A DNA stretch of 64,000 bases, from NCBI GenBank assembly GCA_000733355.1, contig JNVV01000001.1, positions 4,242,069 through 4,306,068 on the forward strand, read 5' to 3'. The translations under genes and the position numbers were made by a program. The DNA comes from Falciphora oryzae (taxonomy: Eukaryota > Ascomycota > Sordariomycetes > Magnaporthales > Magnaporthaceae). Shown here in pieces: positions 1-64,000 of the stretch. Numbering within the stretch: position 1 is the first letter of the stretch; each line of letters starts with the position of its first letter. The notes beneath the pieces were generated by a model that saw nothing but the letters and a program-made list of their open reading frames with translations, made no database searches and was not told the origin of the DNA.

Positions 1-1359
1 TAACCACCTCGCGGTAAGCTCGTAATATAACCGAATTAGCGGATTAGATTGCTTCTTTTCCTCCAGCGCTACACGCATTATATTAGTGGTCGTTTTCCGG
101 GCAGCCAAGGTCGCCGCCGGGGCTATCGTTCTTACTAACCGCATAGTGGATAGGTAATTTCCAAAAAGGTTGCGGGCGTTTAACTTTGCATCGTCAAACA
201 CCCTATTTAAAAAAGTAAACGGCGCGATCGAAAATACGGATCGATAGGAAATCGAGCTGGATTCCTTCCGTTAAAGGCGGAAATAATAATCCAAGCTAAT
301 CGTTAATTCGCGATTGGCGTATTATATCAGCGCCTTAAGGATATCGTCGCTAAAAATAAAGCTATTAAATTTGACGCTATTAAGCCCTTTATCGCAATTA
401 AAAGTGCTCGAAACGATTTGCGGGGTAATAACGCGAAATAATTTGTATCCGGCCGTCAATTCTGCCTTAAAATATTTCGCTAACGCGTTCTTTACCTCGT
501 TATCCTCTCGGTTTAACCTAACTATACGCGTTATTTTATAAGCCGACGCGAATTCGGCAAAAGCTCCTTCGCAATTAACGCCGGCAAAGGACGTCACGGC
601 AGGTATTGCGAAAGTTAACAGTTTAACGATCGAGCGCGGCTTTACCCAAAGCCTCTTTTCCGGCAACCAAAACGGCTTTATTAAATGCACGGTAACTTTA
701 ACCGATACCCGGATTTGCAAAAGCTTTTCCGCTGCCGGTATCGGTACCGCGGGCGTTACGGGCGCTACGAGCGCGCGAGGCGCTCGAAACGTTAGCGGTG
801 CCCTAAAACGAGGTCTTTTTGCCTTAGGCGTAGGTTGGTCGTCCTCCTTTTTTTTAATCCCCCTTACCGCTTTAAAGCGATTCGTTTGCTAATTAGCGGG
901 TATAGTATCGTCGTTAAAAAAGTCGATCACCGGGTGGGTAAGGTACTGAAAAGGCGGGTAAGACTCGGACTCGTTCGTGTCGGAAGAGGGCGGTAAAAAG
1001 GATAAGTCCGAAGAGATTACCGCAACCTCTGCTGGTTACGCCGGCGCTTTGCCCTTCCCTTTCACAAGCGCCTTTCTTTTTACAAGAGCTCGTTTCCTAG
1101 CCGGCGCTTTTTTGCGTGCCTCTTCGGGTGCTGACTTCTCGGTTTTTGGCACTTCCTCGACTTTAAACTCGGTTTCCGGCGCTTAAACAGCGGGCCCAGC
1201 GACTTCGGAGGTTTACGACGGCGTGCTTTTAAGCTTTAGCTTGATCCTCGGCGTAATTGCCCGGTCCGTTGGCTTTATGATCCGTATAAAGCGTTTCGTC
1301 GGTTTTTAGGCGCTTGCCTCCTTATTAGGCGCTTTACGCTTTTGTCGGGGGTCCGGCAT
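1..1359 (-). pseudogene. RIP-degraded mobile-element ORF, family unassigned
   Basis: A single minus-strand frame can be followed from an ATG at 1359-1357 to the left edge of the window, about 453 codons, without any frameshift. It is broken by seven in-frame stops: six TAA and one TAG. The first is at 1308-1306 and the last two lie near 320 and 250. Each is one C-to-T step from CAA or CAG, and no TGA is present. TpA is plentiful while CpA and TpG are sparse and CpG is kept, which fits repeat-induced point mutation. The decoded product has a proline/lysine-rich N-terminal half (start MPDPRQKRK) and a more hydrophobic C-terminal half, like the first ORF of a retroelement, but I recognise no reverse transcriptase, integrase, transposase or zinc knuckle. 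The element continues beyond the window, so its class is open. Confidence 0.72.
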
Positions 1360-1906
1360 AGCTACGAAACCCGAAAATCAGCAAAAAAAACGTACGTTAC
1401 GGAATTAGGAATCGCTTTATTACTTTAATCGCGTTAATTTTGGTCTTTACTCTAGTATTGCTGCTTTTACAACGCGCGTTGGTTGATCCGGCCAGGCCGT
1501 CACCTCAAAAAACGCGATTTTCACCGCAAAACGAAGGGGGTGGGTGGGAGTGCACCCTGGTCCGTTGGACCCACTGTGGTTTGGTTCTAAACAGACAGTG
1601 GATCACGTCACGCATCACCGACCGTTCCGCCTCCGTAGCCAAGATCCGGCGTTATCCGAGCACGGAACAGAATCAAATGGCTTTAGAATTCATTAATCCG
1701 ATCAGGCTAGTCAGCATCCAGGCTGGCCTTGTTGTTTCATTCTTGCTTTTCTTTTTCCCTCATACTGTTGCTTTTCCTTTAAAGAGCAGCTCGACTGCCG
1801 GCCCAGCCGGCCTGTCAAATCGTCCGCGTTTATCGCTGAGAGTTGCATCAATGCCACGCTACCAGCACCAATCCCATCCTTGGCTTGCGGGCGAAAGCGG
1901 GTGAAA
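1360..1906. other. Intergenic; upstream flank of the formamidase gene
   Basis: No supported gene. The RIP-like composition fades by about 1450. The rest is ordinary GC-moderate sequence that probably holds the promoter and leader of the gene starting at 1907. Open frames here have no recognisable protein character. Confidence 0.6.
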
Positions 1907-2927
1907 ATGGCAATCCGTGCAGAGCTCGATAAGGCAAAAGCTGCCTCCACCACTTACAGCGAGTACAAATACGGCACCCTCAGCGACCTGCAGATTTTGG
2001 GCATCTGGGACTTTCGGCCCGGCGATGCTGAGAGAACCAACGACAGCCATGCTGTCAAGTACTGGGTCGTGTAAGCCTGGGTTCCACCATCCGTCTGCTT
2101 TTTCTTCTTATCTCTCTTGCTGACAATCCTCAATCAAAAGCTTCATCCACGGCGGTGCCTGGCGAGACCCGAGGGTGAGCCTGCGCGCCATCGAGCCGAC
2201 CATAGCCCAACTCGTGGCGTCGCCTGCCCACAGCGCCCGCATCGCTGGCGTCGCCTCCATCGACTATCGTCTCACCGCGCACCCGGACTTCCCGCAGGAC
2301 CCGGCCACCACCCCTCCTGGCCAGCTGCGCGATGCCCGTCACCCGGACCACGTGCGGGACGTGGCCGCCGCCATGACCCTCCTGGCCACTCTGCGCCCGC
2401 TCACCGGGCCCTGCACCCGCTACGTGCTCGCCGGCCACAGTGCCGGCGCCACCCTGGCCCTGCAGCTGCTCATGGGTCCCCGCGCCGACGCCGCTGTCGC
2501 GTCGCCGTCGCTGCTGCCGTTCCCCGCCCCCGCCGCCATCATCGGGTACGAGGGCCTCTACGACCTGCGCAGCATCTGCGCTCGCAAGGGGTACACAATC
2601 CTGTTCGCCCCGCCCTTTGGCGACGACGAGGCCGCCTGGGACCGCGTGAGCCCCGCCCTGCACCGCGGGTTCGCCACCGACTGGGCCGCCTGGGCCGCCG
2701 CCACCGACGCTGCTCAGGGGCGGAAGCGCCTCGTCGTCGTTGCGCAGTCGCCCGAGGACGAGCTTGTCGACATGGACGAGGCGCTCGCCATGGAGGGCGC
2801 GCTACGCGATGACGGCGTGCCCTGTCTGCTGGCCACCGACATCAAAGGTAAGCACAGTGAGGTGCTGGCGAACGGCACCGATGTTGTCAAGGTGCTGGTG
2901 CAGACCCTCGATGCGCTCGAGGCATAG
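1907..2927 (+). CDS. BNA7: N-formylkynurenine formamidase (arylformamidase)
   Basis: Modelled as join(1907..2070, 2141..2927), 316 residues. The 70-nt intron has donor GTAAGC, a CTGAC branch point and acceptor AAAAG, and it splits a valine codon just before the oxyanion-hole motif HGGAW (about residues 58-62). The nucleophile elbow GHSAGA puts the catalytic serine near residue 155; an Asp in the EDELVD stretch (about 262-266) and His 293 in KGKHSEV complete an alpha/beta-hydrolase triad. In this family the enzyme hydrolyses N-formyl-kynurenine to kynurenine plus formate in the tryptophan-to-NAD pathway, in the cytosol. HGGAWRDP is characteristic of the BNA7 group. The start was chosen as the first ATG of the frame; the exon opens with a short unstructured stretch. 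Length is close to filamentous-fungal homologues and somewhat above the yeast protein. Confidence 0.87.
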
Positions 2928-3394
2928 ATACGGGTCGAGTAGATTCACACTCAGACGGTAGGTGTATCGAGCAGATAGAATCGAGAGATGCCTGCTTCCC
3001 TGTCTATCCGTCTGACTGCCTTTCGAGTGGTGTTGATATTATCTAATTACTACCTATATGCCGTATTGATAGGTTGGCGTGCTGTGTATGGACATGTAGC
3101 CAAGTCACCATCGCCCCATTGGTCGTCTCGTCGTCGCGGGATCCTGCCCTTTCCATCGCATATACATGCCCCTTTTTACACTAAACCCGGACCCTGACGC
3201 CGATCGCTTTATCCATAATCCCATAACCATGCTCTAATCCATCCCAGCTCTTGTAACCCAATCCGTTATAACACCATTGAACTCCTTGCTTTTTATCGTC
3301 CCGTCTTGATAAAGACACCCTTCCGTCATTACCACCATCTTTTTTGTTCTTGCACCATTACCCCAGCTCGTACCATTAACACCACTGATGCATA
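2928..3394. other. Convergent 3' flanks, no gene seen
   Basis: This spacer separates the 3' ends of the formamidase (+) and MFS transporter (-) genes. It is AT-richer than the coding sequence around it and contains TATTATC/TAATTA-like stretches that could serve in 3'-end formation for both genes. No ORF with coding character was found. Confidence 0.6.
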
Positions 3395-5120
3395 TTACAC
3401 ACCCAGCACCTCGGTCTTCTTGGCCGCCTTCTCCGCAGCAGCGCTGCTGGGCTTCGTCTTGGACCCCCACGCCACAAGCCCACCGACGACGGCCAGCGAG
3501 CCGGCCCAGATCTGGGCAGGCAGGTACCAGCGGCCGCCGCTGGCATCGACGATGGCCGCAGCCAAGGGCGGGCCAATGAGGGTCGCGAGGCCTGCAAAGG
3601 CGCACAGCATGCCGAAGCGCACGCCGACGCGGCTGGGGTCCGGGGTCAGTGCCACCAGGACGGCGGGCCAGATGCCCTGCGCCGCGCCATTGGCAAGGCC
3701 GAACACGACGGCGAAGGCGTACATGCCCGCGGGTCCCGTCGCGCCCGCCCAGCCGAGGATGGAGACGCCCGTGGTCACGGCGGCGATGATGAACACGCCC
3801 GCCGGACCCAGGCGCTTGTACCGGTCCGCCAAGAAACCCGCCAGGGGCCGCGTCGGGATGCCCAGGGCCGAGTTGATCATGAGAAGCGCCACCGATTGGG
3901 TCGGTGCCATGCCCGCCACGACCTCACCAATTACATTAATCTGTTGTGGCGATTGCATCTTGTGAGTACGTGGACCATCATGTGCAAGGAGACGAACGTG
4001 AGAAGAAGGGCTTTGACTTACGTAGAAGAAAGCAAAGTATAGTGCGACGAAAAAGAGAAACGACGAGACGACGAAGCAGATAAAGGGGATCTCCTTGAGC
4101 GCTCCGACGTCGATGAACGGCTCAGAGCCTTTCTGCTGCTGCTTCTTCTCCTCCACCAGGCGCTGGTGTCGGCGCGGCCGGAGGAGGGCGAGGGCGCAGG
4201 CGCAGAAGGTCAAGGCCACGAACCCTGCGACCCTCATCGCCCAGGCGAAGCCGATGTGCGGCATCAGGTGCTGCACCAGCGCGGGGAACACGATACTTCC
4301 TATGCTTGTGCCCATAGTGGCTGAGGTCATGGCAACACTATGAGGAAGAAGATGGTATGTTAGACTTTTCCCCGTTGTTTCGCTGGAGACAGGTTCGATG
4401 CTGATGTGGGGTACGAGGAATAGGGTAAAGACATGTGGGCGGTGTGGGTGGTGGGTTTACTCACGATCGCTTCGACTCGTCAAAGTACGAGTTGATGACG
4501 GCCAGGGTGGGCGGCGTCAGCATGCCCAACCCCAGGCCCGTGCAGAGGCCCTGGGACAGGAAGATCTGCCACCACACGCCCTGCGCCAGGCTGGCCGTGA
4601 AGGTGCCGAGGGCGACGAGGACGGTGCCGCCAGCGACAGTCGACAGGATGTAGCCGGCGTCGGAGAGACGGCCCGAGACAACACAGAGCAAATAAGCCAG
4701 GAAGCTCTGGACCGCGCCGACCCAAGCCACCTGCGACGCTGGCAGCCCTTGCACCGAGACGTAGTACAGCTGGAACACGCCGAACGTGGCCGGGAAGCCC
4801 CAGCCGACGGCGTTGAGGAGCACGCCGGCGACGACCTGCGACCACGCCGCGAAGCCGCCGTTGGGTGGAGGGTCGATGGCCGCTAGCGTGGCCGACGAGG
4901 AGGCGAATGAAGCATATGAGGTGGGGGAGATGGGGGAGGGTGTGGATGGCGATGGTGACGAGGGCTCGCCGGCGTCATGGCTGTGGATGCTAGGAGGGTA
5001 GGATGGTGTTGGTGTGGCGTCCGAGTCCGAGTCTGCGATGGCCCTGACCTCGACGACCACGCCGACGTCCTTCTTCTCCACGTCTACGGCCTTGGCCGTC
5101 TTGGTGAAGCTGTCGCCCAT
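3395..5120 (-). CDS. MFS transporter of the monocarboxylate (SLC16-like) family
   Basis: Modelled as complement(join(3395..3940, 4022..4337, 4465..5120)), 505 residues. The introns are 127 nt (GTGAGT...CATAG) and 81 nt (GTAAGT...AACAG). Residues 1-80 form a Ser/Pro/Thr-rich cytosolic tail (start MGDSFTKTAK). Then comes the typical first helix block NGGFAAW...GWGFPATFGVFQLYY, followed by about twelve hydrophobic segments. A SGRLSDAG loop after TM2 and a PTRPLAGFLADRYKRLG loop after TM8 are the MFS motif-A positions. The central cytosolic loop (RPRRHQRLVEEKKQQQK) is strongly basic. The family moves monocarboxylates or related small acids across the plasma membrane, but fungal members are often orphan, so the substrate is not predicted. 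An ATG further upstream at 5336 is in frame, but the stretch it adds does not resemble the family N-terminus, so 5120 is preferred. Confidence 0.85.
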
Positions 5121-6317
5121 GTTGGGGAGGGACTGGGCTTGGTGATGCGCTCGAGCAGAACCGCTGCGAAGAGGCGGGATCAAAAGAAGATCAAAGAAGA
5201 AGGCTCGAGATGGGGAGTCAAGATGAGGAAGATGATGATGGTTCTTAATAGGCACCATGCCTGTTGAGACTGGTGGGAGCCCATCTCTCTTTATCCTTCG
5301 GCCATCCTCCTCCCCAACATCGCCCTGATACCTCATCGGGTACTGACTTTTTTTTTTTTTCTCGCCGTCGCTCCTACCACCCCCTCGATGTTCTGCTCTT
5401 CACCCCCCTGAGCCCGTTCTCGGCCCACACTAGGTGTATATCGGCTGTGTGTTTCGAGACCAGCACGAGTCCCGACTTTTTTCGTTCCCCCACATTTGTT
5501 TTTCCAAGGCCAGGCCAGACCAGGGGGCAGACTCGGGGCAGTGTGCCGCCGCCGGCCAACGGATGACCACTGCATTTTCCGCTTCGTACCCTCCTTGCGC
5601 CTCCACATCGCTCCATGATGGCTTCACAGGGAAGGAGCTGGCGAGAAAACAGCGGTGCTGCCGAAGCGGATCTTTTGGGGCGTCGTGCACCTTCCTGCCT
5701 GCCTGTCCACGCCCTTTCCTCCCTCCTTCTTCCTTCACTCTTTCATTTCTTTTCCCTGCGAGTCGGTCGGTGGGAAGGCTCTCACATCCCTGCTCTCCAC
5801 AACCATCTACCTCGGCCGCCGTTAGGCAAAAAGCCGGCTCACGGGCTGGCCTGCTCCATCACGAATTTCCGGAGGGCTGTCGCGCTTGAGCTAGGGGAAA
5901 CAACACGCTCAACCCTGTTCGTCCTCTCCCCTGGTCTGGCCGCTATTTCTGTTCCTCCCACCCTCCCGTACCGATCTCGCAATCCTGATGCAGGTGATGC
6001 GCACACCGGTTCGACGAAATGAAGGTGGGAGGGGGGACGGGGAAGGGCGAAAGGGAGAGGTGACGGGGCCATCATCCGTTCGCGGGATGCGCGTCCACGT
6101 CTCTCATGGCTCCTCCCACCATCTTTTGGCGGCACAGATGCAGGTGCGAAAAGAAGGGAAGAAGGCTGGAGCAAAGCACGCAGCGGGTAGCAGCTGATGG
6201 TGACAAAGCGGGCGCTTCTCGGTAGCAGCACAAGAGGTCACGAGAGTCGAAAAAAAAAAGGGGACCAAACCACCAACAGAGCAGGGGGGGCGAGCTCATG
6301 CCTCACCGGTCCGCCTG

Positions 6318-6339
6318 CCGCCGCCGCCGCCGCCGCCGC
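6318..6339. repeat. (CCG)n microsatellite
   Basis: About seven perfect CCG units in non-coding DNA upstream of the MFS transporter, followed by CAACAA. Confidence 0.9.
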
Positions 6340-9300
6340 AACAACGAGATGGAAAGGGCAGAGGTGAAGGAGGGAGTCACAGGAAGGAAAAAGGGCCCTT
6401 CCCTGAAAATAGAAACGCGTGTGCTGTTTCTAGCAGTATTCTCCACATGGGCTAGCTGAGGCCCCAGCGCCAGGCCGAAGCTTTCCTTTCCCTGGACCTT
6501 GCCGCTCCACCCAAAAGCGGTTTCTTTCCCCGAAATTTTTTTTTCCTAGGTTTCTCTCCCCGTGTCCCCTCTCACAATTATCATTTCCCGTCTGACACTC
6601 CTCCCTGATCTTCCCTTCTGGCCCGGTCTGGACTTTCTCGGCCTTTGGCGCGCGGACACTACGGCATGTTATGGGGCTAACGCCCTCCACTCCCCAGCAG
6701 CAGGGGGCGTGGCTGTTGGAGAAACCTGAGAGGAGCCGCCTGCCCGGCACGGGAAAGACAGCCCATCAGATATGCCCGATATCGCGAGGGGTGTAGCCGC
6801 AAGCAGGCGTACCTGGCCAGAGCTCGCAGCCCGACCCAAAAACCTACCATCAACCCACCCCCACCGGCCTGCACCAGGGGTACTAGTAAGGTACGGAATT
6901 CAGCCCGTGCTCTCATCCGCTTCCCTCCCCTGCTCGGTATGCTGTACCCGGGTCGCACGCCAGCGTGTGTAAATGCCGAATGGGGGAAATTCTGGAGGCA
7001 GGCGGAGCTAGCGTGGGCAAGCGCAAAGCCGACACTGACGACGAGAAAAAGGCGTGATAGTGCGAAAGGATGGAATTTCCGTTTGGGCATCGCCGCAATG
7101 CCTGATCCCCACATGCACGCCAGGCCGAAAGCTCCGTGGACGCTAAAAAGAGAAAGGTTCCTAACGCACGTAGAAGGGAAGATGGGATGCATGTCAAAAT
7201 GGAAGGGGAAAAAAAAGTCTAGGTGGCATGGAAGTTAGGTGTAGTCACCTACGCGCCACCCGACTTACGAGCGGGCTGACATGGCGACCTTGTTTTTACG
7301 TTGCTGGTGTTGGTTGGTTTGCTTAGATGGTCGGTATAGGCGTGGACGCGCACGCCTATTGAAACACCTCACCTCACATATTCTTTCCCATCTTCTCCAG
7401 CAAAGCAAGCCGCCAAGGTGCTACACGTATCTATCTCCCCTCGTCCTCCCTTCCCTCCTACAGCCGGGATGTTGTCTCCGGCAAGGCCTTCCGTCCCGCT
7501 CAGGCAAGACCGATACGCATTGGTTTGTTTCGGCATTCCGTGATGACTAGGTAGGTAGAAAACCAAAAAGCGCGGTGTGCGCCTGGGTCGTACCCAACAT
7601 GCATGGCCTTCCCTCGGTCCGCCCGGGTATACAGTACTCCTCTCACGGACGAGCAGCCGTGGACAAATCGTCTGGCCACGCGGGATCCTCCCACCTTCAC
7701 GATGTGGAGCAAAGTAGCTCAGGTCCCCTGCTGGGGGTTTGGGGGCGTGCGACCAGCGCGTCGCCCATGTGTAGTCATGGTGGAGAAGGCCTTGGGCCTC
7801 GACCCTTCCATATGTCGCATCGGCTATCGAAAACGAAACCTTGTGACTGATTGGAATTTGGAAGCGGGAGGGCGAAAAGTGGGCGGGAAAAATCAGCTTT
7901 GCTGTCAAGCAGGCAAGAGGCCATGAGTAAGTGCTGGTGGGAGGGAAAAGGGTAAAGGGAAGGGGAGAAAAATTGATGCTGGCGCATGGTCTAGGTGAGG
8001 TGGTGGTTCATGTTGTGTCGCGGCGGTCAGTGTTGGGTGGGTGGGCTGTCTGCGAACCGCCGGATCAAAAAAAAGGAAAGCAGCAAAATACCAAGGGTCT
8101 GGTCTGCCGGGTGGATGGGGCTGCTAGGGCTGCCCATTGTGTGGTGGTGGTGATGGATGGGAATGTGACAGCCCGGCTTGCTTGCTTCCCTCGCAAAAAA
8201 TAAGGTGCATCCCGTTCCGCGCGCGCGAACCTACCAACGTTTTGATATCCCGACATGTTCCAAGGTCACATTCCAAGGAACAAATGGAAGGAAAAGGCGA
8301 ATGGAAGCAGCGAATTGGCCAGGAACCAAACAGCATGAGAGCAGCCGGGACCCACCTTCCCAAGACGGATAGTAGCGAAAACGCACAGACGCGTTTTTCT
8401 CAAGAAGGTGCAGGTGCAGGTGCCTTATTTCCTCAGGAACCAGTGCAGATTCGGTCCAATGGCCTGTCGCGCGCCAAGCGAAGCAGCCAGCCTCTCGGGA
8501 TGATGACGTAACGGCAGCCAACGACCACTGACGACCCCTCCTTTTTTTTTTTTCTGCCGCTGTCGCAAAAGCAGCATCCCGACAACACAAGGTACGTACC
8601 CCTTCATCCCCCCCAATCAGAGCGCATCGCAAAAAATGGCGTTCCGGACCAAACAAAACGATCGCAGCAGCACACGGACCCAACCTTTTTTTTTTTCTTG
8701 GGGACGACGATTCGGCGCGCGGGAAAGCGACCGACAACTGACTGGCTGCCCCGCCAAAACCGAAAAGGGTAGCAGAGCCCGCTAGTCCCAAATAGGAATA
8801 GCCGACCGGCACTTTAAGTTGACGTGAGGCAAAAGAGCACACCCCGCGAGCGCGAAGCTGTCGTCGCCGCGCACGACGTCTTGGTAGATTGTGATCGAAG
8901 CGGCATTTGACGAATGCGCCTCTATCTTGTGATGCTGGCTTTTTTGTTCTTTTTTCTCTCCGGTAAACGTGCGTATAATGCCAAGCCGAGCTGTATTAAC
9001 TTGGATATTTCATGATGACTGCTGCTGGGCGACATGAGCGGTCGGCTGCCCTTCCCCGTTTCCAGGCGAACCTTTGAATGCGGATGGACAAGGTGAGCCT
9101 CTCGTCCCAATGCGCCGTCTGCCAGTCTGCCACATCGTGAGCTCGGCTCCGCGGTTGGGAAGAGGAGAATGAGAGCCCCAAAGGGCGTGCGCACGCCGCG
9201 CACGTTCCCAGCTCCATTGATCCTCGGGGACCTGGAGGCCAAGGCCGGGACAACCGGGGCTAGCCGCCGACAACGGACGCAATGCGGGGGGTTTGGCTCG

Positions 9301-10349
9301 TGTCAGCGTCAAGCTGGCACCGGCCAATTAATATGGGGCTTGGCGCGCGAAAAAGAGGCGACACGACCGGGCTTGTTTCCCATTCGACTCTTGTTGTGTG
9401 TACCAAAGTTTGGGTCTGGAACGTTCAAAAATCAAGATCCAGAAAAAACGAGAATGTCGGTGTGTGCCCACACACTTCACGCGCATAAGTTAGCACGTTG
9501 TAGGTACCGTACTTTCCAGGATCTCCTCGCGATATCCACAACTACCCGATTTCCCCGTCGGGGCACACCAACAACCGAGTCGCCTCCTCGGTCCGTCGCA
9601 GGTGGTGGCGGGCGAAGGCGAGGCGCCCGCCAAAAGCACGCATCCAAATGTTGCGATAGTCATAAAAACCCGCGTGACGTCCCCCGTGGACACGTATCCC
9701 GGTCTCTCCAACCACCCCGACCCGACCTCTTCCCCTTTTTGGTCTGCATGGATGTTCAAATCGTGTTGTTATTTGTCTTTTCTCTCTCTCACTCACTCTC
9801 CTACACGTCCTCTCTCACGCTCACACGACGCACGCCCTCTTCCCGCACACTCGCACACGCGTGCTGTCTCTCTCGTGCTACAATCGATCCGAAGCGGACT
9901 CGAAAATATCATCTCTCCTGCGGCGCTTAGCAAAAAAAGAAAAAAAAAAAAAAAAAAAGACAAGGAAAATACGAACATTCACAGACGGAGAAAGCAGCAA
10001 ACAGACACACAAAAAAAGACAAGCCAGCTGACACGGGAAAGCAAACAAGTAGATGAAGAGATAACACGAGGAAATAGAAAAATAAAAGAAGAAAAAAACA
10101 GGGAGGAAGAAACCCAAGCGATATATCTCCCAAAACCCGCCGGAAAACCCTTCCTTTCTCTTCCCGCTTTCCCCAGAGAATTCTTTTGCCCTCTGATCCA
10201 CAACTGCCTGTCCAGGGGAGTCAGTCTGAACGCAGCAAACCGCCCGGATTTTGTGTCTTTTGAGGGGAAGAAAACACAGCCTTCCCCCAAAAAGCACCCC
10301 TTGTCGCCGCCAACGAGCAGCCTCCTACCCACCAGGAAATCGACATGAC

Positions 10350-10560
10350 TGAGCAATCTTTGTAGCTACCAATGCCTGCTGAAGTCGTCCCGCCGGTAAT
10401 GATGTTTTTGGTTTCGTCGACTTGGACAGTTCCAAAGTCCAATGGCTTGCCGCGCTCGAAACAACCATCGTAGTCAGGCCCCAGGGCCCAACCGGTCCCG
10501 ACGAACACCGTAGTGTCGCCAACCTTTCCCACACTCCGCGAGTACGCCCTTTGCAAGAAC
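10350..10560 (-). other. Coding-like stretch of unknown identity
   Basis: On the minus strand a frame of about 70 codons reads with a protein-like composition (for example VGDTTVFVGTGWALGPDY and later KNIITGGTTSAG). It has no homopolymer bias and a fair share of G/C third positions, unlike its low-complexity surroundings. It lies inside a longer chance-open frame (10221-11027) that is otherwise unconvincing. A GTAGGA donor-like site follows a Trp-Trp pair near 10330. I cannot name a family or find a start codon with flanking exons. It could be an exon of an unmodelled gene, a gene relic, or chance. Confidence 0.25.
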
Positions 10561-11134
10561 CAAAACTTCTTTTCGAGAGAAAAGAAAAAGAAGAAACCTG
10601 AGCAATAAAAAAACAGAGACGAACATGACCAGAGAAAAAAAAAGTGTTCGCCAGCGCCCAAAAACAATGATCCCATCCCGTGATTTGTGGTTATAAAGGA
10701 GTGGAATGATATCTGTAAGCGGCAGATATCGCCATTACATCCACTGGTAAACACAACTAACGCCTTGGCTCCGAAAGCAAGTATCTCGAGAGCAACAGCA
10801 AGAAACGGACACGGGTAACAGATAGAGAAACGAGCCGAGGGGAAAACCAGACTCTCAACTTTTTTGATGGCTCGACGAAGCCACGACAGCTGTCGTGAAC
10901 CGCGATCCGGCGAGGACATCCCCTCCCAATCCCCGCCATGTGGTGGCCGCGTTCCACGACGCCCAGTTCCGACACCCTCTTCTTCAATTTTTTTTTTCTG
11001 ATACTTTCTTGATTTCCCGAATATCATGGAAGATCCGACTACTTCAAGACAAGTCCAGCCAGCACGGTTGGCTGGAGAACAAGTCTATCCAAAGAGAGGC
11101 GACGCATGAAGAGGAAACGGCTCCCGGAAGCCGC

Positions 11135-13325
11135 TCACCTCTTCCGCTTCTTGTTCTTGTCCAAGGGGAGCGATGCGATTGGCGGGAGAATGGTAGTAGA
11201 TGCCGGGGCGATGGGCGCAGCAGGGAGGAGAGTCTGCTGTGGAACGGGGACGGCCGTGGCGGGGGCCGAGACCTCATCCTTCTTGATGGGGACGCCCATG
11301 TGGCGACCGTACCGGCCTTTGCGCCCGTTCCCCTCGTCTTCGCTGATGCAGAGCTCGGCCGGGATACCTGCGTCCTTGCAGCGACCGCACGGCCTCTGGC
11401 GATCGCATCCCTTCTTGCTCTTGCGGCAGCGCTGGCAGCGAGGCTTGCTCGACAGATCTGGCTGGTCGTCCTCGCCCATCCCGGTAGGGAACACTGCGCC
11501 ACCATTAGAAGCAACCGATTGCTTGCGCGAGGGCGCCGGCAGCGACGCGGGGGACATTGGCCCGGCGGGCATCACCGCTGGAGGCGCAGCCTTCTTGGTC
11601 TTGACCCCAGTCGAAGGCTTGGAGGCCTTGGCCGAAGCCGTCTTGATGGGCTTTGGCTTTGCGCTTGCGCCGTTGGCCCTGGGAGCGTCCTGGATGAAGC
11701 CATTGGCCGAGGGCTTGGTGCTGGGCGCACCCATAAGACCGCCCGTCACGCCGCGCGCAAAGTCATTCTGCTCTATGCTCTCGCGATGGCCGACAAGATG
11801 GCTCTCGGTGGTTGGGTACAGCTTCTTGCTGGTACCAGCGGCATCCAGCTTCTGTCTCCGCGCCGCGGGGAGCTCGTCCTCGCTCTCGCTCTCGGCGTCG
11901 CTGGTGGCTCCCGTGCTGGAGGAGGCGTCGGCCCTCCCGCTGAAGGTGTCGTCCAGTGTTGAGGCCGACGTCCTTCCGTGCGAGATGTTAGACACATCGC
12001 CCAGGCGCATCAGCTGTATTGCGACGTCCTTATCCTCTTCTGACATGCAGCTTCCTACTGTCGGATCCGGCGTCGGGAGTATGCCCATGGACGGGCCGAT
12101 GCCCATGCCGGATGGGTAGCCAATGCTACCGCGGTTGCGACGGCTCTCAGGGCCAGGGGTGACAAAGGCGCCAGGGTGGCTGAAGCCATTGTTCTGGGGC
12201 GATTGGAGTGGCCGCGGGTGTGTGAAGGGGTTCTGGCCGGGCTGCACGAAAGGCAGCGAGGCGCGAGAGTGCTCAATGCGGCGGGCAGGAGATACGGAAG
12301 GGTTGGAGGTTGCCGCGGGCATCTGTGGGGGCGCGAACAGAGGCAATTCCTGGAGCGAAAAGCATGCGCTGTTAGTAAAACACTTATCCGGCGAGAAAAT
12401 AGCGCAACCCCGATGTCAACGGGCTACACACCGAGCTCTCGAACTTGGCCCGCTTGCGACGGCCGCCCTCGACAATATTCTCGACGCTGATCTCGGTGGT
12501 TCCGATCTGTTCCTTGCTCTTCCCGCATGAAGACCCTGGGGCGCCGTCGCCGCTGCTGTAGCCGTTGATGCTATCATTGCAGCCGTCGCCGCGGTTCTTG
12601 GACGACCGAGAGCGGCCCTTCTTGGAAGCGGCGGGGTTCGTTCCGGCAGATGTGCTCCGGCGGCCGCGGCCGCTGTTGGGAGACGGGCTGCGCCTGCGGG
12701 AGGTCCTAGATCCCGGGCGAGACATGTGCGCATCGTACTGATGGTGGGAGGAAGGGTGGGAGCCGAAGCCGTCATGATTGAAGTACGGTTGGGCGCCGAC
12801 GGCAGAATGGTGGTATGAGTGAGCGCCAAAGGAGCCCGAGGCGGCGGTAGGCTCCTCAATGACCCGGACGTAGACGATCATGCCGTTGCGAAAGTTCTCG
12901 TAGCGCGCGATCAGCGTGTTGCCAGCCTCGTCCTCAAAGCTCACGCCCTTGGAGCTGGTAGGACTCGAGTACAGGCCGTAGAAGTTCTTGACCGTCGTCA
13001 CAATGGACTCGGTGGCATCGTGGGGGTATATCTGCACACGCATGGGCAGGCGCGCGCGGTACTGCTCGGACGAGATCAACTCGAACCTGACATTCTTAGG
13101 CTCCGGCTGGGGCGACGCCGACGGGCGGCCCTCGTTGGAGCCGTTGGAAGCTGGAGACATCTCCATGGTGCTGGTGGCTCGCAGGATCACGGGGGCGTCT
13201 TGGAGCTTGTTGGCGGTCGAGTGCGCTCGATTGCGGCGCTGTTCCTCTGAAGCGCCGGCCTCGTCGGTGTATGGAGGAGAGTATGAGCAAGACTCGGCAG
13301 CCGAGATCAGGCTCAGGAATTCCAT
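11135..13325 (-). CDS. Transcription factor with C-terminal Zn(II)2Cys6 domain
   Basis: Modelled as complement(join(11135..12349, 12432..13325)), 702 residues. The 82-nt intron has donor GTGTGT, a perfect TACTAACAG branch point and acceptor CTCCAG. Residues about 75-155 form a compact block (starting KNVRFELISSEQYRARLP) that looks like a small beta-rich fold. It is followed by a His/Ser/Arg-rich low-complexity region with SRRRSPSP-type basic repeats. The binuclear zinc cluster lies near residues 603-632: six cysteines spaced C-x2-C-x6-C-x5-C-x2-C-x9-C, with the basic KSKKG loop of DNA-binding members. It is followed by a basic stretch and a KNKKRKR tail that should act as a nuclear signal. 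Most fungal Zn2Cys6 proteins carry the cluster at the N-terminus with a middle homology domain; here it is at the C-terminus and no middle homology domain is visible. The start at 13325 follows an in-frame TAG by two codons, so the N-terminus is fixed only if no unseen intron removes that stop. Confidence 0.8.
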
Positions 13326-13331
13326 GAACGG

Positions 13332-14111
13332 CTAGAAGCCCTCGAGGGTGCGGTGCATAGATGAGGGAGAGCCGGCGACGACAGGTGCTGGCCGTCTAAG
13401 AATGTTTGGAAGGGGCAGGCGGTGCGTGGTGGGAGAAATGCGAGGTCGAGGGTCGGGAGGCCAGCGGCCGGTCGGCGAACTTGGGCGGTCAACGCCAGAC
13501 CACGGGGAGGGCCTTCGAAGAGGTCGCTTCGCACGAAGCGGCCGGCGAGCGCTTGGAATCCCTGTCGAGGAGGAGCGGGAGACACCACTGTTAGCATCCC
13601 GGCGGGAATTGCGAGCAGGCACTGGGCTGGGGCGTGTCCATCGTGGATGGCATTGCCAGTCAGGGTGCGACCGGCCAGCCAGACGGACGCAGCGCCAGGG
13701 CGACAAACGCCAGCCGGCGAGGCGTCGTGGGGAGCAGCGACGGCACGGGGAGCAGCACAATGGCGTGCGATACGATCGCGTGAAGCGATGGCACCGGGAA
13801 GACTTACCAGACAGTTGCTGAATGGCGATGCTGGGCGTCGAGAGCGGTTTGGGGGCGGACTCGCGGCTGTTCAGGATGGCCCGTCCTGGCGAAAGGGTCC
13901 AAGGCGTCAGCTGGTGGTGCTGGGGCGAGCGGGAGCCAGGAGTATAAGAGGATTGCGGGCTGGGCGGGCGTGCAGTGTCGATGGGAGGCCGAGGGCTCAT
14001 CAGAGGGGGTTTGGCGGTTCTTGATGGGCTCTGGACAGAAACAATTCGGAGGTTGTGGGGAGAAGTCGCAGAGAGGAGTTGGGGATGATAGGTTTTGCCT
14101 GGTCGAGGCAT
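13332..14111 (-). promoter_or_regulatory. Spliced leader with a 177-codon upstream ORF
   Basis: Upstream of the Zn2Cys6 gene, an ATG at 14111 opens a frame reading MPRPGKTYHPQ and onward. A strong intron, 13562-13807, interrupts it: donor GTAAGT, branch TGCTAACAG, acceptor TCGACAG, 246 nt. Exons 14111-13808 and 13561-13332 join in frame into 177 codons, Pro/Ser/Arg-rich, ending TAG at 13334-13332. The main ATG lies 6 nt after that stop, in the same frame. It may be an upstream ORF that controls reinitiation, a 5' untranslated region with chance coding capacity, or the real N-terminus if further splicing removes the TAG. Confidence 0.5.
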
Positions 14112-16097
14112 TCAGGCCAATCGAGGCATGGCGCACCAATGTGCTCCGCTCTGCTGGCCTGGGTGTCAGGCGCTGTGTGGCTAGCTAAACCGGCCTATGC
14201 ACTGGCACACACCACCTCCAGCAACCTCCCACTGTACATGCTACAGTACTCTGTGCTGCCAGCCTGCAAATATTGGCACGCTGCATGCGTCTTTGACCGC
14301 ACATTTTTGTTTCTTCTCCCCGATAGCAGATAATACGTGTATGCATGCGTTGGTGAGCGATTGCGCTGGTTCTCCAGTTGCAATGCTCCTTTCCGTGCTC
14401 AAGGCCCTCTTGCCGTGGCCGTTTCTTCCATGTCTATCGTTTTCTATAGCCCAACCGCCTTAATCTTCGAGCGACGAGATGCCATGTCTCTGCCCGAGGT
14501 TGTAGGTGAAACACCCTTGGATCGGCCAGCTTGACTAGCCCCCAGCTGGCAAGGAGAAGCGGGAAATTTCCCTCACAACGCAGACTGGAATTCGCATATC
14601 AGAAACTCTGATGTTCTCCTCTGTCTGGCGCAAAGAGAAGCCAGATAAAAAGTTGGGTAGACAGGCAGGCGAGGCGGGCGCATCGGACCGGGTTCATGAC
14701 ACTGTGCGCTGCACATCTCGCTCTCTCTCGCTGTACCTTCATGTTCCCTCACTCTGCGCCGGCGGCTCACCGTTGCGCAGCGCATCGAGCCAGACCCAAG
14801 AATGCGCCTGTCATAGTAGGCGCCCGCGCACAAATGCCCAGACATCCAACGCCCGCGCATCCACACCACCCACCCCGGCCCAGTTTCCAGTGCCGTGAAA
14901 GACATCCACACCTTCCCACTGTTGAGGTGCACCACGCAGCACATGGCTCCACTCTGCAGGTCGCTTGCTGACTCTCGAGGGTCGGCGGTCTGGCTTGCGC
15001 CATCCATTTGCGACTGGAATCCGTTCGTTTTGATATCGGCGGCACCCATTGACCGACGCCTCGCCGCTCGTCGGCCGAGAGAAAGACGCACCTAGCCTTG
15101 GGTCCTGCGCTCCCGTACGGCGCGAACAAGAGCCGTCTCACCGTCGGGAGTGCGAGAAAGCATCACATATACCCTCTGTCTCTCCCCTTCCCGTCTCCCT
15201 TGTGTCATTCGATCGTGCCACCCACCACTGGCTCGTGGGATGGGCGGCAGAGCAAGGATGGGTTGCGATCCAGAAAGGCCCAGTCTCGCAGGTCGCATGT
15301 ACATTGGCTGTGGGTGGGCTCGCCTGTGACGCTAACTTGCTTCTGTTCCCACACACACTCGCCCTCACAAGACACCACAGCGCAGTCGCAGCGCCCCTCG
15401 CGAGCGCAACGTCCGCAGTCGCGAACCGAACGTGCGTGCGTTTTCTGCTCCGATCTTCCCATCTGGAGGACCCGGCAGCTCGCTGTCTGTTTTGCGCCAA
15501 TGCCACTGCGCACGCGTGCCGTTGGCCAGGCCAGACAGTTGGCGCGGGTAGTAAGGGACATGACACACGGATGCTTTTCACTTGTCTTTTTTCCTTGTTG
15601 CTTTTTTTCTCTCCTTTTTGTCTTCCTTTCCGTTTTTTTCCTCGCGCTCCTCTATTTTCCATCTCGCCCCCTCTTCGTACCACTTTGGGCGCCGGGAGCG
15701 ACTCCGCCCAGCTGCTTGCGCTCTTTTTTGGGTTTGTCATTGTGGGTAGACCCTCCATCCTGGCTCTCGCTCGGCCACGCATCCCCGGCCACATCATCAG
15801 GCAAAGACAAGGAAAGACAAGGAGCAGCAGTGCGGCACCCTCTTTGGTCCGCCGGTAACTTTCAATGCAAAGAAGAAGAAAAACAAGCACGAAAGCGGGG
15901 GTTTGTTTGCGCCCGCGCATCCGCGTCAAGGCCGTGCTTGGGGCGAAAAAAAAAAAAAAAAAAAAAAAAGGGCGACAAAGATACAGCAAGCCACCTCCAT
16001 TGAGATCGATAGCAGGTACTAAAACGTAACTCGGGCTGGCCACACAGGCCCATGCAAATCGCGATCTCCCCCGGTCCGGTCGCACGCCCACGAAACA

Positions 16098-16143
16098 CAT
16101 CAACAACAACAACAACAACAACAAACAACAACAACAAAACAAC
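16098..16143. repeat. (CAA)n microsatellite
   Basis: A run of CAA units with small interruptions in the gene-free stretch between the regulator and the cyclin. Confidence 0.9.
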
Positions 16144-16488
16144 AGGACTAAAACATTGGTCGGCGAGGCCCCGCTCTTGCGCCTTGGAGAGGGGCAGCCG
16201 GCCGCCTTTCGAGGCCACGCGGTGGCCGTTTCGGCCACTGGAATCTGGCGACGAAGCGTCCCGAACCTCCCGATCGCAAACAGCTTGCCCAGGGTTCTCT
16301 GCCTGCTCTTGTTGACCATCAGGGTCCCCTTGGCTGAGGATGCGCGAGGGCCAATGCCCTCGCGCTTGAGTGGGAGGGGGTGGCCAGGACCAGCCAATGA
16401 CGTGGGCCAGGGCTGGACCCGACTTTGCTGCGGGTGGTGTGACGGGAAACGCTGCCATCACCCGGTGGCCATGTTTGCAGTATCCGTA

Positions 16489-16504
16489 TGTGTGTGTGTG
16501 TGTG
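16489..16504. repeat. (TG)n microsatellite
   Basis: Eight TG dinucleotides in a non-coding stretch. Confidence 0.85.
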
Positions 16505-17060
16505 CCATCTATGCCTTCGCCGTGCCCGATGAAGAAAGGGATATCTAAATAAAGGGGGATTGTGGCCCGGCAAGAGGCAGAGTTGAACGGGGTTAGGAAA
16601 TCATTATCCGAACAGACGAGGCAGGGTGCGCACTGGCGGGCGGGGAAAAAAACGAGGTGTGTGGAGGCGGCCGTGATTTTTCCCTTTTCCTTTTTTTGTC
16701 GGCTCTCCTGAAGAAAACGGGTACAGTACGAACCGCACAACCTTTCCCGTCGGTCTTGGTCGCCATTGCTAGGTGGCTCAGCGCTGCTGGTCACAAACGG
16801 GATATTTTGAACGCTCGCTCGGGTCCCGTCTCTTCCCTCCAGGCCTTTCCCCTGACATGATACTCCCCGCCCGCTATTCCGCCTGGTGTGTTGTCAGAAA
16901 GAACCTTTACAGGGTGCGCGTTTCATCACTGGCCAGGTACCCGTGATTAACGCCTTCTCCTATAATAGCCTCCATGCTACTTGTGCCTAGCTCGGCCCCA
17001 GCGATCACAATGACCGCGAGTTTTTTCTACCAACTTGCCTCTGCCCACTGAGCGCTGCTT

Positions 17061-17078
17061 GCTGCTGCTGCTGCTGCT
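17061..17078. repeat. (CTG)n microsatellite
   Basis: About six CTG units in non-coding DNA. Confidence 0.8.
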
Positions 17079-17879
17079 TTCGCGCCCGACGACGCCGACA
17101 ACGAGACCTGGGGTCCGCAATCAGGCAGTGGCATGTTCAATTCCTATTTGCTCCGCCGAGGTGTTCGCCACATGAGGAGCAGATGCAGACATGGGAGACC
17201 CTTCCTCCGCCGGCCATGCGCCGCGATCGATGCGATGGGCGTGGCTGTCGCATCGTGTCTGCCAATCGTTGCGCAAGCGCAAACGCCCCCGACCCGTGCG
17301 CAGGCCGTATTCTGTAGGTCGGCAGGTTCCAAGTTGAAGGCCAGACCGGGCCAAGCCAAGGTGACCTCGTGGCCAGGGGACCGGTTTTCGAACATGGGGG
17401 AGATCAGCTAGAAAAGGTGAGGTAGGTACAGTGGTGCACTTTCGAGGCTCCATCATGTGCGCGCACTTTAAGGAAGGGCGGTCAGAGAGGATCGCAGTTT
17501 TTTTTTTTTCCCCTGCGTGCGCGGGTGAGGGGGGCGCGGCGCGCGAGCACCAGCAAATCTACACCTATCTTTGATGCCAGTCTGGTGTGCGCTGGCAGGG
17601 TTTCAAACGCGCCCGACATCCATCGAATCAAACCGCAAATGGGAACCCGGCCGCCGCATTGGCGGCTTGCGCAAATGGGTTCAAAGGATTTCCCAGATGC
17701 CCAGCCAAGCCAGCGCCGCCGCGCCTCTCCCCGTTCGGCGTGAACACGCACGATGTGCATGCAGCAGGGTCGGATCCGGATGGAGACCTGGATCTGCCTA
17801 GCCCAGGGTGTCTGGTCCTCTCTCTCTCTCGCATCTTCCTAGGCACGTTCCCCAAATAAAAGCCTGCAGTCCGTATAAC

Positions 17880-17990
17880 GGGAAAGAGGAAAGGATATAG
17901 GAACGATATAGGAAAAAAAAAAAAAAAAAGGATATAAGAAATAGAAAAAGGATATAGGAAATGGGAAAGATATGGGAAACAGGAAAGGAG
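17880..17990. repeat. Degenerate purine-rich tandem repeat, unit near GGATATAGGAAA
   Basis: Six or more imperfect copies of a roughly 12-nt unit (variants of GGATATAGGAAA, GGAAAGATATGG) surround an A17 run. The strand is almost free of C through the block. No coding potential. It looks like a minisatellite in an upstream region. Confidence 0.75.
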
Positions 17991-20389
17991 ACCTAGAATG
18001 GGGCCCCCAACTAGCGTTGCCGAAACCGCAGATATTTATTTGGCCGCCGTGCCGGGCTCCTAGCCTAGACTCTGGAAGAGATGCCGCATGATCCTGTGCC
18101 TGGCATATCGTTTGGAAGATGGAGGGGAACGGCGGCGAGGGACCAGTGACTTTCTTTACCTGTCTGGTGCCGCCAACAAACCCGGCATTGAGTTCAGATT
18201 CAGGTGGTCTCGTCAATTGCCGGGTGTCTTTTGCACCCCCTTGATCGGCACACAGCCAGCTGGGAGCGGCTGGGGAAGATACCAGGGAACACGACCACGG
18301 ATAAACAATGCGCTATCGAAATGGCGACCGGTAGACTGTCTTGGCCACAGGTACATGACACCGGTGTAGGACGCACACGGAAGAGAGTGGCGTAGATACT
18401 TATATCCAGGGTGCCAGGTAGGAAAAGGAAGTTGACTGCTAGCAGTGCTTTTTGGTTGCTTGCTTGTTTGGCTGGGTGGACTTGTCGGGGGAAAGGGATG
18501 GAATCCGGGGGAGATGAAGAATTTCAACATGCGTAAGCGACGATTGCTATTGGGGAAAAGGGGAATTAGCCACTTCAAGATAACGGGCGCACAAGGCCAG
18601 AAAAGAAAAGCTTGGATGGCGCCACATACACAGAGGGTCAGCATGAGCCCACGCCGCGGACACGAGCGCGTAATAAGCGCCGCTGTTGCATGGGCGGGCG
18701 GGTGTGAGTTCGCCGCCATCGCCGCCCAAACCCGTATCTTGCTTCTGGGAGGTGTGGCATGTTCAGATGCGAAATCATCAAGCTCGGCAAGCAGATGGAG
18801 CTGCCCGGCTCCCTGCGTCTGGCACCTTGTGAGTTTATGCTGGCCCCCTGCCCCGGCATCACCGGGTGGGATTGCACAATCGCGTGCGGGCGCCCACACG
18901 CCTCGTGGCCTGCGCGCGCATGCGAACGGTGCAAAAACCTGACGGCCAGAAAGAGGCATTTACTTTCCCAGGCGGCGAGGGCGGGGAAATAAAAAAAGGA
19001 AAAGGACGATCCGGGGTGGGCTGCCGTTGACGTGTTCGAGAGCGAGAAAATCAAAACAAGCTGCTTCAGATCTGGCGGCAGCTCGACATCTGAGTGGCCG
19101 GAGTGCGTCGTCTTCGAAACTAGGTGGCCCTGGGCCGTGCCTCCTTGATAATAGCGGAGCAGGCGCAAATCCATCTTGCGTGCGTCCTCCCCCAGCCGGC
19201 AGAACAGTTCGGACCGGACAGAAAACACCCCCCTCTGGTCTCAGGGCAGGCGGGAGAACGATCGCATTGCATGGTCCCTGCTAGCATTCTATAGGGTCCA
19301 GTCTCTGCGCGGAAAAGAATGGCTTTGGAAAGAGTCACAGGCGGTGGGCGCATTGGCCCGTGTGGTTCCTTGTCTCCTCTTTTTGGTCGGAACCCCTCGT
19401 TTTCAGCTGCGGCTCGGTCACGTGGACACGCACCCCACTCGTGTGTGACCCTAACCCTGCGGCGCGTGACGCTCCAAGAATCTTGTGTCCGTCCGCCACG
19501 CCGCAAAATAAATCGACAGATACCGATATCAAGAGGGATCGGTGTCCTGGATGAAAGAAATAGCTCAGTTATTTTCTTTCATCTTTTGCTGCCTATGAAG
19601 GTGTTGATTCTTGGATTATATCGAAGTCTCACACTTTTGGGAGACGCGACGGGCCGAGTGGGCCCTGCGTCATGGTCCAAATAGGGAGATCTGATTGCCG
19701 GGCAACCAAAAGGGCAGGGGTTTCATGCCAAGGAAGCACGCTAGCGGCGTGAGCTTGGGCCAGCTGCACTGGGAAATAAACAACTTTTAGCGTAATTACA
19801 CCCTCCAAGCAGGAAAGACCACCCCCAGTTCTTTGTTGGGGCAAGTGCATGCGTCCGGGCCCTGGGAAATAAAAACAACAAGCCGCCAGCCGCTGGTGAT
19901 TTCCCGAGACGACCTCTCTTCACCTTCCACCCGGGCTTTTTTGACGACGCCCAGAAGAGTGCGAGCGTGTGCAGGCGACTTTTATTTCTCTTCTGTCGAT
20001 TATCTGCCATCGCGTTTTCCTTTTCCTTTTCTCTTTTGGAGCTGCGCAAGATATCCTTGTCGTCTTTGTTCAACTACCACTCTGTTTACTCCAGGTAGCT
20101 CTTCAGGGAGCCGCACCAGGAACGAGCCTAATCTCAGCAAACGAGCCCCGACCAAAGCCACAACACGCTCCGTGGCAGCTCGCAGCAGAAATTTTCAACG
20201 GTCGGCACCATCACCACGCCCGCGAAGCGATCCAGCCAACCTCCAAGACAGCAATCACGGCTCTAGCAACGGCAACCTTTGATGCAGCGGAAGACCAACC
20301 ACTCGGCAGTTTGAGAACGCGCACCTTCGACCGGGAAACATCGCAGCTATTGCGCCGCCTCTAATCAGTTCGACACGTTCCTCGCAACC

Positions 20390-22787
20390 ATGGACGCAAG
20401 AGTGAGTCTACCCTGCGCTGTCCCATTTGTCGTGGCTGGGGCTGCTTCTCGTCAGGTCCTCAGAGCTCCAGTGTGCTTGTCGGGTACCTGCAGCTCGAAC
20501 TAAAGCAAGCCTCGAGCTTGCACCGGCACCATTTATCCAATTGAACCTTCCCCAACCGCTCTCGAGAATCACAGATCATGCTAACGAAGCTCCATCAGCC
20601 TCACCGCCCGCTCCGCCTCGGGACGGCCGCGGCCCCGGGAAACGAGAACATCGCACCGCTCAAGCAAGCCCTTCACCAGCGGCACAAGTCGACGGGCCAG
20701 ATCAAGAACGGGACCAGCCTGATCCCCGGAGGCGGTCTGAAGCTGGCTCCGAAACGCGCCGCGTTCGGCGAGGTGAACACGAATGTTCGCGCCATCGGAG
20801 TCGATCTGAACTCCAAGAAGGCGCCCATGCAGACGGTCAACTCGGGCAAGGAGAACAGCGGTAGCGGCGCTGCCGGCAAGAACACAGCATTGCAGCAGCC
20901 CGCCCAGCGCCTCAAGATTCATGGTTCCACCGTGAATCAAGCCTCTGTCATCCACCTTGCCGACGTCCGCCCGACGCGTCAGTCAATGATTCCCGAAAGC
21001 CACAATCCGATCACCCGCAAGCCTCATGTGGAGTCACAGGCCCCGCAAGCAGTGAAGCCAGTTGCCACGAAAAAGACTTCCTTCGTCTACGACGATTCCC
21101 GCCACCACGCGCAGGCTCGAGCCATTGACGCCCGCCCTGCCACCGCCGTTGACAAAGACGCAGCTCAACTCAAGTCTGAGGTCCTCGCTAAGAACCCGCG
21201 TCAGTACAAGAGCCAGCCGCACCTTAGGACGGAGCAGCCTGCCCTGAGGAGGACCGTGAGCAGACAGCTGGGCGAAGTCAGGGATTTTGCAATCGTTGAG
21301 CAGGACGAGGTCCCCGACACACCCTACGAGGACGCGCTCGAGGAGCTCATCGAAGCCAACGAGTCCTGTGGCGGCGCCCCAGTCTCTGCGCCCACCGAGC
21401 TTGTTGACGTCAAGGCTGAGCTTATTGGGCGCAGCATGGAGGCTTACGCGCTGGAGCGGGCTGCCCCTGCACCTGCCGCTGCCTTCGAGTCTGAGGACAA
21501 CTGGGACGAAGAGGACGTTGACCTAGATGAGGACCAGGGATACACAACCGCGCACTCATACAGGTCACATGGTGACAACACGACCCAAGGTCTCACTGTT
21601 CTTCCTGCGCCCAAGGTCACCGCTCAAGTCCAGCAGGAGCTCGATATGGCCAGGATTGTCGTTGAGGAGTCGCGTACGTTCGACGAGATCGAGGAGGAGC
21701 AGTGGGACGTCAGTATGGTGGCGGAATATGGCGACGAGATCTTCGGCTACATGCGGGAGCTTGAGGTATGCCTTTGTTCCTGCCTGAGTATCCTGCTCGC
21801 CCTTGCTGGGCCTTGCTTTACGAGGAAAGTTATGAGCGCTAACCACTCACGCGTCTTGCTCTGCAGACTCGAATGACTCCTGATGCGCATTACATGGACA
21901 TCCAGACCGAGATCCAATGGTCGATGCGCTCCGTTTTGATAGACTGGGTTATTCAGGTCCACCACCGCTTCTCCCTCCTTCCCGAGACGCTCTTCCTGAG
22001 CGTCAACTATATCGACCGCTTCCTCTCCCAGAAGGTGGTGTCGGTTGCGAAGCTGCAGCTTGTCGGCGCCACGGCTCTGTTCATTGCGGCCAAGTACGAA
22101 GAGATCAACTGCCCGTCTGTCAACGAGATAATATTCATGGTCGACAACGGCTTCTCGGCCGACGAGATTCTCAAGGCCGAGCGTTTCATGCTGAGCATGC
22201 TTCAGTTTGAGCTCGGATGGCCCGGTCCGATGAGCTTCCTGCGCCGTATCAGCAAGGCCGATGATTACGATCTGGAGACTCGCACCCTCGCCAAGTACTT
22301 CCTCGAAGTGACCATCATGGACGAGCGTTTTGTGAGCTGCCCACCCAGCTTTCTTGCTGCTGGCGCGCACTGCCTCTCGCGCATGATTCTCAGGAAGGGC
22401 GACTGGGTATGTCACATCTTCCTTTGCACCATTCACCGATACCAGGGATTCGACACGGTCTGCTAACTGCTTCTACAGTCCCAAGCCCATACCCACTGGG
22501 CTGGCTACACATGGTCTCAGCTCCGCCCTCTTGTGACGCTTCTGCTCGAGTGCTGCCACAGCCCGGAGAAGCACCACCAAGCCGTCTACGAGAAGTACCT
22601 CGACCGCAGGTACAAGGGTGCTTCGGCATACGTCCAGGAGCAGATCGACTACGGCTTCACCCTGCCTCACCAGGGCCAGTCTCTGCTGCCCGAGACCCCG
22701 ACCACCCCCGACGATCTCCTGTCGCACTCCGTGTTCCCCTCGCTCGAGATGAACCGCCTCATGACCATCGCAACCAGCCAAGCATGA
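20390..22787 (+). CDS. G2/mitotic B-type cyclin (CLB / nimE / cdc13 group)
   Basis: Modelled as join(20390..20401, 20575..21765, 21867..22406, 22479..22787), 683 residues. Donors are GTGAGT, GTATGC and GTATGT; acceptors ATCACAG, CTGCAG and TTCTACAG, with TGCTAACTG as the last branch point. Exon 1 encodes only MDAR in a strong CAACCATGG context; an in-frame ATG at 20578 is the fallback start. The cyclin box begins around EIQWSMRSVLIDWVIQVH and includes the LSVNYIDRFLS and AAKYEEINCP signatures; the C-terminal cyclin fold follows, with WAGYTWSQLRPLV. The N-terminal 390 residues hold a destruction-box-like RAAFGEVNTN (about 65-74), a KEN box (96-98) and an acidic segment (NWDEEDVDLDEDQ). The protein should activate Cdk1 and be cleared by the APC/C. 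It is longer than the best-known fungal B cyclins because of this N-terminal arm. Confidence 0.9.
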
Positions 22788-25601
22788 GCCGCGACGATAC
22801 GCATGCTTCCGAACGATACACTCGCCTTTTCCGCCATCTCGATGGTGGCTGCTGGTGACGCAGGCAACAGCGGCACCAGTGGTCATCATTCAACAGCTCC
22901 GACACGATTGCTGTGTCCACGTCGCGATATTGCACGGCAACGACCATGACCTGGCGGCCCATCCGGTCCTGCGCGCGCAATAGCTTGCTGAGAAAAGTTT
23001 CTCTGACGCGATGTTCTTATTTCTCTTTCTATTGTTTATTATTTATTACGCTACCATCATGGCCGATTACGAGAACCACGACAGCATCCTCCTTGATCAT
23101 CTTTGCCTCGTCGGGACCTTACTTTCCCCATAATGCTTTCACATTTCACATTCTCCCTGCACACATATGTACTCTCACACTTTTCCCCTTGGGGCTTTCC
23201 GTGGCATCTTTGAAAACTCGCTTCTTGGACGACCAGGCGGAGATGGGCACCACAAGAGAAAGGGCAAGCCGCGTCGGCTCAGGCGTCTGTGCTTGACTTG
23301 CGAGGAGAGTGGGAGAAAACTCGATTTATCGGGACACTAATTCACCATGGAAGGAGGGTTTCCGAAGGAAAATATGGCGTTTTACGGAGGCGGAGGGTTT
23401 GCATTTGACACGACTTTGTTATGTATTAAAGGTGTACTTTCTGCAATGGGTTTAGCCAAGAAAGGGGGAGGTCCAGGCGAGAACAAGTGCGTTAAGTTTT
23501 CTGTTCACTTTTTTGACTCTTGATCTTTCACTTTTTCTCTCCTGTTGTCTCTACTCCCCCTTTCTGGCTCGAGTTATCAGGGGACGGCGGTCTGTTTAAC
23601 TATTATTAGAGATCTGTGGGCATCCGAGCAAAAAATTCGTCAGGTATTGCCTCAAATACATCGGTAAAATGGTACGAAAGTACAACAGACACCGCTTGTC
23701 TTTGGCCGTTATCGTTTGTGCTCGCGCAATGGTGAACCGACTGGATGAGCCTTGTTTCCCCACTTGGCGAGGTGACATGCTCGCCCCAGATGTTCAGCCA
23801 AGACGAGGGCCCCGGAGGCAGGTCAAGTGATTGTGATCATTTATCATTGGGGAATATGCTGGCAACCTCCACCCGTATTTGGGCACCCCTGGGATTCGGT
23901 ACAGATTGCCTGTCTATGGGACTCTCAGCCATGCGCAAGCCTAGTGTGGTACCGAAATTCTTCTCTTATGATCATCAGGATCCCGTTCTTGAAGTTCAGG
24001 GACCCTTCGCTTCAAAGGCCCAGACCTCAATTTTTCTTCCCTTTACTGACATGAACATGCGCAAGGCAGTGTCGATCAATCCCCCCGTCGCCCGGAGACT
24101 GAAAATAAGAAAAAAAAAAAAAAAAAAAAGGTTGCAGCCGCCCATGCAGGGAAACCCCAAGCGCAGTCGGCTCATGGCTGTTGGGGGTTGCCTTGAATAA
24201 GGTAAAGTAACTCTAGCTGAGAATGAAAAGCAGCAGCAAGATTGTGAGAAACAAGCAAAAAAGCGCGGACCCCACCCTGGCGGGCAGACGGCGCTCACGA
24301 TTCGCGCGCAAGGAAGAAAAAACAGAAAAATAAAAAGAAAAATAAGAAACTAGCGTGCATGGGATTGGGTTCTCCCAACCGGGGAGCTAAGCCGCTTTAG
24401 GAAGGGACAGCCAGATGACGAGATCGAAATCTCGCATCTTGACCGCCGCCGCCCGCCACCCGCCTCACGGACCAGACCGCGGGCTTAGTTGTCACCGTCC
24501 GTGTTGGAAAGGGCGTTGCAAGTGGTTGGTTTTATGGGCATTTGTGGGGGGAAAGAGAAAGAAAAAAAGGTGTCAACCCGTGAGAGGAGGACACCAAACT
24601 CAATGCATTCCAGCATCGTCAGCACTGCCAACACTGCCAGCAATCACATTGGTTTCCAAGAAAAAAAAACTGAGGCTGAACTTGAACAGTGTCCGAGATT
24701 AGGCCAAATGGCAGCAGCCAACATCATGTGTCCGCGCTGGTTTGCTGACGCTAGCCCCAAAATTCAATTGACACAGACCGCATGTGGGCTAGCCCGGCGG
24801 CGCGCATGCCACCAGACCCCTGTCACAGATCGTGCCGCGGTGGCCGAGAACGGAATAGGCGACAGATTTTTGCGACAGCAGGGGAGGGTAAAAAAAAAAA
24901 AAATACCTGACTGACGGTGTGAGGCCAGAAGCAGCGCAAATTGTTCTTTTTTTGCTCACAGGGGCTCGACAAACCACCCCTGCGCCCTTTGCTCCTTTTG
25001 GCTTGTGCCCTTTTTTCTTTTCGAGATCCTCCTATTCCATTTTGTGCCCTGCATAGACAGACCTTTAGACTGTTAGATCTACACGTAGACTTCTTACCTT
25101 GCCCTAGATCGCGCTCCCGCCTTTCTCACTCTGGCGGCGTCTCCTCCCTCGCCCTTCCATCCACTTGTGACTCGTCCTCGTCCCACCGCGAGCGCCGCGC
25201 CGGTCCCGGAGGCGTCCCTGCAAATTTCGCTCAACCCACCGGATCCTCCCTCTCTCTCGGCGCTTCCCAAGGGCCGATTCCGAGCCCCCCGTTCGAGCAG
25301 CCCGCCTCCATCCCCGGATCAACAACACCTGAGATCCACACCCACACAACCACCCACCCAGCCCTCAAGTCCACCGAAACCCCGGGCCCGTGCTGCCCGT
25401 TTGCCGAGCACCCCCGAGCCAAAACCCTCGAGCCGCGCATCGCAATTGGCGACCTGGCGAGACCCCCCACCAAACACCAAGTTGAGCCTCGACGGGAGAA
25501 ACCTCCGCGCTATATTATAGCATACAGAGAGTCTCGAGACTGGGGGACGCACCGACCGTCGAAGAGCTGGTGGTAGCCACACAGATAAACACGCCGTCAA
25601 G
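22788..25601. other. Intergenic; cyclin 3' flank and AGC1 promoter
   Basis: About 2.8 kb without a supported gene. A TTTATTATTTATTA stretch near 23030 could serve in cyclin 3'-end formation. Poly-A runs lie near 24110-24129 and 24890-24902. The last 500 nt (25100-25600) are C-rich, typical of a strong fungal promoter or leader, and run into the AGC1 start with context GTCAAGATGGC. Confidence 0.6.
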
Positions 25602-27972
25602 ATGGCAACGAAAGCGGCGGCGGTCAAGGAGGCCGTCAAGGAGACCCTGATCGGCTCTGCAGAAGAGCCCGCCAAGCTCTCTGCCCAGACCAAGGCGCGC
25701 TTCCAGAAGTTCGCCGCCAAGGACCCGTCCTCGGGGGAGCTGTCCATGGGCGTGGAGGAGTTCACCAACGCCATCGCCCCACCAGGAGAGGACTACGTGA
25801 GTTGCCCAGACCCCTGGCGCACTGCTGGCTGAGCCCTTCTTGACGTGTGGCTTCCGGTCTCGCGTGTCCGCGGCTTGAGGCGCTGCGGGCACGGAGGGTG
25901 AGTCGAGGCTGACCGAGGACCGCGTTCCGGACTGCAGCACAAGATCAAGCGCGAACAGTACTCGATCCTCTTCAGGGTGGCAGACCGCAAGGGCGCCGGC
26001 CGCGTGTCTCTGGCCGACTGGGCCTACTTCGAGAACGTCCTCATGAAGCCCGATGCCGAGTACGAGATCGCGTTCCGGCTGTTCGACGTCGAGCGCCTGG
26101 GCACCGTTAAGTACGAGGACTTCAGGCGCCTGTACGAGCTCAACAAGGGCGAGGACACCATCCCCTTCAACTGGGATTGCGAGTGGGCCAAGCTGTACAT
26201 CGGCGACAAGAAGAAGCGCCACAGCATGGACTACCCGCAGTTCTCGCAGATGCTGCGCGGCCTGCAAGGCGAGCGCATCCGCCAGGCCTTCCTGCTCTTT
26301 GACGGCGACGGCGACGGCTTCATCGAGCCCGAGGACTTTGAGCGCATCATCCTCGAGACGTCCAAGCACAAGCTGTCGGACCACCTGCTCCAGAACCTGA
26401 GCACGCTGTGCAACATCTCGCAGGGCAGCAAGGTCTCGTACGCCAACGTGCGCGCCTTCCAGAACATGATCAAGGAGATGGACCTGGTCGAGCTCATCGT
26501 GCGCCGGGCCTGCGCTAAGAGCGCGGACGGCAAGATCACGAGGACTGAGTTCCTGAACCAGGCCGCCAACATCACCCGCTTCTCCCTCTTCACGCCCATG
26601 GAGGCCGACATCCTCTTCCACTTTGCCAGCCTGGACGAACCGTCAGGACGCCTGGGCCTGCGCGACTTTGCAAAGGTGCTGGACCCGTCCTGGAGGAGCC
26701 AAGGGTCTGACAGGCCGGCGCAGGCTGCCGTGACGGCCGTGGCCGCCGCGGGGCGGTCGACGGCGCAAAAGCTTCTGCACGACGCGCTCGAGGGCGCCTA
26801 CAACTTCGGGCTGGGCAGCGTGGCGGGCGCGTTCGGCGCCTTCATGGTGTACCCCATCGACCTGGTCAAGACGCGCATGCAGAACCAGCGCGGCGTGCGG
26901 CCAGGCGAGCGGCTGTACAAGAACTCGATCGACTGCTTCCAGAAGGTGGTGCGGAACGAGGGCTTCCTGGGCCTGTACTCGGGCGTGCTGCCGCAGCTCG
27001 TCGGCGTCGCGCCCGAGAAGGCCATCAAGCTGACGGTCAACGACCTCGTGCGCGGCTGGACGACGGACAAGAACGGCAACATCTGGTGGCCGAGCGAGGT
27101 CCTGGCTGGTGGCAGCGCAGGAGCTTGCCAAGTTGTGAGTTTTGTGTTCCAGACGAAGCCAGTCTTCCGAAGTTATAGACCAGCTGACTGACACCCTTGG
27201 TTCTCTGGCACAGGTCTTCACCAACCCCCTCGAGATCGTCAAGATCCGGCTCCAGGTGCAGGGCGAGGTGGCCAAGACTGTCGCGGACGCGCCGAAGCGG
27301 TCGGCCATGTGGATCGTGCGCAACCTGGGCCTGATGGGCCTGTACAAGGGCGCGTCGGCGTGCCTGCTGCGCGACGTGCCCTTCTCGGCCATCTACTTCC
27401 CGGCCTACAGCCACCTCAAGAAGGACGTGTTCGGCGAGTCGCCGACCAAGAAGCTCGGCATCCTGCAGCTCCTGCTCTCGGGCGCCATCGCGGGCATGCC
27501 AGCCGCGTACCTGACGACGCCCTTCGACGTCATCAAGACGCGCCTCCAGGTCGAGCAGCGGAAAGGCGAGACGAGCTACACGGGCCTCCGGCACGCGGCC
27601 CAGACCATCATGAGGGAGGAGGGCTTCCGCGCCTTCTTCAAGGGCGGCCTGGCCCGCATCTTCCGCTCGTCGCCCCAGTTCGGCTTCACCCTGACGGCGT
27701 ACGAGATCCTGCAGAACTCGATCCCGTACCCGGGCAAGCGGAGCCACGAGCTGGCCGGCGCCACGGCCGGAGGTCCGCTGCTCGGGGGCGCCGCCGCCGC
27801 CACGCTGTCGGAGAAGACGTCGGCCGACTCGAGCCCGTTTGCGCGCAGCAGGAACGCGCTCAAGATCATCCTGGATCTCGACGAGGACTTTGGCAAGGTC
27901 AAGGTAGGCGGCGACCACCAGGCGTGGAAGACGCTGCCCGGCGTCATGGGCGGCGGTGCCCGCTCCAGCTAA
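25602..27972 (+). CDS. AGC1: Calcium-regulated mitochondrial aspartate/glutamate carrier
   Basis: Modelled as join(25602..25796, 25938..27134, 27214..27972), 716 residues, with introns GTGAGT...CTGCAG (141 nt) and GTGAGT...GGCACAG (79 nt). The N-terminal half carries EF-hand modules. Only one loop is fully canonical, [12 protein letters not shown] at about 187-198; others such as [12 protein letters not shown] and [12 protein letters not shown] are degenerate, as in aralar/citrin. The C-terminal half has three solute-carrier repeats with [16 protein letters not shown] and PFDVIKTR signatures, starting near residue 356. The family exchanges mitochondrial aspartate for cytosolic glutamate plus a proton in the inner membrane (malate-aspartate shuttle), with calcium sensed on the intermembrane side. 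The architecture and length match animal aralar better than the longer yeast Agc1. A tail of about 70 residues follows the last repeat. Confidence 0.92.
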
Positions 27973-28981
27973 AAGAAAACAGAACCAGATCCATTTGTTT
28001 GGATTTTTGGGGTTTGGATGTGCGATGGGAAAAAGAGAAACTTTTTTACTCTTTGGTTTTTTGCGTCGTTGGCTTTGAGTTATTGTCTTTTTTACGGTTG
28101 AGCTTTCTTCTAAGTGATAATCTAGCCCTCTGACCCGCGCGGTTCTGGCTTTTGGTGAGACGGCACGACCATTGGGGGGAGGAGCGGCGAATGGGGAACA
28201 TTTGATGGACGACGGAAGTCGGTGCGTGCTCAAATCGTACCACCTTGCTTGGCCGTCGGCTGGTGGGACCTTCCCTCCCCCTCACGATCAACGGCCGGGC
28301 TCCCGTCGCCCGAACCCTGCCATCTTTTTTCGAGTCGCCTGTTTTTTTTTTTTTTTTTTTTTTTTTTTCCCACACGGTCGGGTCATCATCTTCTTTCCAC
28401 AGGGGCAGAATAAACTGCCCAAGTTGGAGATACCTTTGTTTAGCATGGGGCGGGACGGGAACATGGGAGGACGGCGGCGGTGCACAAGCGTGAGAAAGAA
28501 ACACAAAAACGGTCGGGAGGGAGCATTTAAACTTGGAGGCCTTGTTTTTTTCTTTCTTTCTTTTCCTGTCCGCCTTATTTTGACTTTTTCCCCCATTTGA
28601 TTCGGCGTTGACACAAGGTTGCCTTTTGGGGGTCGCATCTTGCATTTTCTCCTTTCGTCCCCATTCCAGCACATACTCACTTTATGTTCCCCTATGTTTC
28701 TTCCTGGTTCATTTTCGAGCTCTAGACTGTATAAGATCTTAGAGATGAGCTTGGATGCTTCTTTGTTGGGGCTATAGTCATAGTTGTGTGTACTAAATAG
28801 ACCGAACTTGACACTTCTATTTGTTCTTCGTATGGACGATGTTTCCTCCTTGCCAACCCGCGAGATGATTCAATCCTGCGGACTTGCTGCTCAACGATGT
28901 TCTGGAATAGGGCTCACACCGAGTTCGCATCGCAGTTATTCCATATCACCACAAAAGACCTAGTCAGACAAAGGGAAGTGC
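27973..28981. other. Convergent 3' flanks, no gene seen
   Basis: About 1 kb between the AGC1 stop and the SNF2-gene stop. It holds a T-run of about 28 nt at 28341-28368 and several T-rich patches. No coding stretch has motif support. Confidence 0.6.
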
Positions 28982-31900
28982 TCAGATAAGACGACGGAGA
29001 TCCTGCACGAGAAGTGACAAAAGTCATGTCAGCTGTGACACAAATGAGAGAACATCGATTTGGGGCCGGTTTCCTTACCTCCAGGCTGCTTAGCCCGTCG
29101 TATGCGCCTGCCTCGGCTTGCGGCGCGATCAGGAGGCCCTCGAGCTTCCTCTTCGATTGCTGCAGTTCTAGCACGCGCTGTTGTCGCCGTCATGCTTTGT
29201 GTAAGTCGGCCATCCACGCGAGAGTCGGTAGGGAGTGGTTGACTGACCTCCTCGAACGTGTCTTTCACGAAGAACCGCACTGTAGTGACTTCACTCTTCT
29301 GTCCAAGCCGATGGATTCTAGCCAGGGCTTGCTCCTCGACGGTGGGGTTCCTGGGAATGTGTTAGTTCGCTGAAGAACACCGTGAGATCCGAGGATATTA
29401 CCAGTGAGGCTCCATCAGGAACGCCGTCGATGCCTCTGTGAGTGTGAGTCTGGGAGGCAGCAGGGTTAGCAGCAAAAAAAGGGTCTTATCAATCATCGTC
29501 GCGGTTGACATAATAGGGGCATGATCAAGAGATACGCACCCAGCCGCACCGCAGGACAGTGTCAGAAGAAGCACTTTCACTCCTGTATCTTTCCTGAACC
29601 TTTTGATGACGCCGTCCCGATGTCGCTGCGCCACCTTGCCATCGAACCGCTCATATCTGATGCCAGCTCGGCCCAGTCCAGCCTGAATGAGATCCAAGGT
29701 CATTGTCCAGCTCGAGAAAACGACACTAGGACACCACCGAGTCAGTGATCAAAGAAACAGGAACGCGATGGTTGGTATCTACATCACTGATTCCGATGGA
29801 TGGGTGAAAAACTTACCTCTTCTTGTCGGTGGGGAGACCGAGCAGCTGTGATATCAGGGCAATGACCTTGCTCGAGAGCTGGCAGTTGGTCATGGCGCTA
29901 TCCTGCGTTCTTGATGGCCCGTGGTCGGACGGCCCAAAGCCGTCCTCCAGGGTCTTCCAGCCCAGAGACACCGGCGCTATATCGTGCTCCGGACTGTGCC
30001 TGCAAGTGACAGACTGATTGCGTGCGACGGCGCTCCTCGCGCAGTCCGCACACACGAAGGAGAAGCACCGGGCATAGTGCGGGCCGACAGTGGCCGAAGG
30101 GGCGCCGTCGGTGTCGTCGAAGGCGGCAGTGGTCAGGCTGGAGGACTCTCCGCAGAAGGCGCACGCCACAGGGTACATCTCGCGGCGGTGGTCGAATGCG
30201 AGCTGCGCGACGGATTTCCAGTCTCCTGTAGAAGCACCCTCCGCAATACTGTGTCTTGAGCTGTAGTTCAGCCCGAGATCGCAAACCACGCGGAGGGCGT
30301 TGATCCTCTGCAACACCGTGATGTAGGACATGGACGCCGGTCTGCCGTCTCCGCCGTCGCAGGCCTCCTCGATCCGGGCTAGGGTCTGCGCCTTGAGCTC
30401 GTCGTACAGTTTCCTTTCCTCAGGAGAAAACTCGACCGGGAGCTTAAGGTCGGTTCTCTTTGGTAGTTCGATGACGGTCTTTGGTCGCCGGAGGACTAGC
30501 CCGTTGGTCACAGTCTTTAGTCTCTTTGCGGCGTCTTCGACATTTCCTGACTTCCAGAGTCTCCCAATGTCATAGTCAAAGCGTCCCGAGTCGTCATAGG
30601 GATGGGCCCGAATGAATTTCAGAAGGCTCTCCATATCCCTGATTGAGTTCTGCACAGGTGTTCCTGTAACAGCCCATCTTGATGTAGCTTTGAGAGCGCA
30701 TACTGCCCTCGACATCCGGGATTTTGCGTTTCGGATCATGTGAGCTGTTGGGGTCAGTTCACTTTCCAGAAACAAGATCAAGGGCGAAGTAGTGTGATGT
30801 GATTTGTACCTTCGTCAAGGATGATGCGGCTCCAAGAAGCTGAGAAGAGGAAGCTTCTCTGGGTTGAATTTTGGCTGCCCCAGTCCAAAGCTACTGTGTG
30901 ATATGTCGACAGTATGATATGATGTTTTGCTGCCTCTTCGGCGCTGGTGAGTTTTTGGTCTCCATAATGGAGACCCCAGGACATTGCGCCCGGTTTGACA
31001 TGCCTTGTGTTGGGCGTCTGGGGTTAGTCGATGAAGGAGAATCCGAGGTAGAAAATTGGAGCACATGGCCAACTCACTCATCCAGCTGGTCCTGCCATGT
31101 ATCCAGCACTTTTTGAGTGGGTTATGAGGTCAGTACTTGGGATGAGGTGATAACGGAAGCCCCCGAGTCGCACGCTGGCATGGGTTTGCGGACTTACAAG
31201 GAGGCGGAACGATAATCAAGGTTGGAAGAATCTCCAACTTTGGAGCATCACTGGTATCTCGGAACATTTCGCTATGATCCGTTGCCGCCAATGCTATCAT
31301 GGTCAGTGTCTTGCCCAGTCCCATCGGATCTGCGATGATGCCGCCACAGAACTCAGGGGGTTCATCGTTATGCCATGTTTGGGATATCCGGTTCACAAAG
31401 CTAGAGGGTTACTAAAATGTTAGGTGATCCTTAAGGCAGATTGNNNNNNNNNNNNNNNNNNNNNNNNNNNNNNNNNNNNNNNNNNNNNNNNNNNNNNNNN
31501 NNNNNNNNNNNNNNNNNNNNNNNNNNNNNNNNNNNNNNNNNNNNNNNNNNNNNNNNNCGTTGCTTGTTTGTGTCAGATCCCAGAAGTCCGCCGACTCCTG
31601 TCTGAAATCCCACCCAGATTCTCGTCGCAGCAGAAACGTGAGCGCTTGTTTTTGATGCCTAGCAGACAGATGCGAAGCGTCATGTTAGTATATCAAAGCA
31701 TTGCGCATAGCTTCAAGGTATACACAACTTACATCTTGAGAAACGTCCTGAGGATGTCTTCAGGAGAATGTGATTCGGGGAGATTTTCGTGAGCGTCTGG
31801 AATCAGTTCAGGGGCATTGGGATCGGCGAATAAAATAGCTTCGGCATTGGCGCGCTCCTTTGACAGGTCAAAGACCATGGGGCAGCAGTCCAGCGAGGAT

Positions 31901-32928
31901 AATCGATGAGGGTTGCAGTACTTTACGTTGCGGTCGCAGTTTGTTGGGTCTTGGAGGTAGACATCCGCCTGCTGGAAGAAGGCGCCGACATCCTTGCTCA
32001 TGTCCGCAGGCCCGTAAATAATTAGTGAGAGGGTACATTTCTGCACTATTTCGCCAAACTGGGCCCTGTGATTGGTCTTTGACTGCAGCGTTTGGGAAGG
32101 GTTGATGGCGCAGGACATCTGCAGTTCTAATGGTGGTGCCTCAAGCATCGCCTGGACGATCTCGATATACTCGACGGCAAGCTTGCCACAGTAGGCCATC
32201 TCAGAAGATCGAGATTTGAAGGTGCAATCCGGCTCTATTGTCACGGGGAAGCCGGCCATTGGTTGAAAACTTGTCGACGGCCCCTTGCAGCTGCCAGGGA
32301 ATGAGATCTGGGGGGAGTGGTATCTTAGTACCATGGTGCAGCACTGATGCTCTGATGCGGGTGGATGTACCATTCCGTAGCAGACAGTTGTGTCTGCGAT
32401 ATCGTTGCCTTCATTGGAGAGGTCTTTTATGCCTTCTCCATGTTCGTTGGCGCTGGTTTGCACCGCCACTTCATCGGGGCCGAGGAGCGATACAGCATTG
32501 AGCTGGCCAATATCTAGGCAGTCGTCTAGACGGGCATCTAGACACGCGTCATAATCCCTCATGGAGCTTTCAGAGGCCGGGCCCCCGTGCCAGGCCCCGG
32601 TGACGCCCCAACTGGTGCAAGCCAGCCCGCCGGCGCCTCTCCAAACCGATTCGACGCTAGTTTGCACCACCCCTTCCAGAGGGAATGAGGTGGGAAACGT
32701 GGGTTGTCCATAGCCTTGCACTTGCCGGCGCGGGTTCGCGTTGGTGTGTGTTAGAGTAGGGAGCCCAAAGGCGCCCTGGGGGAGAAACGGGTTGGCCGCC
32801 CATGTGGATGGCTCGTTGCATGTAGTTGTCGTTGTTGATTCTGACCAGGTGCTCCTGAGAGGAGGCGGGGTTCTGGCGGCCTCGTCCTGGCCATACGGCC
32901 ATTCTCGCTTTCGTTGAGAGGAAGCCAT
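28982..32928 (-). CDS. SNF2-family DNA-dependent ATPase, Rad5/Rad16-like
   Basis: Minus strand. Exons read from the start: 32928-31733, 31658 into the assembly gap, 31400-31198, 31108-31078, 31003-30810, 30744-29817, 29725-29540, 29449-29402, 29350-29248, 29177-29079, 29002-28982. All visible junctions keep frame and have GT/AG borders. About 398 N-terminal residues show no known domain. The ATPase core then follows: HQKQALTFLLRRE, DPMGLGKT (motif I), DEAH (II), TGTPVQN (III). A Cys/His-rich insert (CAFC...HYARC...CADC) resembles a degenerate RING. The helicase C lobe has SVVFSSWT, LSCGAAGLTLTEAS and ARIHRLGQ. The last exon encodes only DLRRLI. Such proteins are DNA translocases in repair or chromatin work. 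The exon that enters the gap and its donor are not visible, so length and frame across the gap are uncertain. Confidence 0.82.
31444..31557. other. Assembly gap (114 N) inside the SNF2 gene
   Basis: 114 unknown bases. They hide the end of exon 2 and the donor of the following intron, whose branch point (CACCTAACA) and acceptor (CCCTCTAG) are visible just after the gap on the minus strand. The run length may be nominal. Confidence 0.98.
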
Positions 32929-33392
32929 CAGAAGGTAGAGCTGGTGCGTCGTTATATTCTCGTGCGCAGAGTTTCTTTATTTTATTTCTTCTTACTGCTG
33001 GCTGAAATATCAGACATCCGCATCGTGTCGCTCATCTCGTCAGGCGCGATGAAGACTGGATCGAGAGACGATAGCATCTAGCGGTCTGGGCTGCATCAGA
33101 CGCGGCAAATACGGATTCATTATTGGCTGCGTGTGCATGCAGCAGGAGGTGGCTGTGTCCCGGGTCGTGGCTGCCTCCAAAGACGGGCGAGGCACACTAA
33201 CATCCACACATGAAAACCGATTGGGTGAGGCCGGCTGCTCCTTGGGTTGGAGTCCGCCCAGCCAGCCTGACCTCGATTGGATCCATGTAATGGATGCCCA
33301 GCGTCGCTGTGCTGTGTCTAAAATTGCCAGGCTTGATCTTTATCCTGGCGACAGCAATTGCAACTCTCCATGCAACCCAGGCGCTGCCCTCA
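32929..33392. promoter_or_regulatory. Divergent intergenic region between SNF2 and NLR-like genes
   Basis: About 460 nt separate the two divergently oriented starts, so it must hold both promoters. TTTATTTTATTT near 32975 is the only strongly AT-rich patch. An in-frame ATG at 33294 upstream of the chosen NLR start would add 33 residues with a hydrophobic segment; I treat that as leader. Confidence 0.45.
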
Positions 33393-36300
33393 ATGCCGCC
33401 CTTTGTTCTGAGAGCTTGTGAGCCTGGCCGAATCGAAGCCAGGCTCATGATCCAGGGCGCATTCGAAGACCTACGCACATTGGTTTGGCCAGCCCATACA
33501 TCTGAATTTGCCTCGACCACCCTCCAGGATGTTCGGACAGCAGCGATTGAGGTCGAGCGGGAGCTTGCGGCGCGCCAGCTGCTTCGAAACACGCGCCGCC
33601 TGGATGCCTTATTCCGAGGATTAGAGCACTACTCCAACGTCGTAGAGACTCTTTGCCAAGGGACCGACCATCTGCCCTGGATCTGGGCCCCTGTCAAGCT
33701 CGTCTTGAAGGCAAGCCGCTCCCTCAACTATCCAAGCGTCCCAGTATCTACTGACCACAGAACCGCCCCTGCTAACTTGTTGGGGAATAGATGTCATCTG
33801 GCTGCATCGAGGCATTCGAGAGCCTGATCAAAACCTATGCGCAAATTGCTGAGCACCTGGGCAGATTCGAGCGCTTGCATCGTCCCTTCAACGACAACCC
33901 GGACTTCCACCCGACATTTGCTGCCTTCTACGTGGAAATACTCGCCTTTCACAAAATCGCCTACAAATTTGTGACACGTCGCTGTAGGTAGCAAACAGTA
34001 CACCGGGACTAATGGTACTTCCTGAAGGTGGACTGATTGTTTCCTCTGCTAGGCTGGAAGACTATGTTTGCCACATCATGGGGCCGGTCTAAGCAGAAGC
34101 TCAACAATATCCTCGAGGATCTAAGGAAACACGGGGAAATTATCGACGAGGTTTCCAGCGCGCGCATTGCCGAGGCCAGAAATATGGGACAAGAGCTGCA
34201 GTCCTGGAAAGAGGTCACTCTCCACCGGCTCATGCAAAGCGAGAAAGAGCAGAGTGAGTGCCACTTGGAAAGAATAACCTCGTGGCTTGGAATCGACGAC
34301 TCGGACCAAGCCTCTCTTCGAGACTCGCTGGTCGGGGTCGGCTTAGAGCATCCGGGCACCGCCGACTGGATCTTGAAGCACCAAGACATGGACTCCTGGA
34401 TTCAGCCAAATGCCAAGAACCCATTCTTGCTTCTGAAAGGGGGCCCGGGGACGGGTAAAAGCGTCCTCAGTGCCAGGGTAATAAGGTCCCTCCGGGATTC
34501 GGGACGTTCCATCGTGCTCAGCCATTTCTGCTCCTATTCGCCCAGCGCAACCACTCGCTACGACGTTATGGTCAAATCACTCCTACTAGGGTGCGTAAAG
34601 GCCGACCATGACCTCGCCGCTCATATATACGATGAACACGTCACTGGCAAGCAAGCGAGCATAGGCCTGCTTGAAAAACTTCTGGAGACAGCCGTCGAGG
34701 TCATTGGAGACAACGATGCGGTCCACATAATACTCGACGGCGTGGATGAGTGTCTTGCGGAGACGCAGCGCAAAATCTTCCGACTCATCGACAGGCTGGT
34801 CACCAATGGATCTGTGTGCAAGATTCTGGCGTCAGTACGAAGTTCCATGGTCGTCCCGCACGCCAAGCTGCGCAAGACGGCATCAACGGTGTCTTTATCC
34901 GAGGAGAAAGACTGTGTAGGTGAAGCCATACGACACTTCGTCACCACCGCTTTGAGGAACATGCATAGAAAGCTATCTGAGATGGGTCTGCCCGATCAAT
35001 CCGTGCCAGAGTTAGCATCCAGAATAGTTACCAAAGCCGACGGTAAGCTATAATCAGCGTGAAGCTGACTTGTAACGCGATATCTGACAGAGCAAGACGG
35101 AATTTAGGCATGTTTCTCTGGGCTCGTCTCATTCTCAACTACCTCGACGCCAACTTCTTCTACAGTAGAGCCGAGTTCACCGAGGCGATAGAGGCCATCC
35201 CGCAAGAGCTCTCCCAGTTGTGAGTGAGATTGACATTCTGAAGGGAATGGATTCTCTAAGATGCACTGTTGGAATCCTCACTAGGAAATAGTCACTAATC
35301 CTTTCCATATAGCTACGAGAAGATTTTGTCTCACGTTCTTTCACGCTGTGACTCTCGCTCGGCACATCGCCTTAAGGGCATATTCGGCTGGATAGCGTTT
35401 GCAAAGCGCCCACTCCAGATGTCGGAGCTACAGTCTGCCCTGCTATTCGACAGTCCAGGCGACGTTGCTGACCGTCCAGTGCCGAACTACGTGCTCGAGG
35501 CGTGTGGGCCTCTGGTTGAGAGGCGAAAGGATTCGACCATATGCTTCATCCATGTATCAGTCAAAGAGTACGTTTCACCCTATGGGTACGGGATATTCTA
35601 GCGAGAGCCGAATAAAGCCTTACTAACGCATATGTTGAACCCATCGTCAGATATCTCCAGAGGAACGACTGCGTCGAAGCTGTCCGCCTCTCGCGACAAA
35701 CCGTTCTATGGAACAACGGGCTCTCATCCCTGAGGTGTCTTCGGAGAGCATTTGAAGTATTCGGCCCGTCAACCCCAGAATTGACGAGAAACATCCAGGC
35801 TCTCCGAGGAGTGTGGGCATTTTTGCCTTACACGAGGGAAACGTGGTTCCGGGAGCTGCGTGAAATGGCCTCTGTACCGCAAGAGGAGTGGAACCCCTCG
35901 TTTTGGGATCTCGCTCAGCAGCTATCACAAGTCTTGGCGGCATCGCGGCCGGGCCATGCCGTACGCCAGGCCGGAGCTTCCATCCCGGGGCTCGAAGCTA
36001 TTCGATCACTTGACAGTCTCTGGTCTGAGGCCGCCGCCAGCCTGGTAGCCGAGTCTAAGGGGGAGATATTGGCAGCGGAGACAACCGATTCCGGTAAGTT
36101 CGCGTTCGCAAGGCCACACAGTACATACAATGCTAAGCGAGGGACGCAACCCTAGATTGCTCCAGACAGCCGCAGAGCATCCAGGACATTCACGCCAACT
36201 ACGAGTGGGTGATCCGGCAGCTGATCAGCATCAGCCACCACCCCGACATCAACGCGTCGGAACTCGAGCACTTTCGAGAGAACTTGACGAGAGGCGCCTA

Positions 36301-38543
36301 CGCCTGCCGCTTCCCTTCGTGTGATGCTGCTACCAACAAGTTCCGGAGCACCAGTGAGCGTGCTGCTCACGAAGCCACCCACGCACCGACTTTTCCATGT
36401 CTCGAGTCTGGCTGCCAGTACCCGCCATTCACATCTGGGAATTCGCTGCGTAAACACCAGTTGGAGATTCACGAATTCGGAGGACTCCGAAACGTCAATC
36501 GAGATCTTCTGAAGCAGGTCTGCCCAGCACCGATGCTAGATCGTGTGAAGGTCAAGGCCGTCAACGGTGTCATAAAGCTCAAGAAACAGGCTCCCCGGCA
36601 TAGTAATCCGGGTAACTGGAAAGATGGCGGTATTATTGACTGTACGCAGCCCCCTCCCCTCTCTAGCTGGACACTCTCCTCGGGACTTGTGATGGCTGAT
36701 ATGGGATCACCTCACGTAACTTGCAGCCGACTCCAAGGAGTCCAAAGCAAATTCCTTTAGCGTGACTGCGGCGTCTCCGGGCCCAATAGTCAACCTCCTA
36801 GACGACAGTGCGCACGAAACCTTTGCGACCGGCTATCCCTTTGAAGATTATATGGATATCACGCAGTGCAAGCACTGCAAAAATAGCATCCTTGCAACGG
36901 CCGCCAAAGCGCACATCGCCGACTGCTTGCGGCTTAAAAAGGAAAGGGCGCAGCGCAAAAAGGAGGCTCGGGCGGCCCGCGAGCGGGCAAAAAAGCGGAA
37001 AGCCGACGAGGACCCAAAGGACGAGCTAAAGCTTAAAGTGGCGAAACCCAAAGGCCCCGTCGATGTAGAAAGACAATGTGGTGTTATCATACATACGGGC
37101 CAACCCTGCGCGAGGTCTCTTACGTGCAAAACCCATAGCATGGGTGCTAAGCGCGCGGTCCCTGGGCGGTCACTGCCGTACGATATGCTGCTCGCGGCAT
37201 ACCAGAAGAACCAGGCGAAGCAGCAGAGTAAGTTTCCCAGCCGGCTAAGTTACGTCGGCTACATTTACAGCCGGAATCAAATTGCTAACTGGGTTACATG
37301 TTTTTGCAGAGGCGGCACTCGATGCCAACACACCCTTGGAAGACGAGGACGAGGAGACGGATACGAAAGCAGGAAACGGCTTTTAACAGCAGGAGGAGGG
37401 TACAAGTCGGCAAGAGAGGAAAAGGGAGGCTTGACCGAGACCACCCAATCATCCCGAGACGAAATCCATAACGCGGATCATAAGCCGCTCCTCGACTGGT
37501 ATCTAAGTCCGGATGGACCCTGGACAGCCGGCAAAACAGCTGGAGCGGGCCAGGCACCTGAAAAGCCGCCAGAGGAGAAGGCAATGGCGGACGTGTTCGG
37601 CCACCAACCGTCCCAAGACAGAACCGATACGGCTATTAATCCGCTCCTCGAATATTTTATGCAAAATGGGCCATGGGCGGGCTTGGGAGGCAGGGGGCTC
37701 CGGCCCCCTGATGAGCCGCCAGAGGAGAGGGAGGTGACGGACGTGTTCAGAGACCAATTATTCCGTCCCGGCCTCGCGATCGTAGCGTCGGCACCGTCGC
37801 CGGACACAACAAGCAGCCAACAAGCAGCCTCGCCAACGAATGAGCTCTTTGCGAAGAGGCTCCAGGCCGCCAACAGCCAGCACATGTCGTCCGTCACTGG
37901 TAGCATGTCGCACGACCGATCCCCTTTCAGGAACGGCACGCCGCTGGCGCAGCCCCACAGACCAACGGAGCACTCTGATGGTCCCATCGTCCAAGAGGAC
38001 AGCCGAATGCAGGTGGGACGCCGAGTCTCCAGAGATGCAGAGGAGGATTTATTGCACCAGGGCCGAGTGCAAGAGGGAAATCCAGCAGACGCGCATCTGC
38101 ATGGGGAATTGCGGCCGCAGCAGCGTCAAGGTGCAGCAACACCACCGCCAGCGGTAGAGACACGACAGCCATCTGCGCCGCTACCGCCACAATTGGAGAG
38201 GCACATAACAAACGCGTGGCGTCAGGTCTGCGCCGATCAGCCTATAGCGAGGTATGCCGATATGTCGCTTGCGCGTGACTACTTCCGGGATATGTTACCA
38301 ATCCTCGTAAAACAGAGCGGTGGGATGGGAATAAGGAGCGTAACAGATAAAATGTTGGCCGATCTTGGTATTAGAAGCGTGAGCTTGGCAGTGTTCAGCA
38401 ATCCCGACTTTTACAGGCCAAGGGGCGGCCTTGACCTCGGTAACTCAGCGAAGAAGGGAAGGCCAACTTCGGAGGACATACAGTCTTTGAAACAACAGTG
38501 GGCTTTGGGGGTGAGAAAGGTCCGAAGCTTCACTGCAAGATAA
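33393..38543 (+). CDS. NLR-like NACHT/C2H2 protein fused in frame to an Sgf73-like SAGA subunit
   Basis: Exons: 33393-33710, 33791-33983, 34053-35042, 35108-35219, 35313-35567, 35651-36093, 36156-36641, 36727-37227, then either 37310-37386 (stop; 1124 residues) or 37390-38543 (1483 residues). Order of parts: a helical N-terminal domain of the type found in fungal NLRs (about 1-185); NACHT NTPase with P-loop GGPGTGKS at about 300-307 and Walker [10 protein letters not shown] near 395; a helical/winged region; two C2H2 fingers (C821, C826, H842, H846; C852, C857, H871, H876). Then, with no stop or new start needed, come Sgf73 landmarks: IKLKK...GNWKDGG, a C-x2-C-x11-H-x3-C finger (980-999) and a SCA7 domain (C1050, C1060, C1066, H1069). 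The first intron is GC-AG; the others are GT-AG, several with clear branch points. It plausibly acts as a signal-sensing STAND NTPase carrying a chromatin-complex bait or effector; that function is inference. The Sgf73 part could be a separate transcript from ATG 36533. Confidence 0.68.
36533..37227 (+). other. Sgf73/ataxin-7-like module within the NLR-like gene
   Basis: From an internal ATG at 36533 (MLDRVKVK), through the intron 36642-36726, to the end of the SCA7 domain. Known Sgf73 anchors the H2B deubiquitinase module (with Ubp8, Sgf11 and Sus1) to SAGA: the N-terminal zinc finger sits in the deubiquitinase, and the SCA7 region is the central conserved block. Both blocks keep all their zinc ligands here, and the block [18 protein letters not shown] is nearly family-perfect, so this is not a decayed fragment. 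The lysine/arginine-rich helix after the first finger ([17 protein letters not shown]) is also retained. Confidence 0.8.
37228..37389 (+). other. Alternative splice region with one donor and two acceptors
   Basis: Donor GTAAGT at 37228. The near acceptor TTTTTGCAG (ends 37309), with branch TTGCTAACT, gives the Sgf73-typical continuation [14 protein letters not shown] and then a stop at 37384-37386. The far acceptor CTTTTAACAG (ends 37389) restores the frame of a 384-codon tail. Leaving the intron in also keeps the frame open from 36762 to 38543. No GT donor exists between 37310 and 37384 to rescue the near-acceptor form. Confidence 0.55.
37482..37757 (+). repeat. Two degenerate protein repeats in the downstream tail
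   Basis: Two roughly 40-residue units in the tail frame, at about 37482-37607 and 37635-37757. Each follows the order PLL-(D/E)-(W/Y), GPW, PPEE, (A/T)DVF. They are separated by a short acidic/polar linker. A duplicated motif in an otherwise unrecognised tail supports the idea that the tail frame has been translated. Confidence 0.55.
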
Positions 38544-39034
38544 GCTATTAAGAGAGCCCGGAAAGCATTGTCTGGCTTCGATGGCGCTGGGAGGCGCTTG
38601 GTTTTCTCCACAGCGGGCGACTGCAGATTCTGAGCGCCGAGGCTTTGCTCGCACGCGCTACAATCCCTGGGGAGTGAGGCAACACACACACCGACCAATA
38701 TCTTGAATCTCGCCGTGGGAGAAGGAAATCAGATAGGGTCCGCCCGCACTAACATAATGCGTGACCCTGATGCGTCGTCGGCCCCGATGAAGAAGGGCAC
38801 GACGGGGATGATGATGAGGGGTCATCGATCCGTCACCGGCAGAGTTAAGACACAAGTCACGAAGGCGCCATAGAGAATGAGTGTCTCTGGGAATAGAACG
38901 CCTGCAAAAGCTCTAGGAAAGTTCTGAGATATAATGTATAAAGTATAAATAAACCGATGGCTATATAGAGCAAACACGACAGAAAATCCAACAGACAGAA
39001 AGAAAGACCAAGAGGCATTCTTGCCCCTCCAAGG
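38544..39034. other. Convergent 3' flanks, no gene seen
   Basis: About 490 nt between the tail of the NLR-like gene and the 3' end of the rhodopsin/MFS gene. AT-rich sequence near 38930-38950 (TATAATGTATAAAGTATAAATAAA) could serve in 3'-end formation. Confidence 0.55.
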
Positions 39035-42000
39035 TCAAGTAGGCCCTCCCTGAGCCTGGGTATTACTACTAGTGGGAGACCGCTCTTCGCAGAACCTTGC
39101 CGCCGACGGCGTCGACGGGGCCATGGTCGTGGCCTCGCTCGCCCTCCTATCGTCGCCATCCCCGGGCGACCGTCCCCCCTCGCTCTCCCGCCCGGAGCTC
39201 CCGATGCCCCTTTTTAATCTCTCAATTATGCCTCCTCCCCCGTGTCCTTCCTCCACGGACGGGCCGCCCGCCGTCGTCGCCATGGAGAAGTGCCTGGACC
39301 GCCGCCTGCGCGCGAGCAGGTCGTTGACGTCCTCCTCGGCGCGCGAGGCAGCGTCCGGCTCGCGGTCCTCGGGCCTGTCCTCGCCCGGGTCGACGAGCGT
39401 GCGCGCGTCGCGCGAGACGCCCAGGAAGACGGGGTACGCGAGGGTGAGGCACGTCAGGGCCGCGACGACAATGAACGCCGTCTGGATCCCCGCGCCGGCG
39501 CTGACGATGGCGTGCATGACGAACGGCCAGAAGGCCGGGCCCGACGCGCCCATGGTGAGCCAGGCGGCAGCGAGCTTGGTGCGCCTGCCCTGGCCGCGCA
39601 GGCCGAGCGAGAAGATGAGGGGCCAGGCGGGGCCCTCGGCGAGGAAGAAGAGGACGATGGGCGCGGCGATGACGTCGGGCGGGCTGCCGCGGCGGAGGGC
39701 GATGATGGCGACGGCGAGCGCGAGCTGCGCCGTCACCGTGGCCGCCAGCACGGTCCGGGGCGTCGGGAGGAAGCGGGCGCGCGGGTGCCGCGCCGACAGG
39801 TACGCGAGCCCGCCCGCCGCGAAGCGGGACACGGCAAAGGCCGTGTGGGCGACCACCATGTAGTTGGACACGGACAGCGCCATCATGTCGTCCGGAGAAG
39901 GATTTTGCAGATCGTTCCCGGTGCTGCCTGACGTGCCCGTTGTCAGTGCCGAAGCCGCCGGTGGCGTAGATGGCGGTGAGACACTGAAGGCATTTTGTGG
40001 CGGCAACAGGGCTAGGACGAGATCCTTGAAGTAGATGCTCATGCTCTCCTGAGCGGCCACATATGTCCACTGTGCGATGACGGCAAGTATTATGCAGACG
40101 GTCGCGAGGCGAAGACCACCGATGCTTCGCTTTTTGGGGTCCACCGGCAGCTGCTCGGCCGCCTTCTCGAGCTCGCCGTCCGTCACTTCGGGGATGGGGA
40201 TGTAGTAGAACAGCAGCGCGAGGGCGACGCAGAGCAGGGTGACGGAGAGGTAGGTCCACTGCACGTCGATGAGGACCAGGGAATCGGCCGTGTTCTGGCG
40301 CGACGATACGCTAGAGAAGTAGACGTGCTGGGCCAGCAAGCCGCTGAGCACGCTGCCGACGGCCTGGACGCCCTGGGCCAGGCACAGACGCATCTCGGCG
40401 TAGGCGGGAGGGCCGCATAGGGCGAGGAACGGGTTGGCGGCTGTTTCGAGCACTGCCAGGCCGAAGCCGACGACGAAGTTGCATATCATGAAGCCCGGGA
40501 ACGAGGCTAAGACTGCAGCAGGCCAGAACATGATGGTGCCGACGCCGTAGATGCACAGGCCCAACATGAAGGTGGCCTTGAAACCGCCGATGGACTCGTG
40601 CGAGGCGTGGTGCCTAGCCGCGCCGTGCCGTGACCGGTGGTGTTCGTCATGCCGTAGGATCCAGACACCGACGACGAGGGGTCCAAAGAAGTAGCCGCCA
40701 CCAAAATAGATGCTAGTCAGGCCCAGCGTCATGGTCGTGCTCATATCGGCAACCATGGCAGCGACGTTGTTGAGAGTGCCGAGTAGGCCATATGAAACCC
40801 CCCACATTAGGAAGAGGACCGTAACGAGCGTGCAGTATTTCCACGAGTCTGACACCGACGTCCGGAGCGCGCTTTTGGGTCGCTTGATGTTGACAAAGCC
40901 AAAGTAGACCGATGTCTCGTAGCCGTTAGCCGACCCATACGTCGCCACCGTCCCATGGTGACGCTGGACGCGCCTGATGCTACTGCTGCTATCCCGCCTG
41001 CCAGGCCCAGTCCCTGAGGCCCCAGGGTGCCCTAGGAAGTCCGCGAAGGTAAGTTGCTCGTTATCATCCTGCTGCTGTTGTTGCTGCTGTCCATCGCCTG
41101 CCCTGGGGGAGTTGCTGCCGCTGCCGTTCGGTCGCTGGGGATCGTGCGAGGTCGGTGGCACTTGCAGACCGTTGGAGGCACCGAAGGTAACCTGCCTGGG
41201 GGAGAGGGCCACGTCCTTGTCCTGGCTGCGCTGGGTCGAGCGGCTGGTACCGTCTGGGTCGACGAGCATGGCCGGGAGGATCCTCATGATAAGCGGCTTC
41301 AGAGTCGGGATGCACGCACAAGCGATGCCCACGTTGACCTCGACCGCAGACCACATGAGGGACAGCGAGGCGTTCCAGCTGAACTCGGGTGAGCCGCCGT
41401 AGATGGCGTTCTCGTCGGATGACGGCGTGGTCGGGACATAGCTGATGGCCTGCTGTAGATAGTAAATCCTGACAACATCAACGATGGTGACAAACACACC
41501 GAGGGCGAAGGTGATGACTAGAATGGTCTTTTGGCGGGGAGGTAGCCTCATGCTGGTCAGGACGGGCATAGGGAGGGTCAGGATGGCCACATCGGTGACA
41601 ATGTTGATCGGGGCGGAGCATATGAAAACGGTAAGGAGGGGGATGCAGACGGGGCGGAAGGGCACGTCGTCAAAGGCGGCGTAGATTGGTTTGCACTGGA
41701 AGATGTTGATGAAGGTGAGGATGGTGCCGGCCAAGTTGACGATGGCAAGCACGACGTACGAGGCCAGGCGGAGCAGCGGCTTCGTGTTCTTGGATAGCCT
41801 GAGGTAGAAGATGAGAATTGAGGTCTTTGTGGCCATGAGAGCCGGGTTGTAGAGGATGGAGAAGGCATATTCGGCGCGGCGCAGACTGGGGCGGTCCTCT
41901 GGGCGGATGTTTTCGTCGTAGCGACCCAGGCCCACGCGCGTGCCCCAGCTGATGGCAAAGGAGAGGCCGAAGGCGAGGAACCAGGCGACGACGACGGAGC

Positions 42001-42160
42001 CGTCGTCCCAGCTGAAGCGGCGCACGATGCCGATGCGGCTGACCAGCCTCGCAATCACAAACACGCTGGCCAGGCACAGCGTCGCGACGGTGACGCCGAA
42101 GACAGCAGGGCCGCGGTCCGGAACACCGTTGACCTTGACCGCGAAGCCTAGGCCCGACAT
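39035..42160 (-). CDS. Fusion of rhodopsin/PTH11-like domain and fucose-permease-like MFS transporter
   Basis: A single uninterrupted exon, 1041 residues. Residues about 15-300 are a seven-helix domain of the fungal integral-membrane rhodopsin-like type, with a FSWDD loop, YNPALMATKTSILIFYLRL in the third helix region, and the last helix ending CIPTLKPLI. Residues 300-440 are a polar linker with a seven-Gln run and Ser/Arg patches. From about 441 a complete MFS fold follows (TLVTVLFLMWGVSYGLLGTL) with the ETAANPFLALCG signature of the FHS (L-fucose/glucose/galactose permease) family. It is interrupted by a central loop and ends in a charged C-terminal tail of about 110 residues. No stop, start or intron separates the halves. 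Possible role: a sensor-transporter at the plasma membrane; substrate and signal are unknown. The alternative, two genes miscalled as one, is weakened by the absence of splice or stop signals. Confidence 0.83.
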   Translation of the reverse strand: MSGLGFAVKVNGVPDRGPAVFGVTVATLCLASVFVIARLVSRIGIVRRFSWDDGSVVVAWFLAFGLSFAISWGTRVGLGRYDENIRPEDRPSLRRAEYAFSILYNPALMATKTSILIFYLRLSKNTKPLLRLASYVVLAIVNLAGTILTFINIFQCKPIYAAFDDVPFRPVCIPLLTVFICSAPINIVTDVAILTLPMPVLTSMRLPPRQKTILVITFALGVFVTIVDVVRIYYLQQAISYVPTTPSSDENAIYGGSPEFSWNASLSLMWSAVEVNVGIACACIPTLKPLIMRILPAMLVDPDGTSRSTQRSQDKDVALSPRQVTFGASNGLQVPPTSHDPQRPNGSGSNSPRAGDGQQQQQQQDDNEQLTFADFLGHPGASGTGPGRRDSSSSIRRVQRHHGTVATYGSANGYETSVYFGFVNIKRPKSALRTSVSDSWKYCTLVTVLFLMWGVSYGLLGTLNNVAAMVADMSTTMTLGLTSIYFGGGYFFGPLVVGVWILRHDEHHRSRHGAARHHASHESIGGFKATFMLGLCIYGVGTIMFWPAAVLASFPGFMICNFVVGFGLAVLETAANPFLALCGPPAYAEMRLCLAQGVQAVGSVLSGLLAQHVYFSSVSSRQNTADSLVLIDVQWTYLSVTLLCVALALLFYYIPIPEVTDGELEKAAEQLPVDPKKRSIGGLRLATVCIILAVIAQWTYVAAQESMSIYFKDLVLALLPPQNAFSVSPPSTPPAASALTTGTSGSTGNDLQNPSPDDMMALSVSNYMVVAHTAFAVSRFAAGGLAYLSARHPRARFLPTPRTVLAATVTAQLALAVAIIALRRGSPPDVIAAPIVLFFLAEGPAWPLIFSLGLRGQGRRTKLAAAWLTMGASGPAFWPFVMHAIVSAGAGIQTAFIVVAALTCLTLAYPVFLGVSRDARTLVDPGEDRPEDREPDAASRAEEDVNDLLARRRRSRHFSMATTAGGPSVEEGHGGGGIIERLKRGIGSSGRESEGGRSPGDGDDRRASEATTMAPSTPSAARFCEERSPTSSNTQAQGGPT

Positions 42161-45100
42161 TGCTGTCTGGTGACGCGCCAGGGGCGCACGAGTCGTCGGG
42201 CGGGCGAAGAGACCCTGGCTCTTTTCACGGTCGGGAGAGCCCAGGTCATGTATTATTTAAGAAAAGGGAAATTGTGGTCACCCCGAGGTCCATGATAGCT
42301 AGCTAGCTCCTAAGGGGCGACGGCATGGAGCAGTGAGTGGGTGCGTATGGCGTAACCACGGGACGGGCCTCCTGAGGTTCAGCGAACTAGCAAGGGCCGG
42401 TGTGGCGGCGTCGGCGGGTAGTGGTGTGCGTGCCGGGGCCGATATCTCTCGTGAAATTGGGGTCGTTTCGATCGTGCCTCTATGAGCGAATCTGCGCCAC
42501 GGGCGAGAAAAAAAAAAAAAGGTTCGGGGGCCTGGGCGTGGTTTGCTGTGCGGGCCAAAAAGTTGGAGCTCGCTCGTTCATCGGCAGCCACGTCAGCTGA
42601 TGGGAGGGCAGCTCACAGGTCTGGGCGATGGCCCAGAGCGGTAGGAAATTATACAGGAAATACGTCTAATGCAGGTGGCGGCCAGGGGATGACGTTGGAA
42701 CCGTGTCCCACGGGGATGGGCTCGGATGGGGGCAGCTATGGGACGAAAGGATGCCGACTCCCAAGACAAGTGCTAAACCAGCCCTGACCAAGGGACCCTT
42801 TCTGCAAGGATGGCAGACAGGCCTTGTGTTTCTCCTGGGGTCGACCCCGCTCGTGTTTCTCAGCGCCGGAGGACGGCAAGCAGCTCCTTCGCGCACGAAG
42901 GGAACGGCTGGAAAGGCTATCGGCAGATGGCTGAAAGCGTGTTGGGAGAGGTGGAAGGGGAAGAGAGGAGCTTTAAGGTTGGCCCTAGTTGGGCCCTGGA
43001 GGAGGAGGAAAGGCTTGGAGACATGCCCCAGATTCCAGATCTTGGATCTGCCTGTGGTTCGCGCAGGACGAAGAGTCCTTTGGAACCAAGGGACGGGGAG
43101 AGGATGGGAAAAGCAAAGTTAAAGAAGCGGACATGCAAACAAGTCGGCAAGCCGTCTTGGACCGCCAGGTTGGAGGTGGAGGGCACAGGGTTGTGGCCCC
43201 TCCACTTCCCCGGTTATTACTATTACTATTCGTACTAGTAGTTGGGCGGGCGAGCTTTTTTTGCGGGATAAACAGACCCAAGAAAGAAAGAAAAAAAAAA
43301 GCCGTTGTTGCGACCCATGGATGGGCGGCTCGAGGGCATCCTTCCTCCGCAACCCGGCTTTGTGGGATCTTGGTGGATCAGACCAAAAAAACAAAGGCTG
43401 CGACGCTGACAAGGCGCGTCGCCCGGCCGGCAGAGAAAGGCGGCCCAGAAGCCAGCCCCGCAGTGCTTCCAGGATGCGGTCATGACATAATTGCCCGCCC
43501 AATTCTCCGCGTGCTGCCAGACGGCGCCATGCCAGTCCGGGGCAGTCGTAAAAAGTCGTCAGTCTCGTGTCGTCGGCACTCGGGTGGCACGGTCTAGCGC
43601 CAGCCACAGCCCAAGGGCGCTACAGCTGGCGCGACGTGATTCGCAGCGCGCGACCGCCCCTTTTGGTGGGCTGCTCTGGGGAAGAAAGTTGACTCGCCCG
43701 CTCGTGCGATTCAGAGACGCACGAGCCAATTTCCCCGTTGGCCCTCCCTAGAAGCGATTGGGAAAAAATAAGAGAGGGAGGGCATGGTCGGTCAGCGGAA
43801 AAGGCGGTGATTGTCGGTGAGCGAGCATCATGCTTGAGTCTGCACGTGCTGCCATCGGGTGTGGGTGAGCGAGAGAGCCTGAGTGTGGCAGTGGGTGTGG
43901 GTGCGTTGTCGGTTCGCTGCCCATCCGCCTCGCGGGGGCGAAGAAAAAAAAAATATGTATTCATCGTTCGTCCTTCGTGTTACGGCAGCCAACAATGCGT
44001 TGTATGCAGGCGCAAGGGCAAGGGTCCTCGGGCGCCGGGCGGCAAGCAATGTGGACTCGGCCAAAAGTTGGTCACGATGGCTGGCGCCGCGCTCTTGCTT
44101 TCCAGTCGTCGTCTTTGATCAAAATATGACGCATCAATCCATTTGATTGCCTGCAATGGTCACACCAACCAGCTCAAACTTTTGACCAAGCGGGCACCCG
44201 CTGGGCAGGGACCACGGGCACTGCAAGCGCCCCACAAATGCCTTACACAAGGATTACCCAGTCAGGACCGCACCGTAATGGAAATACAGGCCCTTGGCCG
44301 CGACAAACCCGTCGACATGACCCGACAGACATGAATAGCGACACGAACTCGGAGACACGAGCCAGGCCAGCATGCATCACCCACGCAGCGGGACTGTCGC
44401 GTCACATGGGATCTGCCGCCTTTCGCGTTCCGAATTTCACCGTTGCTCGACTGTCAGGCGATAAGCTTTTTGCGGCTCTGGCCGTGGCCAGGCCTAGAAC
44501 GCCCACAAAGGGGATTCACGTTTGCCGTCTAGCCGGCGCAAGTTGTGGCGCGTTTCCTCTCCATGTTTGCGTCGCGGTCCGGCTCGGAGATTTAGTAGCG
44601 GTGCGCCCCACAGCTTGGGCAACCCTAGTTGACTGTTCGACATCGCAGCCGGGATAAAGACGCGAGAGCACGCAAGACAACCTCGCCGGTCAAATTTCAA
44701 TTGAGTTGATACATGCGTCTTAGACACTGAGCCAGTCGACAAGACAGCTACGGACAAGCTCATCACCACCACTCCAAGTGAAGCCTTCAAAGCCAGTTGC
44801 AATGTGCCAATCCTTTCCATGATAGTCTTCATATTCAATGACAAGATGATTCCGATCAGATCTGTTAGCTCAGCCGTAAGAGCCGAGCAAGGGGGTACAT
44901 TGACAATTCATGATGAAAGCGGCGACAGACAATGACAGCTCCAACAAGTCCCGAGTCGGAGAACTCATCCCAACCCACCCAGGCCCAGCCAAGCGCTTCC
45001 ACGATCAATTCCAATTTGCCCAACTTCCAGCGCGAGGCCAATGCCGTTGATCCTCGCGCCAAGAATGGGAAGCGATCAGACGACGACGATGAGGGGGGAC

Positions 45101-45742
45101 CTGCGGCCAGGCTGTGGTGAAACACGACCAATGCTGACGAACCTGACAGCGAGTCGCGAGGGAGCCGCTTGCCCGCGCGGAAGCCGCCAAGGCCCCCGGG
45201 CCGACGGCCTTCTGCTGCTGCAAGCGCGCGACGACGAGACCAAATCTTGGCAGTAAGTTCACGCGCCCAGGGCGCACGCCGCGCGAGGCCGTACGGGACT
45301 GCCGGTGGTCGTTGGTCCCTTACTCGCCGTCATCCAAGGTCGGGATTTGAAATCCAAGGTTTCGCCACAAGGCTCGAGAGAGCGGCGATATATCTGGCCG
45401 CAATGGACAGGCTGGACGTCGCCTAGGCCGGGTTATAGCCGCGGCTCATTGACGGTCGAATCGCGTGTAGCCAGCTGATGCCCGTTTTGGCAGTGCCTTC
45501 CTGATACCTCCTGAGGGTCGGCTCGACTGTCACGGCTGAGAAACCTGGCAGCAGCGGAGTGGCAACACAGGCTATTGTGCCAGAACTCGCCGACGAGGCG
45601 GCAAGATCGCGGGAGTCCGCGGGGCTGCGCTAGGAGGAGTCGGACCGAGGGATCAGGAGGAGGCACTAGCAGCCGTTTGTTTTATCTATGCCATGTTTAC
45701 ACATTCTAATCGTCAGGCTTAGCCTGAGGCACAAAATACACA
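42161..45742. other. About 3.6 kb without a supported gene
   Basis: Promoter side of the rhodopsin/MFS gene and 3' flank of the amidohydrolase gene. It contains poly-A/T tracts, a TAGCTAGCTAG patch near 42298 and GT-rich stretches near 43860-43900. Chance-open frames only. I found no RNA gene signature. Confidence 0.55.
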
Positions 45743-47599
45743 CTACAGCTCGTCCTTCTCCTCGGGCACCTCATCCCCGTCGCGCGAGTACACCCTCCGC
45801 CCGCCGACCCACGTCTCCTTGACCTTGAGCGTCCGCAGCCCCTCGATGCCGTAGCTCTCCAGCGGCTTATCAAGCACGACCCAGTCCGCGAGCGCGCCCT
45901 TCTGGATGACGCCGGCCCTGCCCTCGAGGAACGCGCCGTACGCCGGCCCGGTCGTGAACCCTGCCAGCGCCTGGTCCGGAGTCAGCGCCTCCTCCGGGTA
46001 CCAGGGATTTTCGCTGCCGTCGGCGCCGCGCCCCGTGTGCGGGCTCCGCCTCGCCACAGCCGCGTAGATGCCCTGGAACGGGTCCGCCGGCTCGACGGGG
46101 AAGTCGCTACCCAGGACGATGGGCCCGATGGCCAGGAAGGAGCTCATGCGATAGGCCGAGTGCTCCGTGCGCTCCTCGCCCAGGCGGAGCTCGGCGTACT
46201 TCATGTCCGAGGTGGCGTGCGTCGGCTGGACCGAGGGGATGATGCCCAGCCGGCGCATGCGCCACTGGTCATCCGGGTGCACGATCTGGGCGTGCTCGAT
46301 GCGGTACCTGCGGTGGCTCTGCTCGTCGCGCAGGCGCCGGGCCGTGCTGGCCGCGTTTACGGGGGCCGTGGCGCCCAGGGCGGCGAAAAGCGCGTCGACG
46401 GAGACGCGGTTGGCCAGGTCGCCGATGGCGTGGATGTTGACCTGCCAGCCGGCGACGGCCCACTCGCGCGCGACGCGCTCCAGGGTCGACGCGTTTACCA
46501 GCAGAGAGCCCGACGCGTCTGGGCGGTCGCTGTACGGCTCCAGCATAGCGCTTCCCCAGCTGCCAAGGGCGCCGTCGGCGAAAAGCTTAACGCTGCGGAT
46601 GGTCAGCATATCGTCGCCGCCGCCGTCGGGTGTGCGGCGCACCCCCGCGGCGGCATCGAGGCAGACGGTGTTGCGCTCCTCGCACTCGAGCATGGCGTAC
46701 ACGCGCATTGTCCAGCCCTGCGCGTCGGCGTCCTCGGCCATGCTGCGGAACAGGGCCAAGTCCGTGGGCGTGGCGCCGGCGTCGTGCATGCCGACGAGCC
46801 CGACGGCGTGCAGGTTTTGCATGGCGGAGCGGATGAACTGGCGGCGCGCGTCCGGGCCGGGGCGCGGCCACAGGGCCGTCACCAGGTCAATGGCGTTGTC
46901 GCAGAAGACGCCTGGGCCCGGGTCCTTGACAATCTCGCCGCCGGGGACCTCGGTGGGCGTGTCAGCGGGCAGTAGGTCGAGCACGGCTCCTGAGACCCAG
47001 CTGCAGTGCACGTCGACGCGGTCTACCATTATAAAAAGCCCTTTAAGCTTTTCTTCCCGGTCGAAGAAGTCCTGTTTACGCAGTCGATGAGCTCCTATCC
47101 AATCAAGCTAACCATAGTGAGGACGAGGACTTACGGCAGCGGGCATCCCGCCAAGCGCCATCTGGTCCCAGCCGACACCCCTGATCCATGAATTCGAGCT
47201 CCCAGCTCCCGGGTTGGCGTCGATGTAGGCCAAAATCCTGCGGTTGACCTCGTCAAAGGACTCGGCCCCGAAGAGGTCCACCGAATGCAGGAACTCGCCA
47301 TACTGCAAAAGGTGGCCGTGGCCATCCCACAGCCCTGGGATCGCGTGGCCTGGGAGCAAGTGCGCGGCTGCGATGTTTTCGGAGGAAGGCGTCACCTCGG
47401 TGAAGAGTCCGTCTTTCACCTGGAAGCACTGCGCGATGTGCACATCCTGGGAGCCGGTCCTGACGCCATCCTGGTAGCAGTACGTCTTTGGCACCTGGCC
47501 AAAAACAAACGCTCCGAGATAGTAGTAGAGGGCGGTCAGGACAGCGATGATGCCGGACAGCACGAGACCGCCCCTGGCGGTCAGCGACGTGCTCGCCAT
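45743..47599 (-). CDS. Membrane-anchored amidohydrolase (YtcJ-like) with C-terminal KDEL
   Basis: Modelled as complement(join(45743..47071, 47135..47599)), 597 residues. The 63-nt intron (GTAAGT...AAACAG) joins GGMPAA to DFFDREEKLKGLF in frame. A hydrophobic segment at about 14-34 (LVLSGIIAVLTALYYYLGAF) fits a signal anchor, and the protein ends EEKDEL, so an ER-lumenal location is likely. Metal-dependent amidohydrolase features run in order: HGH (WDGHGHLL), a lysine in RSVKLFADGALGS, His in NIHAIGD, His in RIEHAQ, and Asp in GSDFPVEP. The YtcJ/NfdA group hydrolyses N-acyl or N-formyl amides, but fungal substrates are largely untested. The start at 47599 (MASTSLTARG) is the first ATG; no ATG lies upstream in frame. 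Confidence 0.86.
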
Positions 47600-48614
47600 T
47601 GAATTGCTCGGCAAACCAGATGGCGTTTGTTCGGGTTCTCAGCAAAGGTCGCGTCGGCGTTGATTGAAGAACATGGCAGAAATTGAAATTGTGTTGGGTT
47701 CGGCTTGGCCCGTGGTATCTGGCCCGTTCGGGATCCATCATACCCCTGAATCGCCCCTCAGATAAGAAACATGAGTCGATTTTTGGCATTGAGCGCCTTC
47801 GATCCCCCCATCCCTGGGCTTTCCAATTCCTACGAAAACCCCTTTTTCCACTCCCAAGTTCAGATCTGACCGCCATCCCAATTGACAGCAGGGCGCCCTT
47901 CATATCGTTCATTGCTGCCGCAGTGCGCAATTAATTGATGCTCGGACCCAGATAGCGGCATGTCCTCCAAGTTCCATCTCAACAGCCGTTTCTGCCAAGT
48001 AACCGCGGTCGTCGCGGGCCTGATGCTTTGGCGAAGCTGCCATTGATAACTGTTCATAGACTCGAACCGTGCACGAGTGCCTTGGGCATGCGGGATGCCA
48101 GACAACCCGCCCACCACCAAAGAACGCCTGGCCTTTTTCGCACAGAATTTCAATACTACTTTCAACGCTCCAAACACCGTTGCTCACGTGTCCCCCTTTC
48201 TGGCATAATGAACAGAGCTTGGGCTTGCGCAGGCGGGCGGAAGACAGCCATCCTCTTCCACTCAGGAAACAGGCTAACATGAGGCAGACTTAAAGGCACT
48301 CGGCGCGCGGAAGTGGTTTCTGCCACCGCCACGTTTGACCTGCATGAGACGGCGGTTGACCAGAGCCTCTCGTTCAGTAGCCAGACGCACCCTTCGGAAA
48401 CCGCGCAATCCTATCAGAATGGCCCTCGAAGACAGCCACCGCCACCAAGGCAACTCGGCGGCAGGATGGTTCGCATTCACCAAGCATTGAAGCCCGAGAG
48501 ACCCCGGGTCATTATGCAGAAGACCATCCTCGTCCGCACAACGCCGCACTGATTATTTCCCGCTCGTCACTTGCTTCTTTCTCCCCATTCTCATTTGCCA
48601 AGCAAAGAGGGAAC
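47600..48614. other. Divergent intergenic region, about 1 kb
   Basis: It separates the divergent starts of the amidohydrolase and the unknown large gene and should contain both promoters. No gene seen. A tRNA B-box-like match near 48060 was examined and rejected. Confidence 0.55.
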
Positions 48615-51544
48615 ATGTCGGTTGGCAAGCTCCAGGCCGCACTGGCCTCAGCAACCAACGAGGTGACAGTCGCAGCAGCAAACATCAACTTCGATTTTGC
48701 GCTTATTAAGTGCGAGGCGCCGCCCGAGTACCAGCCATTGGCTCTGCAGCTGTCCGCCAAGCGAAAAGCCGAGGCTGAGAGCGGCTCACAACATGTCACA
48801 GCCAGGAGACTGGGCGCCCTTTTTGAGCACATTTGCCCCCCGGCTCCAAGACTCATCGCCGCGTTTGGCAAGCGGGCTTCTGAGATATCCGATAGCGCCA
48901 ACACCAAATTCAAGCCGCAGTTTGCCGCGAACTGGATATTCTCCGACTATACTGGCATCGACGCCACCTCCTTGTGGGCCGCGGCCACCTCCAGCAAAGC
49001 TGCGATACCCGTCTACCTGCTGGCATGCATGCTAGCCCGTGCTTGGGACGACGCATCGGCCACTTCGCTCTGGGTCGAGATCGTCGCCGAAAGGCGTCGA
49101 GAGATTGTTGCTCGCTTCGAGTCCGGTGAGGTCTTGCCATTTGCGACAATCACAGCAGGAGCTCACCCGCGAGCAGCTGGCCAAATGGGACGCCAGTGCT
49201 CGGGCTTGGTTGCGGACTGCTGATGACATGTGGCCCAAGCAACGCCGACAGTTCTTGTTGGTTGCCGACAATCTCGACATCGCGGTCAATAGCAACAGTC
49301 AGCCTTGCCACAGCATCATCCCAGCTTGGGTCTCTGCTATGGGCACAATGGATAAGCTCATCGGAGGGGAGCCGCATGCGGTCAAAGACGGTTCACTCCT
49401 CCTCGGCATCTCATCGTGGCACATATACCCGGATATGACCGTGTTAGGTACCACTGGCTTAAAATCCGTCGCCATGGCAGATTCACTGGTTCACCCAGGT
49501 GGTGTCGTGACCCTTGGCTTAACGGATCCCACAGAAAGGGGAGTTCGCGGCGTTTTCTGGTCACTTTCTCTCGCGCACCACAAGTTCTATGGAAAACCTG
49601 TTCGGAAATCAATGGAACTGCACCGGAATGGCAACAGGCTTGCGTTTAACGAGCTTCAGATCGCCGTCCTCGGGGCTATTCTATCCCGGTGGGGCGTGCC
49701 CGTCCCGGAGACGGACCTGGCACTGGAATGTCTCCTTAAGATCACATCAGTGCTTCGCTACGACCCAGAATCTAAAGTTGATCGATGGATCGACATGTTA
49801 GTTTCTCCTATCATGGAGTATTTCCAGGCAGGGAATCTAGTAACAGAGCTGGTTTCTCTGGGCAGGCGCCGGCCGAATTTTATTCCACCTGTCCCACAGG
49901 GCAGACGCGATCCACCCCTCTTCGGCCTGTTACAATTCGACACACTCCTAGATTTGATCCCGGCTGCCCACGATCGCATCGATCTTTTGCTGCGCCTTGC
50001 GCTGCGAGTTCCTGTACTGAGCGATCGGAGATTCGCCATTGGTATCCGGGCGGACGGGCATCTCAGAGTCAAATTCTTTGAGCCGACTCCGGCAGATAAC
50101 CCCATGCCTCCATTTAAACAGCCGCGCCACCTTCACATGCAAGAAATGTCTCCCCTCAAAGCGGACCTAGCCCCTCTCATGCCCCCGTACTCTGATGGAA
50201 CCAGCTTCTTCCAGGTCAGAGATGGCACCAAATATCAACTTTACTTCGGAGATTCAAGTCCTATCGCCATATTCGTCGCGGAGTGTCACCTTGAGGAGGC
50301 TCGCCTATTCCTCCCGAGGGTCGGATACCAGGATATTATATGGAGCATCGAGCACGACATGATAAGTCTCTCGAAACTCAAGCATTTACTCGTCAACAAA
50401 GGACCTGACGATGCCGATAAGGTCATAATGACGCTGTGCAACCTCGGGTTTGCGTCGGAGATCTACGAGACCTTGGGCCTCCAAGGTGCCTCAATCACTC
50501 CTAAGGCGTTGGACGCCTGTTTCGGACACCGGTGGCGAGAGCCTAGAAACCACTCTATGGCGGGCTACGTGTACAGCCTATACGAAGAAGGGCACGTTCT
50601 TGCCATGGAATTCATCTCGTTTTTTGAAACCGGGAAGATACTGCCTAGATTTCTGCCGCGGCATACCAACCATACTCTCGGCATCGCGGTGGGTGACTCG
50701 ATATATGTGCCAACACAGGTATGTCTAGAACTTCCATACTCTGGGCCCAACCAGACTTCCCGCAGTGATATGGCTTGTTGGCTTAAAAAATTCATCTCCT
50801 CAGCTACTGTCGGATCCTGCAGAACATGCTAGCCAACCATACGAATTCAGTAGGATGCTTGGCAACCTAGGGAGGCCGGGGTTGACAGTGTTGACGAGCC
50901 CTGCACACGAGGATCTGAGGGCTCGAGACTTCGATCCGGGGTTGTGGCAGAAGGCCCCAGCTCAGTTCCACGGCGAGCGCGAGGACGCCTTCTCGAGGAC
51001 TTCGATGCATATAAGCTTTACCGACTGGCAGACCTCACTCTTCCACACAGAATCGATCGGGCAGCATGAGTCGGAGATTAGCCACGCCGAGATCGTCGTC
51101 TCGGTCCGTGACTCGGGGGAATGGCTTGCCGACGTGAACCTCTTGTGGGCATTGGATCATTCCGATGTGCATCAACTCCCCTGGGAAATGGTCGGAGGCA
51201 AAGTCGTGCACAAGTACTCACCTAGTCTTCACGGGGATAGAAAGGAACACCGGAAAGCTGCAAAGGGAGACGGGCTTGGTGGCGACGCCCCGAGCAGAGT
51301 CTCAATACTTCCAGCATTTGACCGGGACAAAATGGTGGCAATAGAGTCATGGGACCAGATCTTGGACCTCCCCGAGGGCGTCTTGGTGGTCAAATCGTCT
51401 GGAAACTGGGTATCACGTCTAGCCATCGTATCGGTCATCGCCCATCATAGCCGGCTGAGGGGGAAACGCGTGATAATCTGCCCTGACGACGTGTGCTGGG
51501 AATGTGTGAAGCACGAGAACCCTAATTCGGTCTATATTTACTAG
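48615..51544 (+). CDS. Large fungal protein of unknown function, probably frameshifted
   Basis: The start reads MSVGKLQAALASATNEV. Codons run in one frame from 48615 to about 49154, then in the +1 frame from about 49156 (QELTREQLAKWDASARAW) to 50718. They are joined by an 85-nt intron (GTATGT...CTCAG) to 50804-51544, for roughly 950 residues in all. The family, as I recall it, is widespread in filamentous ascomycetes with no assigned function. I see no catalytic motif, signal peptide or membrane segment. The change of frame near 49155 cannot be an intron: the only GT...AG pair there is 30 nt long and would not restore the frame. So the gene is either a pseudogene with a single-base indel or carries a sequencing error. 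The C-terminal part contains a conserved-looking WALDHSDVHQLPWEM stretch. Confidence 0.65.
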
Positions 51545-52307
51545 CCTAGCCGGTTCTGCGTGCTATAGTCTCGGAGCAAGGCTCGGTGAGGCTTAAGAGG
51601 GAGATGAAGTTTTCAATAGGGGAGGGACGACGTCGAGAGCGTTGCTATCCCGATTAGTAGAATGAGCGATTAATCCAAGAAATGTTTCGAGCTACATCAA
51701 GTTGAGCCGTCGAAGACGAAGCTATCAATGTTTTCCGAGTCCAGGTCTTCATGTGGCAAGCCAACCGCCGACGCTGCCGAAAGATTGCTGTGCTCCCGAG
51801 ACTTCCGAGCAATCGCGCTATGTTGGTTTCCGAAGTAGCGCGTCTCTAGGCGCGATCTGTGACATCCTCGCTCCGCTTTGGCCTATCAGGGCCCTGACAG
51901 ACCCCTATCAGGGCCCCCAACGGCGCTCCTACCAGGCCGCCAATGTCACCATCTCCACCTCGGAGCTCGGGTCTCATCCCGTTGGTGTTCCTGGAATGAG
52001 ATTACCAATCAACCTTGTGTTCCTTAAAACACCAGATGACGGACTCTCTCGACTTCCGGATTCGTCTCACCATTCCATCTCATCATCGCCAGGGACGAGC
52101 GGGCAGGAACAAGCGCGCCCACAATGCATGCTCACCCAGTGCGCTTGTCACACCAACACCGGCGCCTATTGACGATACTGAAACCGTAAATCCCGTGGCG
52201 CGTCTAAGTCGTGCACACTGGCTGCACATAGACTTTGCGGAAGCTTCGGGTTCACTCGGCACTTGAGAGGATAAGAAAAGAAGTCGAAGGGGCTGAACTT
52301 AAGCACA
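51545..52307. other. Intergenic, with short direct and inverted repeats
   Basis: No gene with support. A perfect 12-bp palindrome (TCAGGGCCCTGA) near 51886-51897 overlaps two direct copies of CCTATCAGGGCCC, about 23 nt apart. The sequence just before 52308 includes GCTGAACTTAAGCA, which resembles a large-subunit rRNA word but is isolated. Confidence 0.5.
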
Positions 52308-54316
52308 ATGGCTGACGGGGCCGGTCGTCATGGGCCGTTGGCCGGGGAGCGCGCCGAAGCGGACGATGGGAATCTGAGCCTTTCCGGCACCACCACGGCG
52401 GGGGAGGCCACGCCGCTGCTGCAGTCAGACGCCGGGAGCACAGCGACAGTGCTGAGAGACGAAACGATCCGTGACCCGGAGGCCGCCTCCGAGGACGATT
52501 CCGACGATGGCGTGCCTGCCATTGGGAAAGGGAGGGCGATTGCCCTCATCATGAGCATGTGGGCGCTGATCTTCTTACAAGGTGCGCATGCGAACGATAC
52601 CCCTATCATGCAGTGTGGTGAACCCCTTCATGGCTAACTCAGCCGAGCGGAACAACAGCAAGTAACATGAGTGGCATGACCATGACACAATCCGCCGTCG
52701 CGGCCGACTTGGACGCGTACGAGGGCGCCATGTGGTTCACGAGCTCGTACCTGATCTCGACGTCGTCGCTGGCGCCGGTCGTGGGGAAGCTCGCGACCAT
52801 CTTCAGCCCGGCGTCCCTGGTGGCCGCCTCGGCCCTCTTCTTCGCCGTGGGCGCCGTCGCCACGTCGCAGGCCACCACCTTTGGCGCCTTCATCGCGGCC
52901 AGGTGCCTGGTCGGCGCGGGAGGCGCGGGCATCATGACCCTAGCCCTGGTTCTGGTCATCCAGTACGTGAGCAAGAAGCGTAGCGGGCTGTTTATTGGTC
53001 TGATCAACGCCGGCTTCACTATTGGGCTGTCGACCGGGGCTATTGTTTACGGTGCGCTCCTCGAAGCGGTCGGATGGGTATGGAAGCCGCCCCTTCTGTG
53101 ATGTTGATCGCGCCGTATTGTCCATAACGCTGACTGACGAGGTTGTTTCTAGAGAGCCTTGTTCTATCTCCAGACCCCTCTCGCCCTGCTTGGTGGGATT
53201 GGCGTGTGGTTTAGTCTGCCTAGGGTAGAAAAAAGCAAGGGCGCAAATGCAGATGAAAGGACCACCTGGCAGAAGCTGGCGGCTATTGACTATGCCGGCG
53301 CTGCCACGCTGGTAAGTTCGCGTCGTATAGGCATTTACTAACCTTTTCACCATGGTTGCTGATATAATCTCGTCTGCCAAAACAAGACCCTGGCGATCGT
53401 CCTGTTCTTGTACGGACTCTCGGGCGCCATCCAGCCGTTCTACATCGCCTTCTCGGCCGTCGTCCTGGCAGTGTTCCTAACGATCGAGTACCGAATCGCG
53501 GCGGACCCCATCATCCCCATCTCGGTGCTACAGAGCCGGGGCGTGCTGCTCTCGTGCGTCGCGCAGCTGGGCTTCCTGGCCTCGCGGTGGACTGTGCTTT
53601 TCTATGCCCCTATCTTCGTTTTAGCGGTCCGTGGCCTGCCCCCTGCCGTGGCTGGCGCCGTCCTGATCCCGACCAACCTCGGCTTCGGCTCAGGCGGCCT
53701 ATTAGTCGGATGGCTGCACGTGCGGCGCGGCGGCTCCTTCTGGCTGCCGTGCTTGGTATCACTCGCCCTGTTCGGCGTCACGCTACTGGCCACGGGCCTC
53801 GTCAGCAACGCGGCGTCCCACCCGTGGCTGTACGTGCTCGTCGTCTTCGTAAACGGCTTGTGCACGGGCGCCGCGCTCAACTACACGCTCGCGCACCTGC
53901 TGCACCACGCTCACCCGCGCACGCGGTTCGTGGCGGTCAGCCTGTTCAACACGTTCCGCGGCTTCGCGGGAAGCTTCGGTACGGCTATTGGCGGCGGCAT
54001 TTTTGGGCGCACTCTGCGCGGCCGCCTGGCCGAGGGCTTTTCGCGCCTGGACGGCAGTGGGCAGCACCTCGAGCCTGGGCGCGAGAAGCTCATCGAGAAG
54101 CTGATCGGCAGCCCCGCGCTCGTGTTTGGAGGCGGGCTCAGTGACGGCGAGAGGGCGGTGGCGGTGCAGGGGTATGAGTCGTCGCTCAAGACGCTCTACA
54201 CGCTTGCTGCCGCGCTTACTATTGTTGTAATCCTCGTGCAGGCGGGCACGGGATGGGAGGCCCCTGACGAGGCGAAGGAGGACGATGAGGTCCCAAGCCG
54301 GAGGACCCAGGCTTGA
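52308..54316 (+). CDS. MFS drug:H+ antiporter, DHA2/VBA-like
   Basis: Modelled as join(52308..52581, 52659..53077, 53153..53311, 53387..54316), 593 residues. All four exons keep frame (donors GTGCGC, GTATGG, GTAAGT; acceptors AACAG, TCTAG, ACAAG). A long acidic Ser/Thr-rich N-terminal tail is followed by GRAIALIMSMWALIFLQ (TM1) and then the typical DHA2 block AAELD-like/WFTSSYLI (here AADLDAYEGAMWFTSSYLI). There are about 14 hydrophobic segments in total. The family includes vacuolar basic-amino-acid permeases and toxic-compound exporters; the dileucine-like ATPLLQ motif in the N-tail would be compatible with vacuolar sorting. Substrate is not predictable. No biosynthetic genes lie next to it. 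Confidence 0.85.
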
Positions 54317-54765
54317 GTCGGAATACTGTGCAGCTCTGTAAAGACTTACTGTGCCACGTATAGTTCGAGATACCGACCGACGAAGGGAACGATAAATGTC
54401 GATATACATGCTTAGATTAGATTATTTTATAGACAATACAAATTGAGGAAATCATACAGGTATCACAAACTCTCTCCTGTAGATTCAATTTCTCTAACTA
54501 TTGCAACTTTTCCAGTTGTTCGTTCCAAGTTGGCTGGGCTTTGTCGTGATGTCGGGAAAGTGGACAGTGCGCGCAGGTGCTGGCACTGAGTTTCTGCGTC
54601 GTGCTCACTGGAACAACACACTCCATCTGTCACTGGAATTAGCGATTTCCAGCAGAAAACAACTCACAAGCAACCAACGACAGTGACAATTGAAGGCCAG
54701 GCAGCAGCGCCATGTATTCGGTCCTCATGTGAAGCAGGACTTTCTAAAAACCCTCCCGGGTTCAG
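54317..54765. other. Intergenic, no gene seen
   Basis: About 450 nt between two plus-strand genes, AT-richer in the first half (TTAGATTATTTTATAGACAATACAAA near 54415), consistent with the 3' end of the transporter gene and the promoter of the next. Confidence 0.55.
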
Positions 54766-56164
54766 ATGGCACCTCCTTCTGTCAGTAAAGAACCCGTACC
54801 ATCAAGTCCGAGAGTTCATTCCGTGTCGCTAACACACACCCCAGACGCCAGCGCCATCCCGCTTCCTCCTCTCGCGGCGCCAGGGGCAGGGACGGGGCGC
54901 GCCCGGCGGAGGGCCCGGGGCCGGCGCGAACCCCAGTGCGTCCCAATTCGGCGCGACCCCGCGCTTCGCCGTCTCGTCGGCCGCGCCGCCGCCGTCGTCC
55001 AGGCGACAGCCGCTGCACGAGCTGATAGACAGCTCGCCTGCGTCGCCGCAAGACGATGAGAGAGGGGAAGGTGGCCGCCGTGAGAACCCTGACAGGTTCG
55101 TCGTCAGGTCTTCGAACAGGCGCTCTGCTGCGGCTGCCCACCTCATCGTCGAGGACTTTGATGACGACGACTCCCGCTCAGAGGAGGGCGAGGGTCGAGA
55201 GGATGACTGCTATTCCTCGCAGCACGACGGTAGCAGCAATGAGGACGATGACGACGCATTCAGGCCACCACCCAAGCGCAGGCGCATCACCGTGTCGCCG
55301 GAGCCACCGCCGCTGTCTGTGCGTGTGAAGGTGGAGGAGGATGATATTCTAGCCACCTCGGACCTATCGGGTGTGATGGACAGCGCCTTGGACGACTATG
55401 AGCCCTCTGATCTCTACCCCAGTAACGACGATGTCCATGACGGGATCGATCACATTATGAAGAGCCCATCAGATCTGGACGAGAAAAATAATGATAATAA
55501 CGACTACGACGAGGAGGAAGATAACGAAGCCTTGGTCAATGACGAAGAAGAGGACTCTGACTTGGACCCCTTCCAACGCGAAAGGCAGCAGCGGGACCCC
55601 ACGACGCCATCGAAGAAAAAGCGCCCCACGTTCCACCGGGCCCCGCGCTTCGTGGCCGCCGAGCAGCCCGCCGAGGGAGGCCCCGGGAGACCGCAGCTTC
55701 AGATGCCGGCAGACGCCTTCTCACCGAAGCGGCGGCGCGGTGGCGCTAGAGGCGCCGAGTACGTGCCGGGCGGCCTCGCGGCCGAGGTGCGCGGCTGGCT
55801 GCTGCAGGTGGCGCCGCGCACGGGGGAAGACGCTCCGGGGGCTGGATTCGCGCCCGTGCCTGCCGCGGCTGCCGCACCGGGGACGGTTCATGTCATTGCT
55901 GATGAGGTTACCGGCTCGCGGGGGATGTGGATGCTGCGCGCGCGTCGGGCGCTTGGTGATGGCGACTATGGAGGGGAGGACGCCGACGGGCATGTCAAGA
56001 TAATCCTGTCTGGGGACGGGCGCACGTCAGACCTCGAGGCGAGAAGCAGGGTCGCCAAGGGTGCGATCGTGGCTGCCCACCCGCCAATCTGGGAAGTTGA
56101 AATCCAGGGGCAGGGGAGGTGGACAATGGTCTGCGATTGGAGCATCGTGGAGAGTCCAGGATAA
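54766..56164 (+). CDS. Conserved-looking acidic protein of unknown function, probably nuclear
   Basis: Modelled as join(54766..54780, 54845..56164), 444 residues. A 15-nt first exon (MAPPS) is joined by a 64-nt intron (GTCAGT, branch CGCTAACAC, acceptor CCCAG) to TPAPSRFLLSRR. The N-terminal third is Pro/Gly/Ser-rich with a GATPRFAVSS patch and a basic PPPKRRRIT nuclear-signal candidate. The middle is strongly acidic with D/E runs (DEKNNDNNDYDEEEDNEA). The C-terminal third is the most ordered, starting at EYVPGGLAAEVRGWLLQV and containing GTVHVIADEV and WEVEIQGQGRWTMVCDW, which look like beta strands of a small folded domain. I do not recognise the family. The tiny first exon is needed because the longer frame from the same ATG ends early. 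Confidence 0.68.
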
Positions 56165-56588
56165 GATGGGCTTTGCATTCACGGCTCGCTTGAAGCGACA
56201 CATCTAGGGAAATACTATGACACGATTGCTTTAAACTTCAGATAGAGATGGATTTTTCTAGCTTCATCTCTTTCTAAGATTACTACCGAATACTTCAACT
56301 CAGGTCTTGCGCAATGCGCATGCTTGGAGTTTGATAACCAAGCTCCGTGCCTGATGATTGCATCTAGCACTGTGGCAGGACCAGAACACAACCCTAACCC
56401 AATGAGAAAATCGCATCACCATCACCCGGGAATGGGACGCTCCATGAGTGAGCTCTCGAACAAGGAGACACACCACGACGGATCAATCGAGCTCTCTGTC
56501 GCACCAGCTGGCCTTATGATGTGTTAGAGCGGAGGATATCTCACTTTAAAGAATTTATCCGCCCCCGAGAGCGGAGGCACCAGCGACG
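56165..56588. other. Short intergenic spacer, no gene seen
   Basis: About 420 nt between two plus-strand genes. An AT-rich block near 56215-56290 fits 3'-end formation of the upstream gene. The remainder is presumably the FMT1 promoter. Confidence 0.5.
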
Positions 56589-58289
56589 ATGGGCGGCTTT
56601 TCCCTTTCAGCCAGCAGCGGCGTCCTTCGGTGTGCCAGGAGAAGGGGGCTGCTTGCCGCCTCTCTAGTGTCGTCTCGCCAGAATGCCCGATTCTTCTCCA
56701 GATCTGCGGTTCTCAAGGCCTCGGATCCCCTGAAGATCATGTTCTTCAGCACCGGCGACGGGCAATTCAGCAACCCGTCGCTCCAGCTGCTCCACACCGA
56801 GATGCTGGAGAATCCATCCTTCATCTCCTCCATCGACGTCATCACGAGTCCTCCGAAGCGTGTCGGGAGGGGCCACAAGGAGCTGCAGAGATGTACGTTG
56901 AGACAGACAGACGGCCGGCCCTCACCTTATCTTATTCCCAGAACAGTGCCCTTTCTGACACGTTGCTGACAAGTGCTTGCCCGGGTAAGCTGGGTCGGAT
57001 GCAGAGGCTGAAAAGCTGGGACTGCCGGTGCACCTCATCGGGGGGTTTGAGGAGGATGATGATGCCGGAAGCAGTAGCGCCACCTTGCACAGGCGAATCG
57101 GCCAGGACGGCTTCGGTAGCTTGGCTACACAAGGTGGTTTTAAGCTCGGAGATAATTTTAGGAGGCTATCTATCCATGACTTGGGCCAAGATGATGCACC
57201 CAAGCTAACCGTAAGTGACGAGGAGGACAGCCTCGCCCCCAAGGGCTATCCGGCCAGGCCAATGCTAACAGCCGAGACTGAACAAAACAGCTCTCTCTCC
57301 TCGAGGAAAAGGAAATCAACCTGCTCATCGCCGTCTCGTACGGCAGGTTCATCCCCGCACATTTCATCAGGGCCGTCAAATACGGCGGGCTCAATCTACA
57401 CCCGTCTCTGCTGCCCGAGTGAGTTCAAGTGCATCACCATTAAGAACCCTTCCGAAGCTAACACATAAGTGTCAAAGCCTCCGCGGTGCAGCCCCCATCC
57501 AATGGGCCATCGCCCGTAACCGCCCCTCCACAGGCGTGACGCTCCAGACCCTAGACGAGCGCGACTTCGACCGCGGCGACATCCTGGCCCAGACGCCCGA
57601 GATCGCAATCAGCCCCCGCGAGACGACCCCGACGCTCCAGGACAGACTCCGCGACCCGGCCGCGACCCTGCTCCTCGAGGGCCTCCGCGCCGGCCTGCAC
57701 GACCCGGCAACCCGGCGCCAGCACGCGCTGCCCCTGATCTTCCCGTCACAGCCGGGGCCGACAACAACAACGGCGGCGGCGGCGGCCCGTGACGACGGCC
57801 CGCAGGTGGCGACCGGCACGTCCGCCCCAAAAATCCGTCCCGCGACGCTCGAGATGCGCTGGGACCGCCTCGCAACGGGGCAATGGCAGCCCGGGGACGC
57901 GGACCGGCGCGCGCGCGCCTTCGGCCCCTTGCGCACGCGCTTCCTGGTCAACGTCAAAAAGGTCCAGAAGGGGTGGCACACGGCGCTGCAGCCGACCGTT
58001 GCGCAAAGGCAGCAGCGGCAGCAGCAGCAGCAGCAGCAACAACAGCAGCAGCAACAGGCTATCAAGTTCGAGACGGTGCAGGCCCAGGTCTGCGACGTGG
58101 GCCCCGTCGCGCTCGAGTGGCTGCCGCAGCACATCAGCACCCGGATCCTAAGCCTGTGCGCCGAGGACCCGGAGCCGCTGCTGCGGTGCTCGCTGCTCGG
58201 CTCTTTGCTGCCCGAGCCCTCCGCCGCCGACAAGAAGAAGAAGAAGAAGACCGCTGCAGCAGTGGACGACGGCGACAGCAGCAGCAGCA

Positions 58290-58325
<36 letters not shown>

Positions 58326-58648
58326 ACATTAGAGAGCAGCCGGCGCGCATTCTCATCGCCGAGGTCTTGGACAAGGCGACGGGATCAATCGACAGGATCG
58401 GCATGCTGTGCCTCCCGGACGCGGACGGTAAGGGAGCGCTGGTTATCCTGCATGAACTTCTGGCTCCGTACATCCGGGAGTTGCTTGGGAACGACGACAA
58501 GTCCTCGCCGCTCCCGGCCTCCGGACCCTACCATAACGCCTGCGTGAGGATAAGAACGCTTCATATTGCGGGCCAGCGGCCGGGGCCAGCATGGCATGCG
58601 ATAACACGATGCGGTTTCCCGGTATACAAAAAACCGGGGTCGAACTAA
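56589..58648 (+). CDS. FMT1: Mitochondrial methionyl-tRNA formyltransferase
   Basis: Modelled as join(56589..56892, 56990..57210, 57291..57418, 57478..58648), 607 residues. Branch points TGCTAACAG and AGCTAACAC support the second and third introns. The first junction (GTACGT...GTAAG) is the least certain. The N-terminus (RCARRRGLLAASLVSSRQNARFFSRS) is a classic mitochondrial presequence. The catalytic region is clear: IAVSYGRFIP, GGLNLHPSLLPD-LRGAAPIQWAI (Asn and His) and DRGDILAQ (Asp). The enzyme transfers formyl from 10-formyl-THF to Met-tRNA for mitochondrial initiation. The C-terminal domain is inflated by a Gln tract (58009-58057), a Lys run (58230-58250) and Ser-then-Gly runs (58275-58322), which explain a length well above typical fungal homologues. 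Confidence 0.9.
58009..58057 (+). repeat. CAG/CAA repeat encoding polyglutamine in FMT1
   Basis: About 16 Gln codons with one Arg interruption, mixing CAG and CAA, inside the C-terminal half of the formyltransferase. Confidence 0.9.
58230..58322 (+). repeat. AAG, AGC and GGC runs encoding poly-Lys, poly-Ser, poly-Gly in FMT1
   Basis: Three successive trinucleotide runs separated by a short acidic piece: six or so AAG codons, five AGC codons and about ten GGC codons, all in the FMT1 frame. Confidence 0.88.
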
Positions 58649-59236
58649 TGAGTAGGGAAGGCAGCCTTTGGCACGTGTCTTTACGATACAGCCATACAAT
58701 TTCGCTCCTCTAGACGCGCTTATAGTCTTCCTCGCTAGTGCGCGCATTCTTCTACTACACATGATGTAATCGCTTCTGGGTCGCATCGTGATGAAGCCTT
58801 GTAATAATGTTACAATTGGCGGTGCCCGTGACACCATAGTCATATGTAGTGCACAGCGTCGTGCTGCACACTAGCTAGAAAAGCTAGTAGTTTGTGTGAA
58901 GTGGTGCCTCGTCTCGCCGAAGTGGCCACCTTCAACTTCCTTGCCTCGCGCGAGGTCTTTGTTGTCCGTAATCCTCCGAATCCTTCCGTCATAATCATCA
59001 CAAAGCCACAACAAACGCGTACAGGTAAAATTCACAAACGCCCCATATGTCTCTCAATCGGACGTTGGTACAAAGATCAGGCGCGAGATTTCTTGCTGCC
59101 CAGCGAGCGGGATCTTCACCACACTGTGGGAATGAATCACAGTCGGCCTCGTGCGGCAGACGGCTCAGGTCGACAAGGGCTCAGGTCAATTGAGCCCTCG
59201 CGGTACTCCTGAGCAGGTTGGTACCGTGTATCCAAC
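58649..59236. other. Convergent 3' flanks, no gene seen
   Basis: About 590 nt between the FMT1 and STF2-like stop codons. A small inverted motif (CTAGCTAGAAAAGCTAG) lies near 58872. No coding sequence supported. Confidence 0.55.
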
Positions 59237-60133
59237 TTAGACGCTCTTTCCGAGCTTGTCCTCGTCGGCGATGCTGCCGTTGCTGGACGAGGTGTCCGTC
59301 TTGGTCAGCATGTCGTCGTCCTCGGCCTCGGGGCCGTGGAGGCTCTCCTCGAAGACAGGCTCTTGCTCGTTCACGTCGAACTTGGTCTTGAAGTCGTGCA
59401 GGCCGCTTGTGTAGCTGCTGCTGTTGGATCGGCGGCGGGCGTTGGCAAAGTTGAAATGCTCGTCCATGATGTCGTCGCCAGTGGTGCCCCTGTTGAAATC
59501 GTCATTATTGTCAGCGCATGGTTCTTTCTTGGGGCCGAGGGCAACTCAAATCCTGGCCGATGCAGGTTTCGGCGGCAATAAAAGCGGGCGGGCGGGCAGG
59601 TGCAGATGGGGTGCAGGGGAGGTGGTGCCAATGTGGAAACGGACAAGCGTGAGTGGTCCCACCGGGGGACGCCGCCGTGTAAGTAGTCGGACGCTAGGTC
59701 GATTGAGGGTTGAAGCAATGGGCGGACAGAGTGCAGCAGGATGATAGGGGGGACGTGAGGGTCAGAGCGTCACAGCATCATCGGCCCCAAACGTACCAAT
59801 TGGCCTTGCCACCGCCGTTCTTCTTGATCTTCTTGGGTTCGGCATCAGTGAAGCCGTGTTTGGCAAAGTATTTGGGGATGTGCTCCTCTGGCAGGGCAGT
59901 GCCGTTGGCCAGAGCGGCGTGGTTGCGGTCGTTGGCCTTGTGCGAGCGGGTCACTGTTGAAGCCGATAGGGCCGTGCTGTCAGCATTGGTCAAGCGAGTC
60001 TGGTGTAGTCTGGGGTTTGGTTCGATTCTCAACGTTCAACTATCTGGCCAGGGGGCGCTCTCCCAGCCATATAGGGGAGCCAGCCAAATCGCCACGACCA
60101 ATCGCTCGATGGGGGAGGACGAATGCACTTACT
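59237..60133 (-). CDS. STF2-like small protein (ATP-synthase stabilising factor family)
   Basis: Modelled as complement(join(59237..59489, 59797..59953, 60133)), 136 residues. The initiator codon is split: the A at 60133 is the last base of the leader exon (CATCAAGA, donor GTAAGT), and TG opens the next exon after CTTCAACAG, giving MTRSHKANDRNH. No other in-frame ATG gives the family N-terminus. The second junction (GTACGT...TTCAACAG) joins KANW to GTTGDDIMDEHFNF. The family signature PEEHIPKYFAKHGF, followed by KKNGGGKANW and FNFANARRRSNSSSY, matches fungal Stf2-like proteins. In yeast these are small, hydrophilic proteins tied to F1Fo-ATPase regulation and desiccation tolerance. The C-terminus is acidic and Ser-rich. 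Introns of 307 and 179 nt are long for this genome. Confidence 0.85.
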
Positions 60134-61948
60134 CTTGATGGATTACTTTGATGTTTGTGATTGTGAAATGGATGGGAAGTGATATTTGTTAGATGTTCAA
60201 TGGAAACCGAGTCTCGCGATATCCGAAGCTGGGACAGACGTGGCCCCTGGGTATTTTAAGTTTGTGTTAGCGCGGCTGCTGGAAAATGCGGGGTCGGGGG
60301 CGGTTTTGGTCAAACAAGCAGCGCACTTGACTGGAGGGCCAAGCCTGGGGAAGAAGGGCGATCGGGGAGGATGATGATACGGGTTCGGGTTGCTGTTCGG
60401 GCTGCAAGAACAAAGAGATAGCTCTTTTGGGGGATTTGTGCTTACAGTGATCAATGGGCCGCAGAGAGCAGTGTCAAACGGCTACGTTATGGGGTGGGGT
60501 GAGATGTCGGCGAGTTGGAAACGCAGAGCGGAACCTTGGACGGATGGATGGATGGGGGAGAGGGCGAGTTATTATTGACGTAATGTAGGAGGCCGTTCGG
60601 GATGGATGGTTGGCTTGGCCGCTGTGAAAGAGGCGAGAGGTGGATGGAGGAGCAGATGGGTGGGTGGGAGCGAGGACAGGGTGGAGGGCGGGATTGCGTT
60701 TGTTCTTGTATGCTCTGTGCCTCTGATACGAGGGGAACCCAATGCAGAAGGCAGGCTAGGTGGTCGTGTGATGTACAGTGATGCAAACTGTGAAGAGATG
60801 ATGGTATGGTGTGCGGAGAGAAGACCAGACGGCTCTCTCGACGGGAGTGCCCTTTTGAACGCGAGGCACAAGAAGCTTCTAAGATGGCCCAATGGGATCG
60901 GCGGATTCCAGACAGACAACCCGGCCATCAGGCGAGCTTTACTGCAGACGATCCATTTTGCCATTGCCTGCTACGAGCTGCCTATGCAAGCCCATGCCCC
61001 AGTCCCGGCCAGGGGTATCCGCCATCAACGGTAGTCGCGTGACTTGATGCAACTAATGGACTGACTCCCAAAATTGGGTGGGGCCATGGCGTGCCGGGCG
61101 CCCGCAGTGGGCGTTGGGGTCCTGCGTACAGTGGGAAGATGGCATGGAAACGCGCAGAAACGTGCTCAAGGGTAGGCGAAGCCACCTGTGCTGTGCGTAG
61201 ACTTGGACCGTGGGCCCTCAATACCCGGCCTTGGAACAAGATGGAAAGGACACGTCAGAAAACGAAAAGGTCATTGAAAATGAGCACACGCACGTACACC
61301 ATCCGCCCCGTCGATGGGTCACTGCGGACCCCGGAATCGATATCGGATTCCTCGAGGTATGGAATTGAGAATTCGATTCCCTTCGGGGCTGGGGCGACAA
61401 AGAGGCATGAAGATGGAGACTCGGGCTCACCCCTGCTCAATGGCAGCAGCCCGGCCCATTGATTCCACTGCCGACCCCTCTCGGCAGTCCGTCTCGTGCC
61501 ATGTTTTGCTCTTCGCATCCGCAATTGACCAGTCAGAGCGCTTCATCATTGGCTCGCTTTCTCCCAGCCATCCGAGCCGTCGATGGAACCTCGACCAGAG
61601 GCAAGTTTGCCTCGTTGCGAAACTGGCACTGGCTGGCTGACCGGCTCCGCTAGAGTCGAAGCTCGTTTCCTATTCCAGCCCAGCAGAAGCCAATATGCGG
61701 CTTGCAGCTGGTGACATCAGCTGGACCCACTGCGACTCGTCTCAGACTCTCAGGTACGGTCGAGACTCCGGCGCAACCTGCAAAATGCGGGGTACTCCAT
61801 ACTGGAATGCTTGCGGTAATGGACCGTTGGCCACCCGGGCCCGGGGAGTGAGCGCCCTCTTCCGTTAGCGCCACCAGAGGCCAGTCCTGCCAGGAATGGC
61901 GCCCACATTGCTCACAACCCTCTTCCCAAGAAGTGTCCGCGTCCCGTC

Positions 61949-62030
61949 NNNNNNNNNNNNNNNNNNNNNNNNNNNNNNNNNNNNNNNNNNNNNNNNNNNN
62001 NNNNNNNNNNNNNNNNNNNNNNNNNNNNNN
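61949..62030. other. Assembly gap (82 N)
   Basis: 82 unknown bases directly followed, nine bases later, by a 12-nt tandem repeat, suggesting that a repeat array caused the gap. Confidence 0.97.
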
Positions 62031-62039
62031 GTTCTAGCG

Positions 62040-62068
62040 CTCAGATCAGAACTCAGATCAGAACTCAG
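62040..62068. repeat. 12-nt tandem repeat at a gap edge (CTCAGATCAGAA)
   Basis: Two full units and a partial third immediately after the gap. The array may extend into the unknown bases. Confidence 0.8.
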
Positions 62069-63475
62069 CTCGAAACGACGCACAGGGACGGAGCCCAAGC
62101 CTGCCAAGCCATGATGGCTCTCGCGGCATGATGGAGAGCTCCGGTACGGCCTTGTGGTGTCAGTCCGGCGTCCGTCCCAGAGGTCAGGTGAGCCCAGCCT
62201 CCAATTTCCCCGCCGGCTCGTGGTTACTTGCCTCCCGCGTTCCACCGTCCGCGGATCCGTAGCGCACTTTTTCCCTTGTGGATTCCCCTGACTCAAAGGT
62301 CATGAGGCTTCACTTGTGTCCGAACCAGGCAAGCCGCTGTGTGACGGCCCGGCTGGACCTTGCTAGAATGGCCTTCCGTGGGAAACGGGCACAACGTGGC
62401 TCAGGGGCGTCAACGGATGACAGCAGCGCCCTCGCGCTTGTTGGGCCGTCCGCATCTCTAGAAAGGGGTCAAGGGGCAGGGGCAGTGGCATGGACGCGGG
62501 CCGTTGGCGCATATCTGGGTGGAATGGAAAGCCGTCACTGCTAGGACACGCGACTCGGATTGCAATTCGAAGCGGACCCCTGGATGTTGCCTCCAGAGTC
62601 CCCGCCAGCCTTGGCCTAGACCGCTGGGTGCTCCGCCCCATATCCACTGTCCGCCTGGAAACGCCTGGCAGATCCGTTTCGTTGGGCTTCTTCCACGACA
62701 AAACATGCATCACAATGTGCTTTGAGCGAGAGCATGATGGCATCCACTCAACTGCGAACCTCTCGCCGTCGCGGGGCTTTATTGGGTCGCATGTGATGCC
62801 TTTGTTCGACTTGTTGCCCTATTCGAGTTCGAGTTAGTCATGGCATGGTGGAATCGAAATCAGGAAAGCATCACGTCACATCACGAAGGCAAGCCCACAG
62901 CGAAAAAGACCCCGACAAACCTCCGACATCGGAAATGCCATACTCGCAGGTCTTCGGGAAAGAGACTAAAGAAGCACTAACATGCGGTTCCCATGCTGAG
63001 CGATTTGAAATGCATATCAAGTAGCAAATCTCGATACTCCCACTCACAGTTATCCTGTTGCATCTTGCACCGTGGAGTTCGCCTCTCATGCTGAAGCTGG
63101 GAGGCGAGCCCCACAGTGCCTGATTTTATCCCACTCACTGTCATCGCATTTGTAAGAGGTCCAGCCAAAATACGTATTTCCGGTTTTCCATGGGCGCAAA
63201 AAAGTCTGGACGTCGCGAGCCAAACAAAGGGTATCGAGTAAAGCCTCGGTCACATACTCTTAATACAAGCCGACACGGCCAACGTTGAATCACCTCTAAT
63301 TTGAATCACACATCCTTGACTGCGCTTTTTGCTCGTGTCCCCGTTTGGCGCCCCGAGGCCGCCCCCCGCATTGCGAATTCCAGGGTCTGTCCGACTCCCG
63401 TCGGCGAACTTGCCCCTCCTTGTTTTTATGCGTGCGACAATAGGGGCCTCCTAAAAGAACACAAAGAAAGATAAA

Positions 63476-64000
63476 ATGTCACCAGCAGCAATCACCATAG
63501 ACACGACGCCGGACCTAGATCCGGTCGTCCCATCCGCCGCCGCAAATGGCACCGCCAGCCACAGGACCCTGCTGCTCGCGACCCCGGCCCTCGCGTCGCA
63601 GCAGAGCGCCATGGCCGACACCCTGACCGCGGTCCAGCGCGGCGACGCCACCACCACCACCACCCCCACTGCCTCCTCATCCAAACCAGAGCTCTACATG
63701 CTGGACCGCCTGGCCGCCGGCCTCGTCAGCCTCGCGCCCGCATCCTACGACCTCGTCCTCGTCCTGTCGGGCGCCGACGCCGCCCAGCGCGCCGAGGCGA
63801 CGGCCCTGCTCGCTCGCCGCGACGTCTTCGCCCGCGTCGCCGCCGCCATGAGGCCCGGCGCCCCGCTGCGCGCCCGGGGCGGCGACGGCGCCGGCCTCGA
63901 CCCCGCCGTCGCGAGGGAGGCCATCCTGGCCGGTCTAGTTGAGGCCACGGATGGGAGCGGGGGCTTTACCAAGCCCGAGTTCGAGGAGGGTGCCGCGGTG
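63476..64000 (+). CDS. DRE2: Fe-S cluster assembly protein Dre2/anamorsin, 5' part
   Basis: 175 codons from an ATG at 63476 (context AAGATAAAATGTC) run open to the window end. The N-terminus SPAAITIDTTPD, then HRTLLLATPALA, LYMLDRLAAGLVSLAP and SYDLVLVL match the methyltransferase-like N-terminal domain of Dre2. GGFTKPEFEEGAAV at the right edge is the region where the family turns into its linker. The two cysteine motifs that bind Fe-S clusters would lie beyond the window. Dre2 with Tah18 supplies electrons to cytosolic Fe-S protein assembly. Relative to typical members it carries an extra Thr/Ser-rich insert (run of five Thr) near residue 60. No intron is seen in this part. Confidence 0.86.
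   Translation, partial: MSPAAITIDTTPDLDPVVPSAAANGTASHRTLLLATPALASQQSAMADTLTAVQRGDATTTTTPTASSSKPELYMLDRLAAGLVSLAPASYDLVLVLSGADAAQRAEATALLARRDVFARVAAAMRPGAPLRARGGDGAGLDPAVAREAILAGLVEATDGSGGFTKPEFEEGAAV

Follow-up and report, generated by a model that had tools for sequence, protein, structure and literature searches.

In typical NLRs the output domain is reported to be N-terminal and the sensor C-terminal (PMC10197012). Fungal NLRs with putative integrated decoys have already been described in the Sordariales, where the added PKinase domain derives from CHK2/PRD-4, and the same source reports 34 Sordariales NLRs with C2H2 zinc fingers, mostly at the C-terminus (PMC12258605). In the plant NLR-IDs a receptor carries a fused copy of what may be a target (PMC5067614). 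In yeast Sgf73, residues 1-104 have been assigned to assembly of the SAGA deubiquitinase module and the SCA7 domain to nucleosome binding, while the connection of the module to SAGA is ascribed to the C-terminal part (PMC8080568).

We analyzed a window of 64,000 nt from Falciphora oryzae (contig JNVV01000001.1, 4,242,069-4,306,068; coordinates below are window positions) containing a gene in which an NLR is predicted to be fused to part of Sgf73. Like the PKinase NLRs (PMC12258605), it is a NACHT NLR to which a conserved host gene has contributed an additional domain at the C-terminus. Unlike them, its donor encodes a SAGA deubiquitinase subunit, the donor introns are in place, no repeat sensor was found, and the insertion is known from one genome and not from an orthogroup. 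As in the C2H2 NLRs of that report, fingers replace the repeats in the sensor position, but here an Sgf73 segment follows the fingers. The architecture has the logic of the plant NLR-IDs (PMC5067614), although the receptor is a fungal NACHT protein, no effector is known and the neighbor is an SNF2-type gene, with no second NLR. The segment has in common with Sgf73/ataxin-7 the N-terminal motif, the zinc finger and SCA7. It differs in its fusion to an NLR and in what is missing: ~49 residues at the start, the larger part of the linker and the C-terminal part. Proteins P0073 (jgi) and P0074 (lgn), which contain ULD_2 and SCA7, likewise depart from the usual Sgf73 layout by pairing SCA7 with another domain, but have no NACHT among their Pfam matches. 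A search for other proteins combining NACHT and SCA7, which had been proposed as a check, found 103 SCA7 proteins and NACHT was listed in none of them. In the literature searched, a single paper mentions the two together in fungi, as separate Neurospora genes. The original prediction that the architecture is not described thus stands, within these searches, for NACHT with SCA7, but not for fungal NLRs with putative integrated decoys or with C-terminal C2H2 fingers, both of which are in print (PMC12258605).

Gene model and NLR part

An in-frame fusion of NLR and Sgf73 is confirmed at the sequence level. It had been claimed that one frame runs from the N-terminal domain through NACHT and the C2H2 fingers to Sgf73 and SCA7 across spliceable junctions, and when the model was rebuilt, with splice junctions hand-picked from the sequence, neither a stop nor a gap was encountered. 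In the short model nine forward-strand exons (33393-37386) encode 1,124 aa, in the order DUF7708, NACHT-type NTPase, two C2H2 fingers and an Sgf73-derived segment with the N-terminal zinc finger and SCA7. The eight introns have usable ends, seven of them GT-AG. Exon 1 (33393-33710) carries the start ATG at 33393 and is followed by the single GC-AG intron, which is also present in the C60 paralogue.

DUF7708 (residues 70-207; Pfam E 3.9e-9, 36.9 bits against a cut-off of 25) is encoded by exon 2 (33791-33983) and ends in exon 3 (34053-35042). Because the domain is split over exons, the gene is absent from the 12 places listed for DUF7708 across the genome. The domain was not mentioned by name in the literature searched, and the best match of the N-terminal 250 residues to solved structures had an E value of 0.037, which we take as chance. 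Exon 3 also encodes NPHP3_N (residues 272-431, E 2.2e-29, above the Pfam cut-off), including a Walker A motif, GGPGTGKS, at residues 300-307 and a Walker B motif, IILDGVDE, at 396-403. With a P-loop NTPase possessing both motifs and a recognized N-terminal domain, the protein falls among the fungal NACHT NLRs, although the NACHT model PF05729 itself scores 25 bits, below its cut-off of 26.7. Exons 4 (35108-35219) and 6 (35651-36093) of the rebuilt model flank exon 5 (35313-35567), in which a GPIID_WHD-like winged helix scores 25.7 bits, slightly below the curated cut-off of 27; two of the three Gaeumannomyces orthologues score 27.1 and 27.3. The two C2H2 fingers, in exon 7 (36156-36641), were recognized by eye at residues 821-846 and 852-876 and are below Pfam detection at E 0.1. 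They occupy the place of the WD40, ANK or TPR repeats, for which there was no Pfam match at the C-terminus at E 0.1.

Relatives of the NLR share its body and not its tail. The C60 paralogue accommodates the same intron pattern over the NLR part (1,310 aa, no internal stop) but differs at the junction point, with a tail that lacks SCA7, and the C33 paralogue is unrelated beyond 35711. In the three Gaeumannomyces orthologues identity is 80-82% immediately upstream of the junction, beyond which they have other tails, again without SCA7. Comparison with the C60 paralogue (dN 0.138, dS 0.809 over 890 codons) indicates that the NLR body is under constraint.

The SGF73-derived segment and its donor

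A canonical SGF73, predicted to exist elsewhere in the genome, was found at C7:1120473, and a family search located SCA7 at two places only in the assembly, this gene and the fusion gene. The segment, residues 902 to about 1116, proved close to this donor, as had been expected of the SCA7 part, with DNA identities of 92% (444 nt) and 89% (341 nt). A separate donor gene is still present and the segment shares the receptor's reading frame, as predicted from sequence, and these are two of the marks of an integrated domain. SGF73-derived DNA begins within exon 7 (36548-36641, residue 902 onward), its left junction sitting in a AAGGYCAAGGCC stretch. SGF73 intron 1 (36642-36726; 5 of 85 positions differ from the donor) is followed by exon 8 (36727-37227), which encodes the N-terminal zinc finger and SCA7, then by SGF73 intron 2 (37228-37309; 82 nt compared with 81 in the donor), in which a CTAAC branch-like motif is preserved, and by exon 9 (37310-37386). 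Neither the 5' end of the donor, with its first ~49 codons, nor its C-terminal part is present in the copy; about 129 donor residues after the segment are missing, and the start of these is common to the donor and Colletotrichum P0001. SCA7 lies at residues 1034-1096 (Pfam E 1.3e-28), and its columns C117, C127, C133 and H136 (exon numbering) show no variation across the 16 aligned sequences. AlphaFold predicts exon 8 at a mean pLDDT of 65.8; only the N-terminal finger and helix are confident (residues 41-90, blocks of 84-97), the SCA7 blocks score 55-76, and the prediction is given no weight here. Pfam searches of the genome for Sgf11 and EnY2 had no match, but the controls were likewise silent and the result is uninformative.

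Because both introns were kept, the copying was DNA-mediated and a retrocopy was rejected. The segment is a partial duplication of SGF73 at the DNA level, inserted into an NLR exon. With the donor gene identified and its introns still in the copy, this mechanism of integration, duplication into an exon with no retroposition, remains readable.

These data bear on whether one gene or two are present. An NLR ending near finger 2 might be followed by a short Sgf73-like gene starting at about Met 36533, with a promoter that may lie inside exon 7. Many public gene models merge SCA7 with an unrelated domain, such as an esterase, a ketoacyl synthase or a capping enzyme, in patterns that recur within genera and may be annotation artifacts. 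The end of finger 2 at residue 876 agrees with the original prediction, but residue ~897, proposed as the Sgf73 start, is this same methionine; it precedes the SGF73 match and lies in sequence that aligns with the Gaeumannomyces NLRs. The 25 codons from finger 2 to the first Sgf73 letters contain neither stop nor intron, and there is no non-coding gap. We have set the two-gene reading aside as very improbable, on the position of the methionine and the missing donor 5' end. That SGF73 reads were joined to the NLR during assembly is a general possibility, and a run of 114 N (31444-31557) does lie 2 kb upstream. However, the contig is 4.49 Mb long, 8-11% of sites differ between copy and donor, and the copy also has in-frame deletions; because of this divergence a chimera was also set aside, as extremely improbable.

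Selection on the segment and the 3' end

Over 213 codons the segment and donor differ with dN 0.036 and dS 0.298 (dN/dS 0.12), a pairwise ratio that includes the donor's own constraint. Synonymous changes affect 34 codons and replacements 17, compared with ~16 and 32 in a neutral simulation in which the copy takes all 53 changes. With half of the synonymous changes assigned to the donor branch, the neutral probability of 17 or fewer nonsynonymous changes is 0.09. The net coding length changes are -201 (in the exon 8 linker), -3 and an inferred -30, each a multiple of three, and the introns changed by +1 (intron 2) and not at all (intron 1). The ratio and the in-frame indels point to constraint, in a manner that is suggestive but not decisive. 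Since a stop-free segment arises in 28-44% of neutral runs, the absence of a stop says little.

The fusion may also be real and the segment only a passenger, inserted recently and by chance, in which case it broke or took the place of the NLR tail, is tolerated and will decay; any activity of the NLR would then not depend on it. In keeping with this, G-to-A and C-to-T make up 41 of the 53 coding changes. At the 17 replaced sites the copy never carries the residue that is most frequent among 11 other fungal Sgf73 proteins, and at 12 of them the donor keeps that residue and the copy departs from it. This bias and these residues suggest some relaxation, and the variable tails of the relatives, including the C33 paralogue, would also fit. 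The excess of synonymous change, the preservation of reading frame through every net coding indel and the intact C, C, C, H columns of SCA7 argue the other way, and we regard the passenger reading as unlikely, though it deserves serious weight. RIP was rejected as the source of the changes: CpA/TpG is not the most changed class (14/107, compared with 22/118 for CpT/ApG, introns counted) and the classical CpA signature was not seen. Gene conversion by the donor could also account for the uneven divergence.

Two 3' ends are possible, giving 1,124 aa (stop at 37386) or 1,483 aa (to 38543). The original prediction placed the end at 38543, but SGF73 homology stops at ~37354-37360, and the conserved SGF73 intron 2, the last, brings the frame to a TAA at 37384-37386. 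The long end requires an acceptor at 37389 or retention of that intron and would add about 384 residues, from an open frame at 37390-38543 with 383 codons and no stop. This frame contains a fragment resembling a C2H2 gene on C2, which is also found in one of the three Gaeumannomyces NLR tails. No homologue of the extension was detected at E 0.1 among 6,945 candidates. Compared directly with P0106, it gave a match of 55% spanning 49 aa (E 2e-10, calculated for this one pair); P0105 gave nothing and P0104 no match at E 10.

Candidate functions of the fusion

As a whole, we favor, at roughly even odds (about 0.5), the reading that this is one gene, an integrated-domain NLR whose variable C-terminus took up a deubiquitinase-module bait from SGF73 by DNA duplication and insertion. 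The NLR would have received the part of SGF73 that enters the module (N-terminal motif and zinc finger) together with SCA7, and not the C-terminal part that is reported to tie it to SAGA. We infer that the segment acts as bait or sensor, mimicking Sgf73. The NACHT ATPase might be released for oligomerization when an attacker's molecule binds this mimic or when the deubiquitinase module or chromatin is disturbed, and the N-terminal part would then set off regulated cell death or another defense output. A bacterial phenazine acts on the SAGA subunit Gcn5 in Fusarium, not on Sgf73 (PMC6109063).

The fragment boundaries are compatible with function either as a decoy or as a chromatin effector. In the latter case a triggered NLR would, through its Sgf73 part, attach to the deubiquitinase module or to nucleosomes, sequester them or redirect them, and so alter transcription. 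The segment does span regions like those assigned to module assembly and nucleosome binding, without the SAGA link (PMC8080568), and C2H2 fingers lie upstream of it. The Sgf73 part nevertheless sits in the sensor position, while NLR output is typically N-terminal (PMC10197012), and we consider this role improbable.

Returning to the integrated bait, we offer tentatively, as a possibility short of likely, that the C-terminus in this lineage of NLRs works as an interchangeable bait position, into which parts of the fungus's transcription and chromatin apparatus have been taken up more than once, a C2H2 regulator fragment first and then the deubiquitinase-module part of SGF73. The C2H2 fragment would be common to the downstream frame of the fusion gene and a Gaeumannomyces avenae NLR tail, and the 1,483-aa form would carry both captured pieces. 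If this were true, fungi would keep watch on the machinery of their gene regulation, in much the way proposed for plants and their integrated decoys. What is new here is the donor, a SAGA deubiquitinase subunit, in an already described class of putative integrated-decoy fungal NLRs. If the fusion is functional, it would point to the SAGA deubiquitinase module as a specific candidate for what a fungal NLR guards, and what fungal NLRs sense would become a directly testable question.

The fusion gene and the origin of its SGF73 segment

The exons and splice junctions of the window gene were chosen by hand from the sequence. The nine exons of this reconstruction lie on the plus strand at 33393-33710, 33791-33983, 34053-35042, 35108-35219, 35313-35567, 35651-36093, 36156-36641, 36727-37227 and 37310-37386; splice signals are present at every junction, and the joined exons predict a 1,124-aa protein. 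In this protein NPHP3_N, DUF7708 and SCA7 exceed the Pfam cut-offs and a winged helix and the PF05729 NACHT score slightly under them, while two C2H2 fingers were seen by eye, Pfam giving no match at E 0.1. In the assembly, which totals 50.2 Mb in 123 contigs, the gene is on the 4.49-Mb contig C1. This genome is rich in NLR-type ATPases: scoring 150 out of 206 candidates gave 151 NPHP3_N matches, a few of these being pieces of a single gene. Head-to-head with the NLR are minus-strand open frames at 29813-30814 (SNF2-rel_dom, E 2.5e-24) and 31729-32976 (no Pfam match), which we take to be one SNF2-type ATPase gene; a run of 114 N bases (31444-31557) falls inside its region, 29813-32976.

The original prediction was of an NLR carrying an Sgf73 segment, to be checked by looking for a canonical SGF73 elsewhere in the genome and for its closeness to the segment. 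At sequence level this is borne out. SCA7 was found at two places in the assembly (both of two candidates), in the window gene and at C7:1120473, and alignment to other fungal Sgf73 proteins identifies the gene on contig C7 as a separate canonical SGF73. The segment is 92% identical to this donor over 444 nt (36548-36991) and 89% over 341 nt (37017-37354), and the DNA identity takes in both SGF73 introns. The copy begins about 49 codons into the donor, counted from the first Met in that exon's frame, and lacks a net 201 nt of donor linker. The match ends at about 37354; in our reading of the alignment, direct repeats then flank a 30-nt deletion, beyond which six more bases, to 37360, would match. 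The donor stretch beyond the match (VDSDEETA...HEQLQMATNGGR...), common to a Colletotrichum protein, is missing from the copy.

The recipient NLR, the junction and the downstream frame

A paralogue of the NLR on contig C60 (37766-40868) is 75% identical over 3.1 kb, and this DNA match stops at window position 36512, 36 bases short of the junction. With junctions picked by analogy with the window gene, the C60 paralogue is predicted to encode 1,310 aa with no stop inside the frame; it has the same six intron positions as the window gene, including the GC-AG intron 1, and continues with a linker and more C2H2-like fingers, which were recognized by eye, Pfam giving no match. The stretch 30818-32458, within the SNF2-type region, was duplicated along with it and lies alongside. 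A second paralogue, on contig C33 (minus strand, from about 4046 down), is 83% identical up to window position 35711 and unrelated beyond, and looks like a truncated copy. Among 2,849 candidates, only three proteins matched the post-NACHT and finger region at E <= 0.001. These are Gaeumannomyces orthologues, 80-82% identical over residues 620-890 of the window gene, and SCA7 was not found in their tails. That all three come from this genus points to a source fungus in the Magnaporthales. At the junction the window gene reads DRVKVKA, the orthologues DRAKAKS or DQAKVKS, and the donor SKAKAV at the matching point. At the protein level, these sequences fit an insertion whose join may have been guided by microhomology.

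The default prediction is the short form, with its stop at 37386. In the copy, the last SGF73 intron still has a CTAAC motif, 21 nt from its acceptor. Splicing to another acceptor, at 37389, would give a long form of 1,483 aa in a frame to 38543, but no CTRAY motif lies within 60 nt of that site; 2 of the 16 other introns examined lack one as well. Intron 2 of the copy (37228-37309) is itself open in the exon 8 frame, and if it were retained, translation would likewise continue to 38543. No stop interrupts the 383 codons of the downstream frame (37392-38540), whereas the other five frames contain 13, 14, 7, 6 and 10. Like the NLR part, this frame has its lowest G+C at second codon positions. 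Part of it resembles a C2H2 gene on contig C2 (64% over 83 aa; dN 0.24 and dS 0.66 over 79 codons; 73% DNA identity for 37725-37956) and, at 55% over 49 aa, the end of the G. avenae orthologue, so that the frame looks like an older tail of the NLR itself, which the insertion of SGF73 DNA interrupted. The other two of the three orthologues do not share it. Had the frame been untranslated for the time that 4-8% divergence takes, it would have stayed free of stops with a probability of 0.10 to 0.005; either the fungus still makes the long form or the insertion is more recent than the duplication.

Possible constraint on the segment

Copy and donor share 213 codons, of which 34 differ synonymously and 17 by a replacement (dN 0.036, dS 0.298). 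At the 17 replaced sites both were set against 11 further fungal Sgf73 proteins, chosen by us from 103 matches. The residue commonest among these is present in the donor at 12 sites and in the copy at none; at the remaining five, neither has it or there is a tie. When all 53 nucleotide changes were placed on the copy, none of 2,000 neutral simulation runs gave 17 or fewer replacements; with 34 changes on the copy, 9% did so. The absence of stops is no evidence of selection, since 28% (53 changes) and 44% (34 changes) of neutral runs were also stop-free. In net terms the coding sequence changed in length by -201, -3 and an inferred -30, each divisible by three; intron 2 is one base longer than the donor's and intron 1 is unchanged in length. 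Divergence from the donor is uneven, low in 36550-36700 and 37100-37250 and higher in between and in intron 2, a pattern that could also reflect gene conversion by the donor. Taken from these comparisons, the evidence for constraint on the segment is moderate and not decisive.

Novelty and possible function

When the Sgf73 segment was used as query, 103 proteins matched at E <= 0.001 among 2,380 candidates; the search covered proteins of about 618-1,967 aa with shared five-residue words, so that others could be missed. None of the 103 lists NACHT, NPHP3_N or DUF7708 in precomputed Pfam annotation. Putative integrated decoys in fungal NLRs are already described: in Sordariales, 185 non-canonical domains were reported in 378 NLR proteins, most of them in one to three NLRs, together with a putative CHK2-derived decoy (PMC12258605). 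SCA7 is not mentioned in that paper's main text, nor was a NACHT+SCA7 architecture found in the accessible parts of the literature on integrated domains or decoys, fungal NLRs, NACHT, SCA7 and chromatin. On these sources the NACHT+SCA7 combination is probably an unreported member of the known class of fungal NLRs with integrated domains.

Two of the 103 proteins (P0073 and P0074) join SCA7 to a ULD_2 ubiquitin-like domain, another unusual setting. In many fungal proteins from public databases SCA7 is fused to an unrelated domain, in combinations that recur within genera, for example with an SGNH esterase in Metarhizium and Trichoderma or with a ketoacyl synthase in Penicillium and Aspergillus; these may be merged models of neighbouring genes.

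According to the review PMC8080568, residues 1-104 of yeast Sgf73 suffice with Ubp8, Sgf11 and Sus1 for a minimal deubiquitinase module, SCA7 has been reported to bind nucleosomes, and a C-terminal fragment links the module to SAGA. Compared with yeast Sgf73, the copy has counterparts of SCA7 and of the module-forming part, minus its first 49 or so residues, but none of the C-terminal connecting fragment. PMC6109063 reports that no orthologue of Sus1 or Sgf11 was identified in Fusarium graminearum, and the Pfam models of Sgf11 and Sus1 (EnY2) had no match in the present genome in a search run without a control; these absences make it less likely that the yeast scheme applies here unchanged. 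The same source documents that an antagonist of fungi can target SAGA: the bacterial compound phenazine-1-carboxamide acts on Gcn5 in Fusarium. We infer every step that would lead from binding to cell death. By analogy with yeast, because the module-forming and SCA7 parts are kept and the SAGA-linking part is lost, the copy could enter or imitate the deubiquitinase module untethered to SAGA, which would suit a role as bait.
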